A stretch of 64,000 nt of DNA, taken from NCBI RefSeq assembly GCF_000223215.1, contig NC_017243.1, positions 682,001-746,000 on the forward strand. The letters run 5' to 3'. Shown here piece by piece: positions 1 through 64,000 of the stretch. The translations under genes and the position numbers were made by a program. This stretch comes from Brachyspira intermedia PWS/A. Lineage in GTDB: Bacteria; Spirochaetota; Brachyspiria; Brachyspirales; Brachyspiraceae. Position 1 is the first letter of the stretch, and each line of letters begins with the position of its first letter. The notes below the pieces were generated by a model, which saw nothing but the letters and a program-made list of their open reading frames with translations, ran no database searches and had not been told where the DNA came from.

Positions 1-399
1 GAAAATAGAGAATACTTACCTAATGTTCGCGATAGAGTATTAGTAAGAGAACCTCTTTATCCTAGAATGATCCCTTCTGTTAAATTAGATTCTTTAGGTT
101 TCTATAGAACTAAAGATACTAAAGGTGGAGATTTCATCACTTACGTTAAAGACGTAACAATTGAGTACGATGTAGTAGTTGTTGATTTCGAAGAAGATAT
201 CGATGATGAAGCTACTTGGCAGTTATTAAAAACAGAAAACGATAGAAAACAAGCTATCGAAGCTGCTAGAATACGTGAGCAAGCTGAATTAAGAGATCTT
301 GAACAAAGACGTATAGGTGACGGTGCTGCTGCTGATCAGGGTACTACTACTGATACAGGTGCTGCTGACACTGGTGCTGCTCAAGAACAAGCTCAATAA
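1..399 (+). CDS. flaA: FlaA-family flagellar filament outer layer protein, C-terminal part (5' end outside window)
   Basis: The reading frame is open from base 1, so the gene starts upstream of the window; the ATG at 67 is internal. About 132 residues are visible. The part reading [13 protein letters not shown], then [18 protein letters not shown] and a stretch of acidic beta-strand residues, resembles the conserved end of spirochaete FlaA sheath proteins, which coat the periplasmic flagellar core. After it comes a charged helix and a low-complexity tail of Ala, Thr, Gly, Asp and Gln ending in EQAQ. Codon choice is richer in C-ending codons than the neighbours, as in highly expressed genes. 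A strong hairpin terminator follows. The family call rests on recollection of the motif, so another FlaA-like paralogue is possible. Confidence 0.62.
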
Positions 400-437
400 T
401 TAAATTAGTTTGGAAATAAAAGACTAATTAATAGATT

Positions 438-468
438 AAGGGGAAACTTTAATAGTTTCCCCTTTTTT
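438..468 (+). terminator. Rho-independent terminator after flaA
   Basis: An 11-bp perfect stem (AAGGGGAAACT, 438-448, with AGTTTCCCCTT, 454-464) closes a 5-nt loop and runs into a T-tract. It ends the flaA transcript. Confidence 0.9.
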
Positions 469-469
469 A

Positions 470-498
470 TTGTATTTTTTTCTATTTTACAATATAAT
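470..498 (+). promoter_or_regulatory. Candidate sigma-70 promoter for the isochorismatase-like gene
   Basis: TTGTAT (470-475) and a consensus TATAAT (493-498) are separated by 17 bp. An AAGGAG ribosome binding site follows at 516-521, six bases before the ATG at 528. The -35 box is only a partial match. Confidence 0.5.
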
Positions 499-527
499 TT
501 GTATAAATTATATTTAAGGAGTTATTT

Positions 528-1091
528 ATGAGAGTAATGAAACAACCTCTAATCAATAAAGATGATACTTTATATATATGTATAGATGAGCAGGGTAAAT
601 TAACAACTGCTGTTTATGATGCAGAATCTGTTATCAAAAATACTAATATGCTTTTTAGAGTTGCTGATATGCACAATATACCTGTTCTAGTTACAGAGCA
701 ATATCCTAAAGGTCTTGGTCATACTGATGAAAGAATAAAGTTTCCTAAAAATTGCAAACTATTTGCTAAAGAATATTTCAGCATATTTGGAGCAGAAGAT
801 TTTGTAGAAGAGTTTAATAAAATCAATAAAAAGAATATAGTTATTTTTGGTATAGAAACTCATGTATGCGTATATTATAGTGTTGTGCATTTGCTTGAAA
901 ATGGTTATAATGTGTATGTAGTTGCTGATGCTTGTACTTCTAGAACAAAAGAAAATAAAGAAATAGCTTTGGAACAAATGAGAAAACTTGGTGCAAATAT
1001 TGTAAATACTGAAATGGTAATATTCGGTCATATAGAACATTGCAAAGTTCCTTGTTTTAAAGATGTTAGCAAATTATTAAAAGATAATTAA
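528..1091 (+). CDS. Isochorismatase-family cysteine hydrolase
   Basis: A 187-residue cytoplasmic hydrolase of the isochorismatase/nicotinamidase superfamily. The fold's catalytic triad is recognisable: an Asp in the first strand (ICIDEQGKL, about residue 20), a Lys in the middle (FAKEYFSIF), and the nucleophilic Cys in GIETHVCVYYS at about residue 114. The conserved NVYVVADACTSR strand follows. The family's cis-peptide region and length (180-200 residues) fit YcaC-like members rather than true isochorismatases. Substrate cannot be deduced. An AAGGAG site six bases upstream supports the first ATG. The gene is 21 bp upstream of tpiA and probably cotranscribed with it. Confidence 0.85.
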   Translation: MRVMKQPLINKDDTLYICIDEQGKLTTAVYDAESVIKNTNMLFRVADMHNIPVLVTEQYPKGLGHTDERIKFPKNCKLFAKEYFSIFGAEDFVEEFNKINKKNIVIFGIETHVCVYYSVVHLLENGYNVYVVADACTSRTKENKEIALEQMRKLGANIVNTEMVIFGHIEHCKVPCFKDVSKLLKDN

Positions 1092-1112
1092 TATAAATTT
1101 AGGAGAAATAAA

Positions 1113-1874
1113 ATGGCTAGAAAAAAACTTATAGCAGGTAATTGGAAAATGAATAATTCCAATAAAGAGGCCTTAGAATTAGTTAATAGTTTGAAAGGTT
1201 TAGTTAAAGATGTTAAAGACAGAGATATTATGATAGCTCCTACATTTACTTGTTTAAGTGATGTTCATAATGCTATTAAAGGAACTAATATCAAATTAGG
1301 TGCTCAGAATTTATACTTTGAGGAAAAAGGTGCTTTTACAGGACAGATTTCTGCTGATATGCTTTTAGCTGTAGGATGTGAGTATGTTATTATAGGACAC
1401 TCTGAATGCCGTGATATATTCGGTGAGAAAGATGAACTTATTAATAAAAAGGTAAAAAGAGCTTTAGATAAAAATCTTATTCCTGTTTTATGTGTAGGAG
1501 AACATTTAGAAGAAAGAGAAAAAGGAATAACTTCTGACATAGTAAGTAATCAAACTAAAGAAGCATTCAAAGGTTTGAGTGAAGCTGAAGCTAAAAAAGT
1601 TGTTATAGCTTATGAACCTGTTTGGGCTATTGGTACAGGAAAAACTGCTACTCCTCAAGATGCTGATGATGTACATAAAACTATTAGAGAAACTTTAAAA
1701 TCTCTTTATAATGAATCTGTTGCTGAAGGTATGATTATACTTTACGGCGGAAGTGTTAATGAAAAAAATGCTGATGATTTACTTAATATGCCTAATATAG
1801 ATGGTGCTTTAGTTGGTGGTGCTTCATTAGTTGCTGATAAATTTGCTAGAATAGTTAATTATGTAGCTAAGTAA
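1113..1874 (+). CDS. tpiA: Triosephosphate isomerase
   Basis: Interconverts dihydroxyacetone phosphate and glyceraldehyde 3-phosphate in glycolysis. The 253-residue length is normal. Key residues are visible: the substrate-binding Lys in AGNWKMN near residue 12, the catalytic His in IIGHSECRD, the catalytic Glu in AYEPVWAIGTGK ahead of the mobile loop, and the phosphate-binding GGSVNEKN and GALVGGASL segments. The usual GHSERR is GHSECR here. An AGGAG site precedes the ATG. A hairpin terminator closes the unit. Confidence 0.97.
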   Translation: MARKKLIAGNWKMNNSNKEALELVNSLKGLVKDVKDRDIMIAPTFTCLSDVHNAIKGTNIKLGAQNLYFEEKGAFTGQISADMLLAVGCEYVIIGHSECRDIFGEKDELINKKVKRALDKNLIPVLCVGEHLEEREKGITSDIVSNQTKEAFKGLSEAEAKKVVIAYEPVWAIGTGKTATPQDADDVHKTIRETLKSLYNESVAEGMIILYGGSVNEKNADDLLNMPNIDGALVGGASLVADKFARIVNYVAK

Positions 1875-1897
1875 ATTTAATTATTATATTGTATTTT

Positions 1898-1930
1898 AGG
1901 GGCAATGCTTTATTAGTATTGCCCTTGTTT
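1898..1930 (+). terminator. Terminator after tpiA
   Basis: GGGCAATGC and GTATTGCCC form a stem with one G-T pair around a short A/T loop, followed by TTGTTTTATTTTTTT. Confidence 0.85.
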
Positions 1931-1989
1931 TATTTTTTTAAAAAATATATAATTATATATTATTAAATAATTTAAAAGAGCATAATGAT

Positions 1990-3045
1990 TTGAAGATATT
2001 TAATTTTTTTTATATATTACTATTTGTTTTTTATTCAAATATTTTATTTTCTCAGCAGCCCCAAGTGTCGCTTGTACATTTTTATATGTGTAATGGAAAT
2101 ATCGGCGATTCGAAAATAACTATGTATTTTAATATAATGGATGGAACAAATGTATTTGGAAGATATCATTATAACAATATAAATCAATTCATAGATATAA
2201 GAGGGCATATTAACGGGAATAAATTATATATTGAAGAAAAAGTTAATAACCGTATAACAGGATATTTTAATGGAATAGTTTCTAATGATTTATTTTTTTC
2301 AGGAGAATGGGTATCCAAAGATGGAGAAAATAAATATGATTTTTCATTTTATAGAGATGAATCTTATCCTGTACATACTATGGATATAGTAAATTCATGG
2401 TTAAAGCTTGAGTTGGATAATGGAAAAAAATTTGAATCAACTAAAGATGCTGTCATAATAAGAAATGAAAAAAATCTTAATAATTTAGATAGAATTTCTT
2501 TAGATGTTGATGGAATAAAATCATTAAATACAAATAGAATTGCATATATATTAAATAATGCCATTATTGATGAATATAATGTTTGGACAAAGTCATCGCA
2601 AAATAATGAGGATTTTCATCTTATTAAAGAAATAAATGTTGCTTATTTAGATGAGAATATAATATCATTTACAATATATAATTATTCTTATACAGGCGGA
2701 ACGCATGGTATATATAATGTTGTGCCTGCTATATATTTAATTTCAACAGGTGAAAGGATAGGGTTGAGTTTATCAGAGCTAATAGAAAATAAAAATGATA
2801 GAGAATTAATTAATTTGATGAGAAGTAAATTACTTAGGAATTTTACAGAAAAAGATTTTTTTGATTTTTATTCTATTGAGCTTAGTGAAATTTATGATGT
2901 AACTCCAGCAGGTATATCATTTTATTGGCCTTTATATAAAATTGCTGATTATGCTCATGGTGTTATAGAAATTGAATTTACATATTTAGAGCTTAAGCCT
3001 TTTATTAAAAAGGATTCTAAATTTTGGTATTTGTTTAATAAATAA
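1990..3045 (+). CDS. Secreted DUF3298-like protein
   Basis: A 351-residue exported protein. Translation starts at TTG 1990, since the nearby ATG at 1985 is closed at once by a stop; an AAAAGAG site sits about nine bases upstream. Residues 1-21 form a hydrophobic signal peptide ending FSQQ. The middle is beta-rich. The C-terminal third (YSYTGGTHGIYN, then a Leu-rich helix ending in LRNF) resembles the DUF3298/RsiV-type domain found in periplasmic proteins such as PdaC. No catalytic residues are evident. It is followed closely by nth but is likely functionally unrelated. Confidence 0.65.
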   Translation: MKIFNFFYILLFVFYSNILFSQQPQVSLVHFYMCNGNIGDSKITMYFNIMDGTNVFGRYHYNNINQFIDIRGHINGNKLYIEEKVNNRITGYFNGIVSNDLFFSGEWVSKDGENKYDFSFYRDESYPVHTMDIVNSWLKLELDNGKKFESTKDAVIIRNEKNLNNLDRISLDVDGIKSLNTNRIAYILNNAIIDEYNVWTKSSQNNEDFHLIKEINVAYLDENIISFTIYNYSYTGGTHGIYNVVPAIYLISTGERIGLSLSELIENKNDRELINLMRSKLLRNFTEKDFFDFYSIELSEIYDVTPAGISFYWPLYKIADYAHGVIEIEFTYLELKPFIKKDSKFWYLFNK

Positions 3046-3077
3046 TTATATGATATTGAGTTGTGAGGATATATTTT

Positions 3078-3779
3078 ATGAATGATAATGATATTCACCC
3101 AATAATGAAAGAGCTTACAAAGGTTACAAAAGAAATGCCTATGCCTGTTGTAACTGAAATAAAAATAATAACAAACAGAGATGCTTATAAAATTTTAATA
3201 TCAACAATGCTTTCACTTAGAACGAAAGATCCTACAACTAGAGATGCTTCTATGAGATTATTTGAAAAAGCAGGAAACCCTAAAGATATGCTTAAACTTA
3301 GTGAAGAAGAAATAGCAAAGTTAATATATCCTGTTGGCTTTTATAAGGTGAAGGCTAAAAATATATTAGAAGTTTCTCAAATGATAATAGATGATTTTAA
3401 TGGACAAGTACCTGATGAAATAGATGAGCTTTTAAAGCTTAAAGGTGTTGGAAGAAAAGTTGCTAATTTGGTAGTAACCGAAGCCTTTGATAAAGACGGT
3501 ATATGTGTTGATACTCATGTTCATAGAATATCTAATAGATTCGGTTATGTTCATACAAAAACTCCTGAAGAAACAGAGTTTGCATTAAGAGATAAATTGC
3601 CTAAAGAATACTGGAGAGTTTATAATGATACTTTAGTTGTTTATGGACAGAATTTATGCAAGCCTATTTCTCCATTATGCTCAAAATGCACAGTATCTCA
3701 GTACTGCGATTATTTCAAAAATGAATATAAAGATAATAAAGAAAAGAGTAAAGAAAAAAAATCTACTAATAAAAAATAA
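3078..3779 (+). CDS. nth: Endonuclease III (HhH-GPD DNA glycosylase/AP lyase)
   Basis: Base-excision repair glycosylase with AP-lyase activity, removing oxidised pyrimidines. The helix-hairpin-helix [10 protein letters not shown] contains the catalytic Lys, and [13 protein letters not shown] supplies the catalytic Asp. The 4Fe-4S cluster motif C-x6-C-x2-C-x5-C is intact near the C-terminus ([17 protein letters not shown]). The longest frame begins with GTG at 3063, but TGAGGA at 3064-3069 lies eight bases before ATG 3078, so that ATG is preferred, giving 233 residues. A Lys-rich tail of about 17 residues follows the cluster. The gene converges on the EamA exporter, three bases away. Confidence 0.95.
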
Positions 3780-3782
3780 ATA

Positions 3783-4712
3783 TCATTGATTATTCATTAT
3801 CTTTCTTGTATTTATTTTATTCATCTTTTTAAACGAAATATTTGCCTGCGATATTATCACACCAAGCAATATAAAAATTATTCCTATAATAGCAAATAGA
3901 GTAATATTTTCATCTAAAACTATTTTTGAAGTTATTAAAGTTATTATTGGTATGAAGTATATATATGTGTTAGTTTTCACAGCTCCTAATATTTTTGTTG
4001 CATAAGCCCAAGTTATAAAGCATAAAGTACATGCTATAAAAGATAAAAATAAAAAATTAATTAAATTTATAGGCTTTAAATAATCATTTATATTTACATT
4101 AAATCCCATAAATAACATAACGGGTATCATAAATATTATTCCATACATAAAAGTTTTTTTAGTTATTAAAACTGAATTATGCCCAAAATCTGCAATTTTT
4201 TTTACTAATACAGAATATATTCCCCACATAACAGCAGCCAATATAGCGAATATATCTCCTATAGGATTTATCTTTAAAATAAACTTTCCATTAAATGTTA
4301 TTACAGCTATTCCAATTATTGCAAATATGAATCCTACAAAAAAATTAAGTTTTAGTTTTTCTTTTAAAAATATTGAAGCGAATATTCCTGTAAATAATGG
4401 CCCTATAGCAACTAAAATACCAACATTTGATGCTAATGAATAATTCAATGCTATATTTTCAAATAGATAATAAAGTGTTATTCCGCTTAATCCTGTAACA
4501 GCAAATAACATTTCTTCTTTCTTTGAATATATTTTATTATTTTTAGGATATATTATAAATAATAAAGCAAATCCTAATAAGAATCTGCTGAAAAGTATCT
4601 CTATAGGTGAGAAGTCTCTTAATAATATTTTTGTTGAAATAAAAGTGATACCCCACATCAATATACTGAAAAATGTGCATAGGTATGCTTTAATATTTTG
4701 ATTTATAAACAT
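3783..4712 (-). CDS. EamA/DMT-family transporter
   Basis: A 309-residue inner-membrane protein with about ten hydrophobic helices in two similar halves, typical of the drug/metabolite transporter EamA family. The first half has MWGITFISTKILLRDFSPIEILFSR and the second MWGIYSVLVKKI, the repeated tryptophan-glycine signature. The substrate cannot be inferred. A tiny lipoprotein gene sits 13 bp upstream on the same strand, so the two are probably cotranscribed. The C-terminus is a Lys/Asn-rich cytoplasmic tail. Confidence 0.88.
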   Translation of the reverse strand: MFINQNIKAYLCTFFSILMWGITFISTKILLRDFSPIEILFSRFLLGFALLFIIYPKNNKIYSKKEEMLFAVTGLSGITLYYLFENIALNYSLASNVGILVAIGPLFTGIFASIFLKEKLKLNFFVGFIFAIIGIAVITFNGKFILKINPIGDIFAILAAVMWGIYSVLVKKIADFGHNSVLITKKTFMYGIIFMIPVMLFMGFNVNINDYLKPINLINFLFLSFIACTLCFITWAYATKILGAVKTNTYIYFIPIITLITSKIVLDENITLFAIIGIIFILLGVIISQANISFKKMNKINTRKIMNNQ

Positions 4713-4725
4713 GGTGTTTTTCCAA

Positions 4726-4872
4726 TTATTTGGAAGAATCCTTTATAACATTTTTTATATATTCATCATCTTCCATAACTTTTATAGAATTTTTATTATC
4801 TGCTTCTTTTTTATCAGCGCAAGATAATAATAACATAATTAAAACTAATAAACAATAGATTTTTTTTATCAT
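4726..4872 (-). CDS. Small lipoprotein (48 residues)
   Basis: A short gene running from ATG 4872 down to a TAA at 4726-4728. It encodes MIKKIYCLLVLIMLLLSCADKK, then a charged tail ending KDSSK. The Lys-Lys start, hydrophobic core and LLLSC lipobox are a textbook lipoprotein signal with a Cys at residue 17, leaving a mature peptide of about 32 residues. The ribosome site is weak (GCGGA). It lies 13 bp upstream of the EamA gene. Function unknown; because of its size, expression needs proof. Confidence 0.6.
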   Translation of the reverse strand: MIKKIYCLLVLIMLLLSCADKKEADNKNSIKVMEDDEYIKNVIKDSSK

Positions 4873-4962
4873 TACATTATCCGCAAAACAAATTATACTA
4901 TATTATATAAACAGTATAATAATTAAAAAAATAAAAAATAATTACTTTATCAATAAAATAGT

Positions 4963-4990
4963 TTGACAAAATGTTTAAATATAATATTAT
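4963..4990 (+). promoter_or_regulatory. Promoter of the rhodanese lipoprotein gene
   Basis: Consensus TTGACA (4963-4968), 16-bp spacer, TATTAT (4985-4990). The leader reaches the AGGA at 5021 just before the start codon. Confidence 0.6.
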
Positions 4991-5033
4991 ATTTATTAAC
5001 ATAATATTCGGATAATTTAAAGGAACTATGAAT

Positions 5034-5426
5034 ATGAAAAAAATTTTATTATATTTTATTATTTCAGTATCATTATTATTTGTATTTTCCTGCTCCAAAA
5101 AACCATATGATAATATCAATTTGAAAAAAGCATTGGATTTAATGAGTAAATCAACTAATTTAGTTTTATTAGATGTTAGAACACCAGAGGAATATATGGG
5201 AGGAAGTGCTCCTAATTCTATTAATATTGATGTTCTTAATACTGATTTCAAAAGTAAAATAGATCTTTTAGATAAAAATAAAGAATATATAGTGTACTGC
5301 AGAAGCGGAAACAGATCTAGTATAGCTTCAAGTATAATGGCTACTAATGGATTTTTACATGTTTATAATTTGCAGAATATAAGCTATGTTGATTTTGTAA
5401 ATGCTATATTAACAAATAGAAAGTAA
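5034..5426 (+). CDS. Rhodanese-domain lipoprotein
   Basis: A 130-residue lipoprotein with a single rhodanese domain. The AGGA at 5021-5024 fits ATG 5034 (nine bases) better than ATG 5028 (three bases). Residues 1-19 form a signal with lipobox VFSC. The domain shows the CH2A-type strand LLDVRTPEEYMGGSAPNSINI and the active-site loop YCRSGNRS with the persulfide-forming Cys. It could move sulfane sulfur in the periplasm, or act as a redox or structural protein. It stands alone, with its own promoter and a terminator downstream. Confidence 0.88.
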   Translation: MKKILLYFIISVSLLFVFSCSKKPYDNINLKKALDLMSKSTNLVLLDVRTPEEYMGGSAPNSINIDVLNTDFKSKIDLLDKNKEYIVYCRSGNRSSIASSIMATNGFLHVYNLQNISYVDFVNAILTNRK

Positions 5427-5449
5427 TTTCTTTAATATATTAATTTATA

Positions 5450-5486
5450 AGTAAGCAAGGATATTAAAAATCCCTGCTTATTTTTT
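5450..5486. terminator. Terminator between convergent rhodanese and STAS genes
   Basis: TAAGCAAGGAT pairs with ATCCCTGCTTA with one mismatch and leads into T-rich DNA. It sits between convergent stops and could serve both strands. Confidence 0.7.
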
Positions 5487-5500
5487 ATTATATTATGATT

Positions 5501-5929
5501 TTATGATGCTTTTATTTCTTTTATAGCATTCTGTATATCATCATGTATTTTTACTTTTTTATGTGCTTCTAATGATTTTAAAGACCATTTTGAATATTCA
5601 TTTAAACCTGTCAATATTAGATTTCCTCCTCTGAATTCTAATACCTTTTGAACTTCAAGCATTAAATATATGGCATTTGATATTATATATTTAATGTTGA
5701 TTCTGAAATGTATAATGATATTTTTAGCATGATTTTCCAAAAGCCTGTTCAATATATTATAAAGTTCATTATATATGCTTGCATTAATATCTTTTTCTAT
5801 TATTAGTATTATATTTTTATCATTATTTATATAGTATTCTTTTATACTGTTTTTTATAATATTTTTTCCATAAATTACTCCTTTTTTTATTGATTTATAT
5901 AAGATTTCCTCCTTCTCTAAATTTATCAA
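5501..5929 (-). CDS. STAS-domain protein (anti-sigma antagonist-like), start uncertain
   Basis: The last 105 residues resemble a STAS domain: strand IILIIEKDINASIYNELYNILN, strand NIIIHF, then INAIYLMLEVQKVLEFRGGNLILTGLN and a final helix. Such domains bind anti-sigma factors or kinases. The usual phosphorylatable Ser position is unclear. Start choice is a problem: TTG at 5927-5929 directly abuts purine-rich DNA, and the strong AAGGAGG of this frame lies inside the 3' end of the upstream gene without an ATG, GTG or TTG at proper distance. Translation may be coupled to the upstream gene, which it overlaps by about 35 bp. Partner proteins are not visible here. Confidence 0.6.
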   Translation of the reverse strand: MINLEKEEILYKSIKKGVIYGKNIIKNSIKEYYINNDKNIILIIEKDINASIYNELYNILNRLLENHAKNIIIHFRINIKYIISNAIYLMLEVQKVLEFRGGNLILTGLNEYSKWSLKSLEAHKKVKIHDDIQNAIKEIKAS

Positions 5930-6131
5930 CCTTTTCTTTAAGTGTATCGTATAACCTTAGAAAACTCGGTAGAGATAAATATACAGTAGTATCAACATCT
6001 ACAGTATTTTCTTTTCTCATTTCATTTCCAAGCAAAAGCACTATCTCTTCATCATTTTGTATTACAGCACTTCTGTTGCTATATATACTTCTTGATTTTT
6101 TCATATTGTATATTGTATTGTTTATTTTCAT
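5895..6131 (-). CDS. Conserved-looking small protein upstream of the STAS gene
   Basis: A 78-residue protein with a good AAAGGAG site five bases before ATG 6131. It reads as soluble: a basic N-terminus, then RSAVIQNDEEIVLLLGNEM, an acidic strand, and YLSLPSFLRLYDTLKEKVDKF. The strand-helix pattern is loosely like DUF3467 proteins, but this is not firm. Its 3' end overlaps the STAS reading frame and supplies that gene's Shine-Dalgarno-like AGGAGG, which argues for translational coupling. Function unknown. Confidence 0.6.
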   Translation of the reverse strand: MKINNTIYNMKKSRSIYSNRSAVIQNDEEIVLLLGNEMRKENTVDVDTTVYLSLPSFLRLYDTLKEKVDKFREGGNLI

Positions 6132-6447
6132 ACTATCTCCTTTTATAGTTCTATATATAATTTTATAATGTGAATGTATTTAATAATTTTCAGTGTATTT
6201 AAAATATACTTTTTATTTTCAATAAGTCATTAATGTGAAGTAATATATAGTTCCTATAAATCTTAAAAAGTATATATTTTATAAAAAAATCGAATTTTAT
6301 AAGCATTTTTTAGTGAAAACGAGTATGAATTTATTTGTTTTAAATAAAAAAATAAAATGCTTGTTTTTTATAGATTTTTATTATATCATATAATATTAGT
6401 AAAAAAATAAGATAAAGTTTAACGTTTTAAGGAAAGAAAATTAATTT
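6132..6447. other. Intergenic region between divergent STAS and lolA-like units
   Basis: 316 bp of very A/T-rich DNA carrying the promoters of both divergent units. An AAGGAAAG ribosome site for the lolA-like gene lies near 6430. I see no convincing RNA gene or repeat. Confidence 0.5.
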
Positions 6448-7170
6448 ATGAAAAAAATTGTATTGTTTATTATATTGCTAAGCATTCAAGCCTATTCACA
6501 GATAATGACTCCTGAAAAAGTTGTTAGTATGATATCTAATAGATTTTCAACTATAAAAGGTTTTTCAGCTAATTTTGTAGAGAGAAATGGTGAAAGAATT
6601 TCTTATGGTAATGTTATAACTAAAAATCCTAATTTGTTTAGAATGGAATATTCAAGTGGAGGAAATGGACAGTCTATATACTGTAATGGTGAAACTTTAT
6701 GGATAATATTTCCAAAAAATAATGTTGTAGCAGAGCAGAAATTAAATTATGGTGATTCAGGTGCTATATATACTCCGGAAGGAATTATGAGGCTTACAAC
6801 TAAATTTAATATAGATTTTTATAATGAAAGAGAATTGGTATCTTTAAATAGTTTTAAGGATTCTGAACTAGGAATAGCTAAATATAACAGTTCTTATGCA
6901 GCAAATGATAACAGAAGGGCTTATCATATGCTTTTGACTTCAAAACAGGCTAGTGTAGACAGAACTGGCTTCACAAAGATACATTTATGGGTTGATAATA
7001 CAGGTATGATCATAAGAATATTAGGAATAACAACTACTAATGTTCCTGTAGAGTATTTATTTACATCTATTAGATATAATCCTAAATATGAGGACAATAA
7101 TAAGGATTTTGAACCGGAAATATCAGAAAATATGCAGGTACTTAAAGATGGTTTAGTACCTAACAATTAA
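6448..7170 (+). CDS. lolA: LolA-like outer-membrane lipoprotein carrier protein
   Basis: A 240-residue periplasmic protein. Residues 1-18 are a signal peptide ending AYSQ. The mature part has the LolA pattern: helix EKVVSMISNRFSTIKGFSANFVE, then alternating strands such as GNVITKNPNLFRMEYS, SIYCNGETLWIIFPKNN and, later, KIHLWVDNTGMIIRI. LolA carries lipoproteins from the inner to the outer membrane through a hydrophobic cavity. In spirochaetes the partner LolB is generally not evident, so the end acceptor is unclear. It is 14 bp upstream of the RodZ-like gene and starts the 6448-11815 operon. Confidence 0.82.
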   Translation: MKKIVLFIILLSIQAYSQIMTPEKVVSMISNRFSTIKGFSANFVERNGERISYGNVITKNPNLFRMEYSSGGNGQSIYCNGETLWIIFPKNNVVAEQKLNYGDSGAIYTPEGIMRLTTKFNIDFYNERELVSLNSFKDSELGIAKYNSSYAANDNRRAYHMLLTSKQASVDRTGFTKIHLWVDNTGMIIRILGITTTNVPVEYLFTSIRYNPKYEDNNKDFEPEISENMQVLKDGLVPNN

Positions 7171-7184
7171 TTTTAAGGATTTAT

Positions 7185-8567
7185 ATGGAAACTATAGGTC
7201 AAATATTAAAAAATGCTAGAGAAAAGAAAGGGCTTACTATAGAAGAACTTGAGGCTACTACTCATATAGTTGCTAGGTTTATAAAGGCTTTGGAAAATGA
7301 AGAATTTGATGTTCTTCCTGGTGAAATATATGTAAAAGGCTTTATAAAGAACTTAAGTGATAAATTGTCATTAGATGCTGATATGGTGCTTGAAAGATAT
7401 AATTTGCAGAAAAACGGCATCAAGTCTGAACAGGATTTATTGAAAAGCGGTAAAGCTATTAAAAATATTAAAAAAAATAAAGAGCCTGTAAAAGAAGTTA
7501 AAGACAATAAAGATATTAATGATGGTAAAGATAATAAAGAACAAGAAGTTAATAAAGAACCAGTAAAAGATACTAATACAAAAGAATCTCTTAAAGATGT
7601 TATAAATACCGAAAAGCATGAAGAAAAAACTATAAAAGAAACAAATAAGAAAAATAAAAATACTAATACTAATAATCGTGCTGAAGCAGATTTATTATTT
7701 ATGGCAAGGAGAGATTTATATAAATTAAGAAATAAAAATAAATCTATAATACCTACAGTTATTATTATACTTGCTATCATAGTTGTTATAGCTGTTATAG
7801 TGTTTAATTGGAAGAATATAACAGGATTTATATTCCCTTCAAATAATAAAAGACAAAACAGAAATGAAGTTGAGATATCAAAAAATATAGTTGACAGTAA
7901 GGCTAAGCAAAGCGTTAAATCAGGAGATATTATATATTTTAAGCCTCTTGGAATATCAGCTACAATTAAATTTAATAGTATAGGTAATGTGCTTCATATT
8001 AATATTAACGGACAGGATTTATCTTTCTCTAAGAGCAGTCCTATAATATTGGATTTAAATGGAAATGGAATAAATGATTTTAAGATAAGTGTTATAGAAG
8101 TTTATGATAATTCAGCTACTGTAGAAATGGAAAAACTTGAAGAAAATCAGATGGTTAATACAGGTTATACCAATGATATAGAGTCTGCTGCTATGAATAC
8201 CACAAATTATAATAACACTGTATCTACAAATTTACTTGTGATAAATGGAGAAACTTATATAGAACAAGATACTGAAAAAGTAGATATAAGAATAGAGATA
8301 ACTGCTAAGCATTTTGTATATATAAGATATTTTATAGATTCAAACAGACCAGCTACTACTAACCTTTTAAGCGGTAAAACATTATATTTAGAAGCTAAAG
8401 ATGTTGTTATGCTTACTATAGGTAATGCGGGAGAGGTTGTAGTAAAAGTTAATGGAAAAATCATTAATGTAGGTGCTGCAGGAGAAACTGTTAATAAGAC
8501 TATAAAATGGGTTAAGAATTTGAATGATTCTACTAGATATAATCTTATTATGTCAGATACTAAGTAA
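7185..8567 (+). CDS. RodZ-like helix-turn-helix membrane protein
   Basis: A 460-residue bitopic protein. Residues 5-72 are a Cro/HTH_25-type domain (GQILKNAREKKGLTIEELE, GEIYVKGFIKNLS). A long Lys/Glu/Asn linker spans about 90-165. One membrane helix lies at about 187-208. The C-terminal region after about 350 is a beta-rich domain resembling DUF4115, as in RodZ. RodZ links the cytoskeleton to cell-wall synthesis, and in other bacteria its gene often sits just before rimO, as here. The extracytoplasmic part has an additional approximately 130-residue segment not usual in short RodZ proteins. Role in cell shape is inferred. Confidence 0.75.
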   Translation: METIGQILKNAREKKGLTIEELEATTHIVARFIKALENEEFDVLPGEIYVKGFIKNLSDKLSLDADMVLERYNLQKNGIKSEQDLLKSGKAIKNIKKNKEPVKEVKDNKDINDGKDNKEQEVNKEPVKDTNTKESLKDVINTEKHEEKTIKETNKKNKNTNTNNRAEADLLFMARRDLYKLRNKNKSIIPTVIIILAIIVVIAVIVFNWKNITGFIFPSNNKRQNRNEVEISKNIVDSKAKQSVKSGDIIYFKPLGISATIKFNSIGNVLHININGQDLSFSKSSPIILDLNGNGINDFKISVIEVYDNSATVEMEKLEENQMVNTGYTNDIESAAMNTTNYNNTVSTNLLVINGETYIEQDTEKVDIRIEITAKHFVYIRYFIDSNRPATTNLLSGKTLYLEAKDVVMLTIGNAGEVVVKVNGKIINVGAAGETVNKTIKWVKNLNDSTRYNLIMSDTK

Positions 8568-8636
8568 TTATTTATTTAGTATTTTAATATTTTTGCAGCA
8601 TAGTATCATAATTTAATATTAAAAAGGAAATTTAAT

Positions 8637-9959
8637 TTGCAAAATATATATTTACATAGTTTAGGATGCGAGAAGAATACGGTTGATGGAGAGCATATAT
8701 TAGCCATATTACAGAAAAAAGGCTTTAATATTACCAATAATCCGGAAGATGCAGATATTATAGTTATAAATACTTGTGCTTTTATAGAGGATTCAAAGAA
8801 AGAATCTATTGATGCTATATTCGATCATTCTATGTACAAAAAATACGGAAAATGTAAAAGATTAATAGTATCAGGCTGTATGAGCGAGAGATATAAAGAA
8901 AATTTTCTTGAGATGTTCAAGGAAGTTGATTCTGCTATAGGCATATATGATTTAGAAAATATATTAAAAGCCGTAGAAGAAGATGGTTTTCATGATGCAA
9001 AAGAAAATACTGAATATAAAGAGTATGGCGATAGAGTAAATACTGGTACCAAGTATAGCGTTTATATAAGAATAAGCGATGGATGTCATGCAAACTGCAG
9101 TTTTTGTGCTATACCTGGAATAAGGGGAGATCATAGAAGCAGAAAGATAGAAGATATTGTAAAAGAGGCTGAAAATTATGCTAAAAACGGAGCTAAAGAA
9201 ATTAATTTAATAGCTCAGGAAACGACTTTCTACGGATATGATATATACAATAAATTAGCATTACCAGATTTGCTTAAAGCTCTTTCAAAGGTTGAAGGCA
9301 TTCAATGGATAAGAGTATTATATCAGAATCCTGTTGTCTTAAATGATGAGATAATAGAATCATTCTTTAATACAGATAAAGTTGTTCCTTATTTTGATAT
9401 ACCTTTGCAGCATGTTGATAAAGATATATTAAAAGATATGAACAGAGGCACAAGAAGCTATAAATTTTATAGAGAAATGATAGACAAAATAAGAAGTTAT
9501 AATAATGATGCTGTTATAAGAACTTCTTTGATAGTAGGATTTCCCGGAGAAACACCTGAATCGTTTAAAAAGTTAATAAAGTTTGTAAGAAATGCCAAGC
9601 TTGATAGGGTAGGGGTATTCACTTATTCAGAAGAGGAGAATACTAAGGCGTTACTTATAGATAAACCTAAATTGAGCAGAAACAGAAAATTAATGCTTAG
9701 AGAAAAACTTATGAGAGCAGCTATAGAGGTGTCCGAAAAAAGATTAGAGAGATTTATAGGAAGAACTATAGATGTATTGATAGAGAAAAAAGAAGATGAG
9801 AATAAATTTATAGGCAGAAGCATATACGATGCTCCTGAAGTTGATGGATATGTTGAAGTTTATAATGAAAATACTAATAATAATATAAATATTGGCGATA
9901 TAGTGCAAGTTACTGTTACTCATAATACAAAATATGATTTAATAGGTAATGTTATTTAA
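8637..9959 (+). CDS. rimO: Ribosomal protein S12 methylthiotransferase RimO
   Basis: Radical-SAM enzyme that adds a methylthio group to the conserved Asp of ribosomal protein S12. The 440-residue length fits. The N-terminal UPF0004 domain has its three cluster cysteines in LGCEKNTVDGE, NTCAFIEDSKKE and VSGCMSERYKE. The radical-SAM cluster motif is C-x3-C-x2-C (CHANCSFCAIPGIRGDHRSR). A TRAM-like domain ends the protein. RimO rather than MiaB is favoured by LGCEKNTVD and the PGIRGDHRSR segment. The start is TTG 8637, seven or eight bases after AAAAGGAAA. The ClpX-like gene follows by 17 bp. Confidence 0.94.
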   Translation: MQNIYLHSLGCEKNTVDGEHILAILQKKGFNITNNPEDADIIVINTCAFIEDSKKESIDAIFDHSMYKKYGKCKRLIVSGCMSERYKENFLEMFKEVDSAIGIYDLENILKAVEEDGFHDAKENTEYKEYGDRVNTGTKYSVYIRISDGCHANCSFCAIPGIRGDHRSRKIEDIVKEAENYAKNGAKEINLIAQETTFYGYDIYNKLALPDLLKALSKVEGIQWIRVLYQNPVVLNDEIIESFFNTDKVVPYFDIPLQHVDKDILKDMNRGTRSYKFYREMIDKIRSYNNDAVIRTSLIVGFPGETPESFKKLIKFVRNAKLDRVGVFTYSEEENTKALLIDKPKLSRNRKLMLREKLMRAAIEVSEKRLERFIGRTIDVLIEKKEDENKFIGRSIYDAPEVDGYVEVYNENTNNNINIGDIVQVTVTHNTKYDLIGNVI

Positions 9960-9976
9960 TTAGGAGAGCTTTTGCT

Positions 9977-11815
9977 ATGAAGAAAAAAAAGCAGGAAAAT
10001 GAACCTAGCAGTATAGAAAAAGAAGAAAAAAAATCATCTTATGCTAACAGAGAAGATGCTTTTAGGGCATATTTTGAAATAGTTACAAAGATAGTTTATA
10101 CATTGAATTTAATATCAGACAGAAATGACATGACTAGAAGACTTTCAAGCAATATTGATAGAGCTTTGGGTTATGATGATGAAATGATGTCTAATAATGA
10201 GAAAATAGCCAATAACAGCAATGAAGTTGAAATACTTATAAATTCTCTTAAAACAGATGTAAGGAAAATATCCACTTTTAAAAAGTATAATTTTAATATA
10301 GAAAGATTTATTTCAGATAAAAATTTAGATTTAGATGAGAGATTTATTTTATATTCCGTATTAGTTTATACTATTTACGGTGATTCTATGTCAGCAATAT
10401 CTGTTAGAAGAATATTAGAGCTTATTACATTGAATAATGATATATATATAAATAAGTACCATTATTTTGATAATAATAGTAAATTGATATCAAGCGGTAT
10501 ATTTAATTTATCGCATGAACCTTATCCAAGCAGCGGTATACTTGAAATCACAAATACATTGATAACATTTATAAGTTCTAAAGTGATATTCGCATTTTTG
10601 GAAAAAGATAATTATAATGTGATAGAAAGTATAATAAGCAGCGGAGAGGCTATAAAGAAAATTTCATTAGAAAATAAGATAGGAGGTAAACGTAAATCTT
10701 CCGAATCAGATATTTTAACTCCTAAAGAAATAGTAGCTCAATTAGATAAAACAGTTATAGGTCAAGACGAGGCAAAAAAAGCATTAGCCGTGCATGCTTA
10801 TTTGCATTGTTTGAGAATAAATGGCAATAAAGATATACCATTCAGATCAAATATTCTTATGATAGGGCCTACAGGAGTTGGAAAAACTTATTTAGTAAAA
10901 ACATTGGCAGATATATTGGGACTTCCTTTTGCTCGTGCAGATGTTACCACACTTACAGAAACAGGTTATGTTGGTGATGATGTAGAGGTAGTTCTTTATA
11001 ATCTTTATAGAAAAGCTAATGGTGATTTGGAGAAAGCCCAGCATGGTATAGTATTTTTAGATGAGGTTGATAAGATAGCAAAGGCAGATGCTCATCAATC
11101 AACCACAGGCAATCCTTCAGATAAAGCAGTACAGGAAGCTCTTCTTTCTATGATGAATGGTGAAGATATAAGAGTACCTGAGTTTGGCGACAGAAGAATG
11201 ATGCATTCAAGCGACGGAATACTAATGAATACTAAAAATATATTGTTTATATTCGGAGGTGCTTTTGTAGGTCTTGATGATATCATTAAAATGCGTTTGA
11301 AGGGTGAAAGCAGTTTAGGTTTTGGTTCTAATGCTGTTATAAATAAACTGCAGAAAAATAGGATATTAAGTCAGGTTGATGTTAAAGATATAGAAAAATA
11401 TGGTATGATACCTGAGTTTATAGGAAGAATACCTATAATAGTAACATTGAATGATCTCACTAAAGAAAATTTGAAAGATATCTTGACAAAAACTTCAGAA
11501 TCTCCTATTATAAAATATACTGAATTTTTCAAAAGTATAGGTAAGAAGTTGGTAGTAACTGCAGAAGCAATTAACTTTATAGTTGATAAGGCTTCTAGCA
11601 TGAATATGGGGGCAAGATCTTTAAAAAGTATAGTAGAAACAGCAATGGTTAATATACTTTTCAATTTAGACGGAGTAAAAGGCAATACCTTAACTCTTAC
11701 TAAATATGATATAGAGAATGCATTCAGTGAGAAAGAGTTTGTAAATTCAGGTAATGAAGATAAAAAAACAGATAATTCTAATAAGAATTTTTCTAAAGAA
11801 TCCTTTATGGCTTGA
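9977..11815 (+). CDS. ClpX-like AAA+ unfoldase with atypical N-terminal domain
   Basis: A 612-residue AAA+ ATPase. From about residue 245 it matches ClpX: PKEIVAQLDKTVIGQDEAKKALAV, Walker A GPTGVGKT, pore loop GYVGDD, Walker B VFLDEVDKI, sensor segment ILFIFGGAFVGL, an LGFG tripeptide like the ClpP-docking loop, and a C-terminal MNMGARSLKSIVE sensor-2 box. Standard ClpX has a four-Cys zinc domain of about 60 residues and totals about 420. Here the first 240 residues have no such Cys set and look helical and charged. It may recognise other substrates or adaptors. clpP is not in the window. Confidence 0.85.
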   Translation: MKKKKQENEPSSIEKEEKKSSYANREDAFRAYFEIVTKIVYTLNLISDRNDMTRRLSSNIDRALGYDDEMMSNNEKIANNSNEVEILINSLKTDVRKISTFKKYNFNIERFISDKNLDLDERFILYSVLVYTIYGDSMSAISVRRILELITLNNDIYINKYHYFDNNSKLISSGIFNLSHEPYPSSGILEITNTLITFISSKVIFAFLEKDNYNVIESIISSGEAIKKISLENKIGGKRKSSESDILTPKEIVAQLDKTVIGQDEAKKALAVHAYLHCLRINGNKDIPFRSNILMIGPTGVGKTYLVKTLADILGLPFARADVTTLTETGYVGDDVEVVLYNLYRKANGDLEKAQHGIVFLDEVDKIAKADAHQSTTGNPSDKAVQEALLSMMNGEDIRVPEFGDRRMMHSSDGILMNTKNILFIFGGAFVGLDDIIKMRLKGESSLGFGSNAVINKLQKNRILSQVDVKDIEKYGMIPEFIGRIPIIVTLNDLTKENLKDILTKTSESPIIKYTEFFKSIGKKLVVTAEAINFIVDKASSMNMGARSLKSIVETAMVNILFNLDGVKGNTLTLTKYDIENAFSEKEFVNSGNEDKKTDNSNKNFSKESFMA

Positions 11816-11898
11816 TTTTACTTTATGTTTGTTTATTTGTTATAAATAATGTATATATAAATTATTTAAGAACAGGTAATATATTGGAGTTTGTAGAG

Positions 11899-12471
11899 AT
11901 GATAGTAACTAAAGAAAAAGAATTATTAAAAGATTATGAATTAATAGAAGCACATAAAAAAGGTGATAGTGAAGCATTAGATATATTATTAACAAGATAT
12001 AAAAACTATATATTTAATTTATCATATCGTTTTATGCATAATTATGAAGATGCTATGGATTTAACACAAGATGTATTGATACGTGTATATAAAGCTATAG
12101 ACAGATATGAAGAACGCAATTATTTTAAAGGTTGGTTATATCGTATAATAAGCAATACAGCTATAAACATGTATTCTAAAGCTTATAGGAGAGAATCACC
12201 TTATCTAGAAAAACTAGAAATAGTTGATGATAAAAGGTATAATACAGAAAAAGAATATGAAAGAATATACCTTCAGGAAAAAATTTACAATGCTTCTACT
12301 AAATTAAAGGGAAAACAGAGAGATGTCTTTATATTGAGATATTATGAGAATTACTCATATAAAGAAATATCAGATATTTTGAATATATCAAGCGATTCAG
12401 CTAAGAGTAATTATTCCTATGCTCTCAAGAAAATGAAATCGCTTCTAGAAAAAGAAAGGACTCTTTTATGA
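11899..12471 (+). CDS. ECF-type RNA polymerase sigma factor
   Basis: A 190-residue sigma-70 family factor with regions 2 and 4 only. Region 2: YIFNLSYRFMHNYEDAMDLTQDVLIRVYKAI, followed by FKGWLYRIISNTAIN. Region 4: LKGKQRDVFILRYYENYSYKEISDILNIS, then SAKSNYSYALKKMK as the DNA-recognition helix. The frame is open from 11812, but GGAG at 11886-11889 sits nine bases before ATG 11899, which also matches the usual family N-terminus. The stop overlaps the next gene by four bases, the standard arrangement for a sigma with its regulator. Confidence 0.9.
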   Translation: MIVTKEKELLKDYELIEAHKKGDSEALDILLTRYKNYIFNLSYRFMHNYEDAMDLTQDVLIRVYKAIDRYEERNYFKGWLYRIISNTAINMYSKAYRRESPYLEKLEIVDDKRYNTEKEYERIYLQEKIYNASTKLKGKQRDVFILRYYENYSYKEISDILNISSDSAKSNYSYALKKMKSLLEKERTLL

Positions 12472-12797
12472 AACTACATGACATGATGCAATTTAAAAGC
12501 AAAATCGAAAAGAAACGACATCATTTTGATTTGCCAAGCTTGCCTGATAGAGAATGGCAGTACATGTTGCAAAGGGCTAAAATGGAAAGTATAAAAGAAA
12601 ATGAAATTAGCCCATTGTATGCTTTTATGACTTCTGCTAGACTTTCTATAGCTCTATCTACAGCAATAGTTTTGGTATTAGCTTTATCTTTGTTTTATGG
12701 AAATCCTAATAAAGAGGATTCTCATAATACCAATACTGCATCATCTAGTAAAACTAACATAAATGTTGTTAATGTAGCTAATAGTAGTTTTATTTAA
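12468..12797 (+). CDS. Small membrane protein, candidate anti-sigma factor
   Basis: A 109-residue protein starting at an ATGA overlap with the sigma gene. It has about 57 cytoplasmic residues (basic, with SLPDREWQYMLQRAKMESIK), one membrane helix at about 58-77, and a short Ser/Asn/Thr-rich outer tail. This is the size and topology of a single-pass anti-sigma factor. There is no HxxxCxxC zinc motif. The role is inferred from position and topology only. Confidence 0.6.
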   Translation: MKLHDMMQFKSKIEKKRHHFDLPSLPDREWQYMLQRAKMESIKENEISPLYAFMTSARLSIALSTAIVLVLALSLFYGNPNKEDSHNTNTASSSKTNINVVNVANSSFI

Positions 12798-12808
12798 AAT
12801 TTAAAACC

Positions 12809-12897
12809 TATAATAGAAATTCTAAATTATACATTAACATTCCTATATGTTAATGTATAATTTTATTTTATTTATAATAAATAGTATTTCTATTATA
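12809..12897. terminator. Nested inverted repeats, terminator after the sigma operon
   Basis: A perfect 17-bp stem (12824-12840 with 12847-12863, loop TCCTAT) runs into TTATTTTATTT. It is enclosed by a second perfect 12-bp inverted pair, TATAATAGAAAT (12809-12820) and ATTTCTATTATA (12886-12897). The inner hairpin works as a terminator. The outer arms would bring a 65-bp structure together. Confidence 0.75.
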
Positions 12898-12965
12898 TCC
12901 GATAATAATTATTAAAAAATATATTTTTTTATATATGAAAAATTATATATATACAGGACTGTAAT

Positions 12966-15452
12966 ATGTTTCAATTTCATTTAACAAGTAAGGCAAAAAA
13001 GGTAATAGAATTATATGCCCAGGAAGAGGCTAAAAGATTAAATCATGATATGGTTACTCCTGAACATATACTTTTGGGGCTTCTTCATGAATCAGAAGCT
13101 TTGGCTACACGTGTTTTATTGAGATTGAAAATTGATTTGGACAGACTTAAATTAGAATTAGAATCAGCTATGGTAAAATCTTCAACTACAAAAGTATTTG
13201 GAACTTTACCTACTGCTCCTAGAGTACAGAAACTTATAAGCAGATCTGCTGAAGAGGCTAGAGCTTTAAGCCATAATTATATAGGTACTGAACATTTACT
13301 TCTTGGACTTTTAAGAGAAGAAAGCGGTACAGCTTATAATGTACTAACAAGTATGGGGCTTGAGCTTACTATATTAAGACAAGAAATATTAAAAATGCTT
13401 GGTGTTGCAGGAAGCAATATTTCTTCTATGGAACAGACTACTCAAGAAGATAATGTTAAAAAAGTTAAAACTCCTACTTTAGATCAATTTGCCAGAGATT
13501 TAACTAAAATGGCTAGAGATAAGGCTTTAGACAGAGTTATAGGCAGAGAAAATGAAGTTATGAGGGTAGTTCAGATTCTATCAAGAAGAAAGAAAAATAA
13601 TCCTATACTTCTTGGAGAGCCTGGGGTAGGTAAAACAGCTATAGTTGAAGGACTTGCTGAAAAGATAGTAGCGGCTGATGTGCCTGATATACTTCTTAAA
13701 AAACGCGTATTAACTTTGGATTTATCTTCTGTTGTTGCTGGTACAAAATACAGAGGTGAATTTGAAGAGAGAATAAAAAATATAGTTTTAGAAATAAAAA
13801 AAGCTAGTAATATTATTATATTCATAGATGAGCTTCATACATTAATAGGAGCAGGTGGTGCTGAAGGTGCTTTAGATGCTGCTAATATGTTAAAGCCGGC
13901 ACTTTCAAGAGGCGAGATTCAATGTATTGGTGCTACTACTATAAATGAATATAAAAAATACATAGAAAAAGACGGTGCTTTGGTTAGAAGATTTCAGCCT
14001 ATCAATGTGGAAGAGCCTAGCATAGAAGATACTATAGAAATATTGAATGGTATAAAAGGTAAATACGAAGAACATCATAAAGTAAAATATACAGATGAAG
14101 CTGTAAATGCTGCCGCTGTACTAAGTAAAAGATACATTTTTGAAAGACATTTACCTGATAAAGCTATAGATTTAATAGATGAGGCAGGTTCAAGAGCAAG
14201 ACTTCTTAATATGACAAGACCTCAAGAGTTTAAAGATTTAGATAAGAAAATAGAAGAACTTAATCAGCAAAAGAAAAATGCTGTTGATAATCAGAATTTT
14301 GAAGATGCTGCTAAAATAAGGGATGAAATTAGTTCTATACAGGAAGAGCTTGCTAAGAAAGAAGAAAAATGGCGTGAAGAAAGAGAAAAGATAGAGACAT
14401 TCATTGAAGAAGATGATATAAGACATGTTATATCTGAAATAACTAATATACCTATAAAAAGATTATTAAATTCAGAAAGCAAAAGATTAATAGGTATGGA
14501 AGAAGAACTACATCAGAAAGTTGTAGGACAGAAAGAGGCTATATCTTCTATATCTAAGGCTATTAGAAGAAGCAGAGCAGGACTTAAAACATCAAAAAGA
14601 CCACTTGGTAGTTTTATATTCTTAGGCCCTACTGGTGTTGGTAAAACAGCTTTAGCTAAAGTGCTTTCAGAGTTTATGTTTGGAGATAGCGATGCTCTTA
14701 TCAGAATAGATATGAGTGAGTTTATGGAAAAGTTTGCGGTAAGCAGACTTATAGGAGCTCCTCCAGGATATGTTGGTTATGAAGAGGGAGGTGGACTTAC
14801 TGAAAAGGTAAGAAGAAAGCCTTATTCTCTTATACTTTTCGATGAGATAGAAAAGGCTCACCCTGATGTTACTAATATACTTTTACAGGTGCTTGAAGAA
14901 GGTCAGCTTACTGATAATTTTGGAAGAAAAGTTGATTTCTCAAATACTATTATAATTATAACAAGTAATTTGGGTGCAAGAGATATTATTAAAGGAAGTT
15001 CTTTAGGATTTAATGCTGTTGGAAGCGAAAAAGATGCTAATGATATTAAAAATTTCGCTTTGGAAGAATTAAAACAGAATTTCAATCCTGAATTTTTAAA
15101 TAGAATTGATGATATTATAGTGTTCCATACTCTTAGCAAAGAGGATTTAAAAGATATAATCAATATAATGCTTAAAGAGCTTAATGAGGCTATTAAAGAG
15201 AGAAATATCGTTATCAATTTAAGCGAAGAAGCTAAGAATTATATTATTGATAAGGGATTTGATAAGAAGTATGGTGCTAGAAGTTTAAGAAGGGCTATAC
15301 AGAAAGAGATAGAAGATTATGTGAGTACCGAAATATTGTTTGGTAATATTGAAGATGGTGATACTATTAACGTTGATGCTAATGATGGCTCTTTGATATT
15401 TTCTTATGAGAAGTCTACTAAGACTGAAAATAAGGAATTATCTAAAAGTTAG
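12966..15452 (+). CDS. clpC: ATP-dependent Clp protease ATP-binding subunit ClpC
   Basis: An 828-residue Hsp100 unfoldase. Two Clp-N repeats occupy about 1-145 ([18 protein letters not shown] and [19 protein letters not shown]). AAA-1 has Walker A GEPGVGKT and Walker [27 protein letters not shown]-like coiled segment lies near 420-450. AAA-2 has GPTGVGKT, pore loop GYVGYEEGG and Walker [15 protein letters not shown]. The UVR motif and single M-domain size mark ClpC rather than ClpA or ClpB. AAA-2 loops suggest partnership with ClpP. A terminator follows. Confidence 0.95.
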
Positions 15453-15477
15453 TTAACATACTCCTATAAATATTTGT

Positions 15478-15526
15478 GATGCTTCCAAAATTATTTTTAT
15501 GATTTTGGGGCGTCTTTTTATTTTTT
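15478..15526 (+). terminator. Terminator after clpC
   Basis: GATGC-CCAAAAT pairs with ATTTTGG-CGTC, with a short bulge, and is followed by TTTTTATTTTTT. Confidence 0.85.
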
Positions 15527-15545
15527 AGTTTTTATATAATGAAAA

Positions 15546-16109
15546 TTAGTCATTTGTGAATACTTTCTTTATTCTATAATTTGTGAAATCTTTTTCTATA
15601 TTATAATCTATAGTAATTATATATGGTCTAGTATTAGTGTATATATAGCTTATATCTATAATAATATCATTTATTTCATAGCCTTTTATAATGCTTTCTC
15701 TCCATTCCATTTCAGTATTTTTCATTTCGCCTATATTTAATTTTTTATTTATTGGTATAATATTATCTATATTAGGAGAGCCTCCGAATTGCCTTCCTAT
15801 TATATGTCCGCCTTGATCATGATTTTTTATGCCGTAGAGTTCCACAACTTTTCTTTGAGCATAATTATTTCTTTTAGCATTTGAAAGTATGAGATTATCT
15901 TTTCTTATGACTTTATATATTCTTGATTGTTTGTCTGTACTGTATAGTGTGCCATTTATATTGTATTTTATATTAGGTTTTAGATATTCTATTCTATTTA
16001 TTTTTACAAAATGAGATTTATCATCATCATTTTTTATATTGTATACCTGATTAGTTTGGCATGATATTATAAAAGTTATAGAGATAATAAAACAAATATA
16101 TATTCTCAT
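15546..16109 (-). CDS. Predicted lipoprotein DNA/RNA non-specific endonuclease
   Basis: A 187-residue protein with a lipoprotein signal (ICFIISITFIISCQ, Cys at about 17). The middle carries DQGGHIIGRQFGGSPNIDNIIPI, followed by LNIGEMKNTEMEWRES. This is the pattern of NucA/EndA-type non-specific nucleases: an Asp/Gly-Gly-His motif whose His is the general base, then the Asn that binds the metal ion in a beta-beta-alpha-metal fold. It probably acts on extracellular nucleic acid, for nutrient salvage, DNA uptake or trap degradation. No classical ribosome site is seen before ATG 16109. No immunity gene is adjacent. Confidence 0.75.
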   Translation of the reverse strand: MRIYICFIISITFIISCQTNQVYNIKNDDDKSHFVKINRIEYLKPNIKYNINGTLYSTDKQSRIYKVIRKDNLILSNAKRNNYAQRKVVELYGIKNHDQGGHIIGRQFGGSPNIDNIIPINKKLNIGEMKNTEMEWRESIIKGYEINDIIIDISYIYTNTRPYIITIDYNIEKDFTNYRIKKVFTND

Positions 16110-16519
16110 ATGATAATGGATTATATTTTTTATTTCTTTACTTACAACCTTTTAAAAGATGTATTTTTAATTTTTTATTATGAAAATACATTTTATATAC
16201 GGTATTTCTATATGGAACTTTATATAAATAATACAAATGTTTTTTTAATTAGTTATATAATTATCAAAATAATTTTAGTTAAAATGATGTTTTATGTATT
16301 GTGTAAATCTTTAATACACAATTAATATATGTATACTTAAAGTTTATTAGCTTTAGTGCATAGTAGGGTAAATAGAGAATTATAAATATATATAATCAAA
16401 GCAGTTTAAATATTTGTTAGTTTTGAAAAAGTATAATTATGGATTTATAAAGAGCAATAAAAAAGCTATGTATGAATATTGTATCCATACATAGCTATTA
16501 TTTTTAATAACTGTTATTT
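16110..16519. other. Intergenic region with convergent or outward promoters
   Basis: 410 bp. Apart from a hairpin at 16462-16498, it is low-complexity A/T-rich DNA. A 71-codon open frame (16110-16325) has no ribosome site and a composition like translated noise. Confidence 0.5.
16462..16498 (-). terminator. Terminator of the LysM-protein gene
   Basis: AGCTATGTATG pairs with CATACATAGCT around a loop of about 12 nt. Reading the minus strand, the stem runs into TTTTTT. It is about 20 bp past the stop. Confidence 0.85.
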
Positions 16520-18319
16520 TTAGTTATTTGTTTGAGTAGTACCAGCATTATTCTGCTGTTGGTTTCTTAATATCATAGCTTCATCATAAGTTATATATTC
16601 CATATTAGGATCATAAGTACCGGCTCTCTCTTCACCATTCATACTAGGTATAGTTAATACCTGTCCTGGTAATATTAAGTCTGGGTTATTAGGATCTCTT
16701 AATACGTTTCTATTAGCTTGATATAATCTATACCATTGTATAGGGTCATTATATATGAATGAATAACCAGCTATTCTCCATAAAGCATCAGTTAAAGGAG
16801 TTCTTTGTACTACAGTGTAATACATAGGAAGAACAGTAACTTTACCTTCAGTATTAACAGTTTGACCAGTAGTAGCATCTATTATTTGACCAGTTTCATT
16901 ATTATTGTTATCTGTATCAACTAAATCACCATCTACAGGTCTCTTAGGTCCCATTTCATATATAGCATTCATAGTTCTATTAGCTTCTTCTAGTTTTTCT
17001 CTAGCTAAAGTATTATCATTATTAGCTAAAGCATCTTCAGCATCTTTTAATATTTGAGAAAGATTTTGATCCTCTTCACTATCTGGTATTATATAACCTT
17101 CATCAACTAATTGTTGATATCTAGCTTTAAGATCATCTAATTGTCTTTGATTTTCTTCTCTTGCTATAGTATTATCACGTTCTGTAACTAAATCGTCCAT
17201 AGCCTTAGAAGCTTCCAATGCTTTTTGACTAGCAGCAGCAGGATCTGTTTCTACTACATTATTAGCATCAGCTAAAAGAGTAGATATATTCTGATCAGCT
17301 TCATCACCTCTTGTTATAGTGTTGTCATTAACTAGGCCATCATATTTTTGCTGTGCATTAGCAATATCTTGTTTAGCTTTAGCGATAGCATCAGCTTTTT
17401 CTTTAGCAAGTGCTTCTTGTTCTGCTTTTTTTCTAGCTTCTTCTTCAGCTTTTTTCTTAGCTTCAGCAGCAGCCTTAGCTTTTGCCTCTGCCTCAGCTTT
17501 TGCTTTAGCCTCTGCAGCAGCCTTAGCTTTTGCTTCAGCAGCAGCCTTAGCTTTAGCCTCTGCTTCAGCTTTTGCTTTAGCAGCAGCGGCAGCTCTTTCA
17601 GCAGCAGCTTTTGCATCTGCTTCAGCTTTAGTTATACCAGCAAGAGCAGCAGCAACATTCTGTTGAACGCTTGCAAAATTATCAGCTTTTAAAGCTTCAT
17701 CTGCTTTAGTTAAAGCACCTGAAACTGTTTTATCATTATTGTCACCTGCTTTTATACTTTTACCTAAAGCAGCATTGTATTTACCTCTAGCATCAGCTAT
17801 TGCTTTAGAAGCAGTGTCTCTTTCTCTTCCTAAATAACCTTCTTTAACTGAATTAGCAGAAGATAATGCATTATTATAGTATTCTAAAACAGTATTGAAA
17901 GTATTAGAAGCGGTATTGAACTCTTCATCAGTTTGTGCTACTGTATCAGGACCAGGTATGCTTCCTATATTAGCATTACCTTCTTCAAAATATTTAACAG
18001 CTTCTTCATACTGAGTTTTGAATTGATTATCAGTAGCAGCTCCCATTTGATTTATTTCAGTTATTGCATTATTAGCATCATTTTTAGTTTTATTTATTCT
18101 AGCATTCATAAGTCTATAGAATAATGCCATTTGGGCTTTATCTATACTTAAAGAAGCCTCTTGAGACTTATCATAAGACTGCTGATATTGACCTTGATTC
18201 TGAAGATCATCAGCTTCTTGAGTTATTCTAGCAGCATCTTCATAAGTCTGTGCCGGTAAAATAGACCATGTGAAAGATAATAAAGCTATAGTAGCCATTA
18301 TTTTTTTTATTTTCATCAT
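16520..18319 (-). CDS. Periplasmic coiled-coil protein with C-terminal LysM-like domain
   Basis: A 599-residue exported protein. The signal peptide ends near residue 23 (LPAQT). Residues about 25-230 are helical. Residues about 235-310 are a TolA-like stretch of repeated AEAKAKAA units, predicted to be a long single helix or coiled coil. Two similar helical segments follow (about 320-390 and 395-460). The C-terminal region at about 495-560 reads YYTVVQRTPLTDALWRIAGYSF, then NPDLILPGQVLTIPS, a LysM-type peptidoglycan-binding module. It may span the periplasm and anchor to the wall. It is 16 bp downstream of a lipoprotein gene, so the two probably act together. Confidence 0.8.
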   Translation of the reverse strand: MMKIKKIMATIALLSFTWSILPAQTYEDAARITQEADDLQNQGQYQQSYDKSQEASLSIDKAQMALFYRLMNARINKTKNDANNAITEINQMGAATDNQFKTQYEEAVKYFEEGNANIGSIPGPDTVAQTDEEFNTASNTFNTVLEYYNNALSSANSVKEGYLGRERDTASKAIADARGKYNAALGKSIKAGDNNDKTVSGALTKADEALKADNFASVQQNVAAALAGITKAEADAKAAAERAAAAAKAKAEAEAKAKAAAEAKAKAAAEAKAKAEAEAKAKAAAEAKKKAEEEARKKAEQEALAKEKADAIAKAKQDIANAQQKYDGLVNDNTITRGDEADQNISTLLADANNVVETDPAAASQKALEASKAMDDLVTERDNTIAREENQRQLDDLKARYQQLVDEGYIIPDSEEDQNLSQILKDAEDALANNDNTLAREKLEEANRTMNAIYEMGPKRPVDGDLVDTDNNNNETGQIIDATTGQTVNTEGKVTVLPMYYTVVQRTPLTDALWRIAGYSFIYNDPIQWYRLYQANRNVLRDPNNPDLILPGQVLTIPSMNGEERAGTYDPNMEYITYDEAMILRNQQQNNAGTTQTNN

Positions 18320-18335
18320 TTACTCCTTAAAAATA

Positions 18336-18956
18336 TTAGTTCTGTTCCTGTTCAAAGGCTTCTATTTCCTGCATCATCTTTTCTAATTGAGCTAGACGTT
18401 CTTTAACTAATTTCAAAGCCTCATCACTTTTATCAAATTGTTCTTTGGTTTTATTATATAAATCTGTATAAGCTACTTTGGCTTGATAAAGTTTATCTAC
18501 CATCACTCTGTAGTCTTTAGTTTCAGCTGTATACATTGCATTAGCTTCCTGATATACAGTATCAGCTTTAGCAAATTCATCAGCGTACATTACACCAGCT
18601 TTAATATCAATAGCATTAGTTGCACTTTCATCAGTCTGTTTTTTGAGTATTTCAGAATATGGTGGCAAACCTTTGTCTAAAACCAAATTATAATTAGTTT
18701 CAGCAGCTAATAATAATTCTTTAGCTTTTTCAGCTTCGTCTTTGTTTTCCTCTTTCATTATGATATCAGCTTCAGCATAGCCTTTTTCTGCTATATCAAA
18801 ATCTTCCTGAGCAAATGTTTGTATCTCTGGATATTTGTTTACTACAGTATCTCTTAGAGCGGTTACCCTTTCATACTCCTTTGTAGGCAAGCCGCCGCAT
18901 GAAATAAGCATAAAAGCTATTAAGGTGATAAAACCTATTTGCAACTTCAGTTTCAT
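18336..18956 (-). CDS. Alpha-helical lipoprotein, partner of the LysM protein
   Basis: A lipoprotein of about 206 residues. The longest frame starts at 19004, but GGAGG at about 18968-18972 precedes ATG 18956, giving MKLKLQIGFITLIAFMLISC, a good lipobox. The mature chain is nearly all charged helix with repeated AEKGYAEADIIMKEE-like heptads, comparable to DUF4398 proteins and to the helical repeats of its neighbour. The ATG is about 11 bases from GGAGG, slightly long. It may tether the LysM protein to a membrane. This is inferred from gene order. Confidence 0.75.
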   Translation of the reverse strand: MKLKLQIGFITLIAFMLISCGGLPTKEYERVTALRDTVVNKYPEIQTFAQEDFDIAEKGYAEADIIMKEENKDEAEKAKELLLAAETNYNLVLDKGLPPYSEILKKQTDESATNAIDIKAGVMYADEFAKADTVYQEANAMYTAETKDYRVMVDKLYQAKVAYTDLYNKTKEQFDKSDEALKLVKERLAQLEKMMQEIEAFEQEQN

Positions 18957-19161
18957 AATCAGATTAATCCTCCAGTATTTATAAATATATTTTATGGCTT
19001 TCAATTAAGTAAAACCATAATTATTAAAATAAGAAAAAAATATAATTACATTTTATATAAAAAAAATGAAATTATGTTAACTATGTTATTATTAACGGTA
19101 TAAAAGTCAAGGGCTTTTATAGTTTTTTACTTTATTTATGTATAAGATTATTTATTTTTGT

Positions 19162-19199
19162 AAAAAAAGAGACTTTTTAAATATAAAGTCTCTTTTTTT
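19162..19199. terminator. Bidirectional terminator after the glutamate synthase-type gene
   Basis: A perfect 15-bp stem (AAAAAAAGAGACTTT, 19162-19176, with 19185-19199) has A and T tracts on both sides. It ends the minus-strand gene at 19232. Confidence 0.85.
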
Positions 19200-19231
19200 A
19201 AAAATATTTGTTATATTTATTATCCTAATTA

Positions 19232-20632
19232 TTATTTATTAGATAAGTATTTATCTATTCCTGCAGCTGCTCTTTTACCATCTCCAATAGCTAAAATAAC
19301 AGTAGCAGCACCTCTAGCAGCATCTCCTCCAGCAAATACTCCTTCCATAGAAGTAGCACCTGTCTCCTCATTTATAACATAAGTACCCTTTTTAGTAGTT
19401 TCTAATTCAGGAACTTTTCTAGCTATAAGTGGGTTAGGAGTAGTACCTATTGCTACTATAACAGCATCAACTTCTATGTCTTCTGTTTGTCCTTCAACAG
19501 CAACAGGTTTTCTTCTTCCATCAGCATCAGCCTCTCCAAGCTCCATAACTTGAGTTCTAACACCTATAACATTGTCATTTTCATCGCCTAATATTTCTAA
19601 AGGAGCTCTTAAGAATCTAAAATCAACACCTTCTTCCATAGCATGGTGAATTTCTTCTAATCTTGCTGGAAGTTCTTTTTCAGTTCTTCTGTATATGATG
19701 TATACTTTTTCAGCACCTAATCTAACAGCAGTTCTGCAAGCATCCATAGCAACGTTACCACCGCCTAATACAGCTACTCTTTTATGTTTTATAATAGGAG
19801 TATCTACTTCAGGGAATTTATAAGCTCCCATTAAGTTAACTCTTGTTAAATATTCATTAGCAGAGTAAACACCGCATAAATGTTCACCAGGCACATTCAA
19901 AAATGCAGGAAGTCCGGCACCTGTTCCTAAAAATATAGCATCGTATTCTTTTCTTAATTCATTGAAATCTAATGATATACCAGCAACTTCATTAATTCTG
20001 AAGTTTACACCATCTTTTTTAAGGTTTTCTACTTCATGTGCTACCAATTCTTTAGGAAGGCGGAATTCTGGAATACCGTACATCAATACACCACCTATTG
20101 TGTGTAATGCTTCTAATACAGTAACATCATATCCTAATTTTATTAAGTCTCCAGCACAAGCTAAACCTGCAGGTCCAGCACCAATTATACATACCTTTTT
20201 ACCATTTTTTTCTACTTTTAGATCCTCATGCTGAGCATGTTTTCTTTCATAGTCAGCAACAAACATTTCTAATTTACCAATAGCAACAGGTTCGAATTTT
20301 TTACCTACTACACATCTTTGTTCACATTGCTCTTCCTGAGGGCATACTCTTCCGCATGCAGCAGGCAAAGCATTAGTTTCTTTAATTTTTTTAGCTGCTT
20401 CTAAAAATTTTTTCTCTGCTATAAGTCCTATAAATTCAGGAATTTTTACCTTAGCAGGACAACCTTCCATACAATGTGGAACTTTACAATCTAAACATCT
20501 TAAAGATTCTTGATATGCTTGCTCTTCAGTATATCCTAGAGGTACTTCTTTAAAGTCTTTTCTTCTTTCCTCAGGGCTTCTAGCAGGCATTTCTTGTCTA
20601 GGTATTTCGCCTAATTTCGATCTTGGTGGCAT
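19232..20632 (-). CDS. gltA: NADPH-dependent glutamate synthase small-subunit-type oxidoreductase
   Basis: A 466-residue flavoprotein. Residues 40-110 hold two Cys-rich cluster motifs (CLDCKVPHCMEGCP; CGRVCPQEEQCEQRC). The FAD-binding GAGPAGLACAGDL and the NADPH-binding GGGNVAMDACRTAVRLG follow, and a C-terminal GVFAGGDAARG flavin segment ends the fold. This is the GltD/homotetrameric GltA family, which passes NADPH electrons through flavin and Fe-S clusters. No large glutamate synthase subunit is adjacent, and neither is NfnA, so the partner may lie elsewhere. The enzyme's substrate is therefore not certain. Confidence 0.85.
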   Translation of the reverse strand: MPPRSKLGEIPRQEMPARSPEERRKDFKEVPLGYTEEQAYQESLRCLDCKVPHCMEGCPAKVKIPEFIGLIAEKKFLEAAKKIKETNALPAACGRVCPQEEQCEQRCVVGKKFEPVAIGKLEMFVADYERKHAQHEDLKVEKNGKKVCIIGAGPAGLACAGDLIKLGYDVTVLEALHTIGGVLMYGIPEFRLPKELVAHEVENLKKDGVNFRINEVAGISLDFNELRKEYDAIFLGTGAGLPAFLNVPGEHLCGVYSANEYLTRVNLMGAYKFPEVDTPIIKHKRVAVLGGGNVAMDACRTAVRLGAEKVYIIYRRTEKELPARLEEIHHAMEEGVDFRFLRAPLEILGDENDNVIGVRTQVMELGEADADGRRKPVAVEGQTEDIEVDAVIVAIGTTPNPLIARKVPELETTKKGTYVINEETGATSMEGVFAGGDAARGAATVILAIGDGKRAAAGIDKYLSNK

Positions 20633-20829
20633 ATATATCTCTCCTATTTTATATTTTAGGTATTTTTGCTTTTATTTTCTTTAGCAAAGATTATACTATA
20701 ATTTTAAATATAATCAATGCTAATATTATTTTTTATTTTTAAGTTTTTTATTATTGGATTATATACTGAATTTAAATAAATATTATCGTTTTTATTTTGT
20801 GATTTAAATTTTATTTTGTAAAATAAAAT

Positions 20830-20867
20830 AACCAGTCATTTACTTTAATATGAATAAATGACTGGTT
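20830..20867 (-). terminator. Terminator after nanA
   Basis: AACCAGTCATTTA (20830-20842) and TAAATGACTGGTT (20855-20867) form a perfect 13-bp stem, 30 bp past the nanA stop, followed on the minus strand by T-rich DNA. Confidence 0.85.
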
Positions 20868-20897
20868 GTATATTATAATAATTTTATAATATAGATA

Positions 20898-21812
20898 TTA
20901 TTTTATACTGTTTATAGCATCATCTATCATTTTTGCACATTTTTCTATTTTTGCTTTATCATCATCTATTATATTGCTTAATGGTTTTCTTACTCCGCCC
21001 AATTCTAGACCTTTTAATTTAAGAATTGCTTTCATTACAGCATATAAATTACCATGACATTCGCACATAGCATATATGATTCTGTCTATTTTGTATTGTA
21101 TATCTCTTGCTTTATCAAACTGGCATTTATTAACGGCATCGTTAGCAGCTAAGAATAATTCAGGCATTACAGCATAAGTACCTCCTATTCCAGCATCAGC
21201 ACCTATTAATCTTCCAGCTACAAATTGTTCATCTGGTCCGTTAAATATAATGCTGTCATCACCGCCAACATCTTTAAACATTTGAATATCTTGTACAGGC
21301 ATAGATGAGTTTTTTACCCCTATAACTCTTGGATTTTCTCTCATTTTTTTATAAAGATTAACATTTAAAGCAACACCAGCAAGCTGAGGTATATTATAAA
21401 TAATAAAATCTGTATTAGGAGCAGCAGCACTTATATCATTCCAATAATCTGCTATAGCATAATCAGGAAGGTGGAAATATATTGGAGGTATAGAAGCTAT
21501 AGCATCTACTCCCAATTTTTCAGCATGAGCAGCTAATTCAGCACTATCAGCAGTATTGTTGCATCCTACATGTGCTATAATAGTAATTTTGCCTTTTGCT
21601 ACTTCCATAACATTTTCTAATACTAATTTTCTTTCTTCTTTACTATGGTAAATACATTCTCCTGAAGATCCGCCTACATATAAGCCGTTTACACCTTTGT
21701 CTATTAAATGCTGTGTAAACTTTTTAACTCTTTCAGGGCTTATTTCTCCTTTTTCATCATAACAAGCATAAAATGCAGGAATAATTCCTTTGTACTTATC
21801 TAGGTTTCTCAT
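20898..21812 (-). CDS. nanA: N-acetylneuraminate lyase
   Basis: A 304-residue class I aldolase of the DapA/NanA family. It cleaves sialic acid to N-acetylmannosamine and pyruvate. Visible residues: the carboxylate-binding loop YVGGSSGE, the catalytic Tyr in IIYNIPQLAGVALN, and the Schiff-base Lys in VIGVKNSS. The YNIP and GVALN segments favour NanA over DapA. The gene is monocistronic here, with no transporter or nanE/nanK nearby. It fits a gut bacterium feeding on mucin sialic acid. Confidence 0.88.
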   Translation of the reverse strand: MRNLDKYKGIIPAFYACYDEKGEISPERVKKFTQHLIDKGVNGLYVGGSSGECIYHSKEERKLVLENVMEVAKGKITIIAHVGCNNTADSAELAAHAEKLGVDAIASIPPIYFHLPDYAIADYWNDISAAAPNTDFIIYNIPQLAGVALNVNLYKKMRENPRVIGVKNSSMPVQDIQMFKDVGGDDSIIFNGPDEQFVAGRLIGADAGIGGTYAVMPELFLAANDAVNKCQFDKARDIQYKIDRIIYAMCECHGNLYAVMKAILKLKGLELGGVRKPLSNIIDDDKAKIEKCAKMIDDAINSIK

Positions 21813-21912
21813 ATTTTTTATCTCCTATAATTTATTTTTTATTAAAATTTTATCTTGTTTCTATTTATCAAAAATATATTAAATAATTTTAATTTAACCT
21901 TATATTAACTTT

Positions 21913-21940
21913 TGCATCCGTGTGCATTACTTATATTATA
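21913..21940 (-). promoter_or_regulatory. Candidate nanA -10 with adjoining palindrome
   Basis: On the minus strand, TATAAT (21935-21940) is followed by the imperfect palindrome TGCACACGGATGCA (21913-21926), eight bases downstream, where a repressor would block initiation. The -35 box is weak. The regulator is not in the window. Confidence 0.35.
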
Positions 21941-22086
21941 CATCATTAATAGTTTTTTTGTAAACTAATTTCATAAAAAAAATAGTAATATGCTATAAAA
22001 TTAGTATATTTTTTATAAAAAGTATGAATTGTTTTATAAATTTGATTTTTATATGATTTTTTTATTTGTGAATTTTGAATAAATAG

Positions 22087-22128
22087 TGACAACTAAAGTT
22101 ATTAGCTGCTAGTTTATAGCTTTAAAAA
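22087..22128 (+). repeat. R repeat, partial copy
   Basis: The segment GACAACTAAAGTT, then AGCTGCTAGTTTATAGCTTT, matches the second half of the dispersed R repeat (best copies at 49006-49077 and 49182-49253). The left half is lost. Confidence 0.65.
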
Positions 22129-22233
22129 ATTTAATATTTTATATCATATCATTGACTAAAATGCTTTTTTAATATATAATTAATCAATCATAATTCTAAA
22201 CTAAATTATATTATTTTTTCTTGGAGGAAAAAA

Positions 22234-22425
22234 ATGGCAAGAGTATGTGAAATATGCGGTAAAGGCAAACAAAATGGCCACAGTGTAAGCCATTCTAATA
22301 TAAAAACTAAGCGTTCTTTTAATGCTAATTTACAAAATGTAAAAATAGAAGTAAATGGTTCTGTAAAAAAAGCATTAGTTTGCACTAAATGTATTAAAGG
22401 TAATAAAATATCTAAAGCTAAATAA
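22234..22425 (+). CDS. rpmB: 50S ribosomal protein L28
   Basis: A 63-residue L28 protein. It begins [22 protein letters not shown], followed by [15 protein letters not shown] and a C-terminal CTKC. The CxxC pair at each end forms the zinc-type site of one L28 class. A TTGGAGG site is a few bases before the ATG. It sits 30 bp upstream of the IspH fusion gene. Confidence 0.95.
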
Positions 22426-22455
22426 TATTATTACTTCTTTAAAATTCTAAATACA

Positions 22456-24201
22456 ATGAATGTAGATATAGGTAAATTTGCTGGTTTTTGCGATGGTGTG
22501 AAGTATGCTGTAGAAAATACTTTTTCTCAGGCTTCTAAAAAAAATAGTGAAATATATATAGATGGACATTTGATACATAATCCTCAAACTCTTGATATGT
22601 TGGAAAATGTAGGTGTTAAAACTTATGAAGATGATGAGGATATGTCTATCTTGGATGGAAAAACTGTTATTGTAAGGGCTCATGGAATATCTCCTAAAAG
22701 AAGAGAAGCTCTTTCCAGTCATGCCAAAAAAATAGTAAATCTTACCTGTAAATATGTTGCTAAAATTCAAGGACTAGTAAAAAAATATAGTTCTCTAGGA
22801 TATAGAGTTATTGTAATAGGGAATCCTGTTCACCCTGAAATTGTTGGCGTATGTGGATATGCTGATGATGTTTATGTAGTATATAAAGACGAAGATTTAA
22901 ATAAACTTCCTAATGATTCTAAGAAAGCTCTAATAGTAGCTCAAACTACTTTGCAGAAATCTACTTTTGATAAGTATGTAAATCAAATACAAGATAAATA
23001 TAAAGATACAGAAATAATTATTAAAAATACTATATGTGCCGCTACAGAACAAAGACAAAATGAGGTATTAGAAATAGCAAAAAGAAATGATGTTGTGCTT
23101 GTAATAGGCGGTTCTGAAAGTTCAAATACAAGAAATTTGTATAATATAGCAGCTGCTATCAAGCCTGCTTTTTATGTTGAATATAAAGAAGATTTGGATA
23201 ATATAGATTTATCAAACTATAAAAATGTTGGTATAATGGCTGGGGCATCTACTCCTGATTGGCTTATAGAGGATATAGCGCAAACTATAAAAGATAAATA
23301 TGCTAGTAATTTTGTAAGATTTATGTCTAGAATATTTGACTTCCTAAATTATGGTTATATATTCTTTTCTGTAGGTGCTTTTTTGATGTCATATGCTATA
23401 TATGATATATTATCACAGCCTTTTCAATATCAAATAGGTATTATAATATCTTTATACTATTTATACATGAGTTTAGAAAATGGTTACAGTAATTATACCA
23501 TAAGGATAAGCGATAAAAGAAGGTATTTGTTTTATCAAGAGTATAAAATATTTTTTAGATTTTTAATACTTATGAGTGCTATACTTATGTTTTATTTTGC
23601 GTATAAAATTAATGTAGGTATATTAATGCTATCAATACTTTCAAGTTTGCTTGGAATGGGGTATAATATTAGCTTTGAAAATAAATCAAGGTTTGAAAGT
23701 TCATTTTTCTTTAGATTATTTAAAAAACTTATACCATTTAAAGCTATAGTAATATCTGTTGCTGTTACTGTATTATTAAATGGTTCAATATTTATTATGC
23801 ATAGAGATGTATTGAAAGAAAAGCCGTTTTTATATTTCTTTTCTACTTGCATAGTATTTTTATTTATGTTTATAAGACAGGCATTAATTGAAATAAAATT
23901 CTCTCAAAGTGATAAAATTGCAGGAGCTGTAACTTTAACTACTTATATAGATTCTAATAAATTGGCATTTATAACAGGTATAATACCAATTATTTTGGCT
24001 TTGTTTATGTTAGTAGGTATTATAATTGGGAAGTTTCCATTAGAGATTAATAAATTGAAATATTGCGTGCCTATTATATACAGCAGTATAATTTCGTTTG
24101 TTGTGATGAAAAAGAAAATAATAACAAGCAGACATTTATTTTCTATATTAATAGATTCTCCGCTTTATATATTATTTTTAGCGGCATTAATCAATATTTA
24201 A
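22456..24201 (+). CDS. ispH: IspH (HMBPP reductase) fused to a UbiA-like polytopic membrane domain
   Basis: A 581-residue fusion. Residues 1-288 are IspH, last enzyme of the MEP isoprenoid pathway. All three cluster Cys are present (GFCDGVKYAV, NLTCKYVAKI, NTICAATEQRQ), as are HNPQ, RAHGISP, GNPVHPEIVG, VAQTTL, GGSESSNTRNL and AGASTP. Residues 295-581 have about eight membrane helices. Their order and the segments GMGYNI, LIPFKAIVIS and SDKIAGAVTL recall UbiA prenyltransferases, but the Asp-rich motifs are degenerate (ENGYSNYTIRISDK; QALIEIK for the second). It may anchor IspH or bind a prenyl product. No frameshift separates the halves. The ribosome site is poor. Confidence 0.85.
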   Translation: MNVDIGKFAGFCDGVKYAVENTFSQASKKNSEIYIDGHLIHNPQTLDMLENVGVKTYEDDEDMSILDGKTVIVRAHGISPKRREALSSHAKKIVNLTCKYVAKIQGLVKKYSSLGYRVIVIGNPVHPEIVGVCGYADDVYVVYKDEDLNKLPNDSKKALIVAQTTLQKSTFDKYVNQIQDKYKDTEIIIKNTICAATEQRQNEVLEIAKRNDVVLVIGGSESSNTRNLYNIAAAIKPAFYVEYKEDLDNIDLSNYKNVGIMAGASTPDWLIEDIAQTIKDKYASNFVRFMSRIFDFLNYGYIFFSVGAFLMSYAIYDILSQPFQYQIGIIISLYYLYMSLENGYSNYTIRISDKRRYLFYQEYKIFFRFLILMSAILMFYFAYKINVGILMLSILSSLLGMGYNISFENKSRFESSFFFRLFKKLIPFKAIVISVAVTVLLNGSIFIMHRDVLKEKPFLYFFSTCIVFLFMFIRQALIEIKFSQSDKIAGAVTLTTYIDSNKLAFITGIIPIILALFMLVGIIIGKFPLEINKLKYCVPIIYSSIISFVVMKKKIITSRHLFSILIDSPLYILFLAALINI

Positions 24202-24277
24202 TTTATAGAGTCCAAAAACACAAAAACAGAAAAATTAATATTGTATACTTATTAATTAATACCGCTATATTATTATT

Positions 24278-25066
24278 TTAATTTTTTTTCATAAAAAGTG
24301 AAGATGATGAAGCTGCTAAATGATTTCTTCTTAAATCTATAAGTTCAAATATTGTAGCAGATGATAAACTTTCTCTTAAAGCTTTAGGAGATTTTAAAAG
24401 TTTGATAATCTCTTCATTAACCATCCATTCTTCATCATAAACATTGCTCATAGAATCTCTAGGAGCATAGATCATATTACTTCTAGCTAATACTATAAAT
24501 CTATTATTTTCATCATAGTATCCTAACTCACCTATAAAGTAAGCATGAGGCATAGCTAAATTAACATATCTATCACCATAAATATAATTAACTTCTATTT
24601 CTTTATGAATTTCTCCATTAGTAATATCATATCCAAATACATGGAATATTCTTACAGATATTCTTTTTCCTTTCAAAGAATGATAATTTATATCTTCATC
24701 TGATATATCCCAATAGAAAAAGCACCATTCAGGATCACGCATCATAAGTACTAATTTTGTTTCTTTATATCTGTCAGGTAATTCTCTTACTATATCAACT
24801 TCATCAGGTATATATTCATCTTTTTTTGCTTCTTCTTTTATTTCTTCTATCTCTTCTTCTATTTCTTTTTCAGATTTTTTCTTTGGCTGTGCTTTTTTGG
24901 CAGTAGTCTTCTTAGCGGAAGCAGTAGTAGTTTTTTTAGCGGCAGCTGATTTTACAGCAGCTTTTTTTGGTGTACTTTCTTCTTTTTCTTCAGCAGCTTT
25001 TTTGGTGGTTGCTGATTTTTTAGCAGTTGTTTTTTCAACTGCTTTTTCTGTTTTTTTAGTAGCCAT
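24278..25066 (-). CDS. DUF4912 protein with histone H1-like N-terminal tail
   Basis: A 262-residue protein in two parts. Residues 1-70 are repeats of Lys, Ala and Thr (KKTTAKK, KKSATTKK) like the basic tails of bacterial histone H1 proteins. After an acidic helix, residues about 95-225 form a DUF4912 domain: LVLMMRDPEWCFFYWDIS, SVRIFHVFGYDI and FIGELGYYDENNRFIVLARSN. DUF4912 proteins have no settled function. The basic tail suggests nucleic-acid or polyanion binding. A similar tail ends PpdK in this window. Confidence 0.8.
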   Translation of the reverse strand: MATKKTEKAVEKTTAKKSATTKKAAEEKEESTPKKAAVKSAAAKKTTTASAKKTTAKKAQPKKKSEKEIEEEIEEIKEEAKKDEYIPDEVDIVRELPDRYKETKLVLMMRDPEWCFFYWDISDEDINYHSLKGKRISVRIFHVFGYDITNGEIHKEIEVNYIYGDRYVNLAMPHAYFIGELGYYDENNRFIVLARSNMIYAPRDSMSNVYDEEWMVNEEIIKLLKSPKALRESLSSATIFELIDLRRNHLAASSSSLFMKKN

Positions 25067-25227
25067 AAAATATCTCCATAAATTTATATTTTTCAGAAAT
25101 ATTATAGAACAAATACTTTTATTGTCAACAATTAAATTTACTTTTTTACTTTTTTACTTTACAGTAGATTTTAATTATTACGATAATAAATAAATACCAT
25201 ATAGCTTATAAAAACGGAGAAAAATTG

Positions 25228-25761
25228 ATGAATAAAATAATTATATGTTTATTATTTATATGTAATGTTATTGCATTTTCTCAGCAGGATTTCAGTGTAC
25301 CTATAACTCCTAGTAAAGATCAGGAATTGGATAGGATAGCAGGATATTCAACTACATTATCCGAATTTGATGGAAGTATGAATGCATATACAAAATTAAA
25401 AGCATATATAAATGTATTAGATTCTAAAGGAATGGCGGCTTTGAAGCAGCATCCTTCATATCCAAAATTGGGGGATGTATATATGTATGGTGCTATATAT
25501 TTAACTAAAGATTTTAAAGAAGATAAAATTATTGAATTGTATAAAAAAGCATTAAATTTGAGAGCAGATCCTAATTCTAACTATCAATTAGCTACTATTT
25601 ATAAGAAAAAATTTGATGATGCAGTAAAGAAAAATGATACTCAAAAAGAACAAGAGTATGGTAAAAATGTATATGAATATCTAAATAAATATATTGTTTT
25701 ATCAGGTGATAATTCAAAAAAATATAAAGAAATTTTAGAATATTTTAGTGCTTATAAATAA
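25228..25761 (+). CDS. Secreted TPR-like protein
   Basis: A 177-residue exported protein. CGGAGA at 25215-25220 supports ATG 25228 over the overlapping TTG 25225. The signal peptide ends FSQQ near residue 20. The mature chain is helical with tetratricopeptide-like spacing (KLGDVYMYGAIYLTKDF, YKKALNLRADPNSNYQLATIYKKKFDDAVKK). A short linker leads to the tRNA-Asn promoter. Partner unknown. Confidence 0.68.
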   Translation: MNKIIICLLFICNVIAFSQQDFSVPITPSKDQELDRIAGYSTTLSEFDGSMNAYTKLKAYINVLDSKGMAALKQHPSYPKLGDVYMYGAIYLTKDFKEDKIIELYKKALNLRADPNSNYQLATIYKKKFDDAVKKNDTQKEQEYGKNVYEYLNKYIVLSGDNSKKYKEILEYFSAYK

Positions 25762-25778
25762 AAAATAGGTTTTAGGTA

Positions 25779-25806
25779 TTGACATTTTTTTGCTTTGTGC
25801 TATAAT
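25779..25806 (+). promoter_or_regulatory. Promoter of tRNA-Asn
   Basis: TTGACA (25779-25784), 16-bp spacer, TATAAT (25801-25806): a full consensus pair ending 20 bases before the tRNA. Confidence 0.85.
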
Positions 25807-25826
25807 ACCTAAACATTAAATAAGAA

Positions 25827-25899
25827 TCCGAGATAGCTCAGTCGGTAGAGCAGGTGACTGTTAATCACCGGGTCGCAGGTTCGAGCCCTGTTCTCGGAG
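25827..25899 (+). tRNA. tRNA-Asn (GTT)
   Basis: A 73-nt cloverleaf. The acceptor stem TCCGAGA pairs with TCTCGGA, discriminator G. The D arm is AGCTCAGTCGGTAGAGC. The anticodon arm GGTGA-CTGTTAA-TCACC has anticodon GTT at 25860-25862. The T arm has GGTTCGAGCCC. CCA is not encoded. It has its own promoter and terminator. Confidence 0.97.
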
Positions 25900-25906
25900 C
25901 ATTTTT

Positions 25907-25932
25907 AAGCCCCTATTAAAGGGGCTTTTTTA
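25907..25932 (+). terminator. Terminator of tRNA-Asn
   Basis: AAGCCCC (25907-25913) and GGGGCTT (25921-25927), followed by TTTTT. Confidence 0.9.
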
Positions 25933-25955
25933 TTGCTTATTTCTATAATTAATAT

Positions 25956-27635
25956 TTAATTGTTTTTCTTGACATACTTCTTTATAAATCTGCTTATAAT
26001 CATAATGAATCCCATTATAGCTGATAATGCAAATCCTATCATTCCTATAACAGATGTTCCATGAAATAGGGGAGGCATTTTGCTTGTGATAATTAAAGCA
26101 CTTGCCAATATTAAAGAAGCTAAAACTATAGAGTAACTTAATCTATCTGCTAAACCGTCTAAAGTAGAAGCTAATGATTCAAGCTTTTTATGTTCCAACT
26201 GAATTTTTACACTTCCTTGCTTTATAACTGATACTAAATGTTCTAAGTCAGATGGAAATTCTTTTATGATATAACTATAATCATAGAATAACTTCTTGAA
26301 TTGTCTAAATAAATTATCAGGCTTCATCTGCTCTTTAACATATCTTAATGCAAAAGGCTTAATATGCTCTATCAATTTTACTTCTTTATCTAGATTTCTA
26401 GCAACTCCCTCAAGAACTATCAAAGATTTTATTAAAAGCATAATATTGCTAGGTAAAGTTAAACGGAATTCTCTTATTATACCTATAAGTTCATTAAACA
26501 CATCTTCTATATTTATATTATCTAAAGGCATATCAACGTATTTACTTACTAATATAAATATAGCCATATTGAATTCATCTATATTGCTTATTTCTCCATG
26601 ATAGCATAAATCTAGTATAGATTTAGATAATTCCAAATAATCAGCAGAACTTATACTCATAATTAAAGAAGAAAAAGCATCTTTAGAGTTAGGCGGAATA
26701 AATCCTATCATACCGAAATCTAAGAAACATAGTACATTATTTTCCAAAGCCATTAAATTACCAGGATGCGGATCAGCATGGAAGAAACCAAGCATAAATA
26801 TCTGCTCTAATACAGCATCTATACCTATGGAAACTAGTTTTTTTCTATCGTATCTAGTATCATCTTCTGCTATATCAGAAATTTTTATTCCTTCTATATA
26901 TTCCATAGTTAATATATTTTTTGTGCTGTACTCATCATATACTTTTGCTATTTTTATATTTTTATTATTTTTAAAGAATTTTGCAAATTTTAAAGTGTTA
27001 TTTTTTTCAAAATTGAAATCTAATTCCTGTATAAGCTGGGATTTAAATGCTGCTATTAATTTTTGAGGCTGCATCAATGCAAATTCTTCATTGTATTTTT
27101 CTATGATATTTGAAAGCCATACTATAATTTCTATATCTGTAAGTATATTTTCTTCTATATTAGGTCTTTTTACCTTTATAGCTACTTTTTCACCGTTTTT
27201 TAATACGCCTGTATGAACTTGAGAAATAGAGGCACTTGCTTTAGGAGTTAATTCAAAGGATTCAAAAATATCTTCTATTTTAGCTCCTAATTCTGTTTCA
27301 ATAATACTTTTTGCTATATTTTCATCAAAAGGTTTTACATGATTTTGAAGTTTGCTCAATTCTTCTGTAATATCTTTTGGAAGTATATCATTTCTGTTTG
27401 AAAGTATTTGTCCCAATTTGATAAATGTTGTACCTAATTCTTCACAAGCCATTTTTATTCTTTCGGCTCTGCTATATTTTCTTAAATCAACTCCATTATA
27501 TTTGATATTAATTTTATCAATTGGATTTTTTATTATTTTTAATATTGGAGTTATAGCTATAATATCTCTGAATCCATAAGCTATTATTATAGATATAATT
27601 TCTCTTGCTCTGTTTATAGATTTTATGTTGTTCAT
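25956..27635 (-). CDS. AarF/UbiB-family protein kinase-like protein
   Basis: A 559-residue member of the UbiB/ADCK/ABC1 atypical kinase family. Visible: the KxGQ region FIKLGQILSNRNDILP, the family's Ala-rich loop PKASASISQVHTG in place of a glycine loop, ATP Lys in KVAIKVKRP, the catalytic FHADPHPGNLM and metal-binding LDFGMIG. Two membrane helices close the protein, as in UbiB. The family supports quinone synthesis or lipid homeostasis. No ubi genes are nearby and anaerobic spirochaetes often lack ubiquinone, so lipid handling is a reasonable guess. A phasin-like gene lies just upstream on the same strand. Confidence 0.92.
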   Translation of the reverse strand: MNNIKSINRAREIISIIIAYGFRDIIAITPILKIIKNPIDKINIKYNGVDLRKYSRAERIKMACEELGTTFIKLGQILSNRNDILPKDITEELSKLQNHVKPFDENIAKSIIETELGAKIEDIFESFELTPKASASISQVHTGVLKNGEKVAIKVKRPNIEENILTDIEIIVWLSNIIEKYNEEFALMQPQKLIAAFKSQLIQELDFNFEKNNTLKFAKFFKNNKNIKIAKVYDEYSTKNILTMEYIEGIKISDIAEDDTRYDRKKLVSIGIDAVLEQIFMLGFFHADPHPGNLMALENNVLCFLDFGMIGFIPPNSKDAFSSLIMSISSADYLELSKSILDLCYHGEISNIDEFNMAIFILVSKYVDMPLDNINIEDVFNELIGIIREFRLTLPSNIMLLIKSLIVLEGVARNLDKEVKLIEHIKPFALRYVKEQMKPDNLFRQFKKLFYDYSYIIKEFPSDLEHLVSVIKQGSVKIQLEHKKLESLASTLDGLADRLSYSIVLASLILASALIITSKMPPLFHGTSVIGMIGFALSAIMGFIMIISRFIKKYVKKNN

Positions 27636-27684
27636 ATTATTTAATCACCCGCACTTTTATATAACTCATCATTTTTTATAAAAT

Positions 27685-27723
27685 AAGGAGTTTAATTATT
27701 CTTTATAAATAAAAAAACTCCTT
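27685..27723 (-). terminator. Terminator between phasin-like and aarF genes
   Basis: AAGGAGTTT (27685-27693) pairs with AAACTCCTT (27715-27723). Reading the minus strand it runs into TTATTTTAT. It would weaken or end the phasin-like transcript before aarF. Confidence 0.6.
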
Positions 27724-27742
27724 TTATACTAATGAACATGTA

Positions 27743-28054
27743 TTATTGTTCATCTTTTTTGATAGATTGTTTTAATTCATCTAATTCTTTTCTCATAGCA
27801 TCATATTCTTCTTTTTTTACATATCCCATTTTATCAACAACTTTTTTTACTCTTTCGTCTATAAATTGGGAAACATCTTCTTTAGTTTCATTGGCTTTAT
27901 TAACCATTTCTTTTACAAACTTTTCTCCCTCTTCAGCACTAACATTCTTATCTTTTATGAATTCGCGTGCTGCTTCCTCTAGCTTTTCTTTTCCTTTTAG
28001 CATCATACCAATGCTTGAATAAAATCCTGATTTGATATCATCTGATAATGACAT
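27743..28054 (-). CDS. Phasin-like coiled-coil protein
   Basis: A 103-residue soluble helical protein: DDIKSGFYSSIGMMLKGKEKLEEAAREF, an acidic helix, then ERVKKVVDKMGYVKKEEYDAMRKELDELKQ. This matches the small phasin-like or polyhydroxyalkanoate-granule regulator proteins with a C-terminal coiled coil. In other genomes such genes often lie beside AarF/UbiB genes, as here. A granule role is not shown. A CCTAGGAGGAT-like site precedes the start. Confidence 0.72.
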   Translation of the reverse strand: MSLSDDIKSGFYSSIGMMLKGKEKLEEAAREFIKDKNVSAEEGEKFVKEMVNKANETKEDVSQFIDERVKKVVDKMGYVKKEEYDAMRKELDELKQSIKKDEQ

Positions 28055-28447
28055 AATATCCTCCTATATTATTTATTAATTAATTTTTATCATTGTAAAA
28101 TAAAAAGTCAATATAAAAAAATATACTTTTATAAAATAAAAACCATTTATAATGTATTTGATAAAATTATTTACTCTTTATAATATTACTAATACAAATT
28201 CTATATAAATTAATATTATTAAATTTTTTAAGTTATAAATTGTTAGCTGTTTAGAAATAAAAATAGAGTGTATATCAGCTTTAGCTTATATAGATTTAAA
28301 AACGAGATTTTTTTATTATTGTTGATATTAGTAATAAAAATTATCTATAGTTATATTAAAACTTTTTAAAGCTATAAACTAGCAGTTGATAATTTCAATT
28401 GTCATCTATATTTAAGCGAGTTTATCTACAGCAATAATAAAGAATTA
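28055..28447. other. Intergenic region with R repeat copy
   Basis: 393 bp. The left part carries the phasin-like promoter. 28220-28350 is A/T-rich and may hold a worn repeat remnant (AGCTTTAGCTTATATAG). 28362-28432 is an R repeat in reverse orientation. A weak hairpin (CAATAATAA / TTATTATTG, 28432-28453) overlaps the stop of the next gene. Confidence 0.55.
28362..28432 (-). repeat. R repeat, reverse copy
   Basis: On the minus strand it reads TAGATAAACTCGCT, GACAATTGAAATTATCAACT, then GCTAGTTTATAGCTTTAAAAA, aligned with the copies at 49006 and 49182. The central ACAATTGAAATTATC region keeps partial dyad symmetry. Confidence 0.7.
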
Positions 28448-28663
28448 TTATTGTTTATCTATGGCATCAAAATAGCATGCCATGAAATCTCCTTCTCCAT
28501 TTTCAAAGTCATTAACCATAGCAGAAACTTTTTTATTAAGTTCTTTTATCATAATATATGCTATTTCCTGAGCTTTGCTTTCTGTTATATCATTATTATT
28601 TTTCTGAATATTTTTAATAACTTTATTTATATTTACCCTTTTGTATACTCCATCGCTATCCAC
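28448..28663 (-). CDS. Small hypothetical protein
   Basis: A 71-residue soluble protein beginning MDSDGVYKRVNINKVIKN, with helices ITESKAQEIAYIMIKELNKK and MVNDFENGEGDFMACYFDAIDK. Translation begins at GTG 28663, eight bases after AAAGGAG. It lies 17 bp downstream of the TM2-XpaC-like gene and is likely in its operon. I do not recognise a family. Confidence 0.6.
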   Translation of the reverse strand: MDSDGVYKRVNINKVIKNIQKNNNDITESKAQEIAYIMIKELNKKVSAMVNDFENGEGDFMACYFDAIDKQ

Positions 28664-28680
28664 TGTAATATCTCCTTTTT

Positions 28681-29454
28681 TTAAACATATCCGTCTTTTT
28701 TTAATCCTGCTTTAAGCACATTTATATCGCTTGTTATATCTATAATATCGTCTTTTTGTATATTTTCTAATACCTTATTTAAATATATTGTTACTGATTC
28801 TACAGATTCTATTATATCTTTTTTGACATTATTTAAATCTGAAGTATTTGATGATGATAAATCTATATATGAATTAATAAGTTTTAATGTTGTAGGTATA
28901 TTATATTCCAACATTTTATCTAGATTTTTTATAGCTATTTCATTTCTTTTATATCCGCTTGATTTATCAATAATGCTTTTAAATAACTGATTCAACTGTT
29001 TAACTTTGGCTGAAAAATTATAATCTTTTATAGAAATTATAGTATCATTAATTAGTTTATGATATTCTAATGCTTTATTAATAATATTTTCTTCTGTATT
29101 TTCTTGATTATTATAATTTTTTTCTTCATTTTTGTTATCATCACTATTCTCATCAACATAACTATATTCAGCATCTATAGCATCATCAAATTTACTTTTA
29201 TAATTTTCATAATCATTTTTATAATTTATATTTTCAATATAGTCTTTATTATATATGAGGTTAAACTCTTTTTCTGTCATAAATATAAATCTTATTAAAT
29301 CTACAACACAAAGCAAATAGGGTATACCAGTCCAGAAAAATAGAACATACAATATACCTCTTTTAGTCTGACCTAAATAAAATTTTTGTATTCCTATTCC
29401 CCCAAATATCAGAGAAAGAGCAGAACATATTATAGCTTTTATTCTTTTTCTCAT
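28681..29454 (-). CDS. TM2-domain protein with XpaC-like C-terminal domain
   Basis: A 257-residue protein. Residues 1-60 are a TM2 domain: two membrane helices with GGIGIQKFYLGQTKRGILYVLFFWTGIPYLLCVVDLIRF. An acidic Asn-rich linker follows at about 75-125. Residues about 130-255 form a helical domain (NIPTTLKLINSYIDLSS, ending INVLKAGLKKDGYV) very like the C-terminus of the protein at 55166-55702. That form belongs to the XpaC family found beside TelA. So this is a membrane-tethered paralogue, perhaps acting in envelope stress. Confidence 0.75.
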   Translation of the reverse strand: MRKRIKAIICSALSLIFGGIGIQKFYLGQTKRGILYVLFFWTGIPYLLCVVDLIRFIFMTEKEFNLIYNKDYIENINYKNDYENYKSKFDDAIDAEYSYVDENSDDNKNEEKNYNNQENTEENIINKALEYHKLINDTIISIKDYNFSAKVKQLNQLFKSIIDKSSGYKRNEIAIKNLDKMLEYNIPTTLKLINSYIDLSSSNTSDLNNVKKDIIESVESVTIYLNKVLENIQKDDIIDITSDINVLKAGLKKDGYV

Positions 29455-29607
29455 TTATAATAACCCAATAATATTTACTATTATATAATATCAAAGTATT
29501 TATTTTTAACAAGTAATTTTTTTGTTCAATACTTGCTAATAAATAGTTATAGTATATTATTTATAAAAATTTTATAAAGCGAATAAAAATATGAAAAAAA
29601 ATTAGAA

Positions 29608-30330
29608 TTGCAAACAACAACTTTATGGGATTATCCTTCCCAGCAGTATTTAAAAAGCGAAGAAGAAAAGCATAAACATTATATAGGAGCAACACCTTCA
29701 TATATAATTTGGAATCTTCTAAATAGATATACAAAAGAAAAAGATTTAGTAGTTGATCCTATGGCTGGAAGCGGTACTACTATTGATGTGGCAAGAGAAT
29801 TGGGAAGACGAGCTTTAGGGTATGATATAAATCCAAAAGCATTACAGAGAAAAGATGTTTTCAAAGCTGATGCTAGAAAAATACCAATAGAAGATGAAAA
29901 AGTAGATTTTGTATTTATAGATCCGCCTTACAGTACTCATATAAATTATTCTGATGAGAAAAATTGTATTGGAAAATTAACAGCAAGAGAAAATGAATAT
30001 TATGAGGCTATGGAAAAAGTTATTAATGAAATATTTAGAATAATGAAAAAAGATAGATATATGGCTTTATATGTTTCTGATTCTTATGAAAAGGGATTTC
30101 CTTTTATGCCTATTGGTTTTAAACTTTTTGAAATTATGAGTAAATATTTTATGCCTATAGATATTGTATCTGTTGTACGTCATAATAAGACTCTTAATAA
30201 AGGTAATTATCATATGGCAGCAGCTGAAAATAATTTTTATTTGAGAGGATTTAATTATTTATTTATAATGTATAAAAAAGGAAATAAAACTATAGATATA
30301 AACGGAAAAGTTCATTTGAGAAATTTATAG
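29608..30330 (+). CDS. Orphan DNA methyltransferase (N4/N6-class)
   Basis: A 240-residue S-adenosylmethionine-dependent methyltransferase. SAM motif I is VVDPMAGSGTTIDVARELG, then GYDINP, and the catalytic motif IV is FIDPPYSTHINYS. The order motif I before motif IV and the opening LWDYPSQQYLKSEEEKHKH are typical of one small DNA methylase family. DPPY suggests amino-group transfer to adenine or cytosine. The start is TTG 29608; the ATG at 29591 stops at once. No restriction enzyme is nearby, so a regulatory role is possible. An RNA target cannot be excluded. Confidence 0.78.
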   Translation: MQTTTLWDYPSQQYLKSEEEKHKHYIGATPSYIIWNLLNRYTKEKDLVVDPMAGSGTTIDVARELGRRALGYDINPKALQRKDVFKADARKIPIEDEKVDFVFIDPPYSTHINYSDEKNCIGKLTARENEYYEAMEKVINEIFRIMKKDRYMALYVSDSYEKGFPFMPIGFKLFEIMSKYFMPIDIVSVVRHNKTLNKGNYHMAAAENNFYLRGFNYLFIMYKKGNKTIDINGKVHLRNL

Positions 30331-30356
30331 CAAATATTTAATTTGTATTTAAAAAT

Positions 30357-30386
30357 AAAAAGCAGAGATTTAACTCTCTGCTTTTT
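30357..30386. terminator. Bidirectional terminator between methyltransferase and giant repeat protein
   Basis: AAAAGCAGAGA pairs with TCTCTGCTTTT around a short loop, flanked by A and T tracts, between the convergent stops at 30330 and 30400. Confidence 0.88.
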
Positions 30387-30399
30387 TATTGATATTTAT

Positions 30400-33300
30400 T
30401 TATCTAACATAATACATATCTTTAGGTATGTAATCATCTATAACAGTAGCCTGCTTCAAATTTCTTTTTCCTTGTACAGACATTATATTATAAGTAGCAG
30501 CCCCTATATTTTGATTATCAACAAGTATAGTTCTTTTTTCCATTCTCTCCAAATCTATATTTGAAGTTCTTATTTGATCAAAATATTCGCTTGCCAATAC
30601 AAAATATTTAAATGCTTGCTGCTCATTAACAATAGTATTTGTAATAGTAGAGTTATAAGCATAAGAAACACCTATATTATTATAAAGGCTTGCTAAATAA
30701 CTTACTAGTATAAAATCACTTTCTGTACGCATTTCTAATCTTCCTAATCTGTCTCTCTTAGATAATACCTGACTTAAAGCATTTCTATAGAAACCATTAG
30801 CTAAATTAGCTTTATCCAAATGTAAAAGCGAATTACCTAAAGCATAAGAAACAACACTATTGCTAGGATTCTTTTGGAATAATGCATTAAATCCTTCAAA
30901 TGCTCTGTCATATTCTCCATCTGAATAATATATCCAAGATAAATTATATAGAAGTTTATCGCTTCTAAGATTAGGTGCTAAATTATCATAAGCAGTTTGA
31001 TAATGCTGTTTAGCTTTTTCATAATCTTTTTCTCTATAGAAATAAACATTAGCTAAATTATAATTAGCATCAGGATATACTGAATTTATAGCTAAAGCTT
31101 CAGTAAAGTTTTTAACCGCATTTCCATATTCACCTAAATTATAATATATCTGTCCTAACATATTATATACGAATTCTTTTCCTCTATAGAAAGGATTAGA
31201 TTCATATAAAGGTAATGCAGCTGTATTAAGTATTTCCATAGCTCTATCATAATGTTTTAATCTTGCCTCATAATCAGCATAACCTACTATAGATTCTAAA
31301 TTATTAGGATATGCAGTTAGAAGATTTTCAAATAATATTCTTGAACCATAAAAATCATCTTTATCAAGTAAATATTTAGCTAATTTAGGATAAACCTCAT
31401 CATCTATATAATCTTTTTTCAATAAGTTTATATGATTTTGAAGGGCTTTAACTTGCTCATAATTATCCTGATAAATTTTTATAAGCATAGCTCTCTTTCT
31501 AGGTACAACTCCATCTCCAAAGAAATTGATCATATCCCTATAATTATTATAAGCGATATCATAATAATTAGGTTCTACCAAAGTTCTAGCTCTACTTATC
31601 ATAAGAAGACCGCGTTCATCATATATAGTTTCTTTTTCTTTTTTCTTGTCAGTATAAACTAACATATCATTATATAATTCTTCGCCTAATGTATAATCTT
31701 CTACAGATAATTCTTTTTCACCTTTCTTTCTATAGTAGTATCCGAAAGTTATTCTAGTTTCAAAATCTCTAGGTTTAATATCCAAAGCACCTTGTATCTT
31801 TTTAAGAGCATAACTGAAAGTTTCTCTATCAATATAAGCTCTTGCGTATTTATTATACCATTTTATCTGCTTTGGTTTTAATCTTTCACCTTCAGAAAAG
31901 TTTCTTTCAGCATCATCATAAGCTCCTTTTGATATGCTTACTAAACCTTGATTATAGTATTTATTTGCCATTACAGGTTTATAAATAAATTGGAAAGATA
32001 AAATTACTACAGCTACAAATAATATTAAAAATACAGCTGCAACTCTTATTATCTTAGCATAATCTTTTAATGAATTAGGTATAGGTATAAGTTCTAATAC
32101 ATTTTTACTGCCTTCTTCTTTAATACTCAAACCTAATTCTTTATTTAGTAATTCTGTAATGTTTTCATTAGACTCACCTCTCTCTAAGGCATTAAGTAAA
32201 GCCTCCATAGAAATTCTGTCTAATTTTTCATTAAGTATTGCATCTAAAACATGATACTGTGTAAGCGGAGGAAGATATTTTATAGCATTAATTACTTTAT
32301 CATGATCTACATCTTTATCAACATCTTCATATTTAGAAGCAGGTAAATTATTAGCGGTATCAGGAGATGGAAGAGTAGTACTTCCTTCAACTATATTATT
32401 AGATATATTTTTATTTTCATTTTTATCATCTATATCTTCTATAACATCATCTAAGTCTAAATCATCTTTAGGTGATTGTTCATATTCTTCTATAGCATCA
32501 TCTAAAGATAAATCATCTAAATTTATATCATCATGAGGTTCTTCAGCTTTAGTCTCTTCTTTAACCTCAGCAACCTCGTCTTTAGGTTCTTCCTCTTTAT
32601 CTTCATCCAGGATGCTGTCCAAAGATAAATCGTCTAAATCCATATTATCATGAGGTTCTTCAGTTTTAGTCTCTTCTTTAACCTCATTAACCTCGTCTTT
32701 AGGTTCTTCCTTTTTATCTTCATCCATAATGCTGTCTAAAGATAAATCATCTAAATCTATATCATCTTGAGGCTCTTCAGCTTTAGCCTCTTCTTTAACC
32801 TCATTAACCTCATCTTTAGGTTCTCCCTCTTTATCTTCATCCATAATGCTGTCTAAAGATAAATCATCTAAATCTATATCATCTTGAGGTTCTTCAGTTT
32901 TAGTCTCTTCTTTAACCTCATCAACCTCGTCTTTAGGTTCTTCCTCTTTATCTTCATCCATAATACTGTCTAAAGATAAATCATCTAAATCTATATCATC
33001 TTGAGGTTCTTCAGCTTTGGCCTCTTCTTTAACTTCATTTTTATCTTCTTCATCTAATTCATCATCAGATAAAATATCATCTAAATTTGAATCTTCATCT
33101 TCTAATATATCATCTAAACTATCAGATATATCATCAAGTTCTAAATCATTTATATTAGATTTTTGATCATCATTAGATTCTATATTAGGTAAATCTTCAT
33201 TGTATTCATATTCTCTGCCTTCATCTATATTAGGTAAAGTATCAGGTAAAGGTAAATCATCTAATACTGGTAATTTTTCTGAATGAATATCATTTTTATT

Positions 33301-34497
33301 TGAATTATCATTATTGATATCCATTGCTATTTTATCTTCTAATTCTTTATCTTCAGGAAGTTCTAAATCATCTATATTAGCAGATACTTTATCATCATCC
33401 AAATCTTCAGGAAGTCCTAAATCATGATCTTCAGGTAAACCTAAATCATCTAAATCATTGGATACTAAATCATTATCTAAATCTTCAGGAAGTCCTAAAT
33501 CATCTATATCAGCAGATACTTTGTCATTATCTAAGTCTTCAGGAAGTCCTAAATCATCTATATCAGCAGATACTTTGTCATTATCTAAGTCTTCAGGAAG
33601 TCCTAAATCATCTATATCAGCAGATACTTTGTCATTATCTAAGTCTTCAGGAAGCTCTAAATTATCTATATCAGCAGATACTTTGTCATTATCTAAGTCT
33701 TCAGGTAAGTCTAAATTATCTATATCAGCAGATACTTTGTCATTATCTAAGTCTTCAGGAAGCTCTAAATTATCTATATCAGCAGATACTTTATCATTAT
33801 CTAAGTCTTCAGGAAACTCTAAATTATCTATATCAGCAGATACTTTGTCATTATCTAAGTTTTCAGGAAGCTCTAAATTATCTATATCAGCAGATACTTT
33901 GTCATTATCTAAGTCTTCAGGAAGCTCTAAATTATCTATATCAGCAGATACTTTGTCATTATCTAAGTCTTCAGGAAGCTCTAAATTATCTATATCAGCA
34001 GATACTTTATCATTATCTAAGTCTTCAGGAAGCTCTAAATTATCTACATCATCAGATACTTTATCATTATCTAAATCTTCAGGTAGTCCTAAATCATCTA
34101 CATCATCAGATACTTTATCATTACCCAAATCTTCAGGTAGTCCTAAATCATCTATATCATCAGATAATTTATCATTATCTAAATCTTCAGGTAGTCCTAA
34201 ATCATCTGGATCATCAGATAATGGATTGTCAAAATCTTCAGGAAGTTGTAAATTATCAATATCATCAGATGTATTATTGTCTGAATTATCTTGAAAATCT
34301 AAACCATCTAAACTATCTAAATCATCAATAGAAGGTAAACCATTATCTTCCGCTGGCATAGAACTAGCCATATGTTCATCTGTAAAAACTGATTTAAAAC
34401 GATCATAGTCGTTTTGTGATATTTCTTTTGGTAATGCTTTATTTCCTATCAAAAAAGCAATACTTCCTAGTCTTTCTAAATCTTCTATTTTAGGCAT
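30400..34497 (-). CDS. Giant acidic-repeat membrane protein with C-terminal TPR domain
   Basis: A 1365-residue protein. Residues 1-75 are a charged start. About 75-380 hold some 16 copies of an 18-residue unit of the type ADIDNLELPEDLDNDKVS. About 490-680 hold five copies of a 39-residue acidic unit with DDIDLDDLSLDSIMDEDKE. One membrane helix lies at about 815-838. After it, about 500 residues form TPR repeats (YNQGLVSISKGAYDDAERNF; NYNLANVYFYREKDYEKA). With no signal peptide, the acidic part should be cytoplasmic and the TPR part periplasmic. It resembles a cytoplasmic-to-periplasmic scaffold. Repeat number is probably variable between strains. No classical ribosome site is evident. Confidence 0.78.
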   Translation of the reverse strand: MPKIEDLERLGSIAFLIGNKALPKEISQNDYDRFKSVFTDEHMASSMPAEDNGLPSIDDLDSLDGLDFQDNSDNNTSDDIDNLQLPEDFDNPLSDDPDDLGLPEDLDNDKLSDDIDDLGLPEDLGNDKVSDDVDDLGLPEDLDNDKVSDDVDNLELPEDLDNDKVSADIDNLELPEDLDNDKVSADIDNLELPEDLDNDKVSADIDNLELPENLDNDKVSADIDNLEFPEDLDNDKVSADIDNLELPEDLDNDKVSADIDNLDLPEDLDNDKVSADIDNLELPEDLDNDKVSADIDDLGLPEDLDNDKVSADIDDLGLPEDLDNDKVSADIDDLGLPEDLDNDLVSNDLDDLGLPEDHDLGLPEDLDDDKVSANIDDLELPEDKELEDKIAMDINNDNSNKNDIHSEKLPVLDDLPLPDTLPNIDEGREYEYNEDLPNIESNDDQKSNINDLELDDISDSLDDILEDEDSNLDDILSDDELDEEDKNEVKEEAKAEEPQDDIDLDDLSLDSIMDEDKEEEPKDEVDEVKEETKTEEPQDDIDLDDLSLDSIMDEDKEGEPKDEVNEVKEEAKAEEPQDDIDLDDLSLDSIMDEDKKEEPKDEVNEVKEETKTEEPHDNMDLDDLSLDSILDEDKEEEPKDEVAEVKEETKAEEPHDDINLDDLSLDDAIEEYEQSPKDDLDLDDVIEDIDDKNENKNISNNIVEGSTTLPSPDTANNLPASKYEDVDKDVDHDKVINAIKYLPPLTQYHVLDAILNEKLDRISMEALLNALERGESNENITELLNKELGLSIKEEGSKNVLELIPIPNSLKDYAKIIRVAAVFLILFVAVVILSFQFIYKPVMANKYYNQGLVSISKGAYDDAERNFSEGERLKPKQIKWYNKYARAYIDRETFSYALKKIQGALDIKPRDFETRITFGYYYRKKGEKELSVEDYTLGEELYNDMLVYTDKKKEKETIYDERGLLMISRARTLVEPNYYDIAYNNYRDMINFFGDGVVPRKRAMLIKIYQDNYEQVKALQNHINLLKKDYIDDEVYPKLAKYLLDKDDFYGSRILFENLLTAYPNNLESIVGYADYEARLKHYDRAMEILNTAALPLYESNPFYRGKEFVYNMLGQIYYNLGEYGNAVKNFTEALAINSVYPDANYNLANVYFYREKDYEKAKQHYQTAYDNLAPNLRSDKLLYNLSWIYYSDGEYDRAFEGFNALFQKNPSNSVVSYALGNSLLHLDKANLANGFYRNALSQVLSKRDRLGRLEMRTESDFILVSYLASLYNNIGVSYAYNSTITNTIVNEQQAFKYFVLASEYFDQIRTSNIDLERMEKRTILVDNQNIGAATYNIMSVQGKRNLKQATVIDDYIPKDMYYVR
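32475..33035. repeat. Tandem 117-bp coding repeat
   Basis: About five copies of a 117-bp unit (39 codons) inside the giant gene. Each copy encodes EEPKDEV, KEE, EEPQDDIDLDDLSLDS. Copies differ at scattered codons. There are no spacers. Confidence 0.8.
33400..34270. repeat. Tandem 54-bp coding repeat
   Basis: About sixteen copies of a 54-bp unit (18 codons) encode ADIDNLELPEDLDNDKVS-type repeats on the minus strand. The central copies (about 33600-34020) are nearly identical, which suggests recent homogenisation. Confidence 0.85.
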
Positions 34498-34602
34498 ATT
34501 TCAATCATCTAATATAAATTTTTAGTTAACATATTAATTATAATTAAGCTATAAAAATATGTCAACTAAATTATCGGATAATACTAAAATTACAATAGCA
34601 TA

Positions 34603-35031
34603 TTATTTAGAAGAAATTTCTATTTGTTTATTAAGTTTGGCTATTTTTTCATGATTTCTTCTTGCTTCTTCAGCATTAATAACCATTTGAGTAGATAATT
34701 TATTTATTTCATCTTTTAACATAGCAGCATCTATATCTTTTGGATATAAAGCTGTTTCTACCAATATACCTATAACATTATTAGTAACTTCAGCTATACC
34801 ATCTTCCACATACATATTTATAAGTTTATTATCTTCATTATATATTTTGAGTTCACCATAACCTATTCTTACTATATATGGGCAATGATCTAGATGTATT
34901 GAAACATAACCATCATGAGAAGGTATCTCTACATGATCTATTCTTATAGATCTTAATATAGGACCGCTTCTTGTAATTACAGAGCAAGTTAAAGCTTTTT
35001 TATTTTTTTTTACAGCAGTAGTAGTAGCCAT
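34603..35031 (-). CDS. atpC: F-type ATP synthase epsilon subunit
   Basis: A 142-residue protein with the epsilon beta-sandwich: CSVITRSGPILRSIRIDHVEIPSHDGYVSIHLDHCPYI, then GYGELKIY, and MYVEDGIAEVTNNVIGILVETALYPKDID, followed by a helical hairpin. Epsilon inhibits and couples F1. The first 14 residues (MATTTAVKKNKKAL) form an unusual extension. It stands alone: no other atp gene is in the flanking 5 kb, and its neighbours are a small membrane protein and ybgC. The domain call is firm; its role in an ATP synthase is inferred. Confidence 0.75.
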   Translation of the reverse strand: MATTTAVKKNKKALTCSVITRSGPILRSIRIDHVEIPSHDGYVSIHLDHCPYIVRIGYGELKIYNEDNKLINMYVEDGIAEVTNNVIGILVETALYPKDIDAAMLKDEINKLSTQMVINAEEARRNHEKIAKLNKQIEISSK

Positions 35032-35046
35032 ATAAAACCCTCAAAA

Positions 35047-35352
35047 TTAAATTACATTTTTATATTTTAAAACAAAAATGATAAATATCAATGAAATAAT
35101 AAATAAAATTAATAATATTAAAGAAATGAAAAACAAAAATCTTACTACTATTTTTAAAGAATTTATCTCTGAATATATATATTGAAATTCTTTTTTTGTT
35201 TTAGATTCCACTTTTTCTATTATTTCTTTTTCTTTTTCATCTAATTTACTATATAGTTTTTTTGTTCTGCTTTCCATAGTTGTTGTTTTTACTAAATCCC
35301 CAACCATATTAGCAGATGATAAAACAGTTAATATAACATTCAGCCAGCTCAT
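35047..35352 (-). CDS. Small membrane protein
   Basis: A 101-residue protein. A hydrophobic N-terminus (MSWLNVILTVLSSANMVGDLV), a central coiled coil (KLYSKLDEKEKEIIEKVESKTKKEF) and one or two membrane helices at about 65-97 with no charged break. It sits three bases after the ybgC stop and 15 bases before atpC, so it is in one operon with both. Not a known family. Confidence 0.65.
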   Translation of the reverse strand: MSWLNVILTVLSSANMVGDLVKTTTMESRTKKLYSKLDEKEKEIIEKVESKTKKEFQYIYSEINSLKIVVRFLFFISLILLILFIISLIFIIFVLKYKNVI

Positions 35353-35355
35353 ATA

Positions 35356-35769
35356 TTATTTACCTTTAGCCATTATATTGTACAGATATTCATCAGGTTT
35401 TACTATTTGACCTTTTTTATTTACAAAAGGGTGAAGTGTATAACCTGTAGAGTATAATATTTTTTCATCTTCTTTGCTTCTTATTTCATATTTTAGTTTT
35501 AATGATACATTTTTTAACTTTTCAACACTAGTATAAACTACTATAACATCATCATATCTTATAGAAATTTTATAATCTACGAAAGCTTCTTTTACAGGAA
35601 GCATTATATCATATTTTTCTTCCATATCTTTATAGGAAATGCCTAACTCTCTTAAAAGCTCTGTCCTTCCTATCTCAAAATATCTTAAATAGTTTGAATG
35701 ATAAACAACTCCCATTTGATCAGTATCAGCATATATCACTCTTATTTCAGTTTTATTAACATGAGCCAT
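35356..35769 (-). CDS. ybgC: YbgC-type acyl-CoA thioesterase
   Basis: A 137-residue hot-dog-fold thioesterase of the 4HBT family. The signature YADTDQMGVVYHSNYLRYFEIGRTELLRELG contains the active-site Asp and the helix-forming GVVYHSNYLRYFE. YbgC acts on short-chain or phospholipid-related acyl-CoA and is often beside tol genes, which are absent here. AGGAG lies seven bases before the ATG. Confidence 0.92.
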   Translation of the reverse strand: MAHVNKTEIRVIYADTDQMGVVYHSNYLRYFEIGRTELLRELGISYKDMEEKYDIMLPVKEAFVDYKISIRYDDVIVVYTSVEKLKNVSLKLKYEIRSKEDEKILYSTGYTLHPFVNKKGQIVKPDEYLYNIMAKGK

Positions 35770-35953
35770 AATTAACTCCTAATAAATATTTATTCTTTAA
35801 ATTATAACATATAATAGAAAAAATATTTATTTTTTTTATATTTTTTGTAATAAAACATAAAAACACTGTATTTATGTATAAATTGTTGAAGTATTAAAAT
35901 AAATGTTATTTTTTATATTGATATTATATCAATTTTGTATATACTTTATCATT

Positions 35954-36442
35954 ATGAAAAATGGAAAAGTAATATTTCCGGGTACTTTTGACCCTTTTAC
36001 ATTAGGACATCTCGATGTTCTTTACAGACTTGCTGATATTTTCAATAAGGTTTATATATCTGTAGCTGTTAATTTGGATAAATCTCCTACTTTTAGTATA
36101 GAAGAAAGAAAGAATATGATTAAAAAAGTAATAGGGGATAATGATACTATAGAAATTGTAACTATATCCGGGCTTGTAACAGAGTATATGAAGCAGAATG
36201 ATATAAAAGTATTGGCCAGAGGTATCAGAGACAGTGAAGATTTATACTATGAATTAAGAATGTCTAGAATGAATAAATTATTATATCCAGAGATGGATAC
36301 TATATTTTTACATACATCAGAACATTATGCTTATGTAAGTTCTTCTTTAATAAAGGAAATACTTAAATTTAATGGACCTATAGACGGATTAGTGCCGGAA
36401 ATAATAGTTGAAGACATAAAATCCAAATTCATAAAAAAATAA
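35954..36442 (+). CDS. coaD: Phosphopantetheine adenylyltransferase
   Basis: A 162-residue enzyme of CoA synthesis (4'-phosphopantetheine plus ATP). It opens [23 protein letters not shown]: the TxGH nucleotidyltransferase signature is TLGH. LARGIRD and [12 protein letters not shown] are also family marks. The longest frame begins at 35903, but its first 17 codons are hydrophobic and unlike CoaD, so ATG 35954 is preferred. It heads the coaD-miaB-PPTase operon with 16- and 21-bp gaps. Confidence 0.96.
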
Positions 36443-36458
36443 TAATAAAGAATAGAAC

Positions 36459-37769
36459 ATGAAGAATTTTTACCTAGAAAATTACGGATGCCAAATGAAT
36501 AAGGCGGATTCTAATAGTTTAATAAATTCGCTTATGCAGGAAGGTTTTATACAAACAGAAAATCATGAAAATGCTGATAATATTATAATAAATACATGCA
36601 GTGTAAGGGCTCATGCTGAGGAAAGAGTATTTTCAAGAGTTAAATTATTCAATGCAAATAGAAAAAAGAATAAAAAAGATACAAAAATAATAATTATGGG
36701 ATGTATGGCTCAAACTTCCAAAGAACATCTTGAGAAACTTGGCGTTGATAAAATATTTGATGTATATAATGAAGTTAATATCATAGATTATTTGAAGGAT
36801 GAGGAAGTTTTTGTAAGAAAATTTAATGATAATTACATATTTAATAAATCTTATGTAGATGAAGATAAGCCTCATAAAGCATTCATACCAATATCGCATG
36901 GATGTAATAATTGGTGCACTTACTGTATAGTGCCTCATACAAGAGGAAAAATGGTAAGTAGAAAATCAGGCGAAATAATAGAAGAACTTAAAAGATTAAT
37001 AGATGACGGAGCTAAAGAGATAACTCTTTTAGGGCAGAATGTTAATTCTTATGGGCTTGATATTGATAATGAGATTAATTTTACAGAATTATTATACAAA
37101 TTAGACAAAGTTATTGACGAAAAGGCTAAAGATAAGGTTTGGATAAGGTTTTTAACTTCTCACCCTAAAGATTTTGATAAAGATTTAGCTGATGCTATAT
37201 GGAATTTGAATAGTTTATGCAAACATATACATTTACCTTTTCAAAGCGGTTCGGATAGAATATTAAATTTGATGAATAGAAAATACACAAAAGATGAATA
37301 TGTAAAAAAAGTATCGTATTTGAGAGATTATGCTGATGATTTTCCTATTTCTACTGATATAATAGTGGGTTATGCTGATGAAACAGAAGATGAGTATCAA
37401 GAAACATTAAATTTGCTTGAAAGTATAGGTTTTGAAGAAGCTTACCTGTATAAATATTCAGAAAGAGAAGGCTCTATTGCTTATAAAAAAAATATACAGT
37501 ATGATAAAGTGGCAGGAGCAAGAAGACTTACTAATCTTGTAAATTATCAAAGAGAATTGGCACAAAAATTATTATCAAAGCAGGTAGGCAAAAAAACTTC
37601 TGTAATGGTAGATGATATAGCTAAAGATAATATGCATTATTTATGCAGAAGCAAGGAAAACAGAATAATTCTAGTAAAAAAAGAAAAAGAACTTAATATG
37701 GGCGATATTTTCAATGCTGAAGTTACAGAGATAAAAAGCCATACCTTAATAGGGAAGTTTATTGACTAA
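36459..37769 (+). CDS. miaB: tRNA methylthiotransferase MiaB
   Basis: A 436-residue radical-SAM enzyme that adds methylthio to N6-isopentenyladenosine-37 of tRNAs. The N-terminal Cys are in NYGCQMNKADSNSL, INTCSVRAHAEE and MGCMAQ. The radical-SAM cluster is CNNWCTYC. A C-terminal TRAM-like segment follows. MiaB is favoured by GCQMNKADS and NTCSVR. A second methylthiotransferase, RimO, is elsewhere in the window. Confidence 0.95.
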   Translation: MKNFYLENYGCQMNKADSNSLINSLMQEGFIQTENHENADNIIINTCSVRAHAEERVFSRVKLFNANRKKNKKDTKIIIMGCMAQTSKEHLEKLGVDKIFDVYNEVNIIDYLKDEEVFVRKFNDNYIFNKSYVDEDKPHKAFIPISHGCNNWCTYCIVPHTRGKMVSRKSGEIIEELKRLIDDGAKEITLLGQNVNSYGLDIDNEINFTELLYKLDKVIDEKAKDKVWIRFLTSHPKDFDKDLADAIWNLNSLCKHIHLPFQSGSDRILNLMNRKYTKDEYVKKVSYLRDYADDFPISTDIIVGYADETEDEYQETLNLLESIGFEEAYLYKYSEREGSIAYKKNIQYDKVAGARRLTNLVNYQRELAQKLLSKQVGKKTSVMVDDIAKDNMHYLCRSKENRIILVKKEKELNMGDIFNAEVTEIKSHTLIGKFID

Positions 37770-37790
37770 AGTTGTTAAAAAGGTTTATTT

Positions 37791-38402
37791 ATGACTTATT
37801 TAGAGTATAGTTTCAATGATAATGAGAATAGGGCAGAGGCAAGAAAAAATTTAGAGAATTTAATACTCTCTATGTCTGAAAATCATTATAATAAAAATAA
37901 CTTAATTATAGAGAGAGAAGAAAATAAAAAGCCTTATTTCAAAAATGAAAATAGTTTATATTTTAATGGTACTCATACTTCAGAATTATTTGCTGCTACT
38001 ATGAGCGATGAATATAATGTTGGAATAGATGCTGAAAAGATAAGGGAAAGAGATTATTTTTCTATTGCTGAAGAATATTTTTATAAAAGCGAGATTGAAT
38101 ACCTTAAAAATACTCATAAACTAGAAATAGATTTTTTTACTATATGGACTATTAAAGAAGCGTATATAAAAATGCTTGGCAAAACTATTTTTGATATAAA
38201 AAATTCTATAGAAGTTGATCTTATTGAGAGAGAAGTGAGAAATGCAGATGATATATTCTTTGCTTCTTTTATTCTTGATGATTCATATATAATAAGTGTG
38301 TGTTTTGATACAAAAAATGAAGTAGATTTAAATGTTCAAGATTTTAATTTAAATATGTTATTTGCTTATCCTACATTACCGAATATTAATATAAATATGT
38401 AA
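37791..38402 (+). CDS. 4'-phosphopantetheinyl transferase family protein
   Basis: A 203-residue enzyme that transfers phosphopantetheine from CoA to carrier proteins. Motifs: NVGIDAEKIRERD with the magnesium-binding Asp and Glu, and IWTIKEAYIKMLG, the family WxxKEA. Length is between AcpS and Sfp types. Its place after coaD fits CoA use. The carrier protein is not visible. Confidence 0.88.
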   Translation: MTYLEYSFNDNENRAEARKNLENLILSMSENHYNKNNLIIEREENKKPYFKNENSLYFNGTHTSELFAATMSDEYNVGIDAEKIRERDYFSIAEEYFYKSEIEYLKNTHKLEIDFFTIWTIKEAYIKMLGKTIFDIKNSIEVDLIEREVRNADDIFFASFILDDSYIISVCFDTKNEVDLNVQDFNLNMLFAYPTLPNININM

Positions 38403-38494
38403 ATTTGAATTTTATTGCTATTGACTTTTTTAATACTAAATTATACACTTATATTACTTAGTGGTTTTATGTATTAAAACTAAGGAGTATATTT

Positions 38495-39496
38495 ATGCTT
38501 AATAGAATATTTTTATCAGCAATATTATTTGCTTTGTCTTTCAGCAATATTTTATTATCACAGGATATCTCTTTTAAAGTTACAGGAATATCTGGCGTAG
38601 CTTTCATAGAAAAGCCTGATATAAATAAATCACTTAGGGCTTTTAGAGGAAGTGAAGTACATAAAGAATATAGATTAAGAACATCAGTTGACAGTCAGGT
38701 TGACCTTACTTTAAGCAGAAGAGGTGATAAAATAGGTTCTATTGTAGTTCCTCAAAATACTATAATTCTTGTTAATGAGCCTATTTCAAAAGAAAGCGGT
38801 AAAGTTTCTCTATCATTATTAGAAGGTTACATTAAAGTTAATATAAATAAGAATGCCGGTGCTATGGTTGAAGTACATACATCAACTACTACTTCTGTGG
38901 TAAGGGGCACAAGTTTTGAAGTAGCTTTTGCAGAAGATGGTTCTACTATAGTTGTTCTTGATGATGGTGTTGTTGATGTAGTTACTGATAAGGATAAAGA
39001 AGTATTAAATCCAAAAAAGGCTTATATAAATACAATAAATGATCAATCAAAGATTATAAATCAAAGTTCTGATAGTGATCCTATAGTATTTTTAAATAAG
39101 GGAGAGGAAGCCTCAAGAGAAGATTATATAAGTACAATAGAAAACTTAATGACTGCTATGGAAGGTATATCAGATGTAAATAACAATAATGATAATTTTG
39201 TTTCATTAGTTAATGCGGAAGAAGGCGAGAGTAAAATCAATGATATGGAAATGAAGCATTATAGAATGATAGCGGCAAATGAGGGATATTATAATACTAT
39301 AATAAAACTAATAAATTTATATCCTGATAAAAGAAATGAATTAATTCAATATGCCAGAAAATCATTAGCATTATATACAGCTAATCAAAAAGCTATAAGT
39401 AAAATGAATTCAGCGGTAACTAGAACAAGAGAAAAATTCGATAGAATAAAGAAGAAATTTGATGAAAGAATGATGACTACTTCAGCATCTCAATAA
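38495..39496 (+). CDS. Exported FecR-domain protein
   Basis: A 333-residue protein with a signal peptide (about 1-22, ending LLSQD). Residues about 25-180 form a FecR domain: GISGVAFIEKPDINKSLRAF, RLRTSVDSQVDLTLSRRGDKIG, and LEGYIKVNIN, then TSVVRGTSFEVAFAEDGSTIVVLDDGVVDV. The C-terminal 130 residues are helical and unassigned. FecR domains usually sense in the periplasm. No cognate sigma or TonB gene is adjacent. Confidence 0.83.
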   Translation: MLNRIFLSAILFALSFSNILLSQDISFKVTGISGVAFIEKPDINKSLRAFRGSEVHKEYRLRTSVDSQVDLTLSRRGDKIGSIVVPQNTIILVNEPISKESGKVSLSLLEGYIKVNINKNAGAMVEVHTSTTTSVVRGTSFEVAFAEDGSTIVVLDDGVVDVVTDKDKEVLNPKKAYINTINDQSKIINQSSDSDPIVFLNKGEEASREDYISTIENLMTAMEGISDVNNNNDNFVSLVNAEEGESKINDMEMKHYRMIAANEGYYNTIIKLINLYPDKRNELIQYARKSLALYTANQKAISKMNSAVTRTREKFDRIKKKFDERMMTTSASQ

Positions 39497-39501
39497 TATA
39501 T

Positions 39502-40971
39502 TTATAGATCAAATATGTTTTTTATATCTGAATTTTTTCTTAATTTAGATATATAGAAATCTCTTTCATATTCAGCAAGTAATATTTTTGCCCTTTTTAT
39601 GAATTCATTTTCATCATAAACTATTAAATCTATATAAATATTATATACTCCCATAGCTCCACCAAGTACAATTCCTATATCAGCTTCTTTATCTTCGCTT
39701 GCAAGAACTTCTTTTTCCAATCTTTCCTGTATTTCATATCTTTCATTGAGTATTTCTTTTCTTGATTCATCATCATCATTTTTATAATCATAAGTATAAT
39801 ACAAAAATATTGCTCTTGCTCCGCATTTTGATATTTCTATTATATCATCTGTGTTTTCATTATAATAATCATTAATTGTTTCATAATATGATGTAGTTCC
39901 TGCTATTATGTCATATCTTAATGTATTGGATTGTTTAGGTTCAGAAGTGTAGGCAAGATATTGATTTATAGGATTAGTTATGATTTTTTTTCTATGGAAT
40001 GTTAATGTCTTTTTTATATACTTTTCTAATTCTATAAGAGGTAGCATATTATTTAATTTTCTATTGCTTATATCAGCATATCTTATATATACTCTTGATA
40101 ATCCTTCTCCTATAGAATTTTCCATAATTAAGAAGAATATATTATAAGCTTCTTCTTTATCTAAATCATTTAAATCTTTATTATAAAATACTAAATCAAA
40201 TTTGTCATTTTCATCATCAAATTCTATTTTTACAAATACATCTTGAGCTTCTATTCTTTTATTATGTATTTCAATAGTAAAGTTTACACCATTAGAACTA
40301 GGAATATAAGGCATAAAAGTCCATTTTTCTTTTAATTTTTCAGGCATATCAGATATTATTCTTGGGGTAAGATAAAACAAATAATTTTTACCATCTATAT
40401 TGAAAGTAAAATTATAATTCCTTCCTATATTAAAAGCTAAATTATCAGATATTATTTTAGCAGCACTAGATAGAAAATGAATTATATCTTTATTTTTATA
40501 TTTGATTATATCATCAATTTCTTTTTCATTATCTTCAAACCATTTCCAGAATAATTTTACTCTTTGAACAAAACTAAGTTCTTTGTCTTCATTTTCAAAG
40601 CATAATGAATATAAATTTTTTATATTGTTTGATATTTCTTCAAAATTTTCTATATTTTTTTTATCATGATTTTCAAATAACTCTATAGCCTTACTGAAAT
40701 ATTGTTTAGCAGTATTTTTCTCATTTTTATGATAATAAGCATATCCTGTTCTGTAATACCATAAAGGATCAAATAATCCTTCTTCTCTTATATACATAAG
40801 ATTATCTAATGCTTCATCATAATTCTGCACATTATTTAAAGCTCTAGCGAAGAATAAAATTATTTCATAATCCCTTTCTTCTTCATCTATAGAATATATA
40901 AGTTCTATTATTTTTTGATGTTTGTTTTGACTATGCAGTTCTTTAATCTTTTCTAAAATTTTTTTACTCAT
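39502..40971 (-). CDS. TPR-containing protein of unknown function
   Basis: A 489-residue soluble protein. Residues about 1-130 form TPR helices (KHQKIIELIYSIDEEERDYE; WYYRTGYAYYHKNEKNTAKQYFSKAIELFE). The larger C-terminal part (about 140-489) is strand-rich with FTFNIDGKNYLFYLTPRI, GVNFTIEIHNKRIEAQDVFVKIEF, and YRYADIS-like segments. It is not a recognised enzyme fold. There is no signal peptide. It ends six bases from the convergent FecR gene, with no room for a separate terminator. Confidence 0.65.
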   Translation of the reverse strand: MSKKILEKIKELHSQNKHQKIIELIYSIDEEERDYEIILFFARALNNVQNYDEALDNLMYIREEGLFDPLWYYRTGYAYYHKNEKNTAKQYFSKAIELFENHDKKNIENFEEISNNIKNLYSLCFENEDKELSFVQRVKLFWKWFEDNEKEIDDIIKYKNKDIIHFLSSAAKIISDNLAFNIGRNYNFTFNIDGKNYLFYLTPRIISDMPEKLKEKWTFMPYIPSSNGVNFTIEIHNKRIEAQDVFVKIEFDDENDKFDLVFYNKDLNDLDKEEAYNIFFLIMENSIGEGLSRVYIRYADISNRKLNNMLPLIELEKYIKKTLTFHRKKIITNPINQYLAYTSEPKQSNTLRYDIIAGTTSYYETINDYYNENTDDIIEISKCGARAIFLYYTYDYKNDDDESRKEILNERYEIQERLEKEVLASEDKEADIGIVLGGAMGVYNIYIDLIVYDENEFIKRAKILLAEYERDFYISKLRKNSDIKNIFDL

Positions 40972-41061
40972 TAGGCTATATATTACAATATTTTTATAAA
41001 AAATCTATTTATTTAAAGCAGTAATTTATTTTTACTTAATGATAGTTTTTTATTTTTATGC

Positions 41062-41090
41062 TTGACAAAATTAATATAATGTAGTATTAT
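41062..41090 (+). promoter_or_regulatory. Promoter of the rplU-prp-rpmA operon
   Basis: TTGACA (41062-41067), 17-bp spacer, TATTAT (41085-41090), with TATAAT overlapping at 41088. Leader about 50 nt. Confidence 0.75.
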
Positions 41091-41147
41091 AATGTACTCA
41101 TAGTATTGTATAAAATAAAAATATATATAAATTGGAGATAAGCAATA

Positions 41148-41459
41148 ATGTATGCAATCGTAGAAGTAAAAGGTAAGCAATACAAGGTGGAAAAAGGTCA
41201 GGATATTTTAGTAGAATATCTAGGCGATGATGCTAAAGAAGCACCTGAAATTAAAACTCTTCTTCTTAAAAAAGATGATGAAAGTGTTTTAGTAGGTACA
41301 CCTTATGTTGATGGCGTTAAAGTAAGTTCTAAAATAGTAGAAATGATGAAAGGCGATAAAGTAGTTATCGGTAAACATAAAAGAAGAAAAGACTATAGAA
41401 GAAAAACAGGACATAGACATAAATACCATAAAATAACTATTGAAGATATAGCTGTTTAA
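41148..41459 (+). CDS. rplU: 50S ribosomal protein L21
   Basis: A 103-residue L21. It begins MYAIVEVKGKQYKVEKGQDI and ends with the KHKRRKDYRRKTGHRHKYHK region that contacts 23S rRNA. A TTGGAG site precedes the ATG. Its stop overlaps the start of the next gene by one base. Confidence 0.97.
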   Translation: MYAIVEVKGKQYKVEKGQDILVEYLGDDAKEAPEIKTLLLKKDDESVLVGTPYVDGVKVSSKIVEMMKGDKVVIGKHKRRKDYRRKTGHRHKYHKITIEDIAV

Positions 41460-41815
41460 TGTCTTCATTTGTTAATGTAGTATACAATATAGAATCGATT
41501 ATACAAAGCATAACAGTTGAAGGACATGCAGGAATTAAAAAATCCGGTGAAGGTTATGAAGTTTGTATAGCTTTGAGTGCATTGACACAGGCTATGTATA
41601 AGGCTTTGTTATCTATAGTAGGAAATAGATTTCTAAAGTATAAAATAAATGATGGATTTTTGAGTTTAGAGCTTGTTAATTGTGATAAACTTGAGAATTA
41701 TAAAAAAGTAGAGTACAAAATAGTTAGTAATGGATATTTGATAGGTATAAAATCTTTAATTAAAGAGTATCCTGATTTTATAAAATATAAAGAGGAGTAT
41801 AAAAATGGCACATAA
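41459..41815 (+). CDS. prp: Prp-like ribosomal-processing cysteine protease
   Basis: A 118-residue member of the Prp (YsxB) family between rplU and rpmA, the usual position. The catalytic pair is visible: His in [15 protein letters not shown] and Cys in [15 protein letters not shown]. In Firmicutes Prp removes an N-terminal extension from L27. The L27 here has no such extension (see rpmA), so its substrate may differ or the gene may be retained for another role. The end overlaps rpmA by 11 bases. Confidence 0.85.
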
Positions 41816-42059
41816 GAAAGGTGGCGGAAGTTCTAAAAACGGACGCGATAGTCAATCTAAACGTTTAGGTGTTAAAGTTTACGGCGGTCAGAAAGTTATA
41901 TCTGGCAATATTATAGTTAGACAACGCGGTACTCAATTCCATGCTGGAAGAAATGTTGATATAGGTCGCGATCATACTATATTTGCTACTGCTTCTGGTT
42001 ATGTGAAGTTCCATACTAATAAATTCGGAAAGAAAACTATCTCTGTTGTAACTGAATAA
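41805..42059 (+). CDS. rpmA: 50S ribosomal protein L27
   Basis: An 84-residue L27 starting [20 protein letters not shown], then [23 protein letters not shown]. The flexible N-terminus near the peptidyl transferase centre is intact. Going upstream in frame there is no start and a TAA is met 24 bases before the ATG, so the protein cannot carry the cleavable extension known in Firmicutes. An AGGAG site lies inside prp. Confidence 0.97.
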
Positions 42060-42082
42060 TAAATTGAACTTTTGAAAATATT

Positions 42083-42130
42083 ATATCTCAGCTGATAATG
42101 AATAATTGGCTGAGATATTTTCGTTTTTTA
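42083..42130 (+). terminator. Terminator of the rplU operon
   Basis: ATATCTCAGC (42083-42092) and GCTGAGATAT (42109-42118), then TTTTCGTTTTTTATTTT. Confidence 0.88.
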
Positions 42131-42232
42131 TTTTCTATTTAATAAATACTTCTGCGATATTCTAATTTATAAAAATAAAATCTATATAAAAATCTTAAAT
42201 AAAAATTTATATAATAAACATTTTTTATAATA

Positions 42233-42943
42233 TCACTTTTTTATATATTTTTTGGCATTCTCTAAAATTTCAGCTATATCATCATAACCTTTTGATTTTG
42301 CTATATCTAAAGCAGTTATATTTCTAGCATCTTTAAAGTTAATGTCAGCACCCTTAGAAATTAAAAGCTTTACAATTTCTGCATTATTTTTCTGTACTGC
42401 ATACATTAAAGGCGTTTGATATTGATAATCCATTGAATTTACATCAGCACCATTTTTTAATAAGAATTCTACAGATTCCAAATTATTAAAAATTAAAGCA
42501 TGCATTAAGGCATTAATCCCATAAGCATCTTTAGTATTAATATCAACATAATCCATTAGTTCCTTTATTTTTTCAATATTTCCTTTTTCAGCAGCTTTAA
42601 AAAATCTATCTTTGGCCAATGCTCTGTCTAAAGAGTTAGGCACTTCTTTATCTTTTTTTATAATTTTTACATTATTTGCATATTTAATATAATTAGCAAA
42701 TGTAAATATAAAACTAAATGATAATATAGATATAAATACTATAATAAATACTTTGTAATTCTTTTTAAAAATCAGCATAATAGAGTTTATTATTATAAGT
42801 AAGGCAATTATATTCGTTATATAAAATAAATTTTTTCTATTATAAAATATCATCATTAAAAAAGAAGATGCTATAATATTAACAGATATAACAATTAAAA
42901 TAATAGCGAATATATTTATTATAGTTTTTAATCTCTTACTCAT
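42233..42943 (-). CDS. Membrane protein with C-terminal ankyrin repeats
   Basis: A 236-residue protein. Three membrane helices occupy about 9-31, 41-58 and 66-86. Residues about 115-230 carry three or four ankyrin repeats (DAYGINALMHALIFNNLESVEFLLKNGADVN; YQTPLMYAVQKNNAEIVKLLISKGADIN; NITALDIAKSKGYDDIAEIL). It is 24 bp downstream of the first paralogue at 42968-44047, so cotranscribed. The paralogue at 50305-52179 carries its own ankyrin domain. Together this suggests an ankyrin protein works with this family. Confidence 0.8.
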   Translation of the reverse strand: MSKRLKTIINIFAIILIVISVNIIASSFLMMIFYNRKNLFYITNIIALLIIINSIMLIFKKNYKVFIIVFISILSFSFIFTFANYIKYANNVKIIKKDKEVPNSLDRALAKDRFFKAAEKGNIEKIKELMDYVDINTKDAYGINALMHALIFNNLESVEFLLKNGADVNSMDYQYQTPLMYAVQKNNAEIVKLLISKGADINFKDARNITALDIAKSKGYDDIAEILENAKKYIKK

Positions 42944-42967
42944 AATTGATTTATTATAAACTAAAAA

Positions 42968-44047
42968 TCAATTAAATAAATAAGCCAGATAATGATCATT
43001 ATTTACATACTCTTTTATATTCTTATTATCAATAAATATCTTTTCGTATCCTTTTTCCTTCATTATTATAATAAATGAATCTGTTACTCCAAAAATTAAA
43101 TTATCTATATTTGAATAAAAATCACTAGGAGCATTACATTCTTTTAGTAATTTTTCAGCATCATTTACTAAATCTTTTAAATATGAGGTAACTAATTTTT
43201 GACTATTCAAATCATAAATAAGAAAAACATTATTTATTGTAATTTCTTTACTATCTTCTATTTTTATGAGTTTTTTGTATATACAAATAGTTTTTTCATC
43301 AAAGTATAATATATTAAAAGCATATAAATCTTTAATTTTAATAAAATATTTTCTTAATTCATAAACAGGAAATTTTTTCAAAAATGAATTAATTTCATCT
43401 GAAAGTTCATTTTCTTTTTTATACTGAAAATCTTTTGAAAAACTAGATTCGCCATTAATATCAAAATTTATTTTTTCTTTATTGTCTATAAATGCATAAT
43501 AAAAATTGAATAAATAACTAAGAATTACGCTTAATTCTCCATATTTTTTTAAATATCCAAATTTGTATATATTAAATTTTTTTATATTTATTTTAGGCTC
43601 ATTTATTAATTCAAAAACTCCTTCTATTTTTTTGGAATTAATCTCCATAGCATATTCAGCTTTTGAAATACTAGAATTATTTAAATTTATCTCTGCAATA
43701 TTTTTTATCTTAGATCTTATAAATTCATCTTCAGTATAATAATCAAAAACTTCTATTTTACTGCTGTTTCCTCTAATTTCATAAATACCAAATAAATCTG
43801 AATTATTTATAAAAATTTTTCCTCTATACAAATAATGTATACCCTCATCAATATTTTCAAATTTATTGCAGTAAATGTATATATTATTAATCTTATCTTT
43901 AAGTATTATAAAAGTTGTATCCTTTATTTCAAAATAAGGACGGTATTTATTTTTCATTAATAATTTAAAAATAATAACTACAATAATAATAGAAATAATC
44001 AAAACAAAATATTCGTTATAGAAAATACTATATAATAATTCTTTCAT
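42968..44047 (-). CDS. Membrane-anchored family protein (paralogue 1)
   Basis: A 359-residue protein of the unrecognised family found five times in 42968-52179. One N-terminal membrane helix (about 12-32) is followed by a positive KLLMKNKYR, so the rest should be cytoplasmic. Conserved blocks: FIILKDKINNIYIYCN at about 45; KKIEGVFELINEPKINIKKF; IDNKEKINFDINGESSFS; FNILYFDEKTICIYKKL; then SQKLVTSYLKDLVNDAEKLL and DFYSNIDNLIFGVTDSFIII at the C-terminus, ending HYLAYLFN. Its last 110 residues are nearly identical to paralogue 2. No catalytic motif was recognised. Confidence 0.7.
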   Translation of the reverse strand: MKELLYSIFYNEYFVLIISIIIVVIIFKLLMKNKYRPYFEIKDTTFIILKDKINNIYIYCNKFENIDEGIHYLYRGKIFINNSDLFGIYEIRGNSSKIEVFDYYTEDEFIRSKIKNIAEINLNNSSISKAEYAMEINSKKIEGVFELINEPKINIKKFNIYKFGYLKKYGELSVILSYLFNFYYAFIDNKEKINFDINGESSFSKDFQYKKENELSDEINSFLKKFPVYELRKYFIKIKDLYAFNILYFDEKTICIYKKLIKIEDSKEITINNVFLIYDLNSQKLVTSYLKDLVNDAEKLLKECNAPSDFYSNIDNLIFGVTDSFIIIMKEKGYEKIFIDNKNIKEYVNNDHYLAYLFN

Positions 44048-44137
44048 AGTTTTTATTTAACTCCAAAAATTATAATTTAATGGTCAATTAATACAAATAG
44101 TAAAAATTAAGAAACTAAAAATTTTTAAATACAAAAA

Positions 44138-45421
44138 TCAATTAAACAAATAAGCCAAATAATGCTCCTTATTTATATAGTCTTTTATATTATTATTATC
44201 AATAAATATTTTTCCGTATCCTTTTTCTTTCATTATTATAATAAATGAATCAGTTACACCAAAAATTAAATTATCTATATTAGAATAAAAATCACTAGTG
44301 GCATTATATTTCTTTAATAATGCTTCAGTATCATTGACTAAGTCTTTAAGATAAGGACTTATTAATTTTTGACTGCTTAACTCAAATGTCATAAACATAT
44401 TATTTACTTCAGCAATCTGCAAATCTTCTAGCTTTGAAACTCTTTTATATAAAGATATTGTTTTATCATCATAGTATAATATATTAAAACTTTTAAACTC
44501 TTTAAGTTCATTATAATAATCAGCATAATTATCAATATAATTTAATATACTTTCATCCATTAATGATTTCCAATGTCTGTTTTTAGACTCTTTTACATAA
44601 GATGCAACTATATCTTTATTTTCATTTATTTTATTTTTCAAAAACTCATCTGAAAACTCTCTAACTCCATTAATAGAAGAATTTATTTTTTCTTTTCCAT
44701 TTATAAAAAGATAATCAAAATTAAATACATTGAGAGAAAATATTCTCTCAGAACTGAATAAAATACTTTTATCATTATACAACCCCAATATATCTGTATT
44801 ATGTAGTCTTATTATTTCTGCTTCATCTTCTCTTATGATTTCAAAAGTTCCTTCTATTTTTACAGGCTCTCTTAAAGTTTTTTTCATATTATCACCAACA
44901 TAGTCAACAATACTGTCATAAGGTTTAAACTCAATAACATACTCAATTTTTGATTTTGATGTATCATCTAATTTTGTCTTGAATTTTATTTCAGCAAAAG
45001 TTTCAGGATCATATCCATAAGATTTATTACCATCTGATGAGTGTTTATTAATTAAAATTGGATTATCTTTATCATAATAATTATCAACTCCTATTCTTTC
45101 GGATGAAAAGTAAACATCATTTATAATAAACCCATTATCATTATTTATATATACCCTTCCTAAATATGGAAACACATTATCTTTAGGCAAGTATAAATCA
45201 TTATAATTATCATTTTTCTTGTGTTCATAAACATAAACATATATATTGTTAACTTTATCTTTAAGCATGAAAAAATTATTTTTATAAAATCTTACCGGGT
45301 TTTTCTTAGCCTTATTTTTAGGTATATTAATAATTATTATGACAGCGGCTACTAAAATCACTACTGCTAACAAAATTATTATATCTTTATCTATAAATGA
45401 TTTACCTATTAAATTTTTCAT
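44138..45421 (-). CDS. Membrane-anchored family protein (paralogue 2)
   Basis: A 427-residue paralogue. A membrane helix at about 14-34 is followed by the basic KNKAKKNPVRFYKNN. Conserved blocks appear in order: FFMLKDKVNNIYVYVY, KSKIEYVIEFK, KIEGTFEIIREDEAEI, INGKEKINSSINGVREFSDE, FNILYYDDKTISLYKR, and DLVNDTEALLKKYN, DFYSNIDNLIFGVTD. The leader GCAATAATAAGGAG matches those of paralogues 3 and 4, so the upstream DNA was duplicated too. An outward-facing promoter-like end of repeat E1 lies about 110 bp upstream of its start. Confidence 0.7.
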   Translation of the reverse strand: MKNLIGKSFIDKDIIILLAVVILVAAVIIIINIPKNKAKKNPVRFYKNNFFMLKDKVNNIYVYVYEHKKNDNYNDLYLPKDNVFPYLGRVYINNDNGFIINDVYFSSERIGVDNYYDKDNPILINKHSSDGNKSYGYDPETFAEIKFKTKLDDTSKSKIEYVIEFKPYDSIVDYVGDNMKKTLREPVKIEGTFEIIREDEAEIIRLHNTDILGLYNDKSILFSSERIFSLNVFNFDYLFINGKEKINSSINGVREFSDEFLKNKINENKDIVASYVKESKNRHWKSLMDESILNYIDNYADYYNELKEFKSFNILYYDDKTISLYKRVSKLEDLQIAEVNNMFMTFELSSQKLISPYLKDLVNDTEALLKKYNATSDFYSNIDNLIFGVTDSFIIIMKEKGYGKIFIDNNNIKDYINKEHYLAYLFN

Positions 45422-45727
45422 TGTTTTAACGTTCTCCTTATTATTGCTAATAAAAATTATAATACACTTAATAAAGTGTTCTTAAGATTCGTAAATCATA
45501 ATTTTTATATTTATTCTTATACAAATAAGTATATACTAAAAATTTTTAACTTTGTCAATTTTTATGTTGTTCTTTTTCCCGCCGCATACGCTCTGTGGGC
45601 TTCGCAGGGCTAGTCCCCACAAATAATAAAACAATTTTTGACCAAATATAGTTGTTTAGCTATATATTCAAATTTTATGCTTTACAGTATACCCTCCATA
45701 TTATATAAAAATTAATTATAAAAACAA
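45422..45727. other. Intergenic region holding element E1
   Basis: 306 bp. 45422-45529 is the A/T-rich leader of paralogue 2. E1 fills 45530-45666. 45667-45727 is A/T-rich spacer before the paralogue 3 stop. Confidence 0.6.
45530..45666. repeat. MITE-like element E1 (137 bp)
   Basis: Left end A: TATATA, 17 bp, TGTCAA, which on the minus strand is TTGACA-N17-TATATA facing paralogue 2. Right end B: TTGACC-N17-TATATA facing right. Inside are CCCGCCGCA near A and GGGCTAGTCCCC near B, shared with E3 and E4. Confidence 0.7.
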
Positions 45728-47146
45728 TTATTGCCTATCAAAAAAATTAAATAAAGAATGACTTCTATTTAAATAATTTTTTAAATCATTTGATGAAATA
45801 AATATTCTACTTGCAATTTTTTCATTTGTATTTTCTAAATCATAATCCTCATCGCTAAGAATTAGGTTTGTATATTCAGGCATTACTATAATTCCTGTAT
45901 CTGTTAAAAGAAATATTAAATCATCTATATTGTCATAAAAATAATCAGGAACTACATATTTAGATAATAATTCTTTACTATCAACAACTAAATCTCTTAA
46001 ATAAGAGTTTATACTTTTTTCTCCGCTCAATTCAAATATAAAAGAATGATTCTTTACTGCAGCTTCATCTCTTCTTTCGTCTGCTTCTACAGTTCTTTTA
46101 TATATACATATTAATTCATCATCATAGTATAATATATCAAAGCATCTAAAGTCTTTAAGTTTCTTATAATATATAATACCAATTTTATCAGCATAATAGG
46201 CTTTGTTTTGGTCATAATGATGGAATTTTTCTATAATAACTTCTTTATTATTAAATTCTTTTTCAAGTTCTCTTCCTTTTTCTTCTTTAAAATTTTCATC
46301 AAAATAATAAGCTTTGCTGATAGCTGAATTTATTTTTTCTTTGCCTCTAATAAAAGGATAATTGAAATTAAATAGATAATTAGTAAGCATTTTTCTTACT
46401 TCATCCATACCAAGGTAAGCTGAATATTTATCATTAGTAAAAGTAGTTTGTTCTACTGGGATATAAAACTCTCTTATTTCCATTTCAGGTTTTCTAATAA
46501 CTTCAAAAACTCCTTCTACTTTTCCTCCTTTTATATCCATAGTATATTCAATTTCTGATGTTCTTTCATAATCGAATTCGCTTTTGAATTTTATCTTTAA
46601 TAAAATTTCTCTAATTTCTTTTTTCGAACTCCATTTATTAAATTTAATTGATTCTTTCCATGACGTTTCATAAGGAAGATATGATTTAAATTGCTTTTCC
46701 TTTAGTCTTTCAAAATAATCCATATCATAATCACGGTAAACATTAATTTCATTATTATTTAATTCATTAGTTTCACGAATCATTAATTTATTTTCGCTGT
46801 TTATAAACATTTGCCCTGTAAAAGAAGCAAAATATTCATGTGCGAAATTATCAAATTTTACTTTAATTAAATACTTTATTTTACCGCGATGTTTTCTGTA
46901 CCATTCATCATAATCATTATCTTTATATTTATAGCAATTAATATATATATTATTTATTCTATCTTTCAGCATAAAAAAACTTTTTTCATATACCAATATT
47001 TTATTTTCAGCATACCATTTTTTTGCTCTCTTCTCAAGTATAAAAATTACAGCTAGCAAAATTGCAGGTACTCCAAAAATAATAGGCCAGAAATAGTCAC
47101 TAATAATAAAAATTCTTAATGGTTCCAATATACCAAATGATATCAT
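45728..47146 (-). CDS. Membrane-anchored family protein (paralogue 3)
   Basis: A 472-residue paralogue, close in length and sequence to paralogue 4. One membrane helix at about 20-42, then KRAKKWYAENK. It has an inserted segment in the N-terminal domain (HEYFASFTGQMFINSENKL; WSSKKEIREILLK). Conserved blocks include SFFMLKDRINNIYINCYKY, YPFIRGKEKINSAISKAYYF, FDILYYDDELICIYKR, LRDLVVDSKELLSKY and DNIDDLIFLLTDTGIIVMPE. An AATAGGAG leader matches that of paralogue 4. Confidence 0.7.
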   Translation of the reverse strand: MISFGILEPLRIFIISDYFWPIIFGVPAILLAVIFILEKRAKKWYAENKILVYEKSFFMLKDRINNIYINCYKYKDNDYDEWYRKHRGKIKYLIKVKFDNFAHEYFASFTGQMFINSENKLMIRETNELNNNEINVYRDYDMDYFERLKEKQFKSYLPYETSWKESIKFNKWSSKKEIREILLKIKFKSEFDYERTSEIEYTMDIKGGKVEGVFEVIRKPEMEIREFYIPVEQTTFTNDKYSAYLGMDEVRKMLTNYLFNFNYPFIRGKEKINSAISKAYYFDENFKEEKGRELEKEFNNKEVIIEKFHHYDQNKAYYADKIGIIYYKKLKDFRCFDILYYDDELICIYKRTVEADERRDEAAVKNHSFIFELSGEKSINSYLRDLVVDSKELLSKYVVPDYFYDNIDDLIFLLTDTGIIVMPEYTNLILSDEDYDLENTNEKIASRIFISSNDLKNYLNRSHSLFNFFDRQ

Positions 47147-47563
47147 AAATAGCTCCTATTGTTGTTAATAAAAATTATTGGCTAATAGTATCTAGCCGTC
47201 TTTTGGAATTTACTAGATGCTTAAAATTTTTATATTTAGCTTTCTAATATTTAAAAATTATAATTTATTATTGCTATGTTCGCCCACACGAAGTGTGCCT
47301 ACTTGGTTCGCCATGTATAAGCTAGTGAGTATACTTACTGCTATGTGTGACTGCGACAATGTGTTATACTACATTTAAGATATATTCTATACATATAGAG
47401 TTAAAGTACTTGCGTTTTCGCGAAGCGTGCCGACGAAGTCCACATGCGGTGTCGGCAGCAACTTTGGCGAAGCCCGCAGAGCGTGTGCGACAAAAAAGTT
47501 AATGATATATCTATAAAAATATAGAAATTTACAAAAATAATTGTTTCAGTATATAAAAATTAA
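47147..47563. other. Intergenic region between paralogues 3 and 4, repeats
   Basis: 417 bp. 47263-47325 holds a CGCCCACACGAAGTGTGCC hairpin module also seen at 49095 and 49270. 47413-47500 is a G/C-richer module (GCGAAGCGTGC, GGCGAAGCCCGC, GTGTGCGACAAAAAAGT) shared with 62629-62694. 47528-47555 is a worn promoter-like end (TTTACA-N16-TATATA). Confidence 0.6.
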
Positions 47564-48988
47564 TTATCTCCTACTAAAAAAATTAAATAAATAATGACTT
47601 TTATTTAGATAATTTTTTAAATGCTCTGTAGGTATAAATATTCTTTCTGCAATTTCTTCATATTCATCTGCAGAGTCATTAATATCTAGATCAGGATATT
47701 CAGGCATTACTATAATTCCTGTATCTGTTAAAAGAAATATTAATTTCCTCATATTATTATAAAAATTATCAGTAAGTTCATAATTAGATAATAACTCTTT
47801 ACTATCAACAACTAAATCTCTTAAATAAGAACTTATACTTCTTTCACTATCCAATTCAAATATAAGAGAATTATTCTTTACTATAGCTTCTTTATTTCCT
47901 GCATCTGCTTCTATAGTTCTTTTGTATACGCATATTACTTCATCATCATAGTATGATATATCAAGGCATCTAAAGTCTTTAAATTTCCTATAATATATAA
48001 GACCAATATCATCTAAAGGACAGAATATATCAAAAAGAGCATTTTTATGGTTCAATTTCTCTTCAAGTTCTTTTCCTTTTTCTTGTTTGAATCTTTCATC
48101 AAAATTATAAGCTCCGCTGATAGCCATATTTATTTTTTCTTTTCCTCTAATAAAAGGATAATTGAAATTAAATAAATAATTAGTAAGCATTTTCTTTGTT
48201 TCATCAACTCCCAAACCATCATATTTGTAAGACAGTTGATCAGGAAAACTCATCTGTTCAATTGGAATATAAAATTGTTTTACTTCTATTTCAGGCTTTC
48301 TAATAACTTCAAAAACTCCTTCTATTCTTTTATTTTCAATATCCATTGTATATTCAATTTTAGATGTTCTTTCATAATCTAATTCTTTTCTGAATGTTAT
48401 AGTTGTAAGTTTATCTCTTACATCTTCTTTTGAATACCAACCCTCAAATTTAGGTTTATCATTTGGATTAAATTCATAATATTGAAAAGGGGTTTCTATT
48501 TTGTATTGTCTGTAATATAAATCCTTAAAATATTTTTTGTCATAATCATGGTAAACTACCATTTCATCTATGTATAATTTACTAGCTTCACGAATAATTA
48601 ATTCATAGCCGTTATTTATAAATATTTGACTTGGGAAACGGTCAAAATATTCATTTGCAAAACCGTCAAATTGTCTTTTTCGTTCATCTTCTGCCCAATT
48701 GTTGCTTAATGTTAGTATATCCTCCATTTTAGAATGGTGATCGTTAAACCATTTGGCATAAGCATTATCTTTATATCTATAGCAATTAATATATATATTA
48801 TTTATTTTATCTTTAAGCATAAAGAAATCTTTTCCATCTACTATTATTTTATTTTGAGAATACCATTTCTTGGAACGCCTCTTTATATACATAAAAATAA
48901 TATAAAAAATAATAATAAAAACTAAACCTATAATAAACTTCGTATTTTCATTTTGATTCAATAGAAAATCAAATATATTATCTATCAT
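47564..48988 (-). CDS. Membrane-anchored family protein (paralogue 4)
   Basis: A 474-residue paralogue very similar to paralogue 3 along its full length. The membrane helix at about 17-35 is followed by KRRSKKWYSQNK. Conserved blocks: FFMLKDKINNIYINCYRY, SKIEYTMDIENKRIEGVFEV, YPFIRGKEKINMAISGAYNF, LDISYYDDEVICVYKR and NMRKLIFLLTDTGIIVMPE. AATAGGAG lies before the ATG. Its upstream DNA begins with the 176-bp tandem repeat, suggesting local duplication. Confidence 0.7.
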   Translation of the reverse strand: MIDNIFDFLLNQNENTKFIIGLVFIIIFYIIFMYIKRRSKKWYSQNKIIVDGKDFFMLKDKINNIYINCYRYKDNAYAKWFNDHHSKMEDILTLSNNWAEDERKRQFDGFANEYFDRFPSQIFINNGYELIIREASKLYIDEMVVYHDYDKKYFKDLYYRQYKIETPFQYYEFNPNDKPKFEGWYSKEDVRDKLTTITFRKELDYERTSKIEYTMDIENKRIEGVFEVIRKPEIEVKQFYIPIEQMSFPDQLSYKYDGLGVDETKKMLTNYLFNFNYPFIRGKEKINMAISGAYNFDERFKQEKGKELEEKLNHKNALFDIFCPLDDIGLIYYRKFKDFRCLDISYYDDEVICVYKRTIEADAGNKEAIVKNNSLIFELDSERSISSYLRDLVVDSKELLSNYELTDNFYNNMRKLIFLLTDTGIIVMPEYPDLDINDSADEYEEIAERIFIPTEHLKNYLNKSHYLFNFFSRR

Positions 48989-49002
48989 AATAAACTCCTA
49001 TT

Positions 49003-49354
49003 GTTGCTAGCAATAAACTCGCTCAATATTAGCTGGCAACTAAAGTTGCCAGCTGCTCGTTTATCGCTTTAAAAATTATTTTTTCTTGTTATGTTCGCCC
49101 ACATGAAGTGTGCCTACTCAGTTCGCCTAAAGGTTTGACTTAATAAATTAAGTCAAAGGCTTCAGCTCACTTGTTTTAGTTGCTAGCAATAAACTCGCTC
49201 AATATTAGCTGGCAACTAAAGTTAAGAGCTGCTTGTTTATTGCTTTAAAAATTATTTTTTGTTGTTATGTTCGCCCACATGAAGTGTGCCTACTCGGTTC
49301 GACATATAATAACCTACTTGGTGGCTTCGGCTCACTTATTTTTGTTATACTAGC
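49003..49354. repeat. Tandem duplication, 176-bp unit
   Basis: GTTGCTAGCAATAAACTCGC starts at 49003 and again at 49179. Both units continue with the R repeat, TTCGCCCACATGAAGTGTGC, then divergent tails. Unit 1 contains an 11-bp perfect stem, TTTGACTTAAT/ATTAAGTCAAA (49134-49157). Confidence 0.8.
49006..49077 (+). repeat. R repeat, best copy
   Basis: A 72-bp imperfect palindrome. GCAATAAACTCGC and GCTCGTTTATCGC flank a perfect 11-bp stem AGCTGGCAACT (49031-49041) and AGTTGCCAGCT (49044-49054). A T-rich end follows. Other copies: 49182-49253, 28362-28432 (reverse) and 22087-22128. Confidence 0.75.
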
Positions 49355-49395
49355 TTTTTAAGATTAAATATAAATCCATTATTAAAAAACTAATA

Positions 49396-49466
49396 AAGTG
49401 AATAAAATTTTAAAATACGATTTTTTTACAAGCTCTTATCGTATCTAATTATAATTTTATTCACTT
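49396..49466 (-). terminator. Structured terminator of the lipoprotein gene
   Basis: A 14-bp stem AAGTGAATAAAATT with AATTTTATTCACTT encloses a second stem ATACGAT/ATCGTAT. It lies just past the stop of the gene at 49473, reading the minus strand. The double stem is unlike the other simple terminators of the window. Confidence 0.6.
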
Positions 49467-49472
49467 AAGATA

Positions 49473-49919
49473 TTATTTTCCTAATTTACTAAGACTAATT
49501 GAGTTAACTTGCTGTGTTCCATTATAAACAGACATTTCAAGTCCTTCACTAGTAAATTTAAATTCTAAGTGAGCATCATTTTTAGATATAGTTTTATAAT
49601 GATTATTAGCTACTTTTGATAATTTACTATTTCCTATATCACCTTTTATAGCTCTATCGCTTTCCATTACAATATCCACGCACTTTTTCACAACTTCTAT
49701 TGTAGATTCATCATTAGGATAGTTAATTTCTATACCATCATAACCTACAATTATAAGAAACGATTTCATATATGTTTCATCAGCTGACATAAAATATTGA
49801 CCGTATAGGTCTTCAGGGATATTTGTGTTTTTTTCTGTTTTTTTAGAACATGCAGTATTAACAAATAAAAAAGTTGAAATTAATAAAAAGAATGAAAATT
49901 TTAAAATTCTACCTTTCAT
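49473..49919 (-). CDS. Lipoprotein of unknown function
   Basis: A 148-residue lipoprotein. The signal FSFFLLISTFLFVNTACSKK ends in lipobox NTAC with Cys at about 24. The mature part has acidic and beta-prone residues (LYGQYFMSADETYMKSFLII; HLEFKFTSEGLEMSVYNGTQQ). No family is recognised. It has its own consensus promoter and stands between paralogues 4 and 5, so it is probably a separate unit inside the cluster. Confidence 0.75.
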   Translation of the reverse strand: MKGRILKFSFFLLISTFLFVNTACSKKTEKNTNIPEDLYGQYFMSADETYMKSFLIIVGYDGIEINYPNDESTIEVVKKCVDIVMESDRAIKGDIGNSKLSKVANNHYKTISKNDAHLEFKFTSEGLEMSVYNGTQQVNSISLSKLGK

Positions 49920-49944
49920 ATCATATAACCTCCTATAGTAGGGT

Positions 49945-49973
49945 ATTATAAAAAAGATTTTTAATTATGTCAA
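49945..49973 (-). promoter_or_regulatory. Promoter of the lipoprotein gene
   Basis: On the minus strand, TTGACA (49968-49973), 17 bp, TATAAT (49945-49950), followed by AGGAGG about 20 bases later. All consensus. Confidence 0.85.
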
Positions 49974-50053
49974 TGAAAATTTATTTTTATATTAAAATAT
50001 TTTTTATTTATCTTCATTAAAAAATATATGTATTAAATCATACTAAAAAATAA

Positions 50054-50298
50054 TATATACCCAAACAACTATACTTTGTCAATTTTCACCTTTTTATAAA
50101 TGTAAATTATAACTTTTTATAAAATAAAAGATTATCTAATATTAAGAAATATGTTTTACATATAATATAGATTTATTGATTTTGTATAATAATAAGTAAT
50201 CAGCCGCACGTATAAAGGACATTCATTAAGAATAAGCGATACCGTGCGGGTTGCCACTACGGCTAGTAGTTGACAAACTTAAAAATTTTCAGTATATA
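50054..50298. repeat. MITE-like element E2 (245 bp)
   Basis: Left end B (reversed): TATATA, 17 bp, TGTCAA. Right end A: TTGACA-N17-TATATA, whose -10 lies seven bases from the paralogue 5 stop, facing into it. The interior AATCAGCCGCAC, GATACCGTGCGG, TAGTTGACA module is shared in reverse with 63122-63215 of E4. Confidence 0.7.
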
Positions 50299-50304
50299 TA
50301 AAAA

Positions 50305-52179
50305 TTAATCAAATAAATAAGACAAATAATGATCTTTATTAATATTATATTTTATATCATCTAAAGGGATAAATATTTTTTTATGCCCCTTATCTTTCAT
50401 TAATATGATACCGGCTTCTGTTATAAGAAAAATTAAATTGTCTGTATCATTATAAAAGTTTTTAGGAACATTATATCTTTTTAATATCTCATCAGCATTA
50501 TTAACAAAATCTTTCAAATAAGGACTTATTAATTTTTCATTATCTAAATCAATTATGAGCGATATATTATTTATTATAAGATTATTATTAGATTCTATCT
50601 TAGCAAATCTCTTATATACGCATATTGTTTTATCATCAAAATACACTATATTATCAGCATTATAAAAATCTTTAAGTTTATCATAGTATTTAGTTTTAAT
50701 ATCATTAAATAAAACCTTATCATGTTTTTTTAAAATCTTTTCTACATCTATTTTCAATTCATTTTGTTTCTGAGAATGTAGTTTATTATCTCCATTTATA
50801 TATGAATTAATTTTATCATTGTTTTTTATATTGAAATGATAGAGATCAAATAAATAGCGAAGAATATTTATCAAATGATTAGATTTTGCCATCTTTTTAA
50901 ATATTAATTTAAAATATTCTACCTTAATATCAGGATTGCTATTAACTTCAAAAACTCCATTTATAATTTTAGAATCAGATATTTCCACAATATAGTTAAT
51001 TTCCTTTTTATCACTATTTATAAAATCATAGAGAGAACAATCAAATTTTATAATGGCTTTTTCATTTCTTTCTATAATAATATCATACCAGCTAAAATAT
51101 TCTTTGTCATTTTGTTTATTATCATCAAAACAATAAATAGAAATATAATTATCCATAAAATTACTGAGTATATTATAATACCCTTTTATCTTATCATTAT
51201 TTATAAATATATTTCCAAAAAAACCCTGCATTGCAGATACTAGTCCGCCATAATAAACATAAGAGTAAATATACATATTATTTACTTTATCTTTAAAAGT
51301 TATAAACGTTATTGTCTTTTGATAAATATCAGGAATATATCTTCTTTTATATGCTTTAATAAAAATAATAATAATAGCTATAAGAATAGCTGTAAGAATT
51401 AAATATTTACCAAATACCAATTTAAAATAATATAAAAAATTATCAGTTTTAGCTCCATTTAAAACCAATATAGCAGCTATATCTTCGTTGCCTTTATCAA
51501 GTGCTATTTCAAGACCTTTGTCTAAATCCATTTTGAATTTATTTCCAAAGAATAAAAATTTCTTTTTTAATAGACTTTTTAAGATAAACTCATTTTCTTT
51601 ATTAACAGCTAATAAAAACTCATCATTTATATCATCATCGTTTTTATAATGTTTCAAGATAATTTCAACAACATCATAAGCATAATCGTCTACAGCACTG
51701 TAAAGGGCTGTTTTACCATTAATAGATTTTTGATAAACATCAGCATTATTTTCTAGTAAGAACTCTACTATATCAAGTTTGCCATTATATTTTGAATAAG
51801 TATAAAGCAAAGTATAGCCATCATATACTCCGTTTATGTCATATTTCTGTATAAACTTCTTAACAGCTTCTAAATCCCCATAACCTTCTGCAGCATTTTG
51901 ATATTCATATTCTAAACTATCTATTTCTATAACATTATATTTTTTATAAAATTCTATTTTTTCTTTTAATACTTTTTCTGCTGCCTCTTTAAACAAGTTT
52001 TCTATATATTCTTTAGGGTCTTTTGCCATTTCTTTTAATTCATCTTCATTTGTAAACATTTTATCAAAAAGATTTTTATAGTAATTGGTGTCATATTCCT
52101 GAGAATATAGAAATAAAGATGTTATTATTAAGAAAATAAAAGATATAATTATTCTGAAAATATTTTTATTTTTTAACAT
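50305..52179 (-). CDS. Ankyrin-repeat fusion of the membrane family (paralogue 5)
   Basis: A 624-residue protein. Residues 1-27 are a signal peptide (ISFIFLIITSLFLYSQEYD). Residues about 85-245 form ankyrin repeats (AVKKFIQKYDINGVYDGYTLLYTYSKYNGKLDIVEFLLENNADVY; SINGKTALYSAVDDYAYDVVEIIL), so they should be periplasmic. A membrane helix at about 253-272 is followed by KAYKRR. The family domain (about 275-624) is then cytoplasmic: ITFKDKVNNMYIYSYVY, NNDKINSYINGDNKL, VYFDDKTICVYKR, SPYLKDFVNNADEILKRY, DTDNLIFLITEAGIILM. It joins the ankyrin and family parts in one chain. Confidence 0.75.
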   Translation of the reverse strand: MLKNKNIFRIIISFIFLIITSLFLYSQEYDTNYYKNLFDKMFTNEDELKEMAKDPKEYIENLFKEAAEKVLKEKIEFYKKYNVIEIDSLEYEYQNAAEGYGDLEAVKKFIQKYDINGVYDGYTLLYTYSKYNGKLDIVEFLLENNADVYQKSINGKTALYSAVDDYAYDVVEIILKHYKNDDDINDEFLLAVNKENEFILKSLLKKKFLFFGNKFKMDLDKGLEIALDKGNEDIAAILVLNGAKTDNFLYYFKLVFGKYLILTAILIAIIIIFIKAYKRRYIPDIYQKTITFITFKDKVNNMYIYSYVYYGGLVSAMQGFFGNIFINNDKIKGYYNILSNFMDNYISIYCFDDNKQNDKEYFSWYDIIIERNEKAIIKFDCSLYDFINSDKKEINYIVEISDSKIINGVFEVNSNPDIKVEYFKLIFKKMAKSNHLINILRYLFDLYHFNIKNNDKINSYINGDNKLHSQKQNELKIDVEKILKKHDKVLFNDIKTKYYDKLKDFYNADNIVYFDDKTICVYKRFAKIESNNNLIINNISLIIDLDNEKLISPYLKDFVNNADEILKRYNVPKNFYNDTDNLIFLITEAGIILMKDKGHKKIFIPLDDIKYNINKDHYLSYLFD

Positions 52180-52212
52180 ATTTTACCCTCATAAATATTA
52201 GAAAGGTTTTAT

Positions 52213-52239
52213 ATTATACTATAGAAATGTATATGTCAA
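52213..52239 (-). promoter_or_regulatory. Candidate promoter of paralogue 5
   Basis: On the minus strand TTGACA (52234-52239) and TATAAT (52213-52218) are 15 bp apart, short of optimum. A ribosome site GAGGG follows. Confidence 0.5.
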
Positions 52240-52259
52240 TATAATAGAGTAAATTACAT

Positions 52260-52814
52260 TTAAGGCATGAAACTTACATTTACATTTTTTATTATGTCTA
52301 TTTTTTGAGCTTCAGGTTTTGAGTATTTAGCTGATGCTTTTTGAGAATTAGCCTGATTTCCTATATTTATAACAGAAGTATAAAGTACATTATTATCTTG
52401 ATATATAGTAGCTTCAACAACTATTCTGTAAGTACCGTCTTTTACTATGTTTCCTTGATTATCTTTGCAGTCCCAAACTATATTAACTTTGCCTTGTTTT
52501 GGAGTAGATTTTGATACGGCATCAATTATTTTTTTATCTATACTTTGAGCATTAGCTTTTTTCTGCCAATTATTTAAAGATTGCTTTCTATATGTCCAGC
52601 CTTCTCTTCTTCCTGTAAAATCTGTAATATATATTGTAGCTATATAGTTGCCGTTATTATCTTCAGCCCAAACAGCTATTTGATTGCTTGAATAACCCGG
52701 TCTTTTAGTATAATCGAAACTTATATTAACTTTTTTAGTACCATTTTGAGCATAGTTTTCATTTATGAATGATACAGCAAAAATCATAAATAATATAATA
52801 AAAATTTTTTTCAT
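52260..52814 (-). CDS. Periplasmic DUF2271-family protein
   Basis: A 184-residue exported protein with a signal peptide ending near residue 22 (NENYAQ). The middle reads YSSNQIAVWAEDNNGNYIATIYITDFTGRREGW, the DUF2271 hallmark, followed by VNIVWDCKDNQGNIVKDGTYRIVVEATI, a bacterial Ig-like or FlgD-type fold. DUF2271 proteins are often periplasmic partners of flavin-transfer or thiol proteins; none is near. It is 80 bp upstream of paralogue 5 in the same direction. Confidence 0.8.
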   Translation of the reverse strand: MKKIFIILFMIFAVSFINENYAQNGTKKVNISFDYTKRPGYSSNQIAVWAEDNNGNYIATIYITDFTGRREGWTYRKQSLNNWQKKANAQSIDKKIIDAVSKSTPKQGKVNIVWDCKDNQGNIVKDGTYRIVVEATIYQDNNVLYTSVINIGNQANSQKASAKYSKPEAQKIDIIKNVNVSFMP

Positions 52815-53222
52815 AAATAATCTCCTAATAATAAATTTTGTTTTTATTTTTTACCATATATTTATAATTTTATATAATAGACTTGTTTCAAAACTAATTT
52901 AATAAAGATTTGCAATAGTTTTACTTTATTTATTTTTATAATTGGGGCTTTGCCCCGCACCCCACTTCTTTTGTTGCCACAAAGAAGCAAAAAGGCTATA
53001 TTTTAGCTTAAATTAATAATCTATCTTACATACAAAACAATTTTAGTATTATTTCGTACTAATTTTACATTTGCACTTTTTGCAACTTTTTGCGGCGGGA
53101 AAAAGTTGACTAAAAAATGACAAACTTAAAATTTTCAGTATATATAGCATATTATTATATTTAAAAAGTTACAATAATTTTGTCAAGTAGTTTTGAAATA
53201 TGTCTAATATTTCATTTAATTA
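52815..53222. other. Intergenic region with a worn element
   Basis: 408 bp. 52944-53144 is homologous in reverse to 62741-63045 (E3), sharing GGGGCTTTGCCCC, CCACTTCTTTTG, CACAAAGAAGCAAAAAGGC and GCGGCGGGAAAAAGTTGA. It lacks two inserts found in E3. An end A (ATGACA-N16-TATATA) is at 53117-53144. The other end is unrecognisable. Confidence 0.6.
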
Positions 53223-53732
53223 TCAATACTTTTCATAATGTATTTTATTAGGCTCAAATCTGTCTGGCATAGCAGGCTCTCCGTCAGGATAACCAATAAC
53301 AACTATTCCTAAAGGCTTAATATGATCAGGTAAATTAAATATTTTTATTATTTCATTCATTCTCTCTTCACGAGGAGCAACACCAATCCAAACGCTTCCT
53401 AAATCTTTAGCTTTTGCTGCAAGCATTAAATTTTGTAAAGCTGCAGAACAGTTTTGCTGCCAGTAAAGCTGACCTGATTCATCGGATAAATCTCCGCATA
53501 CAACTATAGCTAATGTAGCAGTATCTAACATTTTAGCATAAGGGTGAGAGTTCATGATTTTATCTAATGTTTCTCTGTTTTTTACTACTATAAACTCCCA
53601 ATTTCTTCTATTATTTGCAGATGGAGCATACATAGCAGCTTTAAGCATATATTCTATCTTTTCATCTTCAACTTGTTTACCTTTAATATATTTTCTTATG
53701 CTTCTTCTTGTAAATAGAATATCTTCACTCAT
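53223..53732 (-). CDS. Nitroreductase-family protein
   Basis: A 169-residue flavoprotein. It begins MSEDILFTRRSIRKYIKGKQVEDEKIEYMLKAAMYAPSANNRR, the FMN-binding Arg-Ser-Ile-Arg segment of nitroreductases, and ends with GVAPREERMNEIIKIFNLPDHIKPLGIVVIGYPDGEP. It probably uses NAD(P)H to reduce nitro or quinone compounds; the length is of the small NfnB type. AAGGAG lies before the ATG. It stands alone. Confidence 0.92.
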   Translation of the reverse strand: MSEDILFTRRSIRKYIKGKQVEDEKIEYMLKAAMYAPSANNRRNWEFIVVKNRETLDKIMNSHPYAKMLDTATLAIVVCGDLSDESGQLYWQQNCSAALQNLMLAAKAKDLGSVWIGVAPREERMNEIIKIFNLPDHIKPLGIVVIGYPDGEPAMPDRFEPNKIHYEKY

Positions 53733-53986
53733 ATAATATTCTCTCCTTAAAGTTATTTTTTATTATTATATAGTAAATATAAGAAAATTAAAATTGTTAG
53801 AGTACTAAAATTTATATATTAATTATCAAAAATTAGAGTAGGGTAGTTACATACCAGCCATTTATGTTTTCTATCTTTATTAAATATTGAAACTTTTTTA
53901 TTTTTTTAGTTTATTCTTGAAAAAGAATGCCCACCCAAGTATTTTTCTATGTTTAAAGTTTTAAAAAGTATGATATTATTATATTA

Positions 53987-55044
53987 ATGAATTATATAGG
54001 AAGTAAACTGTCTTTATTAGATTTTTTATACGAATCTATAATGTCTGTAATAGATGATAATTGTCATACATTCTGTGATTTGTTTGCAGGTACAGGTATT
54101 GTAGGAAGATATTTTAAATCTAAAAATTTCTCGATTATAGCTAATGATATTCAGTATTATAGTTATGTTTTAAATAAGCATTATATAGAAAATAGTAAAT
54201 ATTTGTCATTTTACGATTTAAATGAAGAAATAGAAGAATTAAAAGAAACTGATATCAAAGAAAAATATATAATTGTATGCGAGTATTTGAATAATATAGA
54301 TTATCAAAAAGGTTTTATTTATAATAATTATTCTTTAGGAGGTACTAAAGATAAAGAACATAAGAGAATATACTTTTCAGATGAAAACGCCATGAAATGC
54401 GATGATATAAGAATGAAAATAGAAGAATGGCTTAATAATAAGAAGATTAATGAAAATGAATATTATTTTCTTCTTGCCAGCTTGCTTGAAAATATTGATA
54501 GATGTGCAAATACAGCTTCAGTTTATGGTGCATTTTTGAAAGATATAAAAAAACAGCTTCAAAAACTTTCAATTATTGTCCTTGCGAATTTGTTATAAGT
54601 GATATAGAGCATAAAGTATATAATGAAGATGCTAATAAATTAATAGAAGATATTGAAACCGATATATTATATTTAGACCCTCCATATAATAGAAGACAAT
54701 ATTCAGATAATTATCATATACTTGAAACTATAGCTAAATATGATAATCCTGTAATAAAAGGAAAAACAGGACTTAGAAATGATAGAATAAAATCATTATA
54801 TTGTAATAAAAATTATGTTTATAATGTATTTGAGGAGCTTATAAATAAAGCTAATGCTAAATATATATTTTTAAGTTATAATAATGAAGGTTTATTGTCA
54901 TTAGAAGATATAAAGAAAATAATGTCAAAAAAAGGAAAATACGGATTATTTGTCAAAGAATACAGCAGATTTAAAGCCGACAGCAAAAGATATAATTCCG
55001 CTTCAAAAACATGTGAGTATCTGCATTACCTCATAGTAAAATAA
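53987..55044 (+). pseudogene. D12-class adenine-specific DNA methyltransferase, interrupted by a frameshift at an A7 tract
   Basis: One methylase spread over two frames. The first part (53987-54598) opens MNYIGSKLSLLDFLYES and contains SAM motif I, CDLFAGTGIVGRYFK. The second (55044 end) contains catalytic motif IV, LYLDPPYNRRQYSDNYH, and a conserved C-terminus. The join lies at A7 (54547-54553). Adding one A, or a -1 slip there, gives one frame of 352 residues reading KDIKKTASKTFNYCPCEF. It may be a phase-variable gene, programmed frameshift (A-AAA-AAA-C resembles a slippery site), a dead gene or a sequencing error. No partner enzyme is adjacent. Confidence 0.82.
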
Positions 55045-55165
55045 TTTTAAAAGAATCAATATCTTGCAAATATTATTTTTATTGATTATAATATATACCA
55101 AGTAATGGTTTTTACTTTATATTTAATTTATAGTTTTATTAATTTAATTATTTAAAAGGATATAT

Positions 55166-55702
55166 ATGGCAAGAGATGAAGATGATTTTATTTTTCAGAA
55201 ATTAAGACAAAATATACAGAGAAATTTTCCAAGAGAAGATGATGTAAATAATTATAATCAAAATAATTATAAAAATGATAGTTATTCAAATAAAGACAGT
55301 TTAACAATTTTAGAAACAGAAAGAAATATATATAAAATTACAGATTTCTCTCAAAAAATAGATGATCCTGAACTTACTCCTGCATTAAAAGAAATGATAG
55401 GTATATTAAAAGAAATGGTCTCATATTCTAAAGCTAATAAAGAGGGAGAGAAAAAACTAGAAAAAATAAATGAATATCATCTTCCTACAGCTATAAAAAT
55501 GCTTAATTCTTATATAGATTTTTGTAATTTTCCTGTAAAAAATGAAAATATGCAAAAAACAGCACAGGAAATAGAAGATGTTATAATAAAATTAAATGAA
55601 GCATTGAAAAAAATGCTTGTAGAAATGAATCAGAATAAATTAATGGATATAAACAGCGATATAGATGTATTAAAAAACATGCTTGATAAAGATGGTTATT
55701 AA
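55166..55702 (+). CDS. XpaC-like protein
   Basis: A 178-residue soluble protein. A charged Asn-rich N-terminus (about 1-50) precedes a helical domain: ELTPALKEMIGILKEMVSYS, NEYHLPTAIKMLNSYIDFCN and INSDIDVLKNMLDKDGY. The domain matches that of the TM2 protein at 28681-29454 and the XpaC family, whose genes accompany telA. AAAGGA precedes the ATG. It is 28 bp upstream of telA. Confidence 0.78.
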   Translation: MARDEDDFIFQKLRQNIQRNFPREDDVNNYNQNNYKNDSYSNKDSLTILETERNIYKITDFSQKIDDPELTPALKEMIGILKEMVSYSKANKEGEKKLEKINEYHLPTAIKMLNSYIDFCNFPVKNENMQKTAQEIEDVIIKLNEALKKMLVEMNQNKLMDINSDIDVLKNMLDKDGY

Positions 55703-55730
55703 TTAACAAATAAATAATTGGAGAGGTTCT

Positions 55731-57194
55731 ATGGAAAATAATAACTTAGAAAATAATCAACAGCCTAATAATATTCAAGATCAAAATATTGTAAATGCAC
55801 AGCCTATGCAACAGAATGCAATGCCTAACAATATTCAGGGACAGAATATTGTAAATGCTCAGCCGGTACAGCAAAATGTAATGCCTAACAATATGCAAGG
55901 ACAGAATATTGTAAATGCTCAGCCGGTACAGCAAAATGTGATGCCTAACAATATACAAGGTCAGAATATTATAAATGTTCAGCCAGTACAGCCAAATGTG
56001 ATGCCTAACAATATGCAGGGACAGAATTTTGTAAATGTTCAGCCGGTACAGCAGAATGCAATGCCTGTTAATATGCAAGGGCAAAACTTTGTAAATACAC
56101 AGAATTATCAGCCTCAGAATTCAGCACAGCAAGTATTCAATGATATGAATAGCGTTTCAAATGGACAATTTACACCTGAAGATATTGCAAAAATAAATCA
56201 ATTATCAAATAGTATTAATTTACAGGATTCAGTATCTATAATGTCTTATGGATCAGCAGCTCAAAATAAAATGATACAGTTTTCTGAAAATACTTTAAGT
56301 AATGTTATGAATAAAGATTTAGGCGAAGTAGGAGAGGCTATTACTGATGTTATAACAGAACTTAAAGGTTTTGATATAGAAAATGAAACTAAAGGAAAAG
56401 GTTTATTCGGATTCTTCAAGAAAGCCGCTAATAATATTACTAAATTAAAAGCTAAATATACTAGTGTAGAAGCTAATATTGATAGTATTGTAAAAAATCT
56501 AGAAGCACATCAAAGAAATCTTCTAAAAGACATAAGTATTTTAGACCAAATGTATAATTATAATCTAGAATATTTGAAAGAACTTGAAATTTATATAGAG
56601 GCAGGAAAACAGAAACTTAATCATTTAATGGCTAATGAAATACCTGCTTTAGAATCAAAGGCTATTGCAAGTAATACTGCTGAAGATGCACAATTGGCTA
56701 GAGATTTTAAAGATTTAGCTAATAGATTTGAAAAAAGAATACATGATTTAGAGCTTACAAAGACAATTTCTATACAGACAATACCTCAAATACGTTTGGT
56801 TCAGAATAATAATGTTATAATGACAGAAAAAATTCAATCAACTATAACAAATACAATACCTCTTTGGAAGAATCAAATGGTTCTTGCTATAGGACTTCAT
56901 CATTCTAATGAGGCAGCAAAAGCACAAAGAGCTGTTACTGATACTACAAATGAGTTGTTAAGAAAGAATGCCGACATGCTTAAAACTTCTACTATAGAAA
57001 CAGCTAGGGAATCAGAAAGAGGAATAGTTGATATTGAAACTTTAAAACATACAAATCAGCAGTTAATATCTACTTTAGATGAAGTTATGAAAATACAGAC
57101 TGAAGGCAGAGAAAAGAGAAGGGCTGCAGAGCTAGAACTTAGAAATATAGAAAATGAACTTAAAACAAAAATATTGAATGTATCTAGAGAATAA
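55731..57194 (+). CDS. telA: TelA-family toxic anion resistance protein
   Basis: A 487-residue protein. Residues about 16-120 are five copies of a 20-residue Gln/Asn/Pro-rich unit of type QGQNIVNAQPVQQNVMPNN. From about 165 it is TelA: SVSIMSYGSAAQNKMIQFSE, KKAANNITKLKAKYTSVEANIDSIVKNLEAHQ, QDIxxLDxMYxxNxxYxxxLExYIxAGxxKL-type helices, and SIQTIPQIRLVQNNNVIMTEKIQSTI. TelA proteins give tellurite and related stress resistance; the mechanism is unclear. Its repeat tail is not usual. The xpaC-telA order is standard. Confidence 0.85.
   Translation: MENNNLENNQQPNNIQDQNIVNAQPMQQNAMPNNIQGQNIVNAQPVQQNVMPNNMQGQNIVNAQPVQQNVMPNNIQGQNIINVQPVQPNVMPNNMQGQNFVNVQPVQQNAMPVNMQGQNFVNTQNYQPQNSAQQVFNDMNSVSNGQFTPEDIAKINQLSNSINLQDSVSIMSYGSAAQNKMIQFSENTLSNVMNKDLGEVGEAITDVITELKGFDIENETKGKGLFGFFKKAANNITKLKAKYTSVEANIDSIVKNLEAHQRNLLKDISILDQMYNYNLEYLKELEIYIEAGKQKLNHLMANEIPALESKAIASNTAEDAQLARDFKDLANRFEKRIHDLELTKTISIQTIPQIRLVQNNNVIMTEKIQSTITNTIPLWKNQMVLAIGLHHSNEAAKAQRAVTDTTNELLRKNADMLKTSTIETARESERGIVDIETLKHTNQQLISTLDEVMKIQTEGREKRRAAELELRNIENELKTKILNVSRE
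55776..56095 (+). repeat. Tandem 60-bp coding repeat in telA
   Basis: Five full copies and a partial copy of a 60-bp unit, about 80-90 percent alike by eye. Key units: CAGCCGGTACAGCAAAATGT. There are no spacers, so this is not a CRISPR array. Confidence 0.85.
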
Positions 57195-57214
57195 ATTATT
57201 TTCTAGTATAAAAC

Positions 57215-57253
57215 AAAAAGCTCATCTGTATATTTTATATAGATGAGCTTTTT
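57215..57253. terminator. Bidirectional terminator between telA and the NSS symporter
   Basis: AAAAAGCTCATCT (57215-57227) pairs with AGATGAGCTTTTT (57241-57253) with A/T tracts on both sides. Confidence 0.88.
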
Positions 57254-57275
57254 TATTATCAATATTATAAATATT

Positions 57276-58664
57276 TTAAATAAAGAATCTGTTTATATAG
57301 TCAATTACAAATATAGCTAATACTATGAAAGGTAGAATATATGAAACATAGAATCTAGCCCATTGAGGGAATTTTATTCCTTTTCCTGTATCAGCTTCTT
57401 TTATAAAATTACCCCAGCCCCAACCAAATTCTCTTGTACAGAATATCAGTATTATTATACCGCCTATAGGAAGGAAATTGTTGCTTACAAGAAAATCAAG
57501 TCCGTCAGCTATAGTGCTTCCTTCTCCAAGAGGTTTTATAAATGAAAGTAAATTAAATCCTAAAGCTGTAGGAAGGCTCAATATAAATATAGTAATTGAT
57601 ACTATTATAGTAGTTTTTTTACGAGGCATTTTAGTTTCAGACATAGTAAATGCAATTAAATTTTCAAATACCGCTATAATAGTAGTTAAAGCAGCCATTG
57701 ATAAGAATAAGAAGAATAATGCTCCCCATAATCTTCCTAGTACCATAGAATTAAATATATTCGGTAAAGTTAAGAATACTAATCCGGCACCTTCTCCAGG
57801 ATTTATTCCAAAAGAGAATGTTGTAGGAAATATTACAAGACCTGAAAGAAATGCTATTAAAGTATCAAGTCCCATAACCATTATAGATTCACCTGTAAGG
57901 GAGTAGTTTTTATCAATATAGCTTCCGAATATGGTCATAGCTCCAATTCCTAAACTCAAAGTAAAGAATGACTGACCTATAGCAGCATAAGCAACAGAGA
58001 AAAATCCTTTAAGCCCTCCGCTGAACATTTTGTTTGTATCAGGAAGTAAGTAGAATTTAAGTCCTTCTTTAGCATTAGGAAGAGTAACAGCTCTTATTAT
58101 AAGCACCAAAAGAACCAATAAAAGAAGAGTCATCATAACTTTAGTAACTTTTTCAACTCCATTTTCAAGCCCCATCATACATACAAATGTTGCTATTATA
58201 ACAGTTACAGTCATCCAAAGTATTAAAGTAGAAGGAGAAGCAAGAACAGAGCCAAAGAATTCACCTACCTGCTGCGGATTGAGTCCTTGAAGTTTTCCTG
58301 CTGCCATAAAATAACAGTATGATAAACACCAGCCCGCTACAGTAGTATAAAACATCATAAGAAGCACACAACCGAATATCTGTATATATCCTATTATATG
58401 CCATTTATATCCCGGCTTTTGTAAAGCTCTGTAAGAACCAGCTAAATCTCTTTTACCTGCTCTTCCAACAGAAAATTCCATTACAAGTATAGGAAGTCCC
58501 AATATTACAAGAGAAATTAAATAAAGAAGTACAAAAAGTGCTCCTCCATACTTTCCTGTAATATAAGGAAATCTCCATACATTACCTAATCCTATAGCAC
58601 ATCCTGCCGAAACCAATAAAAAACCTAATCTGCTTGAGAGTTTTTCTCTATTATTATCATGCAT
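57276..58664 (-). CDS. Sodium-dependent transporter of the NSS/SNF family
   Basis: A 462-residue inner-membrane protein with about 12 helices, related to LeuT. The N-terminal SRLGFLLVSAGCAIGLGNVWRFPYITGKYGGALF contains the sodium-site and the broken helix 1 (GxAxGLGNxWRFPY). Helix 6 is SVAYAAIGQSFFTLSLGIGAM. NSS proteins cotransport amino acids with sodium. The substrate is not deducible. Confidence 0.93.
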   Translation of the reverse strand: MHDNNREKLSSRLGFLLVSAGCAIGLGNVWRFPYITGKYGGALFVLLYLISLVILGLPILVMEFSVGRAGKRDLAGSYRALQKPGYKWHIIGYIQIFGCVLLMMFYTTVAGWCLSYCYFMAAGKLQGLNPQQVGEFFGSVLASPSTLILWMTVTVIIATFVCMMGLENGVEKVTKVMMTLLLLVLLVLIIRAVTLPNAKEGLKFYLLPDTNKMFSGGLKGFFSVAYAAIGQSFFTLSLGIGAMTIFGSYIDKNYSLTGESIMVMGLDTLIAFLSGLVIFPTTFSFGINPGEGAGLVFLTLPNIFNSMVLGRLWGALFFLFLSMAALTTIIAVFENLIAFTMSETKMPRKKTTIIVSITIFILSLPTALGFNLLSFIKPLGEGSTIADGLDFLVSNNFLPIGGIIILIFCTREFGWGWGNFIKEADTGKGIKFPQWARFYVSYILPFIVLAIFVIDYINRFFI

Positions 58665-58716
58665 AATTCACACCTATAATATATTTATATCAAAGAATAT
58701 TTTATAAAAAATATCA

Positions 58717-59277
58717 TTATTTTGACATTATCAAATTATTTATATAATTAGTATATACATTCATATCATTAGTATTTTCTATTAAAATAAATTCCACTCT
58801 TCTGTTTTCTTCAATTTTTTTATATTCACTTAGTAAATCCTGAAGTCCGTAATTGGTTAATTTACTTACAATACCATTTGTTACAGCCAAATACACATTA
58901 TAAGACCTTTTATATGATAATTCATCAATATTTTTTCTATTGTAGAGGAATAATATATCCTTTCTATCATATCCATTAGTAGTTTTTTTATATTCATTAG
59001 TACTTATATGACCTTCTATAATAATCATCATAATATTAGTACTTGTGCTTACATCTCCAACATATTTAACAGTTTTTAAATATTTATTTAAATCTAATTC
59101 TCCACTGTTAAACTGAAATAATATATTTTTAGGAACTATTAATACTTTTCCTCTTTCTGTCATTTTATATTTATATTTTATTTCTCTAGGCTTTTTGTAA
59201 GTTGATATTACTATTGCTCCATAAGCATTCAAAGCTACTAGCAATAGAATAAAGAATATATTTATTTTTTTTAACAT
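58717..59277 (-). CDS. Exported OmpA-like protein
   Basis: A 186-residue protein with a signal peptide (about 1-20, ending NAYGA). The mature part resembles an OmpA peptidoglycan-binding domain: LFQFNSGELDLNKYLKTVKYV, IMMIIIEGHISTNEY, LSYKRSYNVYLAVTNGIVSKL, then ENRRVEFILI. The usual Asp in the glycan-binding loop is not clear, so the domain is divergent. It is 52 bp upstream of the symporter gene in the same direction. Confidence 0.7.
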   Translation of the reverse strand: MLKKINIFFILLLVALNAYGAIVISTYKKPREIKYKYKMTERGKVLIVPKNILFQFNSGELDLNKYLKTVKYVGDVSTSTNIMMIIIEGHISTNEYKKTTNGYDRKDILFLYNRKNIDELSYKRSYNVYLAVTNGIVSKLTNYGLQDLLSEYKKIEENRRVEFILIENTNDMNVYTNYINNLIMSK

Positions 59278-59451
59278 ATTTTAATTTTCCTTTTTTACAT
59301 CAAATAATTATACAATATATAAAAAAAATTTAAATATTTTTTTGTTATTAGATAAAAAGGCAAAAATAAAAATTGATTAATAATGTAATGCTTAATTTAT
59401 TTCAAAAATTAAGTAAAGATAAAAAAAATTAATGAAATTTTTACAATAAAA

Positions 59452-59479
59452 TTGACAATAAGAAAAATAACATTATACT
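59452..59479 (+). promoter_or_regulatory. Promoter of ppdK
   Basis: TTGACA (59452-59457), 16 bp, TATACT (59474-59479). A leader of about 50 nt ends with GAGGAGAG before the ATG. Confidence 0.7.
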
Positions 59480-59538
59480 ATATAATAAGTAATGACTTAA
59501 AGTTTATATAAATATTTTATTTTAGAGGAGAGTTTATT

Positions 59539-62526
59539 ATGGCATCAAAAAAGATGGTTTACTTCTTCGGTAACGGTAAATCTGAAGGCGCTAAAGAAAC
59601 TAAAGCTCTTTTAGGTGGTAAAGGTTTAGGACTTGCACAAATGACAGAAAGTAAAGTACCTGTGCCTGCTGGTTTTACAATTACTACAGAAGTTTGTGAT
59701 TATTATTCAAAAAATAAGTCATACCCTAAGGGTTTAGAAAAAATGGTTGATGAAAACATCAAAAAGCTTGAAAAGGCTATGAATATGAAATTCGGTGATG
59801 TTAATAAACCTTTACTTGTTTCAGTTCGTTCCGGAGCTGCTATATCTATGCCTGGTATGATGGATACTATTCTTAACCTAGGTATTAATGAAAAAGTAGT
59901 AGAAGGTCTTGTAGCAAAAACTAATAATCCTAGATTTGCTTGGGATGCTTATAGAAGATTTATACAGATGTTCGGCGATGTTGCTATGGGCGTTGATCAT
60001 GATAAATTTGAAGAAATATTAGATGAAAGAAAAAAAGCTATAGCACCTAAAGTTGGAAAACCTGAAAAAGAGGTTAAAGACACTGATTTAGATGTTGAAG
60101 AATTAAAAATAGTAGTAGAAAAATATAAAGCTATGTATAAAGAGGAGAAAGGAGAAGAATTCCCTGAAGATCCTAAAGTACAGTTATGGCATGCTATCAA
60201 TGCTGTATTTAGAAGCTGGAATAACCCTAGAGCTGAAGCATACAGAAAATTAAATGACATAAGAGGTCTTTTAGGTACTGCTGTAAACGTTCAAGCCATG
60301 GTATTTGGTAATATGGGAAATACTTCTGCTACAGGTGTATGTTTCTCTCGTAACCCTTCTACTGGTGAAAATAAATTCTATGGTGAGTTCTTAATCAATG
60401 CTCAAGGTGAAGACGTTGTTGCTGGTATCAGAACTCCTCAAGAAATTACATTAGAGGGCAGTTTAGAATGGGCTAAAAACAACAATATTAGCGAAGAAGA
60501 AAGAAAAGCAAAATATCCTTCTCTTGAAGAGGTTATGCCTTCTGTTTATAAACAATTAGTAAGTTATAAAAATCAATTAGAAAAATATTACAGTGATATG
60601 CAGGATATGGAGTTTACTATACAGGAAGGTAAGCTTTATATGCTTCAAACTCGTAATGGTAAAAGAACTGCTGCTGCTGCTGTAAGAATAGCTGTTGAAC
60701 TTGCTGAAGCTAAAATAATTTCTAAAGAAGAAGCTTTAATGAGAGTAAATCCTTCTGATTTGGATCAATTACTTCACCCAATGTTCGATCCTACTGCTAA
60801 AAAAGGAGCTAAAGTTCTTGCTAAAGGATTAAATGCTTCTCCTGGTGCTGCTGTTGGTAAAGTAGTATTTGCTGCTGACAGAGCTGAAGCTATGAAAGAG
60901 GCAGGAGAACAGACTATACTTGTTCGTATAGAAACTAGCCCTGAAGATATTAAAGGTATGAACGCTGCTGAAGGTATATTGACAGCAAGAGGCGGTTCTA
61001 CTTCACATGCTGCTGTTGTTGCACGCGGTATGGGTAAATGCTGTGTTGCTGGATGTAGTGCTTTAGAAATAGACTATGCTAATAAATGCATGAAAGTAGG
61101 CGATGATGTAGTTAATGAAGGCGATTATATTTCTATAGACGGTTCTACTGGTGAAGTTATGTTAGGACAAGTTGCTACTAAAGAAGCTGAAATGTCTGAA
61201 GACTTCAAAAAACTTATGCAATGGGCTGATGATAAGAGAAAAGAAAAGAAATTTGAAGTTCATACTAATGCTGATACTCCTAATGATGCACAAATTGCTA
61301 GAAAATTTGGTGCTGAAGGTATCGGACTTTGCAGAACTGAGCATATGTTCTTCAATGCTGATAGAATTAAGAGTGTAAGACAGCTTATACTTGTTGCTGA
61401 AGAAGTTAAGCAGTTAAAAGAAAAATTGGAAGCTGCTGAAAAAATAGGCGATAAGAAAACTATAGAAGAGCTTGAGCCTTTATATAAAGAGCCAAGAAAA
61501 CTTTATGATGAAGCTTTAGACAGCATTCTTCCTATGCAAAGAGAAGACTTTATCGGAATATTTACTGCTATGAATGGATATCCTGTAACAGTAAGACTTC
61601 TTGACCCACCTTTGCATGAATTCATTCCTCATGAAGATTCTCAATTACAAGAACTTTCTAATGAAATGAATGTTTCTTTCGAGAAACTTAGAGCTATTAG
61701 AGATAGTTTACATGAATTTAACCCAATGCTTGGACATAGAGGCTGCCGTCTTGGTATTACTTATCCTGAAATCTATGATATGCAGGCTAGAGCTATATTA
61801 GAGGCTGCTGTTAAAGTTAAGAAAAACGGTGTAGATGTTCATCCTGAAATAATGATCCCTCTTGTTGGTACTTTAAAAGAGCTTAAAATGATAAAAGATA
61901 GAATCATTAAAATAGCTGAGGAAGTATTTGCAAAAGAAGGTTCTTCAGTTAAGTATAAAGTTGGTACTATGATAGAAGTTCCTAGAGCTGCTTTAGTTGC
62001 TGATAAGATCGCTACAGAAGCTGAATTCTTCTCATTCGGTACTAATGACTTAACTCAAATGGGAGGTGGTTTCTCAAGAGATGATGCCGGTAAATTCTTG
62101 AAAGACTATGTAAATAAAGAGATATACGAGAAAGATCCTTTCCAATCATTGGATCAGGAAGGTATAGGAGAGCTTTTGAGAATTGGTGTTACTAAAGGTA
62201 GAGCTGCTAATAAAAATCTAACAGTTGGTATCTGCGGTGAGCATGGAGGAGATCCTGCTACAGTTATGTTCTGCTACAGTATAGGACTTAACTATGTAAG
62301 CTGTTCACCTTATAGAGTACCTATAGCAAGACTTGCTGCTGCTCAGGGAATAATAAGTTCTAAGCCGGCTAAAAAATCTGCTGCTAAGAAGCCAGCTGCA
62401 AAAAAAGCCGCTTCTAAAACTGCATCTGCTAAAAAACCTGCAGCAAAAAAAACAGCTTCTAAAGTAACAGCTGCTAAGAAACCAGCTGCTAAAAAAGCAC
62501 CTGCTAAGAAAACAAGCAAAAAATAA
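59539..62526 (+). CDS. ppdK: Pyruvate phosphate dikinase with histone-like C-terminal tail
   Basis: A 995-residue enzyme, about 100 longer than the usual 870-900. It converts pyruvate, ATP and phosphate to PEP, AMP and PPi, or the reverse, in anaerobic glycolysis. Seen: KGLGLAQMTESKVPVPAGFTI, the central phospho-His loop TARGGSTSHAAVVARGMGKCCVAG, and the C-terminal PEP-binding barrel with GTNDLTQMGGGFSRDD and GICGEHGGDP. Residues about 940-995 are a KPAAKKAASK-type Lys/Ala-rich tail like histone H1. The tail may bind nucleic acid or another polyanion; it is not seen in standard PpdK. Codon use is biased as in highly expressed genes. Confidence 0.95.
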   Translation: MASKKMVYFFGNGKSEGAKETKALLGGKGLGLAQMTESKVPVPAGFTITTEVCDYYSKNKSYPKGLEKMVDENIKKLEKAMNMKFGDVNKPLLVSVRSGAAISMPGMMDTILNLGINEKVVEGLVAKTNNPRFAWDAYRRFIQMFGDVAMGVDHDKFEEILDERKKAIAPKVGKPEKEVKDTDLDVEELKIVVEKYKAMYKEEKGEEFPEDPKVQLWHAINAVFRSWNNPRAEAYRKLNDIRGLLGTAVNVQAMVFGNMGNTSATGVCFSRNPSTGENKFYGEFLINAQGEDVVAGIRTPQEITLEGSLEWAKNNNISEEERKAKYPSLEEVMPSVYKQLVSYKNQLEKYYSDMQDMEFTIQEGKLYMLQTRNGKRTAAAAVRIAVELAEAKIISKEEALMRVNPSDLDQLLHPMFDPTAKKGAKVLAKGLNASPGAAVGKVVFAADRAEAMKEAGEQTILVRIETSPEDIKGMNAAEGILTARGGSTSHAAVVARGMGKCCVAGCSALEIDYANKCMKVGDDVVNEGDYISIDGSTGEVMLGQVATKEAEMSEDFKKLMQWADDKRKEKKFEVHTNADTPNDAQIARKFGAEGIGLCRTEHMFFNADRIKSVRQLILVAEEVKQLKEKLEAAEKIGDKKTIEELEPLYKEPRKLYDEALDSILPMQREDFIGIFTAMNGYPVTVRLLDPPLHEFIPHEDSQLQELSNEMNVSFEKLRAIRDSLHEFNPMLGHRGCRLGITYPEIYDMQARAILEAAVKVKKNGVDVHPEIMIPLVGTLKELKMIKDRIIKIAEEVFAKEGSSVKYKVGTMIEVPRAALVADKIATEAEFFSFGTNDLTQMGGGFSRDDAGKFLKDYVNKEIYEKDPFQSLDQEGIGELLRIGVTKGRAANKNLTVGICGEHGGDPATVMFCYSIGLNYVSCSPYRVPIARLAAAQGIISSKPAKKSAAKKPAAKKAASKTASAKKPAAKKTASKVTAAKKPAAKKAPAKKTSKK

Positions 62527-62557
62527 TAGATAAAATATTTATATAAATAATTTTTAA

Positions 62558-62592
62558 AGGGCTTGACTTTATATAAAGTTAAGCCCTATTTT
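62558..62592 (+). terminator. Terminator of ppdK
   Basis: AGGGCTTGACTTT pairs with AAAGTTAAGCCCT (one mismatch), loop ATAT, then ATTTTTATT. Confidence 0.85.
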
Positions 62593-62740
62593 TATTATTA
62601 GTTTGGACTAGTACTACGATGTACACATCGCGAAGCGTGCCTGTGGCAGCTACTTTGGCGAAGCCCGCCTGCGGGGTGTGCGACAAAAAAGTAGATAACA
62701 TTTATATAAGTGAATCAGTTAACAAACTTAAATTTTTTAG

Positions 62741-63104
62741 TATATACTGAAAATTTTTAAGTTTGTCAATTTTTTTATTCAACTTTTTCCCGCCGCAAAA
62801 AGTTGCTTATATCCTCGACAAGCTCGGATACGCTTCGCGAAAGTGCAAGTATAAAATTAGTACTAAATAATACTAAAATTGTCTTACATGTAAAATAATT
62901 TATTACATTTAAGTTATAAATATAGCCTTTTTGCTTCTTTGTGGCAATACCATACCTACACTTACAGTGGACTTCGTCAGGTACTCCTTTCAGTCGCAGG
63001 CACTCCCTACGGTCGCAAAAGAAGTGGGGTCTGGGGCAAAGCCCCAGATATAAAAACAAAAATATAAATTTATTTTTGACAAAATATAATTGTTTAGGTA
63101 TATA
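62741..63104. repeat. MITE-like element E3 (364 bp)
   Basis: Left end A: TATATA-N17-TGTCAA. Right end B: TTGACA-N17-TATATA (63076-63104). Inside: CCCGCCGCA, CTCGGATACGCTTCGCG (62824-62840) and the GGGGCAAAGCCCC hairpin (63033-63045). Its middle matches 52944-53144 reversed. Confidence 0.7.
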
Positions 63105-63636
63105 CTGAAAATTTTTAAGTTTGTCAACTATTCGCCATAGAGGCTTTCCGCACGGTATTGCTTACTCTTATCAAAAGTCCTCTATATGTGCGGCTGATTA
63201 CTTATTACTATACAAAAATTAATACAGATAAAACATATTTAACCAACATTATATAATATTTTATTTATGAAAAATTATAATTTATATTTACAAAATAGAA
63301 AAATTTATAAAATGTAGTTCTTTAGATTTTTAATTTTATTGTTTGTGGTTGCTTTGCCCCAGCCCCCAGTTCTTTTACTGAGTAGGTACCTTTCGGTATT
63401 AGTATAAAAGAACCTTATATCCTCGATAAACTCGGATACGCTTCGCGAAAACGCAATTACTAGAACTTTATATTAAATATATACTTATTAAATATGGGAT
63501 ATAACCTAAATTTAGACTATAAATGCAGTTCTTTTGGTTCTTTTATACCAATAAAAGAACTGGGGGTGCGGGGGCTAGTCCCCGAAAATAATAACAATAT
63601 AAAAAATAAAATTGACAAAATATAATTGTTTATATA
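63099..63636. repeat. MITE-like element E4 (538 bp)
   Basis: Left end A uses the same TATATA (63099-63104) as E3's right end. The right end B (63612-63636) keeps TTGACA and TATATA but has a 13-bp spacer. A foldback pair lies at about 63354-63378 and 63549-63575 (GGGGGTGCGGGGGC side). Confidence 0.65.
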
Positions 63637-63657
63637 CAACTTTAAATATTTTGTAAT

Positions 63658-64000
63658 TTACTTCGTTAAATGTATATATTCTTTTTCTTTGTTTTTTACT
63701 TTTCCTATGATACAAGCACAGTCTATACCTTCACGCCATAAATCAGCTAGTATATTTTCTGCATTACTTTTATCAGCACATATAAATAAACCGCCGGAAG
63801 TTTGAGGGTCGAAAGAAAGCATTTTTAAATTATAGTCAACATTATCATCTACTTTAATATTATCTCCTACATAACGCATATTAGTAAAAGCAGCTCCCGG
63901 TATACAACCCATATCAAGTACTTCATAAGTTTTATTAAACATAGGCAATGCTGATGATTGAAGCTCTATAGTTACATTGCTTGCTTTAGCCATTTTATAA
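63658..64000 (-). CDS. selD: Selenide, water dikinase (selenophosphate synthetase), C-terminal part
   Basis: The frame is open past the window end, since codons upstream of the ATG at 63993 read YK, giving YKMAKASN. So 5' sequence is missing. The visible 113 residues match the SelD C-terminus: MAKASNVTIELQSSALPMFN, the conserved FDPQTSGGLFICADKSNAE, then a final HLTK. SelD makes selenophosphate from selenide and ATP for selenocysteine and selenouridine. The active-site Cys or Sec near residue 17 of the full protein is outside the window. Confidence 0.88.
   Translation of the reverse strand, partial: YKMAKASNVTIELQSSALPMFNKTYEVLDMGCIPGAAFTNMRYVGDNIKVDDNVDYNLKMLSFDPQTSGGLFICADKSNAENILADLWREGIDCACIIGKVKNKEKEYIHLTK

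Follow-up and report, generated by a model that had tools for sequence, protein, structure and literature searches.

RsiV is both a receptor and an inhibitor of lysozyme (PMC5014341). Its DUF4163 domain spans residues 79–162 and its DUF3298 domain residues 188–270 (PMC4183432), and most of the contacts with lysozyme are made by residues 163–171 and 255–261 (PMC5014341). The paper on the RsiV structure names 3CYG, BF2082 (3S5T) and PA4972 (4E72) as its structural relatives (PMC5014341).

Here we analyzed a cluster of five genes, P1 to P5, in Brachyspira intermedia PWS/A, the genome of which consists of a 3,304,788 bp chromosome and a 3,260 bp plasmid (PMC3163572). The assembly used here has a total of 3,308,048 bases and two contigs; the larger one, at 3,304,788 bases, agrees exactly with the published chromosome. 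The genus Brachyspira comprises intestinal spirochaetes, including pathogens of swine and poultry. We read the five genes, with a probability of roughly 0.55, as a Brachyspira-specific and strongly diverged branch of PdaC (DUF4163)/DUF3298, the shared domain of which would lie in the cytoplasm and serve as a non-enzymatic binding module. All positions refer to the window, i.e. the stretch of 64,000 nucleotides that was analyzed.

Five homologous genes and their layout

The initial annotation had described five homologous minus-strand genes between positions 42968 and 52179, and all five open reading frames are present there (Table 1). When P4 was used as the query against the whole genome, we obtained exactly the other four paralogues (E values from 5e-148 to 2e-24), and a profile of the family recovered P1 to P5 and no sixth copy. 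The five proteins are mutually homologous, far above chance.

Table 1. Positions of the paralogues, their parts and other features of the window
Feature	Position	Strand	Description
Secreted PdaC-DUF3298 protein	1990..3045	+	ordinary family member, 351 aa; canonical family reference, outside the cluster
Ankyrin membrane protein	42233..42943	-	three N-terminal helices and Ank repeats; flanks P1; in some species only
P1	42968..44047	-	359 aa; single N-terminal membrane helix (residues ~13-31) and shared PdaC/DUF3298-like domain
P2	44138..45421	-	427 aa; helix (~13-31) and shared domain; structure-predicted member (pLDDT 71.8, pTM 0.70)
P2, residues ~235-427	44141..44719	-	equivalent of PdaC + DUF3298 in RsiV-like proteins
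P3	45728..47146	-	472 aa; helix (~18-37) and shared domain, longer C-terminal insert
Leader element copy	47260..47317	-	~130 nt upstream of P3, sense strand
P4	47564..48988	-	474 aa; helix (~16-35) and shared domain; 59% identity to P3
Leader element copy	49075..49132	-	~100 nt upstream of P4, sense strand
Second leader element copy upstream of P4	49251..49308	-	176-nt spacing; duplicated unit 94% identical
Small lipoprotein	49473..49919	-	lipobox ...NTAC; syntenic cluster member; genus orthologues 76-97% identical
P5	50305..52179	-	624 aa; signal peptide, ankyrin domain, internal helix and shared domain
P5 membrane helix, residues ~254-274	51358..51420	-	KAYKRRY directly after
P5 ankyrin repeats, residues 96-180	51640..51894	-	Pfam Ank_2, E 7e-14; predicted periplasmic

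In P1 to P4 a short N-terminus is followed by one membrane helix, a stretch rich in lysine and arginine, and the shared domain. The N-terminal helix that had been ascribed to all five genes is thus found in these four, but not in P5, which begins with an apparently cleavable signal peptide (...FLYSQ, as read from the sequence) and carries its helix behind the ankyrin repeats and in front of the shared domain.

The conserved sequence blocks that had been quoted for the family are real but looser than written, with fewer invariant positions across 39 sequences. The residues invariant in this set were K-D-x-x-N-N-x-Y, I-N of 'GKEKIN', I-x-Y-x-D, Y-K and D of 'YLxDLV'; in the numbering of P2, the residues E194, N247, D318, K326, N341 and D360 are invariant besides K-D-x-x-N-N-x-Y. 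The invariant residues include no histidine or cysteine and no recognizable catalytic set, suggesting that the domain is not an enzyme.

Placement of the shared domain in the PdaC/DUF3298 superfamily

The shared domain is unannotated in every library that we searched. Scans of the single proteins against Pfam, NCBIfam, PHROGs and PADLOC returned no family for it, a profile of the paralogues had no match by sequence in the PDB, viral contigs held no family match, and there was no significant match among the BFVD structures; at the sequence level, the initial annotation was right not to place the proteins in a known family. A Pfam search with 35 members gave no family for the shared domain either, and neither PdaC (PF13739) nor DUF3298 (PF11738) was listed at E values up to 10. 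Weak matches such as LPD18 and Terminase_2 were rejected, being below the cut-off and confined to a few members.

The initial annotation had called the fold unknown. The results of structure prediction and of profile–profile comparison, two routes that are independent of each other, do not support this and lead to the PdaC/DUF3298 (RsiV-like) superfamily. An AlphaFold2 model of P2, built from 39 family members, was compared by Foldseek with 350,542 PDB chains, and its best matches were chains of this superfamily: ranks 1 to 6 were taken by 3cyg, 5jen (RsiV, twice), 3s5t, 4e72 and 3cyg again, with an E value of 1.4e-3 and a probability of 0.99 for 5jen. Apart from RsiV itself, these structures are exactly the ones named as relatives of RsiV, yet their TM-scores on the target are low (0.34–0.40) and the P2 model itself is only moderate, so the match of structures would not settle the fold by itself; the two-layer arrangement of PdaC and DUF3298 was recovered at the superfamily level only. 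The model of P5 was poor (pTM 0.48), its sole standout being a weak match to 3cyg (E 0.15, probability 0.72), and it was set aside as an unreliable query.

For the second route, the paralogues were aligned by hhalign with a canonical profile made from the ordinary PdaC-DUF3298 proteins of Brachyspira, from which the paralogues were left out. The merged canonical profile gave a score of 50.0 with an E value of 5.6e-6 and a probability of 85.6 in local and 92.5 in global mode, and the alignment ran in register and reached the C-terminus. As controls, 100 column shuffles scored 15.0 ± 2.1 with a maximum of 22.5, and nine unrelated families of neighbouring genes scored at most 20. Against each canonical subfamily singly the scores were much weaker (21 and 31), so that the comparison is decisive only with the merged profile and the kinship must be remote. 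The canonical profile itself matched 3cyg (E 4e-14) and 3s5t (E 7e-11) in the PDB by sequence.

It could be argued that the likeness is a convergent one between small alpha + beta domains and that the family has a truly new fold, as would agree with the low TM-scores, the moderate model and the lack of any match by single sequence. We consider this quite unlikely, since the six top Foldseek matches all belong to one superfamily and the independent profile comparison lies far above both the shuffled and the unrelated controls. The results show a remote, fold-level kinship of the paralogues to PdaC/DUF3298. None of the 35 paralogues reaches the gathering cut-off of PF13739 or PF11738; they are relatives of the fold, and neither members of the families as defined by Pfam nor orthologues of RsiV.

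Predicted membrane topology and the hallmark motifs

The proteins had been annotated as membrane-anchored with a cytoplasmic domain, and the charges flanking the helix predict the same. Across 66 distinct members, lysines and arginines together averaged 4.3 in the 15-residue stretch behind the helix and 1.4 in the one in front of it, and the stretch behind had the higher number in 55 of the 66. Stretches such as KRRSKKW, EKRAKKW and KNKYRP lie directly behind the helix, and the N-termini of P1, P3 and P4 are acidic or neutral. By the positive-inside rule, the shared domain is predicted to be cytoplasmic and the N-terminus to be outside. In the P5 class the charge contrast is weak, with about equal flanks in most sequences; the succession of signal peptide, ankyrin repeats and helix would nevertheless place the ankyrin domain outside and the shared domain inside, independently of the charges.

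Judging from the flanking charges, each paralogue would be held in the inner membrane by a single helix and have its domain on the cytoplasmic side, an orientation opposite to that of RsiV and of the ordinary PdaC-DUF3298 proteins, which are secreted or lipoproteins. We know of no DUF3298 protein located in the cytoplasm. The inverted topology, if true, would clearly exemplify the re-use of a secreted binding domain across the membrane.

Of 33 canonical sequences, 30 carry the motifs YTGGxHG and YxIxxYAxG, whereas both motifs are absent from each of the 35 paralogues. By position, as derived from the domain boundaries, the two missing sites would correspond to the loops 163–171 and 255–261 by which RsiV contacts lysozyme. 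Since both of these loops are gone, the partner would be something other than lysozyme gripped in the way that RsiV does it.

These data also bear on a reading that puts the shared domain in the periplasm, as in RsiV and MliC-type proteins, and takes the cluster for an enlarged group of proteins that are anchored in the envelope and inhibit or sense muramidases (host lysozyme, or enzymes of competitors or phages). Such a role would suit the fold kinship to a lysozyme receptor and inhibitor (PMC5014341) and the fact that, in Brachyspira, the canonical relatives are either secreted proteins or lipoproteins. It is hard to reconcile with the basic stretch behind the helix and the acidic or neutral N-termini, with the signal peptide and ankyrin domain that precede the helix in P5, and with the absence of both contact loops, and we regard it as unlikely.

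Distribution, history and selection

The family was present in 22 of the 26 genomes of the genus, and a comparison of gene numbers, as the initial annotation had proposed, gave 0 to 8 matches per genome. No credible match to the family was found in about 270 other spirochaete genomes, and when 84,980 species genomes were scanned, Brachyspira loci alone were retrieved (B. innocens, B. alvinipulli, B. hampsonii, remnants in B. pilosicoli, and metagenome bins). Two marginal matches outside the genus were rejected: one (E 0.0016) was a 50-residue stretch containing two stops, and the other (E 0.0026) an unrelated frame that reads by eye like a glycoside hydrolase.

The order of the locus is conserved, with a DUF2271 gene, P5, the lipoprotein, P4, P3, P2 and P1, and rpmA-rplU beyond; among the genomes there are extra, lost, broken and relocated copies of the paralogues. 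Recent local duplication, the origin first proposed for the close pairs, is at odds with these data: orthologues of each position occur genus-wide and the members group by position in a maximum-likelihood tree, which indicates duplications that predate the species, and synteny agrees. The duplications thus appear to be old. The similarity between P1 and P2 lies mainly in the last ~90 codons (82% of nucleotides identical, versus 58% upstream), and in another clade the 3' end of P1 is not P2-like (70%), so that the likeness of the two genes is best read as the trace of an old gene-conversion event rather than of a recent duplication.

The P4 genes of B. alvinipulli (locus L044, 9508–10935) and B. 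intermedia (47564–48988) are 97% identical in DNA sequence, as against 84% for the N-terminal part of P3, which suggests that P4 has recombined or been transferred between the two species.

Two genomes served for comparison, and with the nearer one the orthologues gave dN/dS values of 0.26–0.47; the paralogues are constrained, if less so than the neighbouring DUF2271 gene (0.03). Purifying selection maintains them in some species, and in others they decay.

An array of tandem paralogues that varies in number, decays frequently and carries an apparently non-enzymatic binding fold might be a multi-gene immunity cluster, in which membrane-anchored binding proteins act against toxins or bacteriocins of neighbours; ankyrin proteins, too, occur among immunity proteins. 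We find this explanation very unlikely, as no toxin gene was recognized in the syntenic neighbourhood, the shared domain has no PADLOC match, and the orthologues are 86–94% conserved in the nearer comparison species, under purifying and not diversifying selection.

Neighbouring genes and a leader element

The lipoprotein reported among the paralogues is real. It is duplicated in several species (loci L039, 8988–9830; L041, 8106–8948; L048, 7173–8015), with the second copy 31–33% identical. The ankyrin membrane gene is likewise present, but it flanks the cluster and does not interrupt the paralogues as had been described; P5 and this gene are the only ones in the locus with ankyrin repeats. A DNA methyltransferase-like gene on the plus strand (53987–55044) consists of two overlapping reading frames, and since its halves are in one frame in several relatives, it looks frameshifted in this strain.

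The interleaved repeats noted earlier proved to be copies of a short element of 49 nt with the consensus GGCGAACCAAGTAGGCACACTTCGTGTGGGCGAACATAACAATAATA. It lies on the sense strand, 19–372 nt upstream of a start codon of the family, in every inspected cluster and in at least 10 Brachyspira genomes, and its core occurs in this genome only within this cluster. Rfam gave no RNA family in the region, and no covarying structure was found for the element. It may be a leader of the family mRNAs.

Proposed role

To our knowledge, the characterized activity of the PdaC/DUF3298 fold is binding, namely of RsiV to lysozyme. The shared domain of the paralogues would accordingly be a non-enzymatic, membrane-tethered binding module. 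The predicted periplasmic ankyrin domain of P5, a protein-binding module, could couple a partner in the envelope to the cytoplasmic binding domain. The tandem paralogues all run in one direction, their order is conserved, and their products may work jointly at the membrane. A wider proposal would be that an RsiV-type extracytoplasmic fold was inverted in one genus, giving a tandem set of cytoplasmic domains with one member wired to a periplasmic ankyrin receptor, and that this set forms a new genus-specific system of trans-membrane sensing or sequestration with its own conserved leader element; we hold this to be rather doubtful.

In most species of Brachyspira, the paralogues are maintained by purifying selection. 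The assignment of an RsiV/PdaC fold makes a cluster that was labelled unknown testable as to its topology, its ligand and the envelope sensing of its ankyrin member.

Comparison with known systems

The B. subtilis anti-sigma factor RsiV (5jen) resembles the paralogues in having one membrane helix followed by a domain of the PdaC (DUF4163) + DUF3298 type. The paralogues differ from it in lacking an N-terminal sigma-binding region (the N-termini before the helix are short in P1 to P4), in their opposite membrane orientation as predicted from the charge distribution, in the absence of both lysozyme-contact loops, in an extra N-terminal beta-rich part of ~190 residues, and in their tandem arrangement. 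No sigma gene that could correspond to the sigV partner was found among the neighbours of the cluster.

PdaC, the peptidoglycan deacetylase of Bacillus with an N-terminal DUF4163, has the DUF4163 fold in common with the paralogues through the family, whereas its deacetylase domain is absent from them. The uncharacterized DUF3298 proteins 3cyg (Fervidobacterium nodosum) and 3s5t (BF2082) are among the best structural matches of the paralogues and are matched by sequence by the canonical Brachyspira relatives; unlike the paralogues, they have kept the YTGGxHG and YxIxPYAxG motifs, and no ankyrin domain is known to us in either.

The canonical PdaC-DUF3298 proteins, about three dispersed copies per Brachyspira genome and above the PF11738 cut-off, differ from the paralogues in having a signal peptide or lipobox and both hallmark motifs. 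The copy outside the cluster in this window also has an N-terminal beta-rich extension. The likeness of the canonical proteins to the paralogues lies in the profile–profile homology and, by eye, in similar C-terminal ends (...LKPFIKKDSKFWYLF and ...IKDYINKEHYLAYLF) and similar N-terminal strand motifs (FYxxKGNIGxxxIxMYLY and FFMLKDKVNNIYIYCY).

Follow-up and report, generated by a model that had tools for sequence, protein, structure and literature searches.

A Brachyspira ankyrin protein with a predicted second module across the inner membrane, distantly related to the DUF4163/DUF3298 module of RsiV

Introduction

RsiV is an anti-sigma factor of Bacillus subtilis whose module binds lysozyme and whose cytoplasmic N-terminus binds sigma V, while AnkB of Pseudomonas aeruginosa is a periplasmic ankyrin protein linked to the catalase KatB. 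Few free-living bacteria are known to have as many ankyrin genes as Brachyspira, and to our knowledge almost nothing is known about the role of the exported ankyrin proteins of this genus. According to the paper on the RsiV crystal structure, the DUF4163/DUF3298 domain of RsiV is extracellular, its structural relatives include 3CYG, BF2082 (3S5T) and PA4972 (4E72), and all four are grouped as DUF4163 + DUF3298 proteins (PMC5014341). Bd3460 of Bdellovibrio has been described as an exported ankyrin protein that binds periplasmic enzymes and inhibits DD-endopeptidases (PMC4686830). For Brachyspira itself, one report gives 32-60 ankyrin proteins per genome (PMC3932732) and another places these proteins mainly in the exoproteome and surfaceome (PMC4955376).

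Here we describe an ankyrin protein of Brachyspira intermedia PWS/A, P5, that carries a further domain shared with four neighbouring paralogues, P1-P4, and that is predicted to present a module on each side of the inner membrane. The window, meaning the whole stretch of DNA analysed, comprises 64,000 nt of NC_017243.1 (positions 682,001-746,000, forward strand), and the genus sample consisted of 26 Brachyspira genomes. ANKm denotes a separate ankyrin membrane protein at the same locus; all coordinates within the window are collected in Table 1. The analysis gives a fold to a family that had no name and is specific to the genus; it also suggests that a sensor fold known from outside the cell has moved to the other side of the membrane.

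Table 1. Coordinates, strand and basis of the features discussed, in window positions.
Feature	Position	Strand	Remark
P5: signal segment, ankyrin, membrane helix, barrel, DUF3298-like domain, 624 aa	50305..52179	-	ATG start
P5 residues 1-26, predicted export signal, cleavage putative	52102..52179	-	hydrophobic 7-25
P5 residues 96-180, ankyrin repeats (Ank_2), predicted periplasmic	51640..51894	-	Pfam; model helices, low pLDDT there
P5 residues 254-276, membrane helix	51352..51420	-	hydropathy, model
P5 residues 282-426, beta barrel, predicted cytoplasmic	50902..51336	-	avidin/lipocalin-like in P1 model
P5 residues 427-624, DUF3298/RsiV-like domain, predicted cytoplasmic	50308..50901	-	fold and profile comparison
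P1: anchored family member without ankyrin, 359 aa	42968..44047	-	AlphaFold-modelled
P2: family member, 427 aa	44138..45421	-	
P3: family member, 472 aa	45728..47146	-	
P4: family member, 474 aa	47564..48988	-	
ANKm: three N-terminal hydrophobic helices and ankyrin, 236 aa, adjoins P1	42233..42943	-	
Lipoprotein-like gene, 148 aa, within array	49473..49919	-	
Exported DUF3298 protein, comparison family, outside array	1990..3045	+	

Results

Architecture of P5 and searches for relatives

An earlier note had read P5 as an N-terminal signal, ankyrin repeats, a membrane helix and the domain of the neighbouring family, and this order of parts is borne out by hydropathy, Pfam and the paralogue alignment, with export itself being predicted. 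The two hydrophobic segments have hydropathy values of 2.4 (N-terminal) and 2.7-3.0 (internal, approximate limits), and the N-terminal segment ends ..LYSQ, as in several exported ankyrin proteins of the B. intermedia genome. The repeats match Ank_2 with an E value of 7.2e-14 and a score of 52.6 bits, the cut-off being 27.3, and Ank, Ank_5, Ank_4 and Ank_3 likewise score above their Pfam cut-offs. The C-terminal part shares 31-44 % identity with P1-P4, and 54 columns are invariant across the five proteins, start methionine included. Among the 56 ankyrin ORFs of the genome, P5 alone shows a strong hydrophobic segment past its ankyrin matches, and it alone carries the family domain. A literature search for ankyrin linked to DUF3298, DUF4163 or RsiV in bacteria gave no report among the matches listed, which otherwise dealt with red sea bream iridovirus, owing to a shared abbreviation, or with RsiV alone. 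The architecture of P5 is a new combination of known parts, for which no report was found in the literature searched. The searches found no domain with a catalytic, DNA-binding or known output function, so signalling is conjectural.

Searches with the family domain in Pfam, NCBIfam, PADLOC and PDB sequences returned nothing useful; matches to Terminase_2 and LPD18 were short, weak and below cut-offs, and were set aside. Thirty family members gave no Pfam match to PF11738 (DUF3298) or DUF4163 at E values up to 10, and a viral structure library gave none at E <= 1e-3. In PADLOC, P1-P4 were without a match at E up to 1, and P5 matched through its ankyrin part only. Outside the genus, 7 of 366 genomes yielded matches, all over short stretches with E values of 0.001-0.009, which we took as chance, and a scan of genome contigs with peptides of one protein recovered 12 loci, all from Brachyspira.

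Several other features lie nearby. The intergenic stretch just downstream of P5 (50150-50300) is a dispersed repeat with 47 matching places in the genome, including several near-full-length copies at 76-96 % identity and many more matches, at 100 %, to about 30 bp at its end. Another copy within the window lies at about 63099-63249, and the repeat had no Rfam match at E up to 0.1; nor did Rfam place any element within window positions 41000-54000. A gene resembling DNA methyltransferases at 53987-55044 is divided between two ORFs that overlap in different frames; in the relatives L060 and L061 it is one ORF of 352-375 aa.

Fold and ancestry of the family domain

The AlphaFold model of P1, built from 30 sequences, reached a mean pLDDT of 85.3 and a pTM of 0.82, and that of P5 was poorer (pLDDT 64.2). 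Residues 44-150 of the P1 model form what may be an avidin-like barrel, with Z scores of 9-10, the highest being 10.1 (8T1M) and 9.7 (avidins) over about 94 residues at 5-14 % identity, for a barrel shape that is common. The best Foldseek matches were 3CYG (E 1.9e-3, prob 1.00) and RsiV itself (5JEN, E 3.1e-3, prob 0.97), which are moderate scores in that E did not fall below 1e-3 and the TM-scores were low (0.26/0.41). A second structure comparison returned 3S5T (Z 7.8, 179 residues aligned, rmsd 5.1), 4E72 (Z 7.5), 3CYG and 5JEN (both Z 7.1), a VIA Z of 7-8 being one that the tool itself labels as possibly common. Among the 50 listed chains, these four alone cover P1 residues from about 147 to 359. 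The modelled C-terminal part of the family thus agrees, at moderate scores, with the DUF4163/DUF3298 fold.

Because these structure scores were moderate, the family was also tested by sequence profile. DUF3298 proteins occur in all 26 genus genomes, and one is encoded at the beginning of the window (Table 1); its product has a barrel-like N-terminal region, and the genome holds three more DUF3298 matches. In hhalign, the family aligned with 20 exported Brachyspira DUF3298 proteins at a score of 56.5 (P 9e-7). As controls, 30 column shuffles scored no higher than 19.3, and two reversals gave 14.7 and 13.6. Against nine DUF3298 proteins from outside the genus the score was 31.0 (at most 16.8 in 30 shuffles), a match that is weak taken alone (E 0.0034, probability 9.6 %). 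This similarity concerns the C-terminal region: the family barrel, compared with the N-terminal region of the exported DUF3298 proteins, scored 18.8 against 19.1 in shuffles, so no sequence link was found there. A GGxHG motif is nearly invariant in the alignment of the exported Brachyspira proteins (A5; G236, G237, H239, G240) and is absent from the stretch of the family aligned with them. Given the absence of this motif and the failure of the Pfam model, we regard the family as a distant DUF3298 relative and not as a member; with profile scores above those of the controls, the sequences agree with such distant kinship to DUF4163/DUF3298.

Membrane topology

The ankyrin part of P5 is predicted to be periplasmic and the family domain cytoplasmic, as the earlier note had proposed, because of the export signal, the cysteine pattern and the flanks of the P1-P4 anchors. 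P5 starts like most ankyrin proteins of this genome, 44 of the 56 ankyrin ORFs having an N-terminal hydrophobic segment. Its ankyrin part is free of cysteine in 17/17 orthologues, and cysteine makes up 1.03 % of the C-terminal domain; similarly, cysteine amounts to 0.72 % in the P1-P4 domains versus 0.10 % in exported DUF3298 proteins. P1-P4 begin with about 12-25 residues followed by a strong helix and then a positive stretch, and lysine plus arginine is higher on the domain side than before the helix in 44 of 45 proteins, a count that excludes four P1-P4 proteins without a clear N-terminal helix. In P5 itself the helix was confirmed, but the positive inner flank that had been ascribed to it was modest: mean K+R is 3.4 after the helix and 2.7 before it, and the count is higher after the helix in 7 of 18 orthologues. 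This difference being weak, the topology of P5 rests on the export signal and the paralogues.

All 29 DUF3298 proteins considered (20 in alignment A5 and nine from outside the genus) appear to start with a signal peptide, a lipobox or a hydrophobic segment. Their apparent export argues for a family domain outside the cytoplasm, against the charge rule. With its predicted place inside the cell, the family domain appears turned inside-out relative to its exported DUF3298 relatives, and this is the least secure point of our reconstruction.

Conservation and array dynamics

The family domain was found by search in 22 of the 26 genus genomes, and P5 is complete, or shortened only where a contig ends, in 17 of the 26 (18 ORFs including that of the window, one genome having two). 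Two further genomes, G015 and G024, hold partial copies; that of G015 is not called broken, because it spans unknown bases. Beyond the P5 of the window, 17 P5 ORFs longer than 540 aa were recovered from 16 other genomes, two of them cut by contig ends, and all 17 keep the N-terminal segment and the internal helix. Since 17 genomes share this ORF, a fusion arising by chance or through misassembly is ruled out.

Codon models on 17 sequences gave omega values of 0.23 for the ankyrin part, 0.45 for the barrel and 0.23 for the DUF3298-like domain, with omega = 1 rejected for each (2dlnL 148, 19 and 141, respectively). All parts of P5 are under purifying selection, and the barrel is the fastest-evolving of them. 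The likelihood of the ankyrin part varied between runs (-2677.9 versus -2709.9, with a fast tree search), which left the conclusion unchanged. Pairwise NG86 ratios for the barrel ranged from 0.60 to 2.35 in nine pairs, several of them above 1, and hinted at diversifying selection; the tree-wide maximum-likelihood estimate, for which 1 is rejected, does not support it. Conservation and purifying selection together support, indirectly, the functional unity of the fusion.

Where P5 is linked to the array, it occupies the 5' end in 15/15 genomes, of which G024 is fragmentary; G022 and G023, where contig ends intervene, are not among the 15. In G009 and G015 it lies apart from the array, and in G017 no other family member is intact; hence P5 can work without P1-P4. 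Broken family copies are common in the arrays, and one paralogue (L071:4833-6095) is a mosaic whose N-terminal half is P3-like and whose C-terminal half is P2-like, which shows recombination between array members. The lipoprotein-like gene of Table 1 also recurs within the array at L063, L064, L065, L066, L069 and L071, with two copies in L065 and L066.

ANKm and its link to P1

The separate ankyrin membrane protein that had been noticed beside P1 was confirmed: ANKm matches Ank_2 (E 2.6e-23), has three hydrophobic helices at its N-terminus and lies 24 bp downstream of P1. Homologues occur in four other genomes, and in 5/5 the gene sits about 20-35 bp downstream of P1 while the outer flanks differ, and this is sound evidence that ANKm and P1 are linked. 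A sixth match, in G017, proved to be an unrelated ankyrin repeat protein. ANKm is absent from 12 of the 17 genomes with P5, and its ankyrin part is outside the best 20 of the 56 ankyrin ORFs matching that of P5. Counts of K+R on the inside are 8-9 if the C-terminus is inside and 5-6 if it is outside, so that charge slightly favours a cytoplasmic ankyrin part for ANKm, on the side opposite to that predicted for P5. ANKm need not be a split form of P5.

Discussion

Proposed mechanism and alternatives

We give about an even chance to the reading that P5 is a two-sided binding or tethering protein of the inner membrane, with a module on each side and with signalling possible. The exported ankyrin module would stand in the periplasm and clamp a protein partner, in the manner of AnkB and Bd3460 in other bacteria, and the cytoplasmic RsiV-fold module would hold a second partner at the inner face; P1-P4 would be versions of this inner module with a simple anchor. 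Most probably, P5 would then serve as a tether or receptor coupling an envelope protein to a cytoplasmic one, perhaps with the inner modules of P1-P5 associating with one another. Passage of a signal through P5 is a guess. More tentatively, and on the doubtful side, P5 may be considered an inside-out RsiV: a DUF3298-type module would have moved to the cytoplasmic face and multiplied in a shuffling array, one copy would have gained an outer ankyrin sensing head, and the former sensor module would have become the inner output.

The earlier note had gone further and joined ankyrin and family parts into one signalling device. As a receptor, P5 would bind a ligand at its periplasmic ankyrin repeats and so change the inner module, with ANKm and P1 as a split version. 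The part of this claim that stands is the association: the fusion is conserved and under selection, the would-be split parts are adjacent in every one of the five genomes with ANKm, and P5 heads the array in all 15 linked genomes, one of them fragmentary. The unity of the device fares less well, given that ANKm is missing from 12 of the 17 P5 genomes and leans towards the other topology, and that P5 is alone intact in G017 and unlinked in G009 and G015. With no output domain found either, we think a signalling receptor of this kind unlikely. A self-protection or immunity-like device, in which the ankyrin part restrains a periplasmic enzyme and the inner modules, in an array with rapid turnover, give protection from a variety of partners, would have a precedent in Bd3460 as an exported ankyrin inhibitor (PMC4686830), and the broken copies, the mosaic paralogue, the comparatively fast barrel (omega 0.45) and the pairwise ratios above 1 would fit it; yet a scan of 10 proteins around the array revealed neither a toxin nor a peptidoglycan enzyme, the family domain had no PADLOC match, and we consider such a device quite improbable. 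Much the same low probability attaches to a family domain that is truly periplasmic, the charge and signal readings being misleading, for instance through a P5 helix that is not a full span. The extracellular position of the RsiV domain (PMC5014341) and the export of the Brachyspira DUF3298 relatives speak for such a placement, but the positive domain-side flanks of 44 of the 45 P1-P4 proteins, their cysteine content (0.72 % against 0.10 % in exported DUF3298 proteins) and, in P5, the succession of an export signal and a strongly hydrophobic helix speak against it.

Comparison with known systems

The two-sided protein that we favour resembles RsiV in being a single-span protein with a module of the DUF4163/DUF3298 fold. 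It differs from RsiV in that the latter's module lies outside, while that of the family is predicted to be cytoplasmic, with a barrel in front and without a sigma-binding part, and in that P5 adds an outer ankyrin module. The RsiV layout, a sigma-binding N-terminus with the module outside, is not that of P1-P4, whose N-termini have about 12-25 residues and whose charge points to the inside; a Pfam scan of 10 proteins, from the array and its surroundings, found no ECF sigma factor. The exported Brachyspira DUF3298 proteins are of similar length to the family and share profile homology with it over the C-terminal ~150 residues, but they begin with a signal peptide or a lipobox and most of them have the GGxHG motif, whereas P1-P4 have no ordinary signal and the family lacks the motif.

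On the ankyrin side, AnkB is not known to have an inner module, unlike P5, and Bd3460 is soluble, with neither a membrane helix nor an inner module. The exported ankyrin proteins of Brachyspira have the same export signals as P5, which alone among the 56 continues past its repeats into a helix and the family domain. Since P5 would thus join an exported ankyrin to an inner module, its inner partner would offer a handle on the role of exported ankyrin proteins in this genus.
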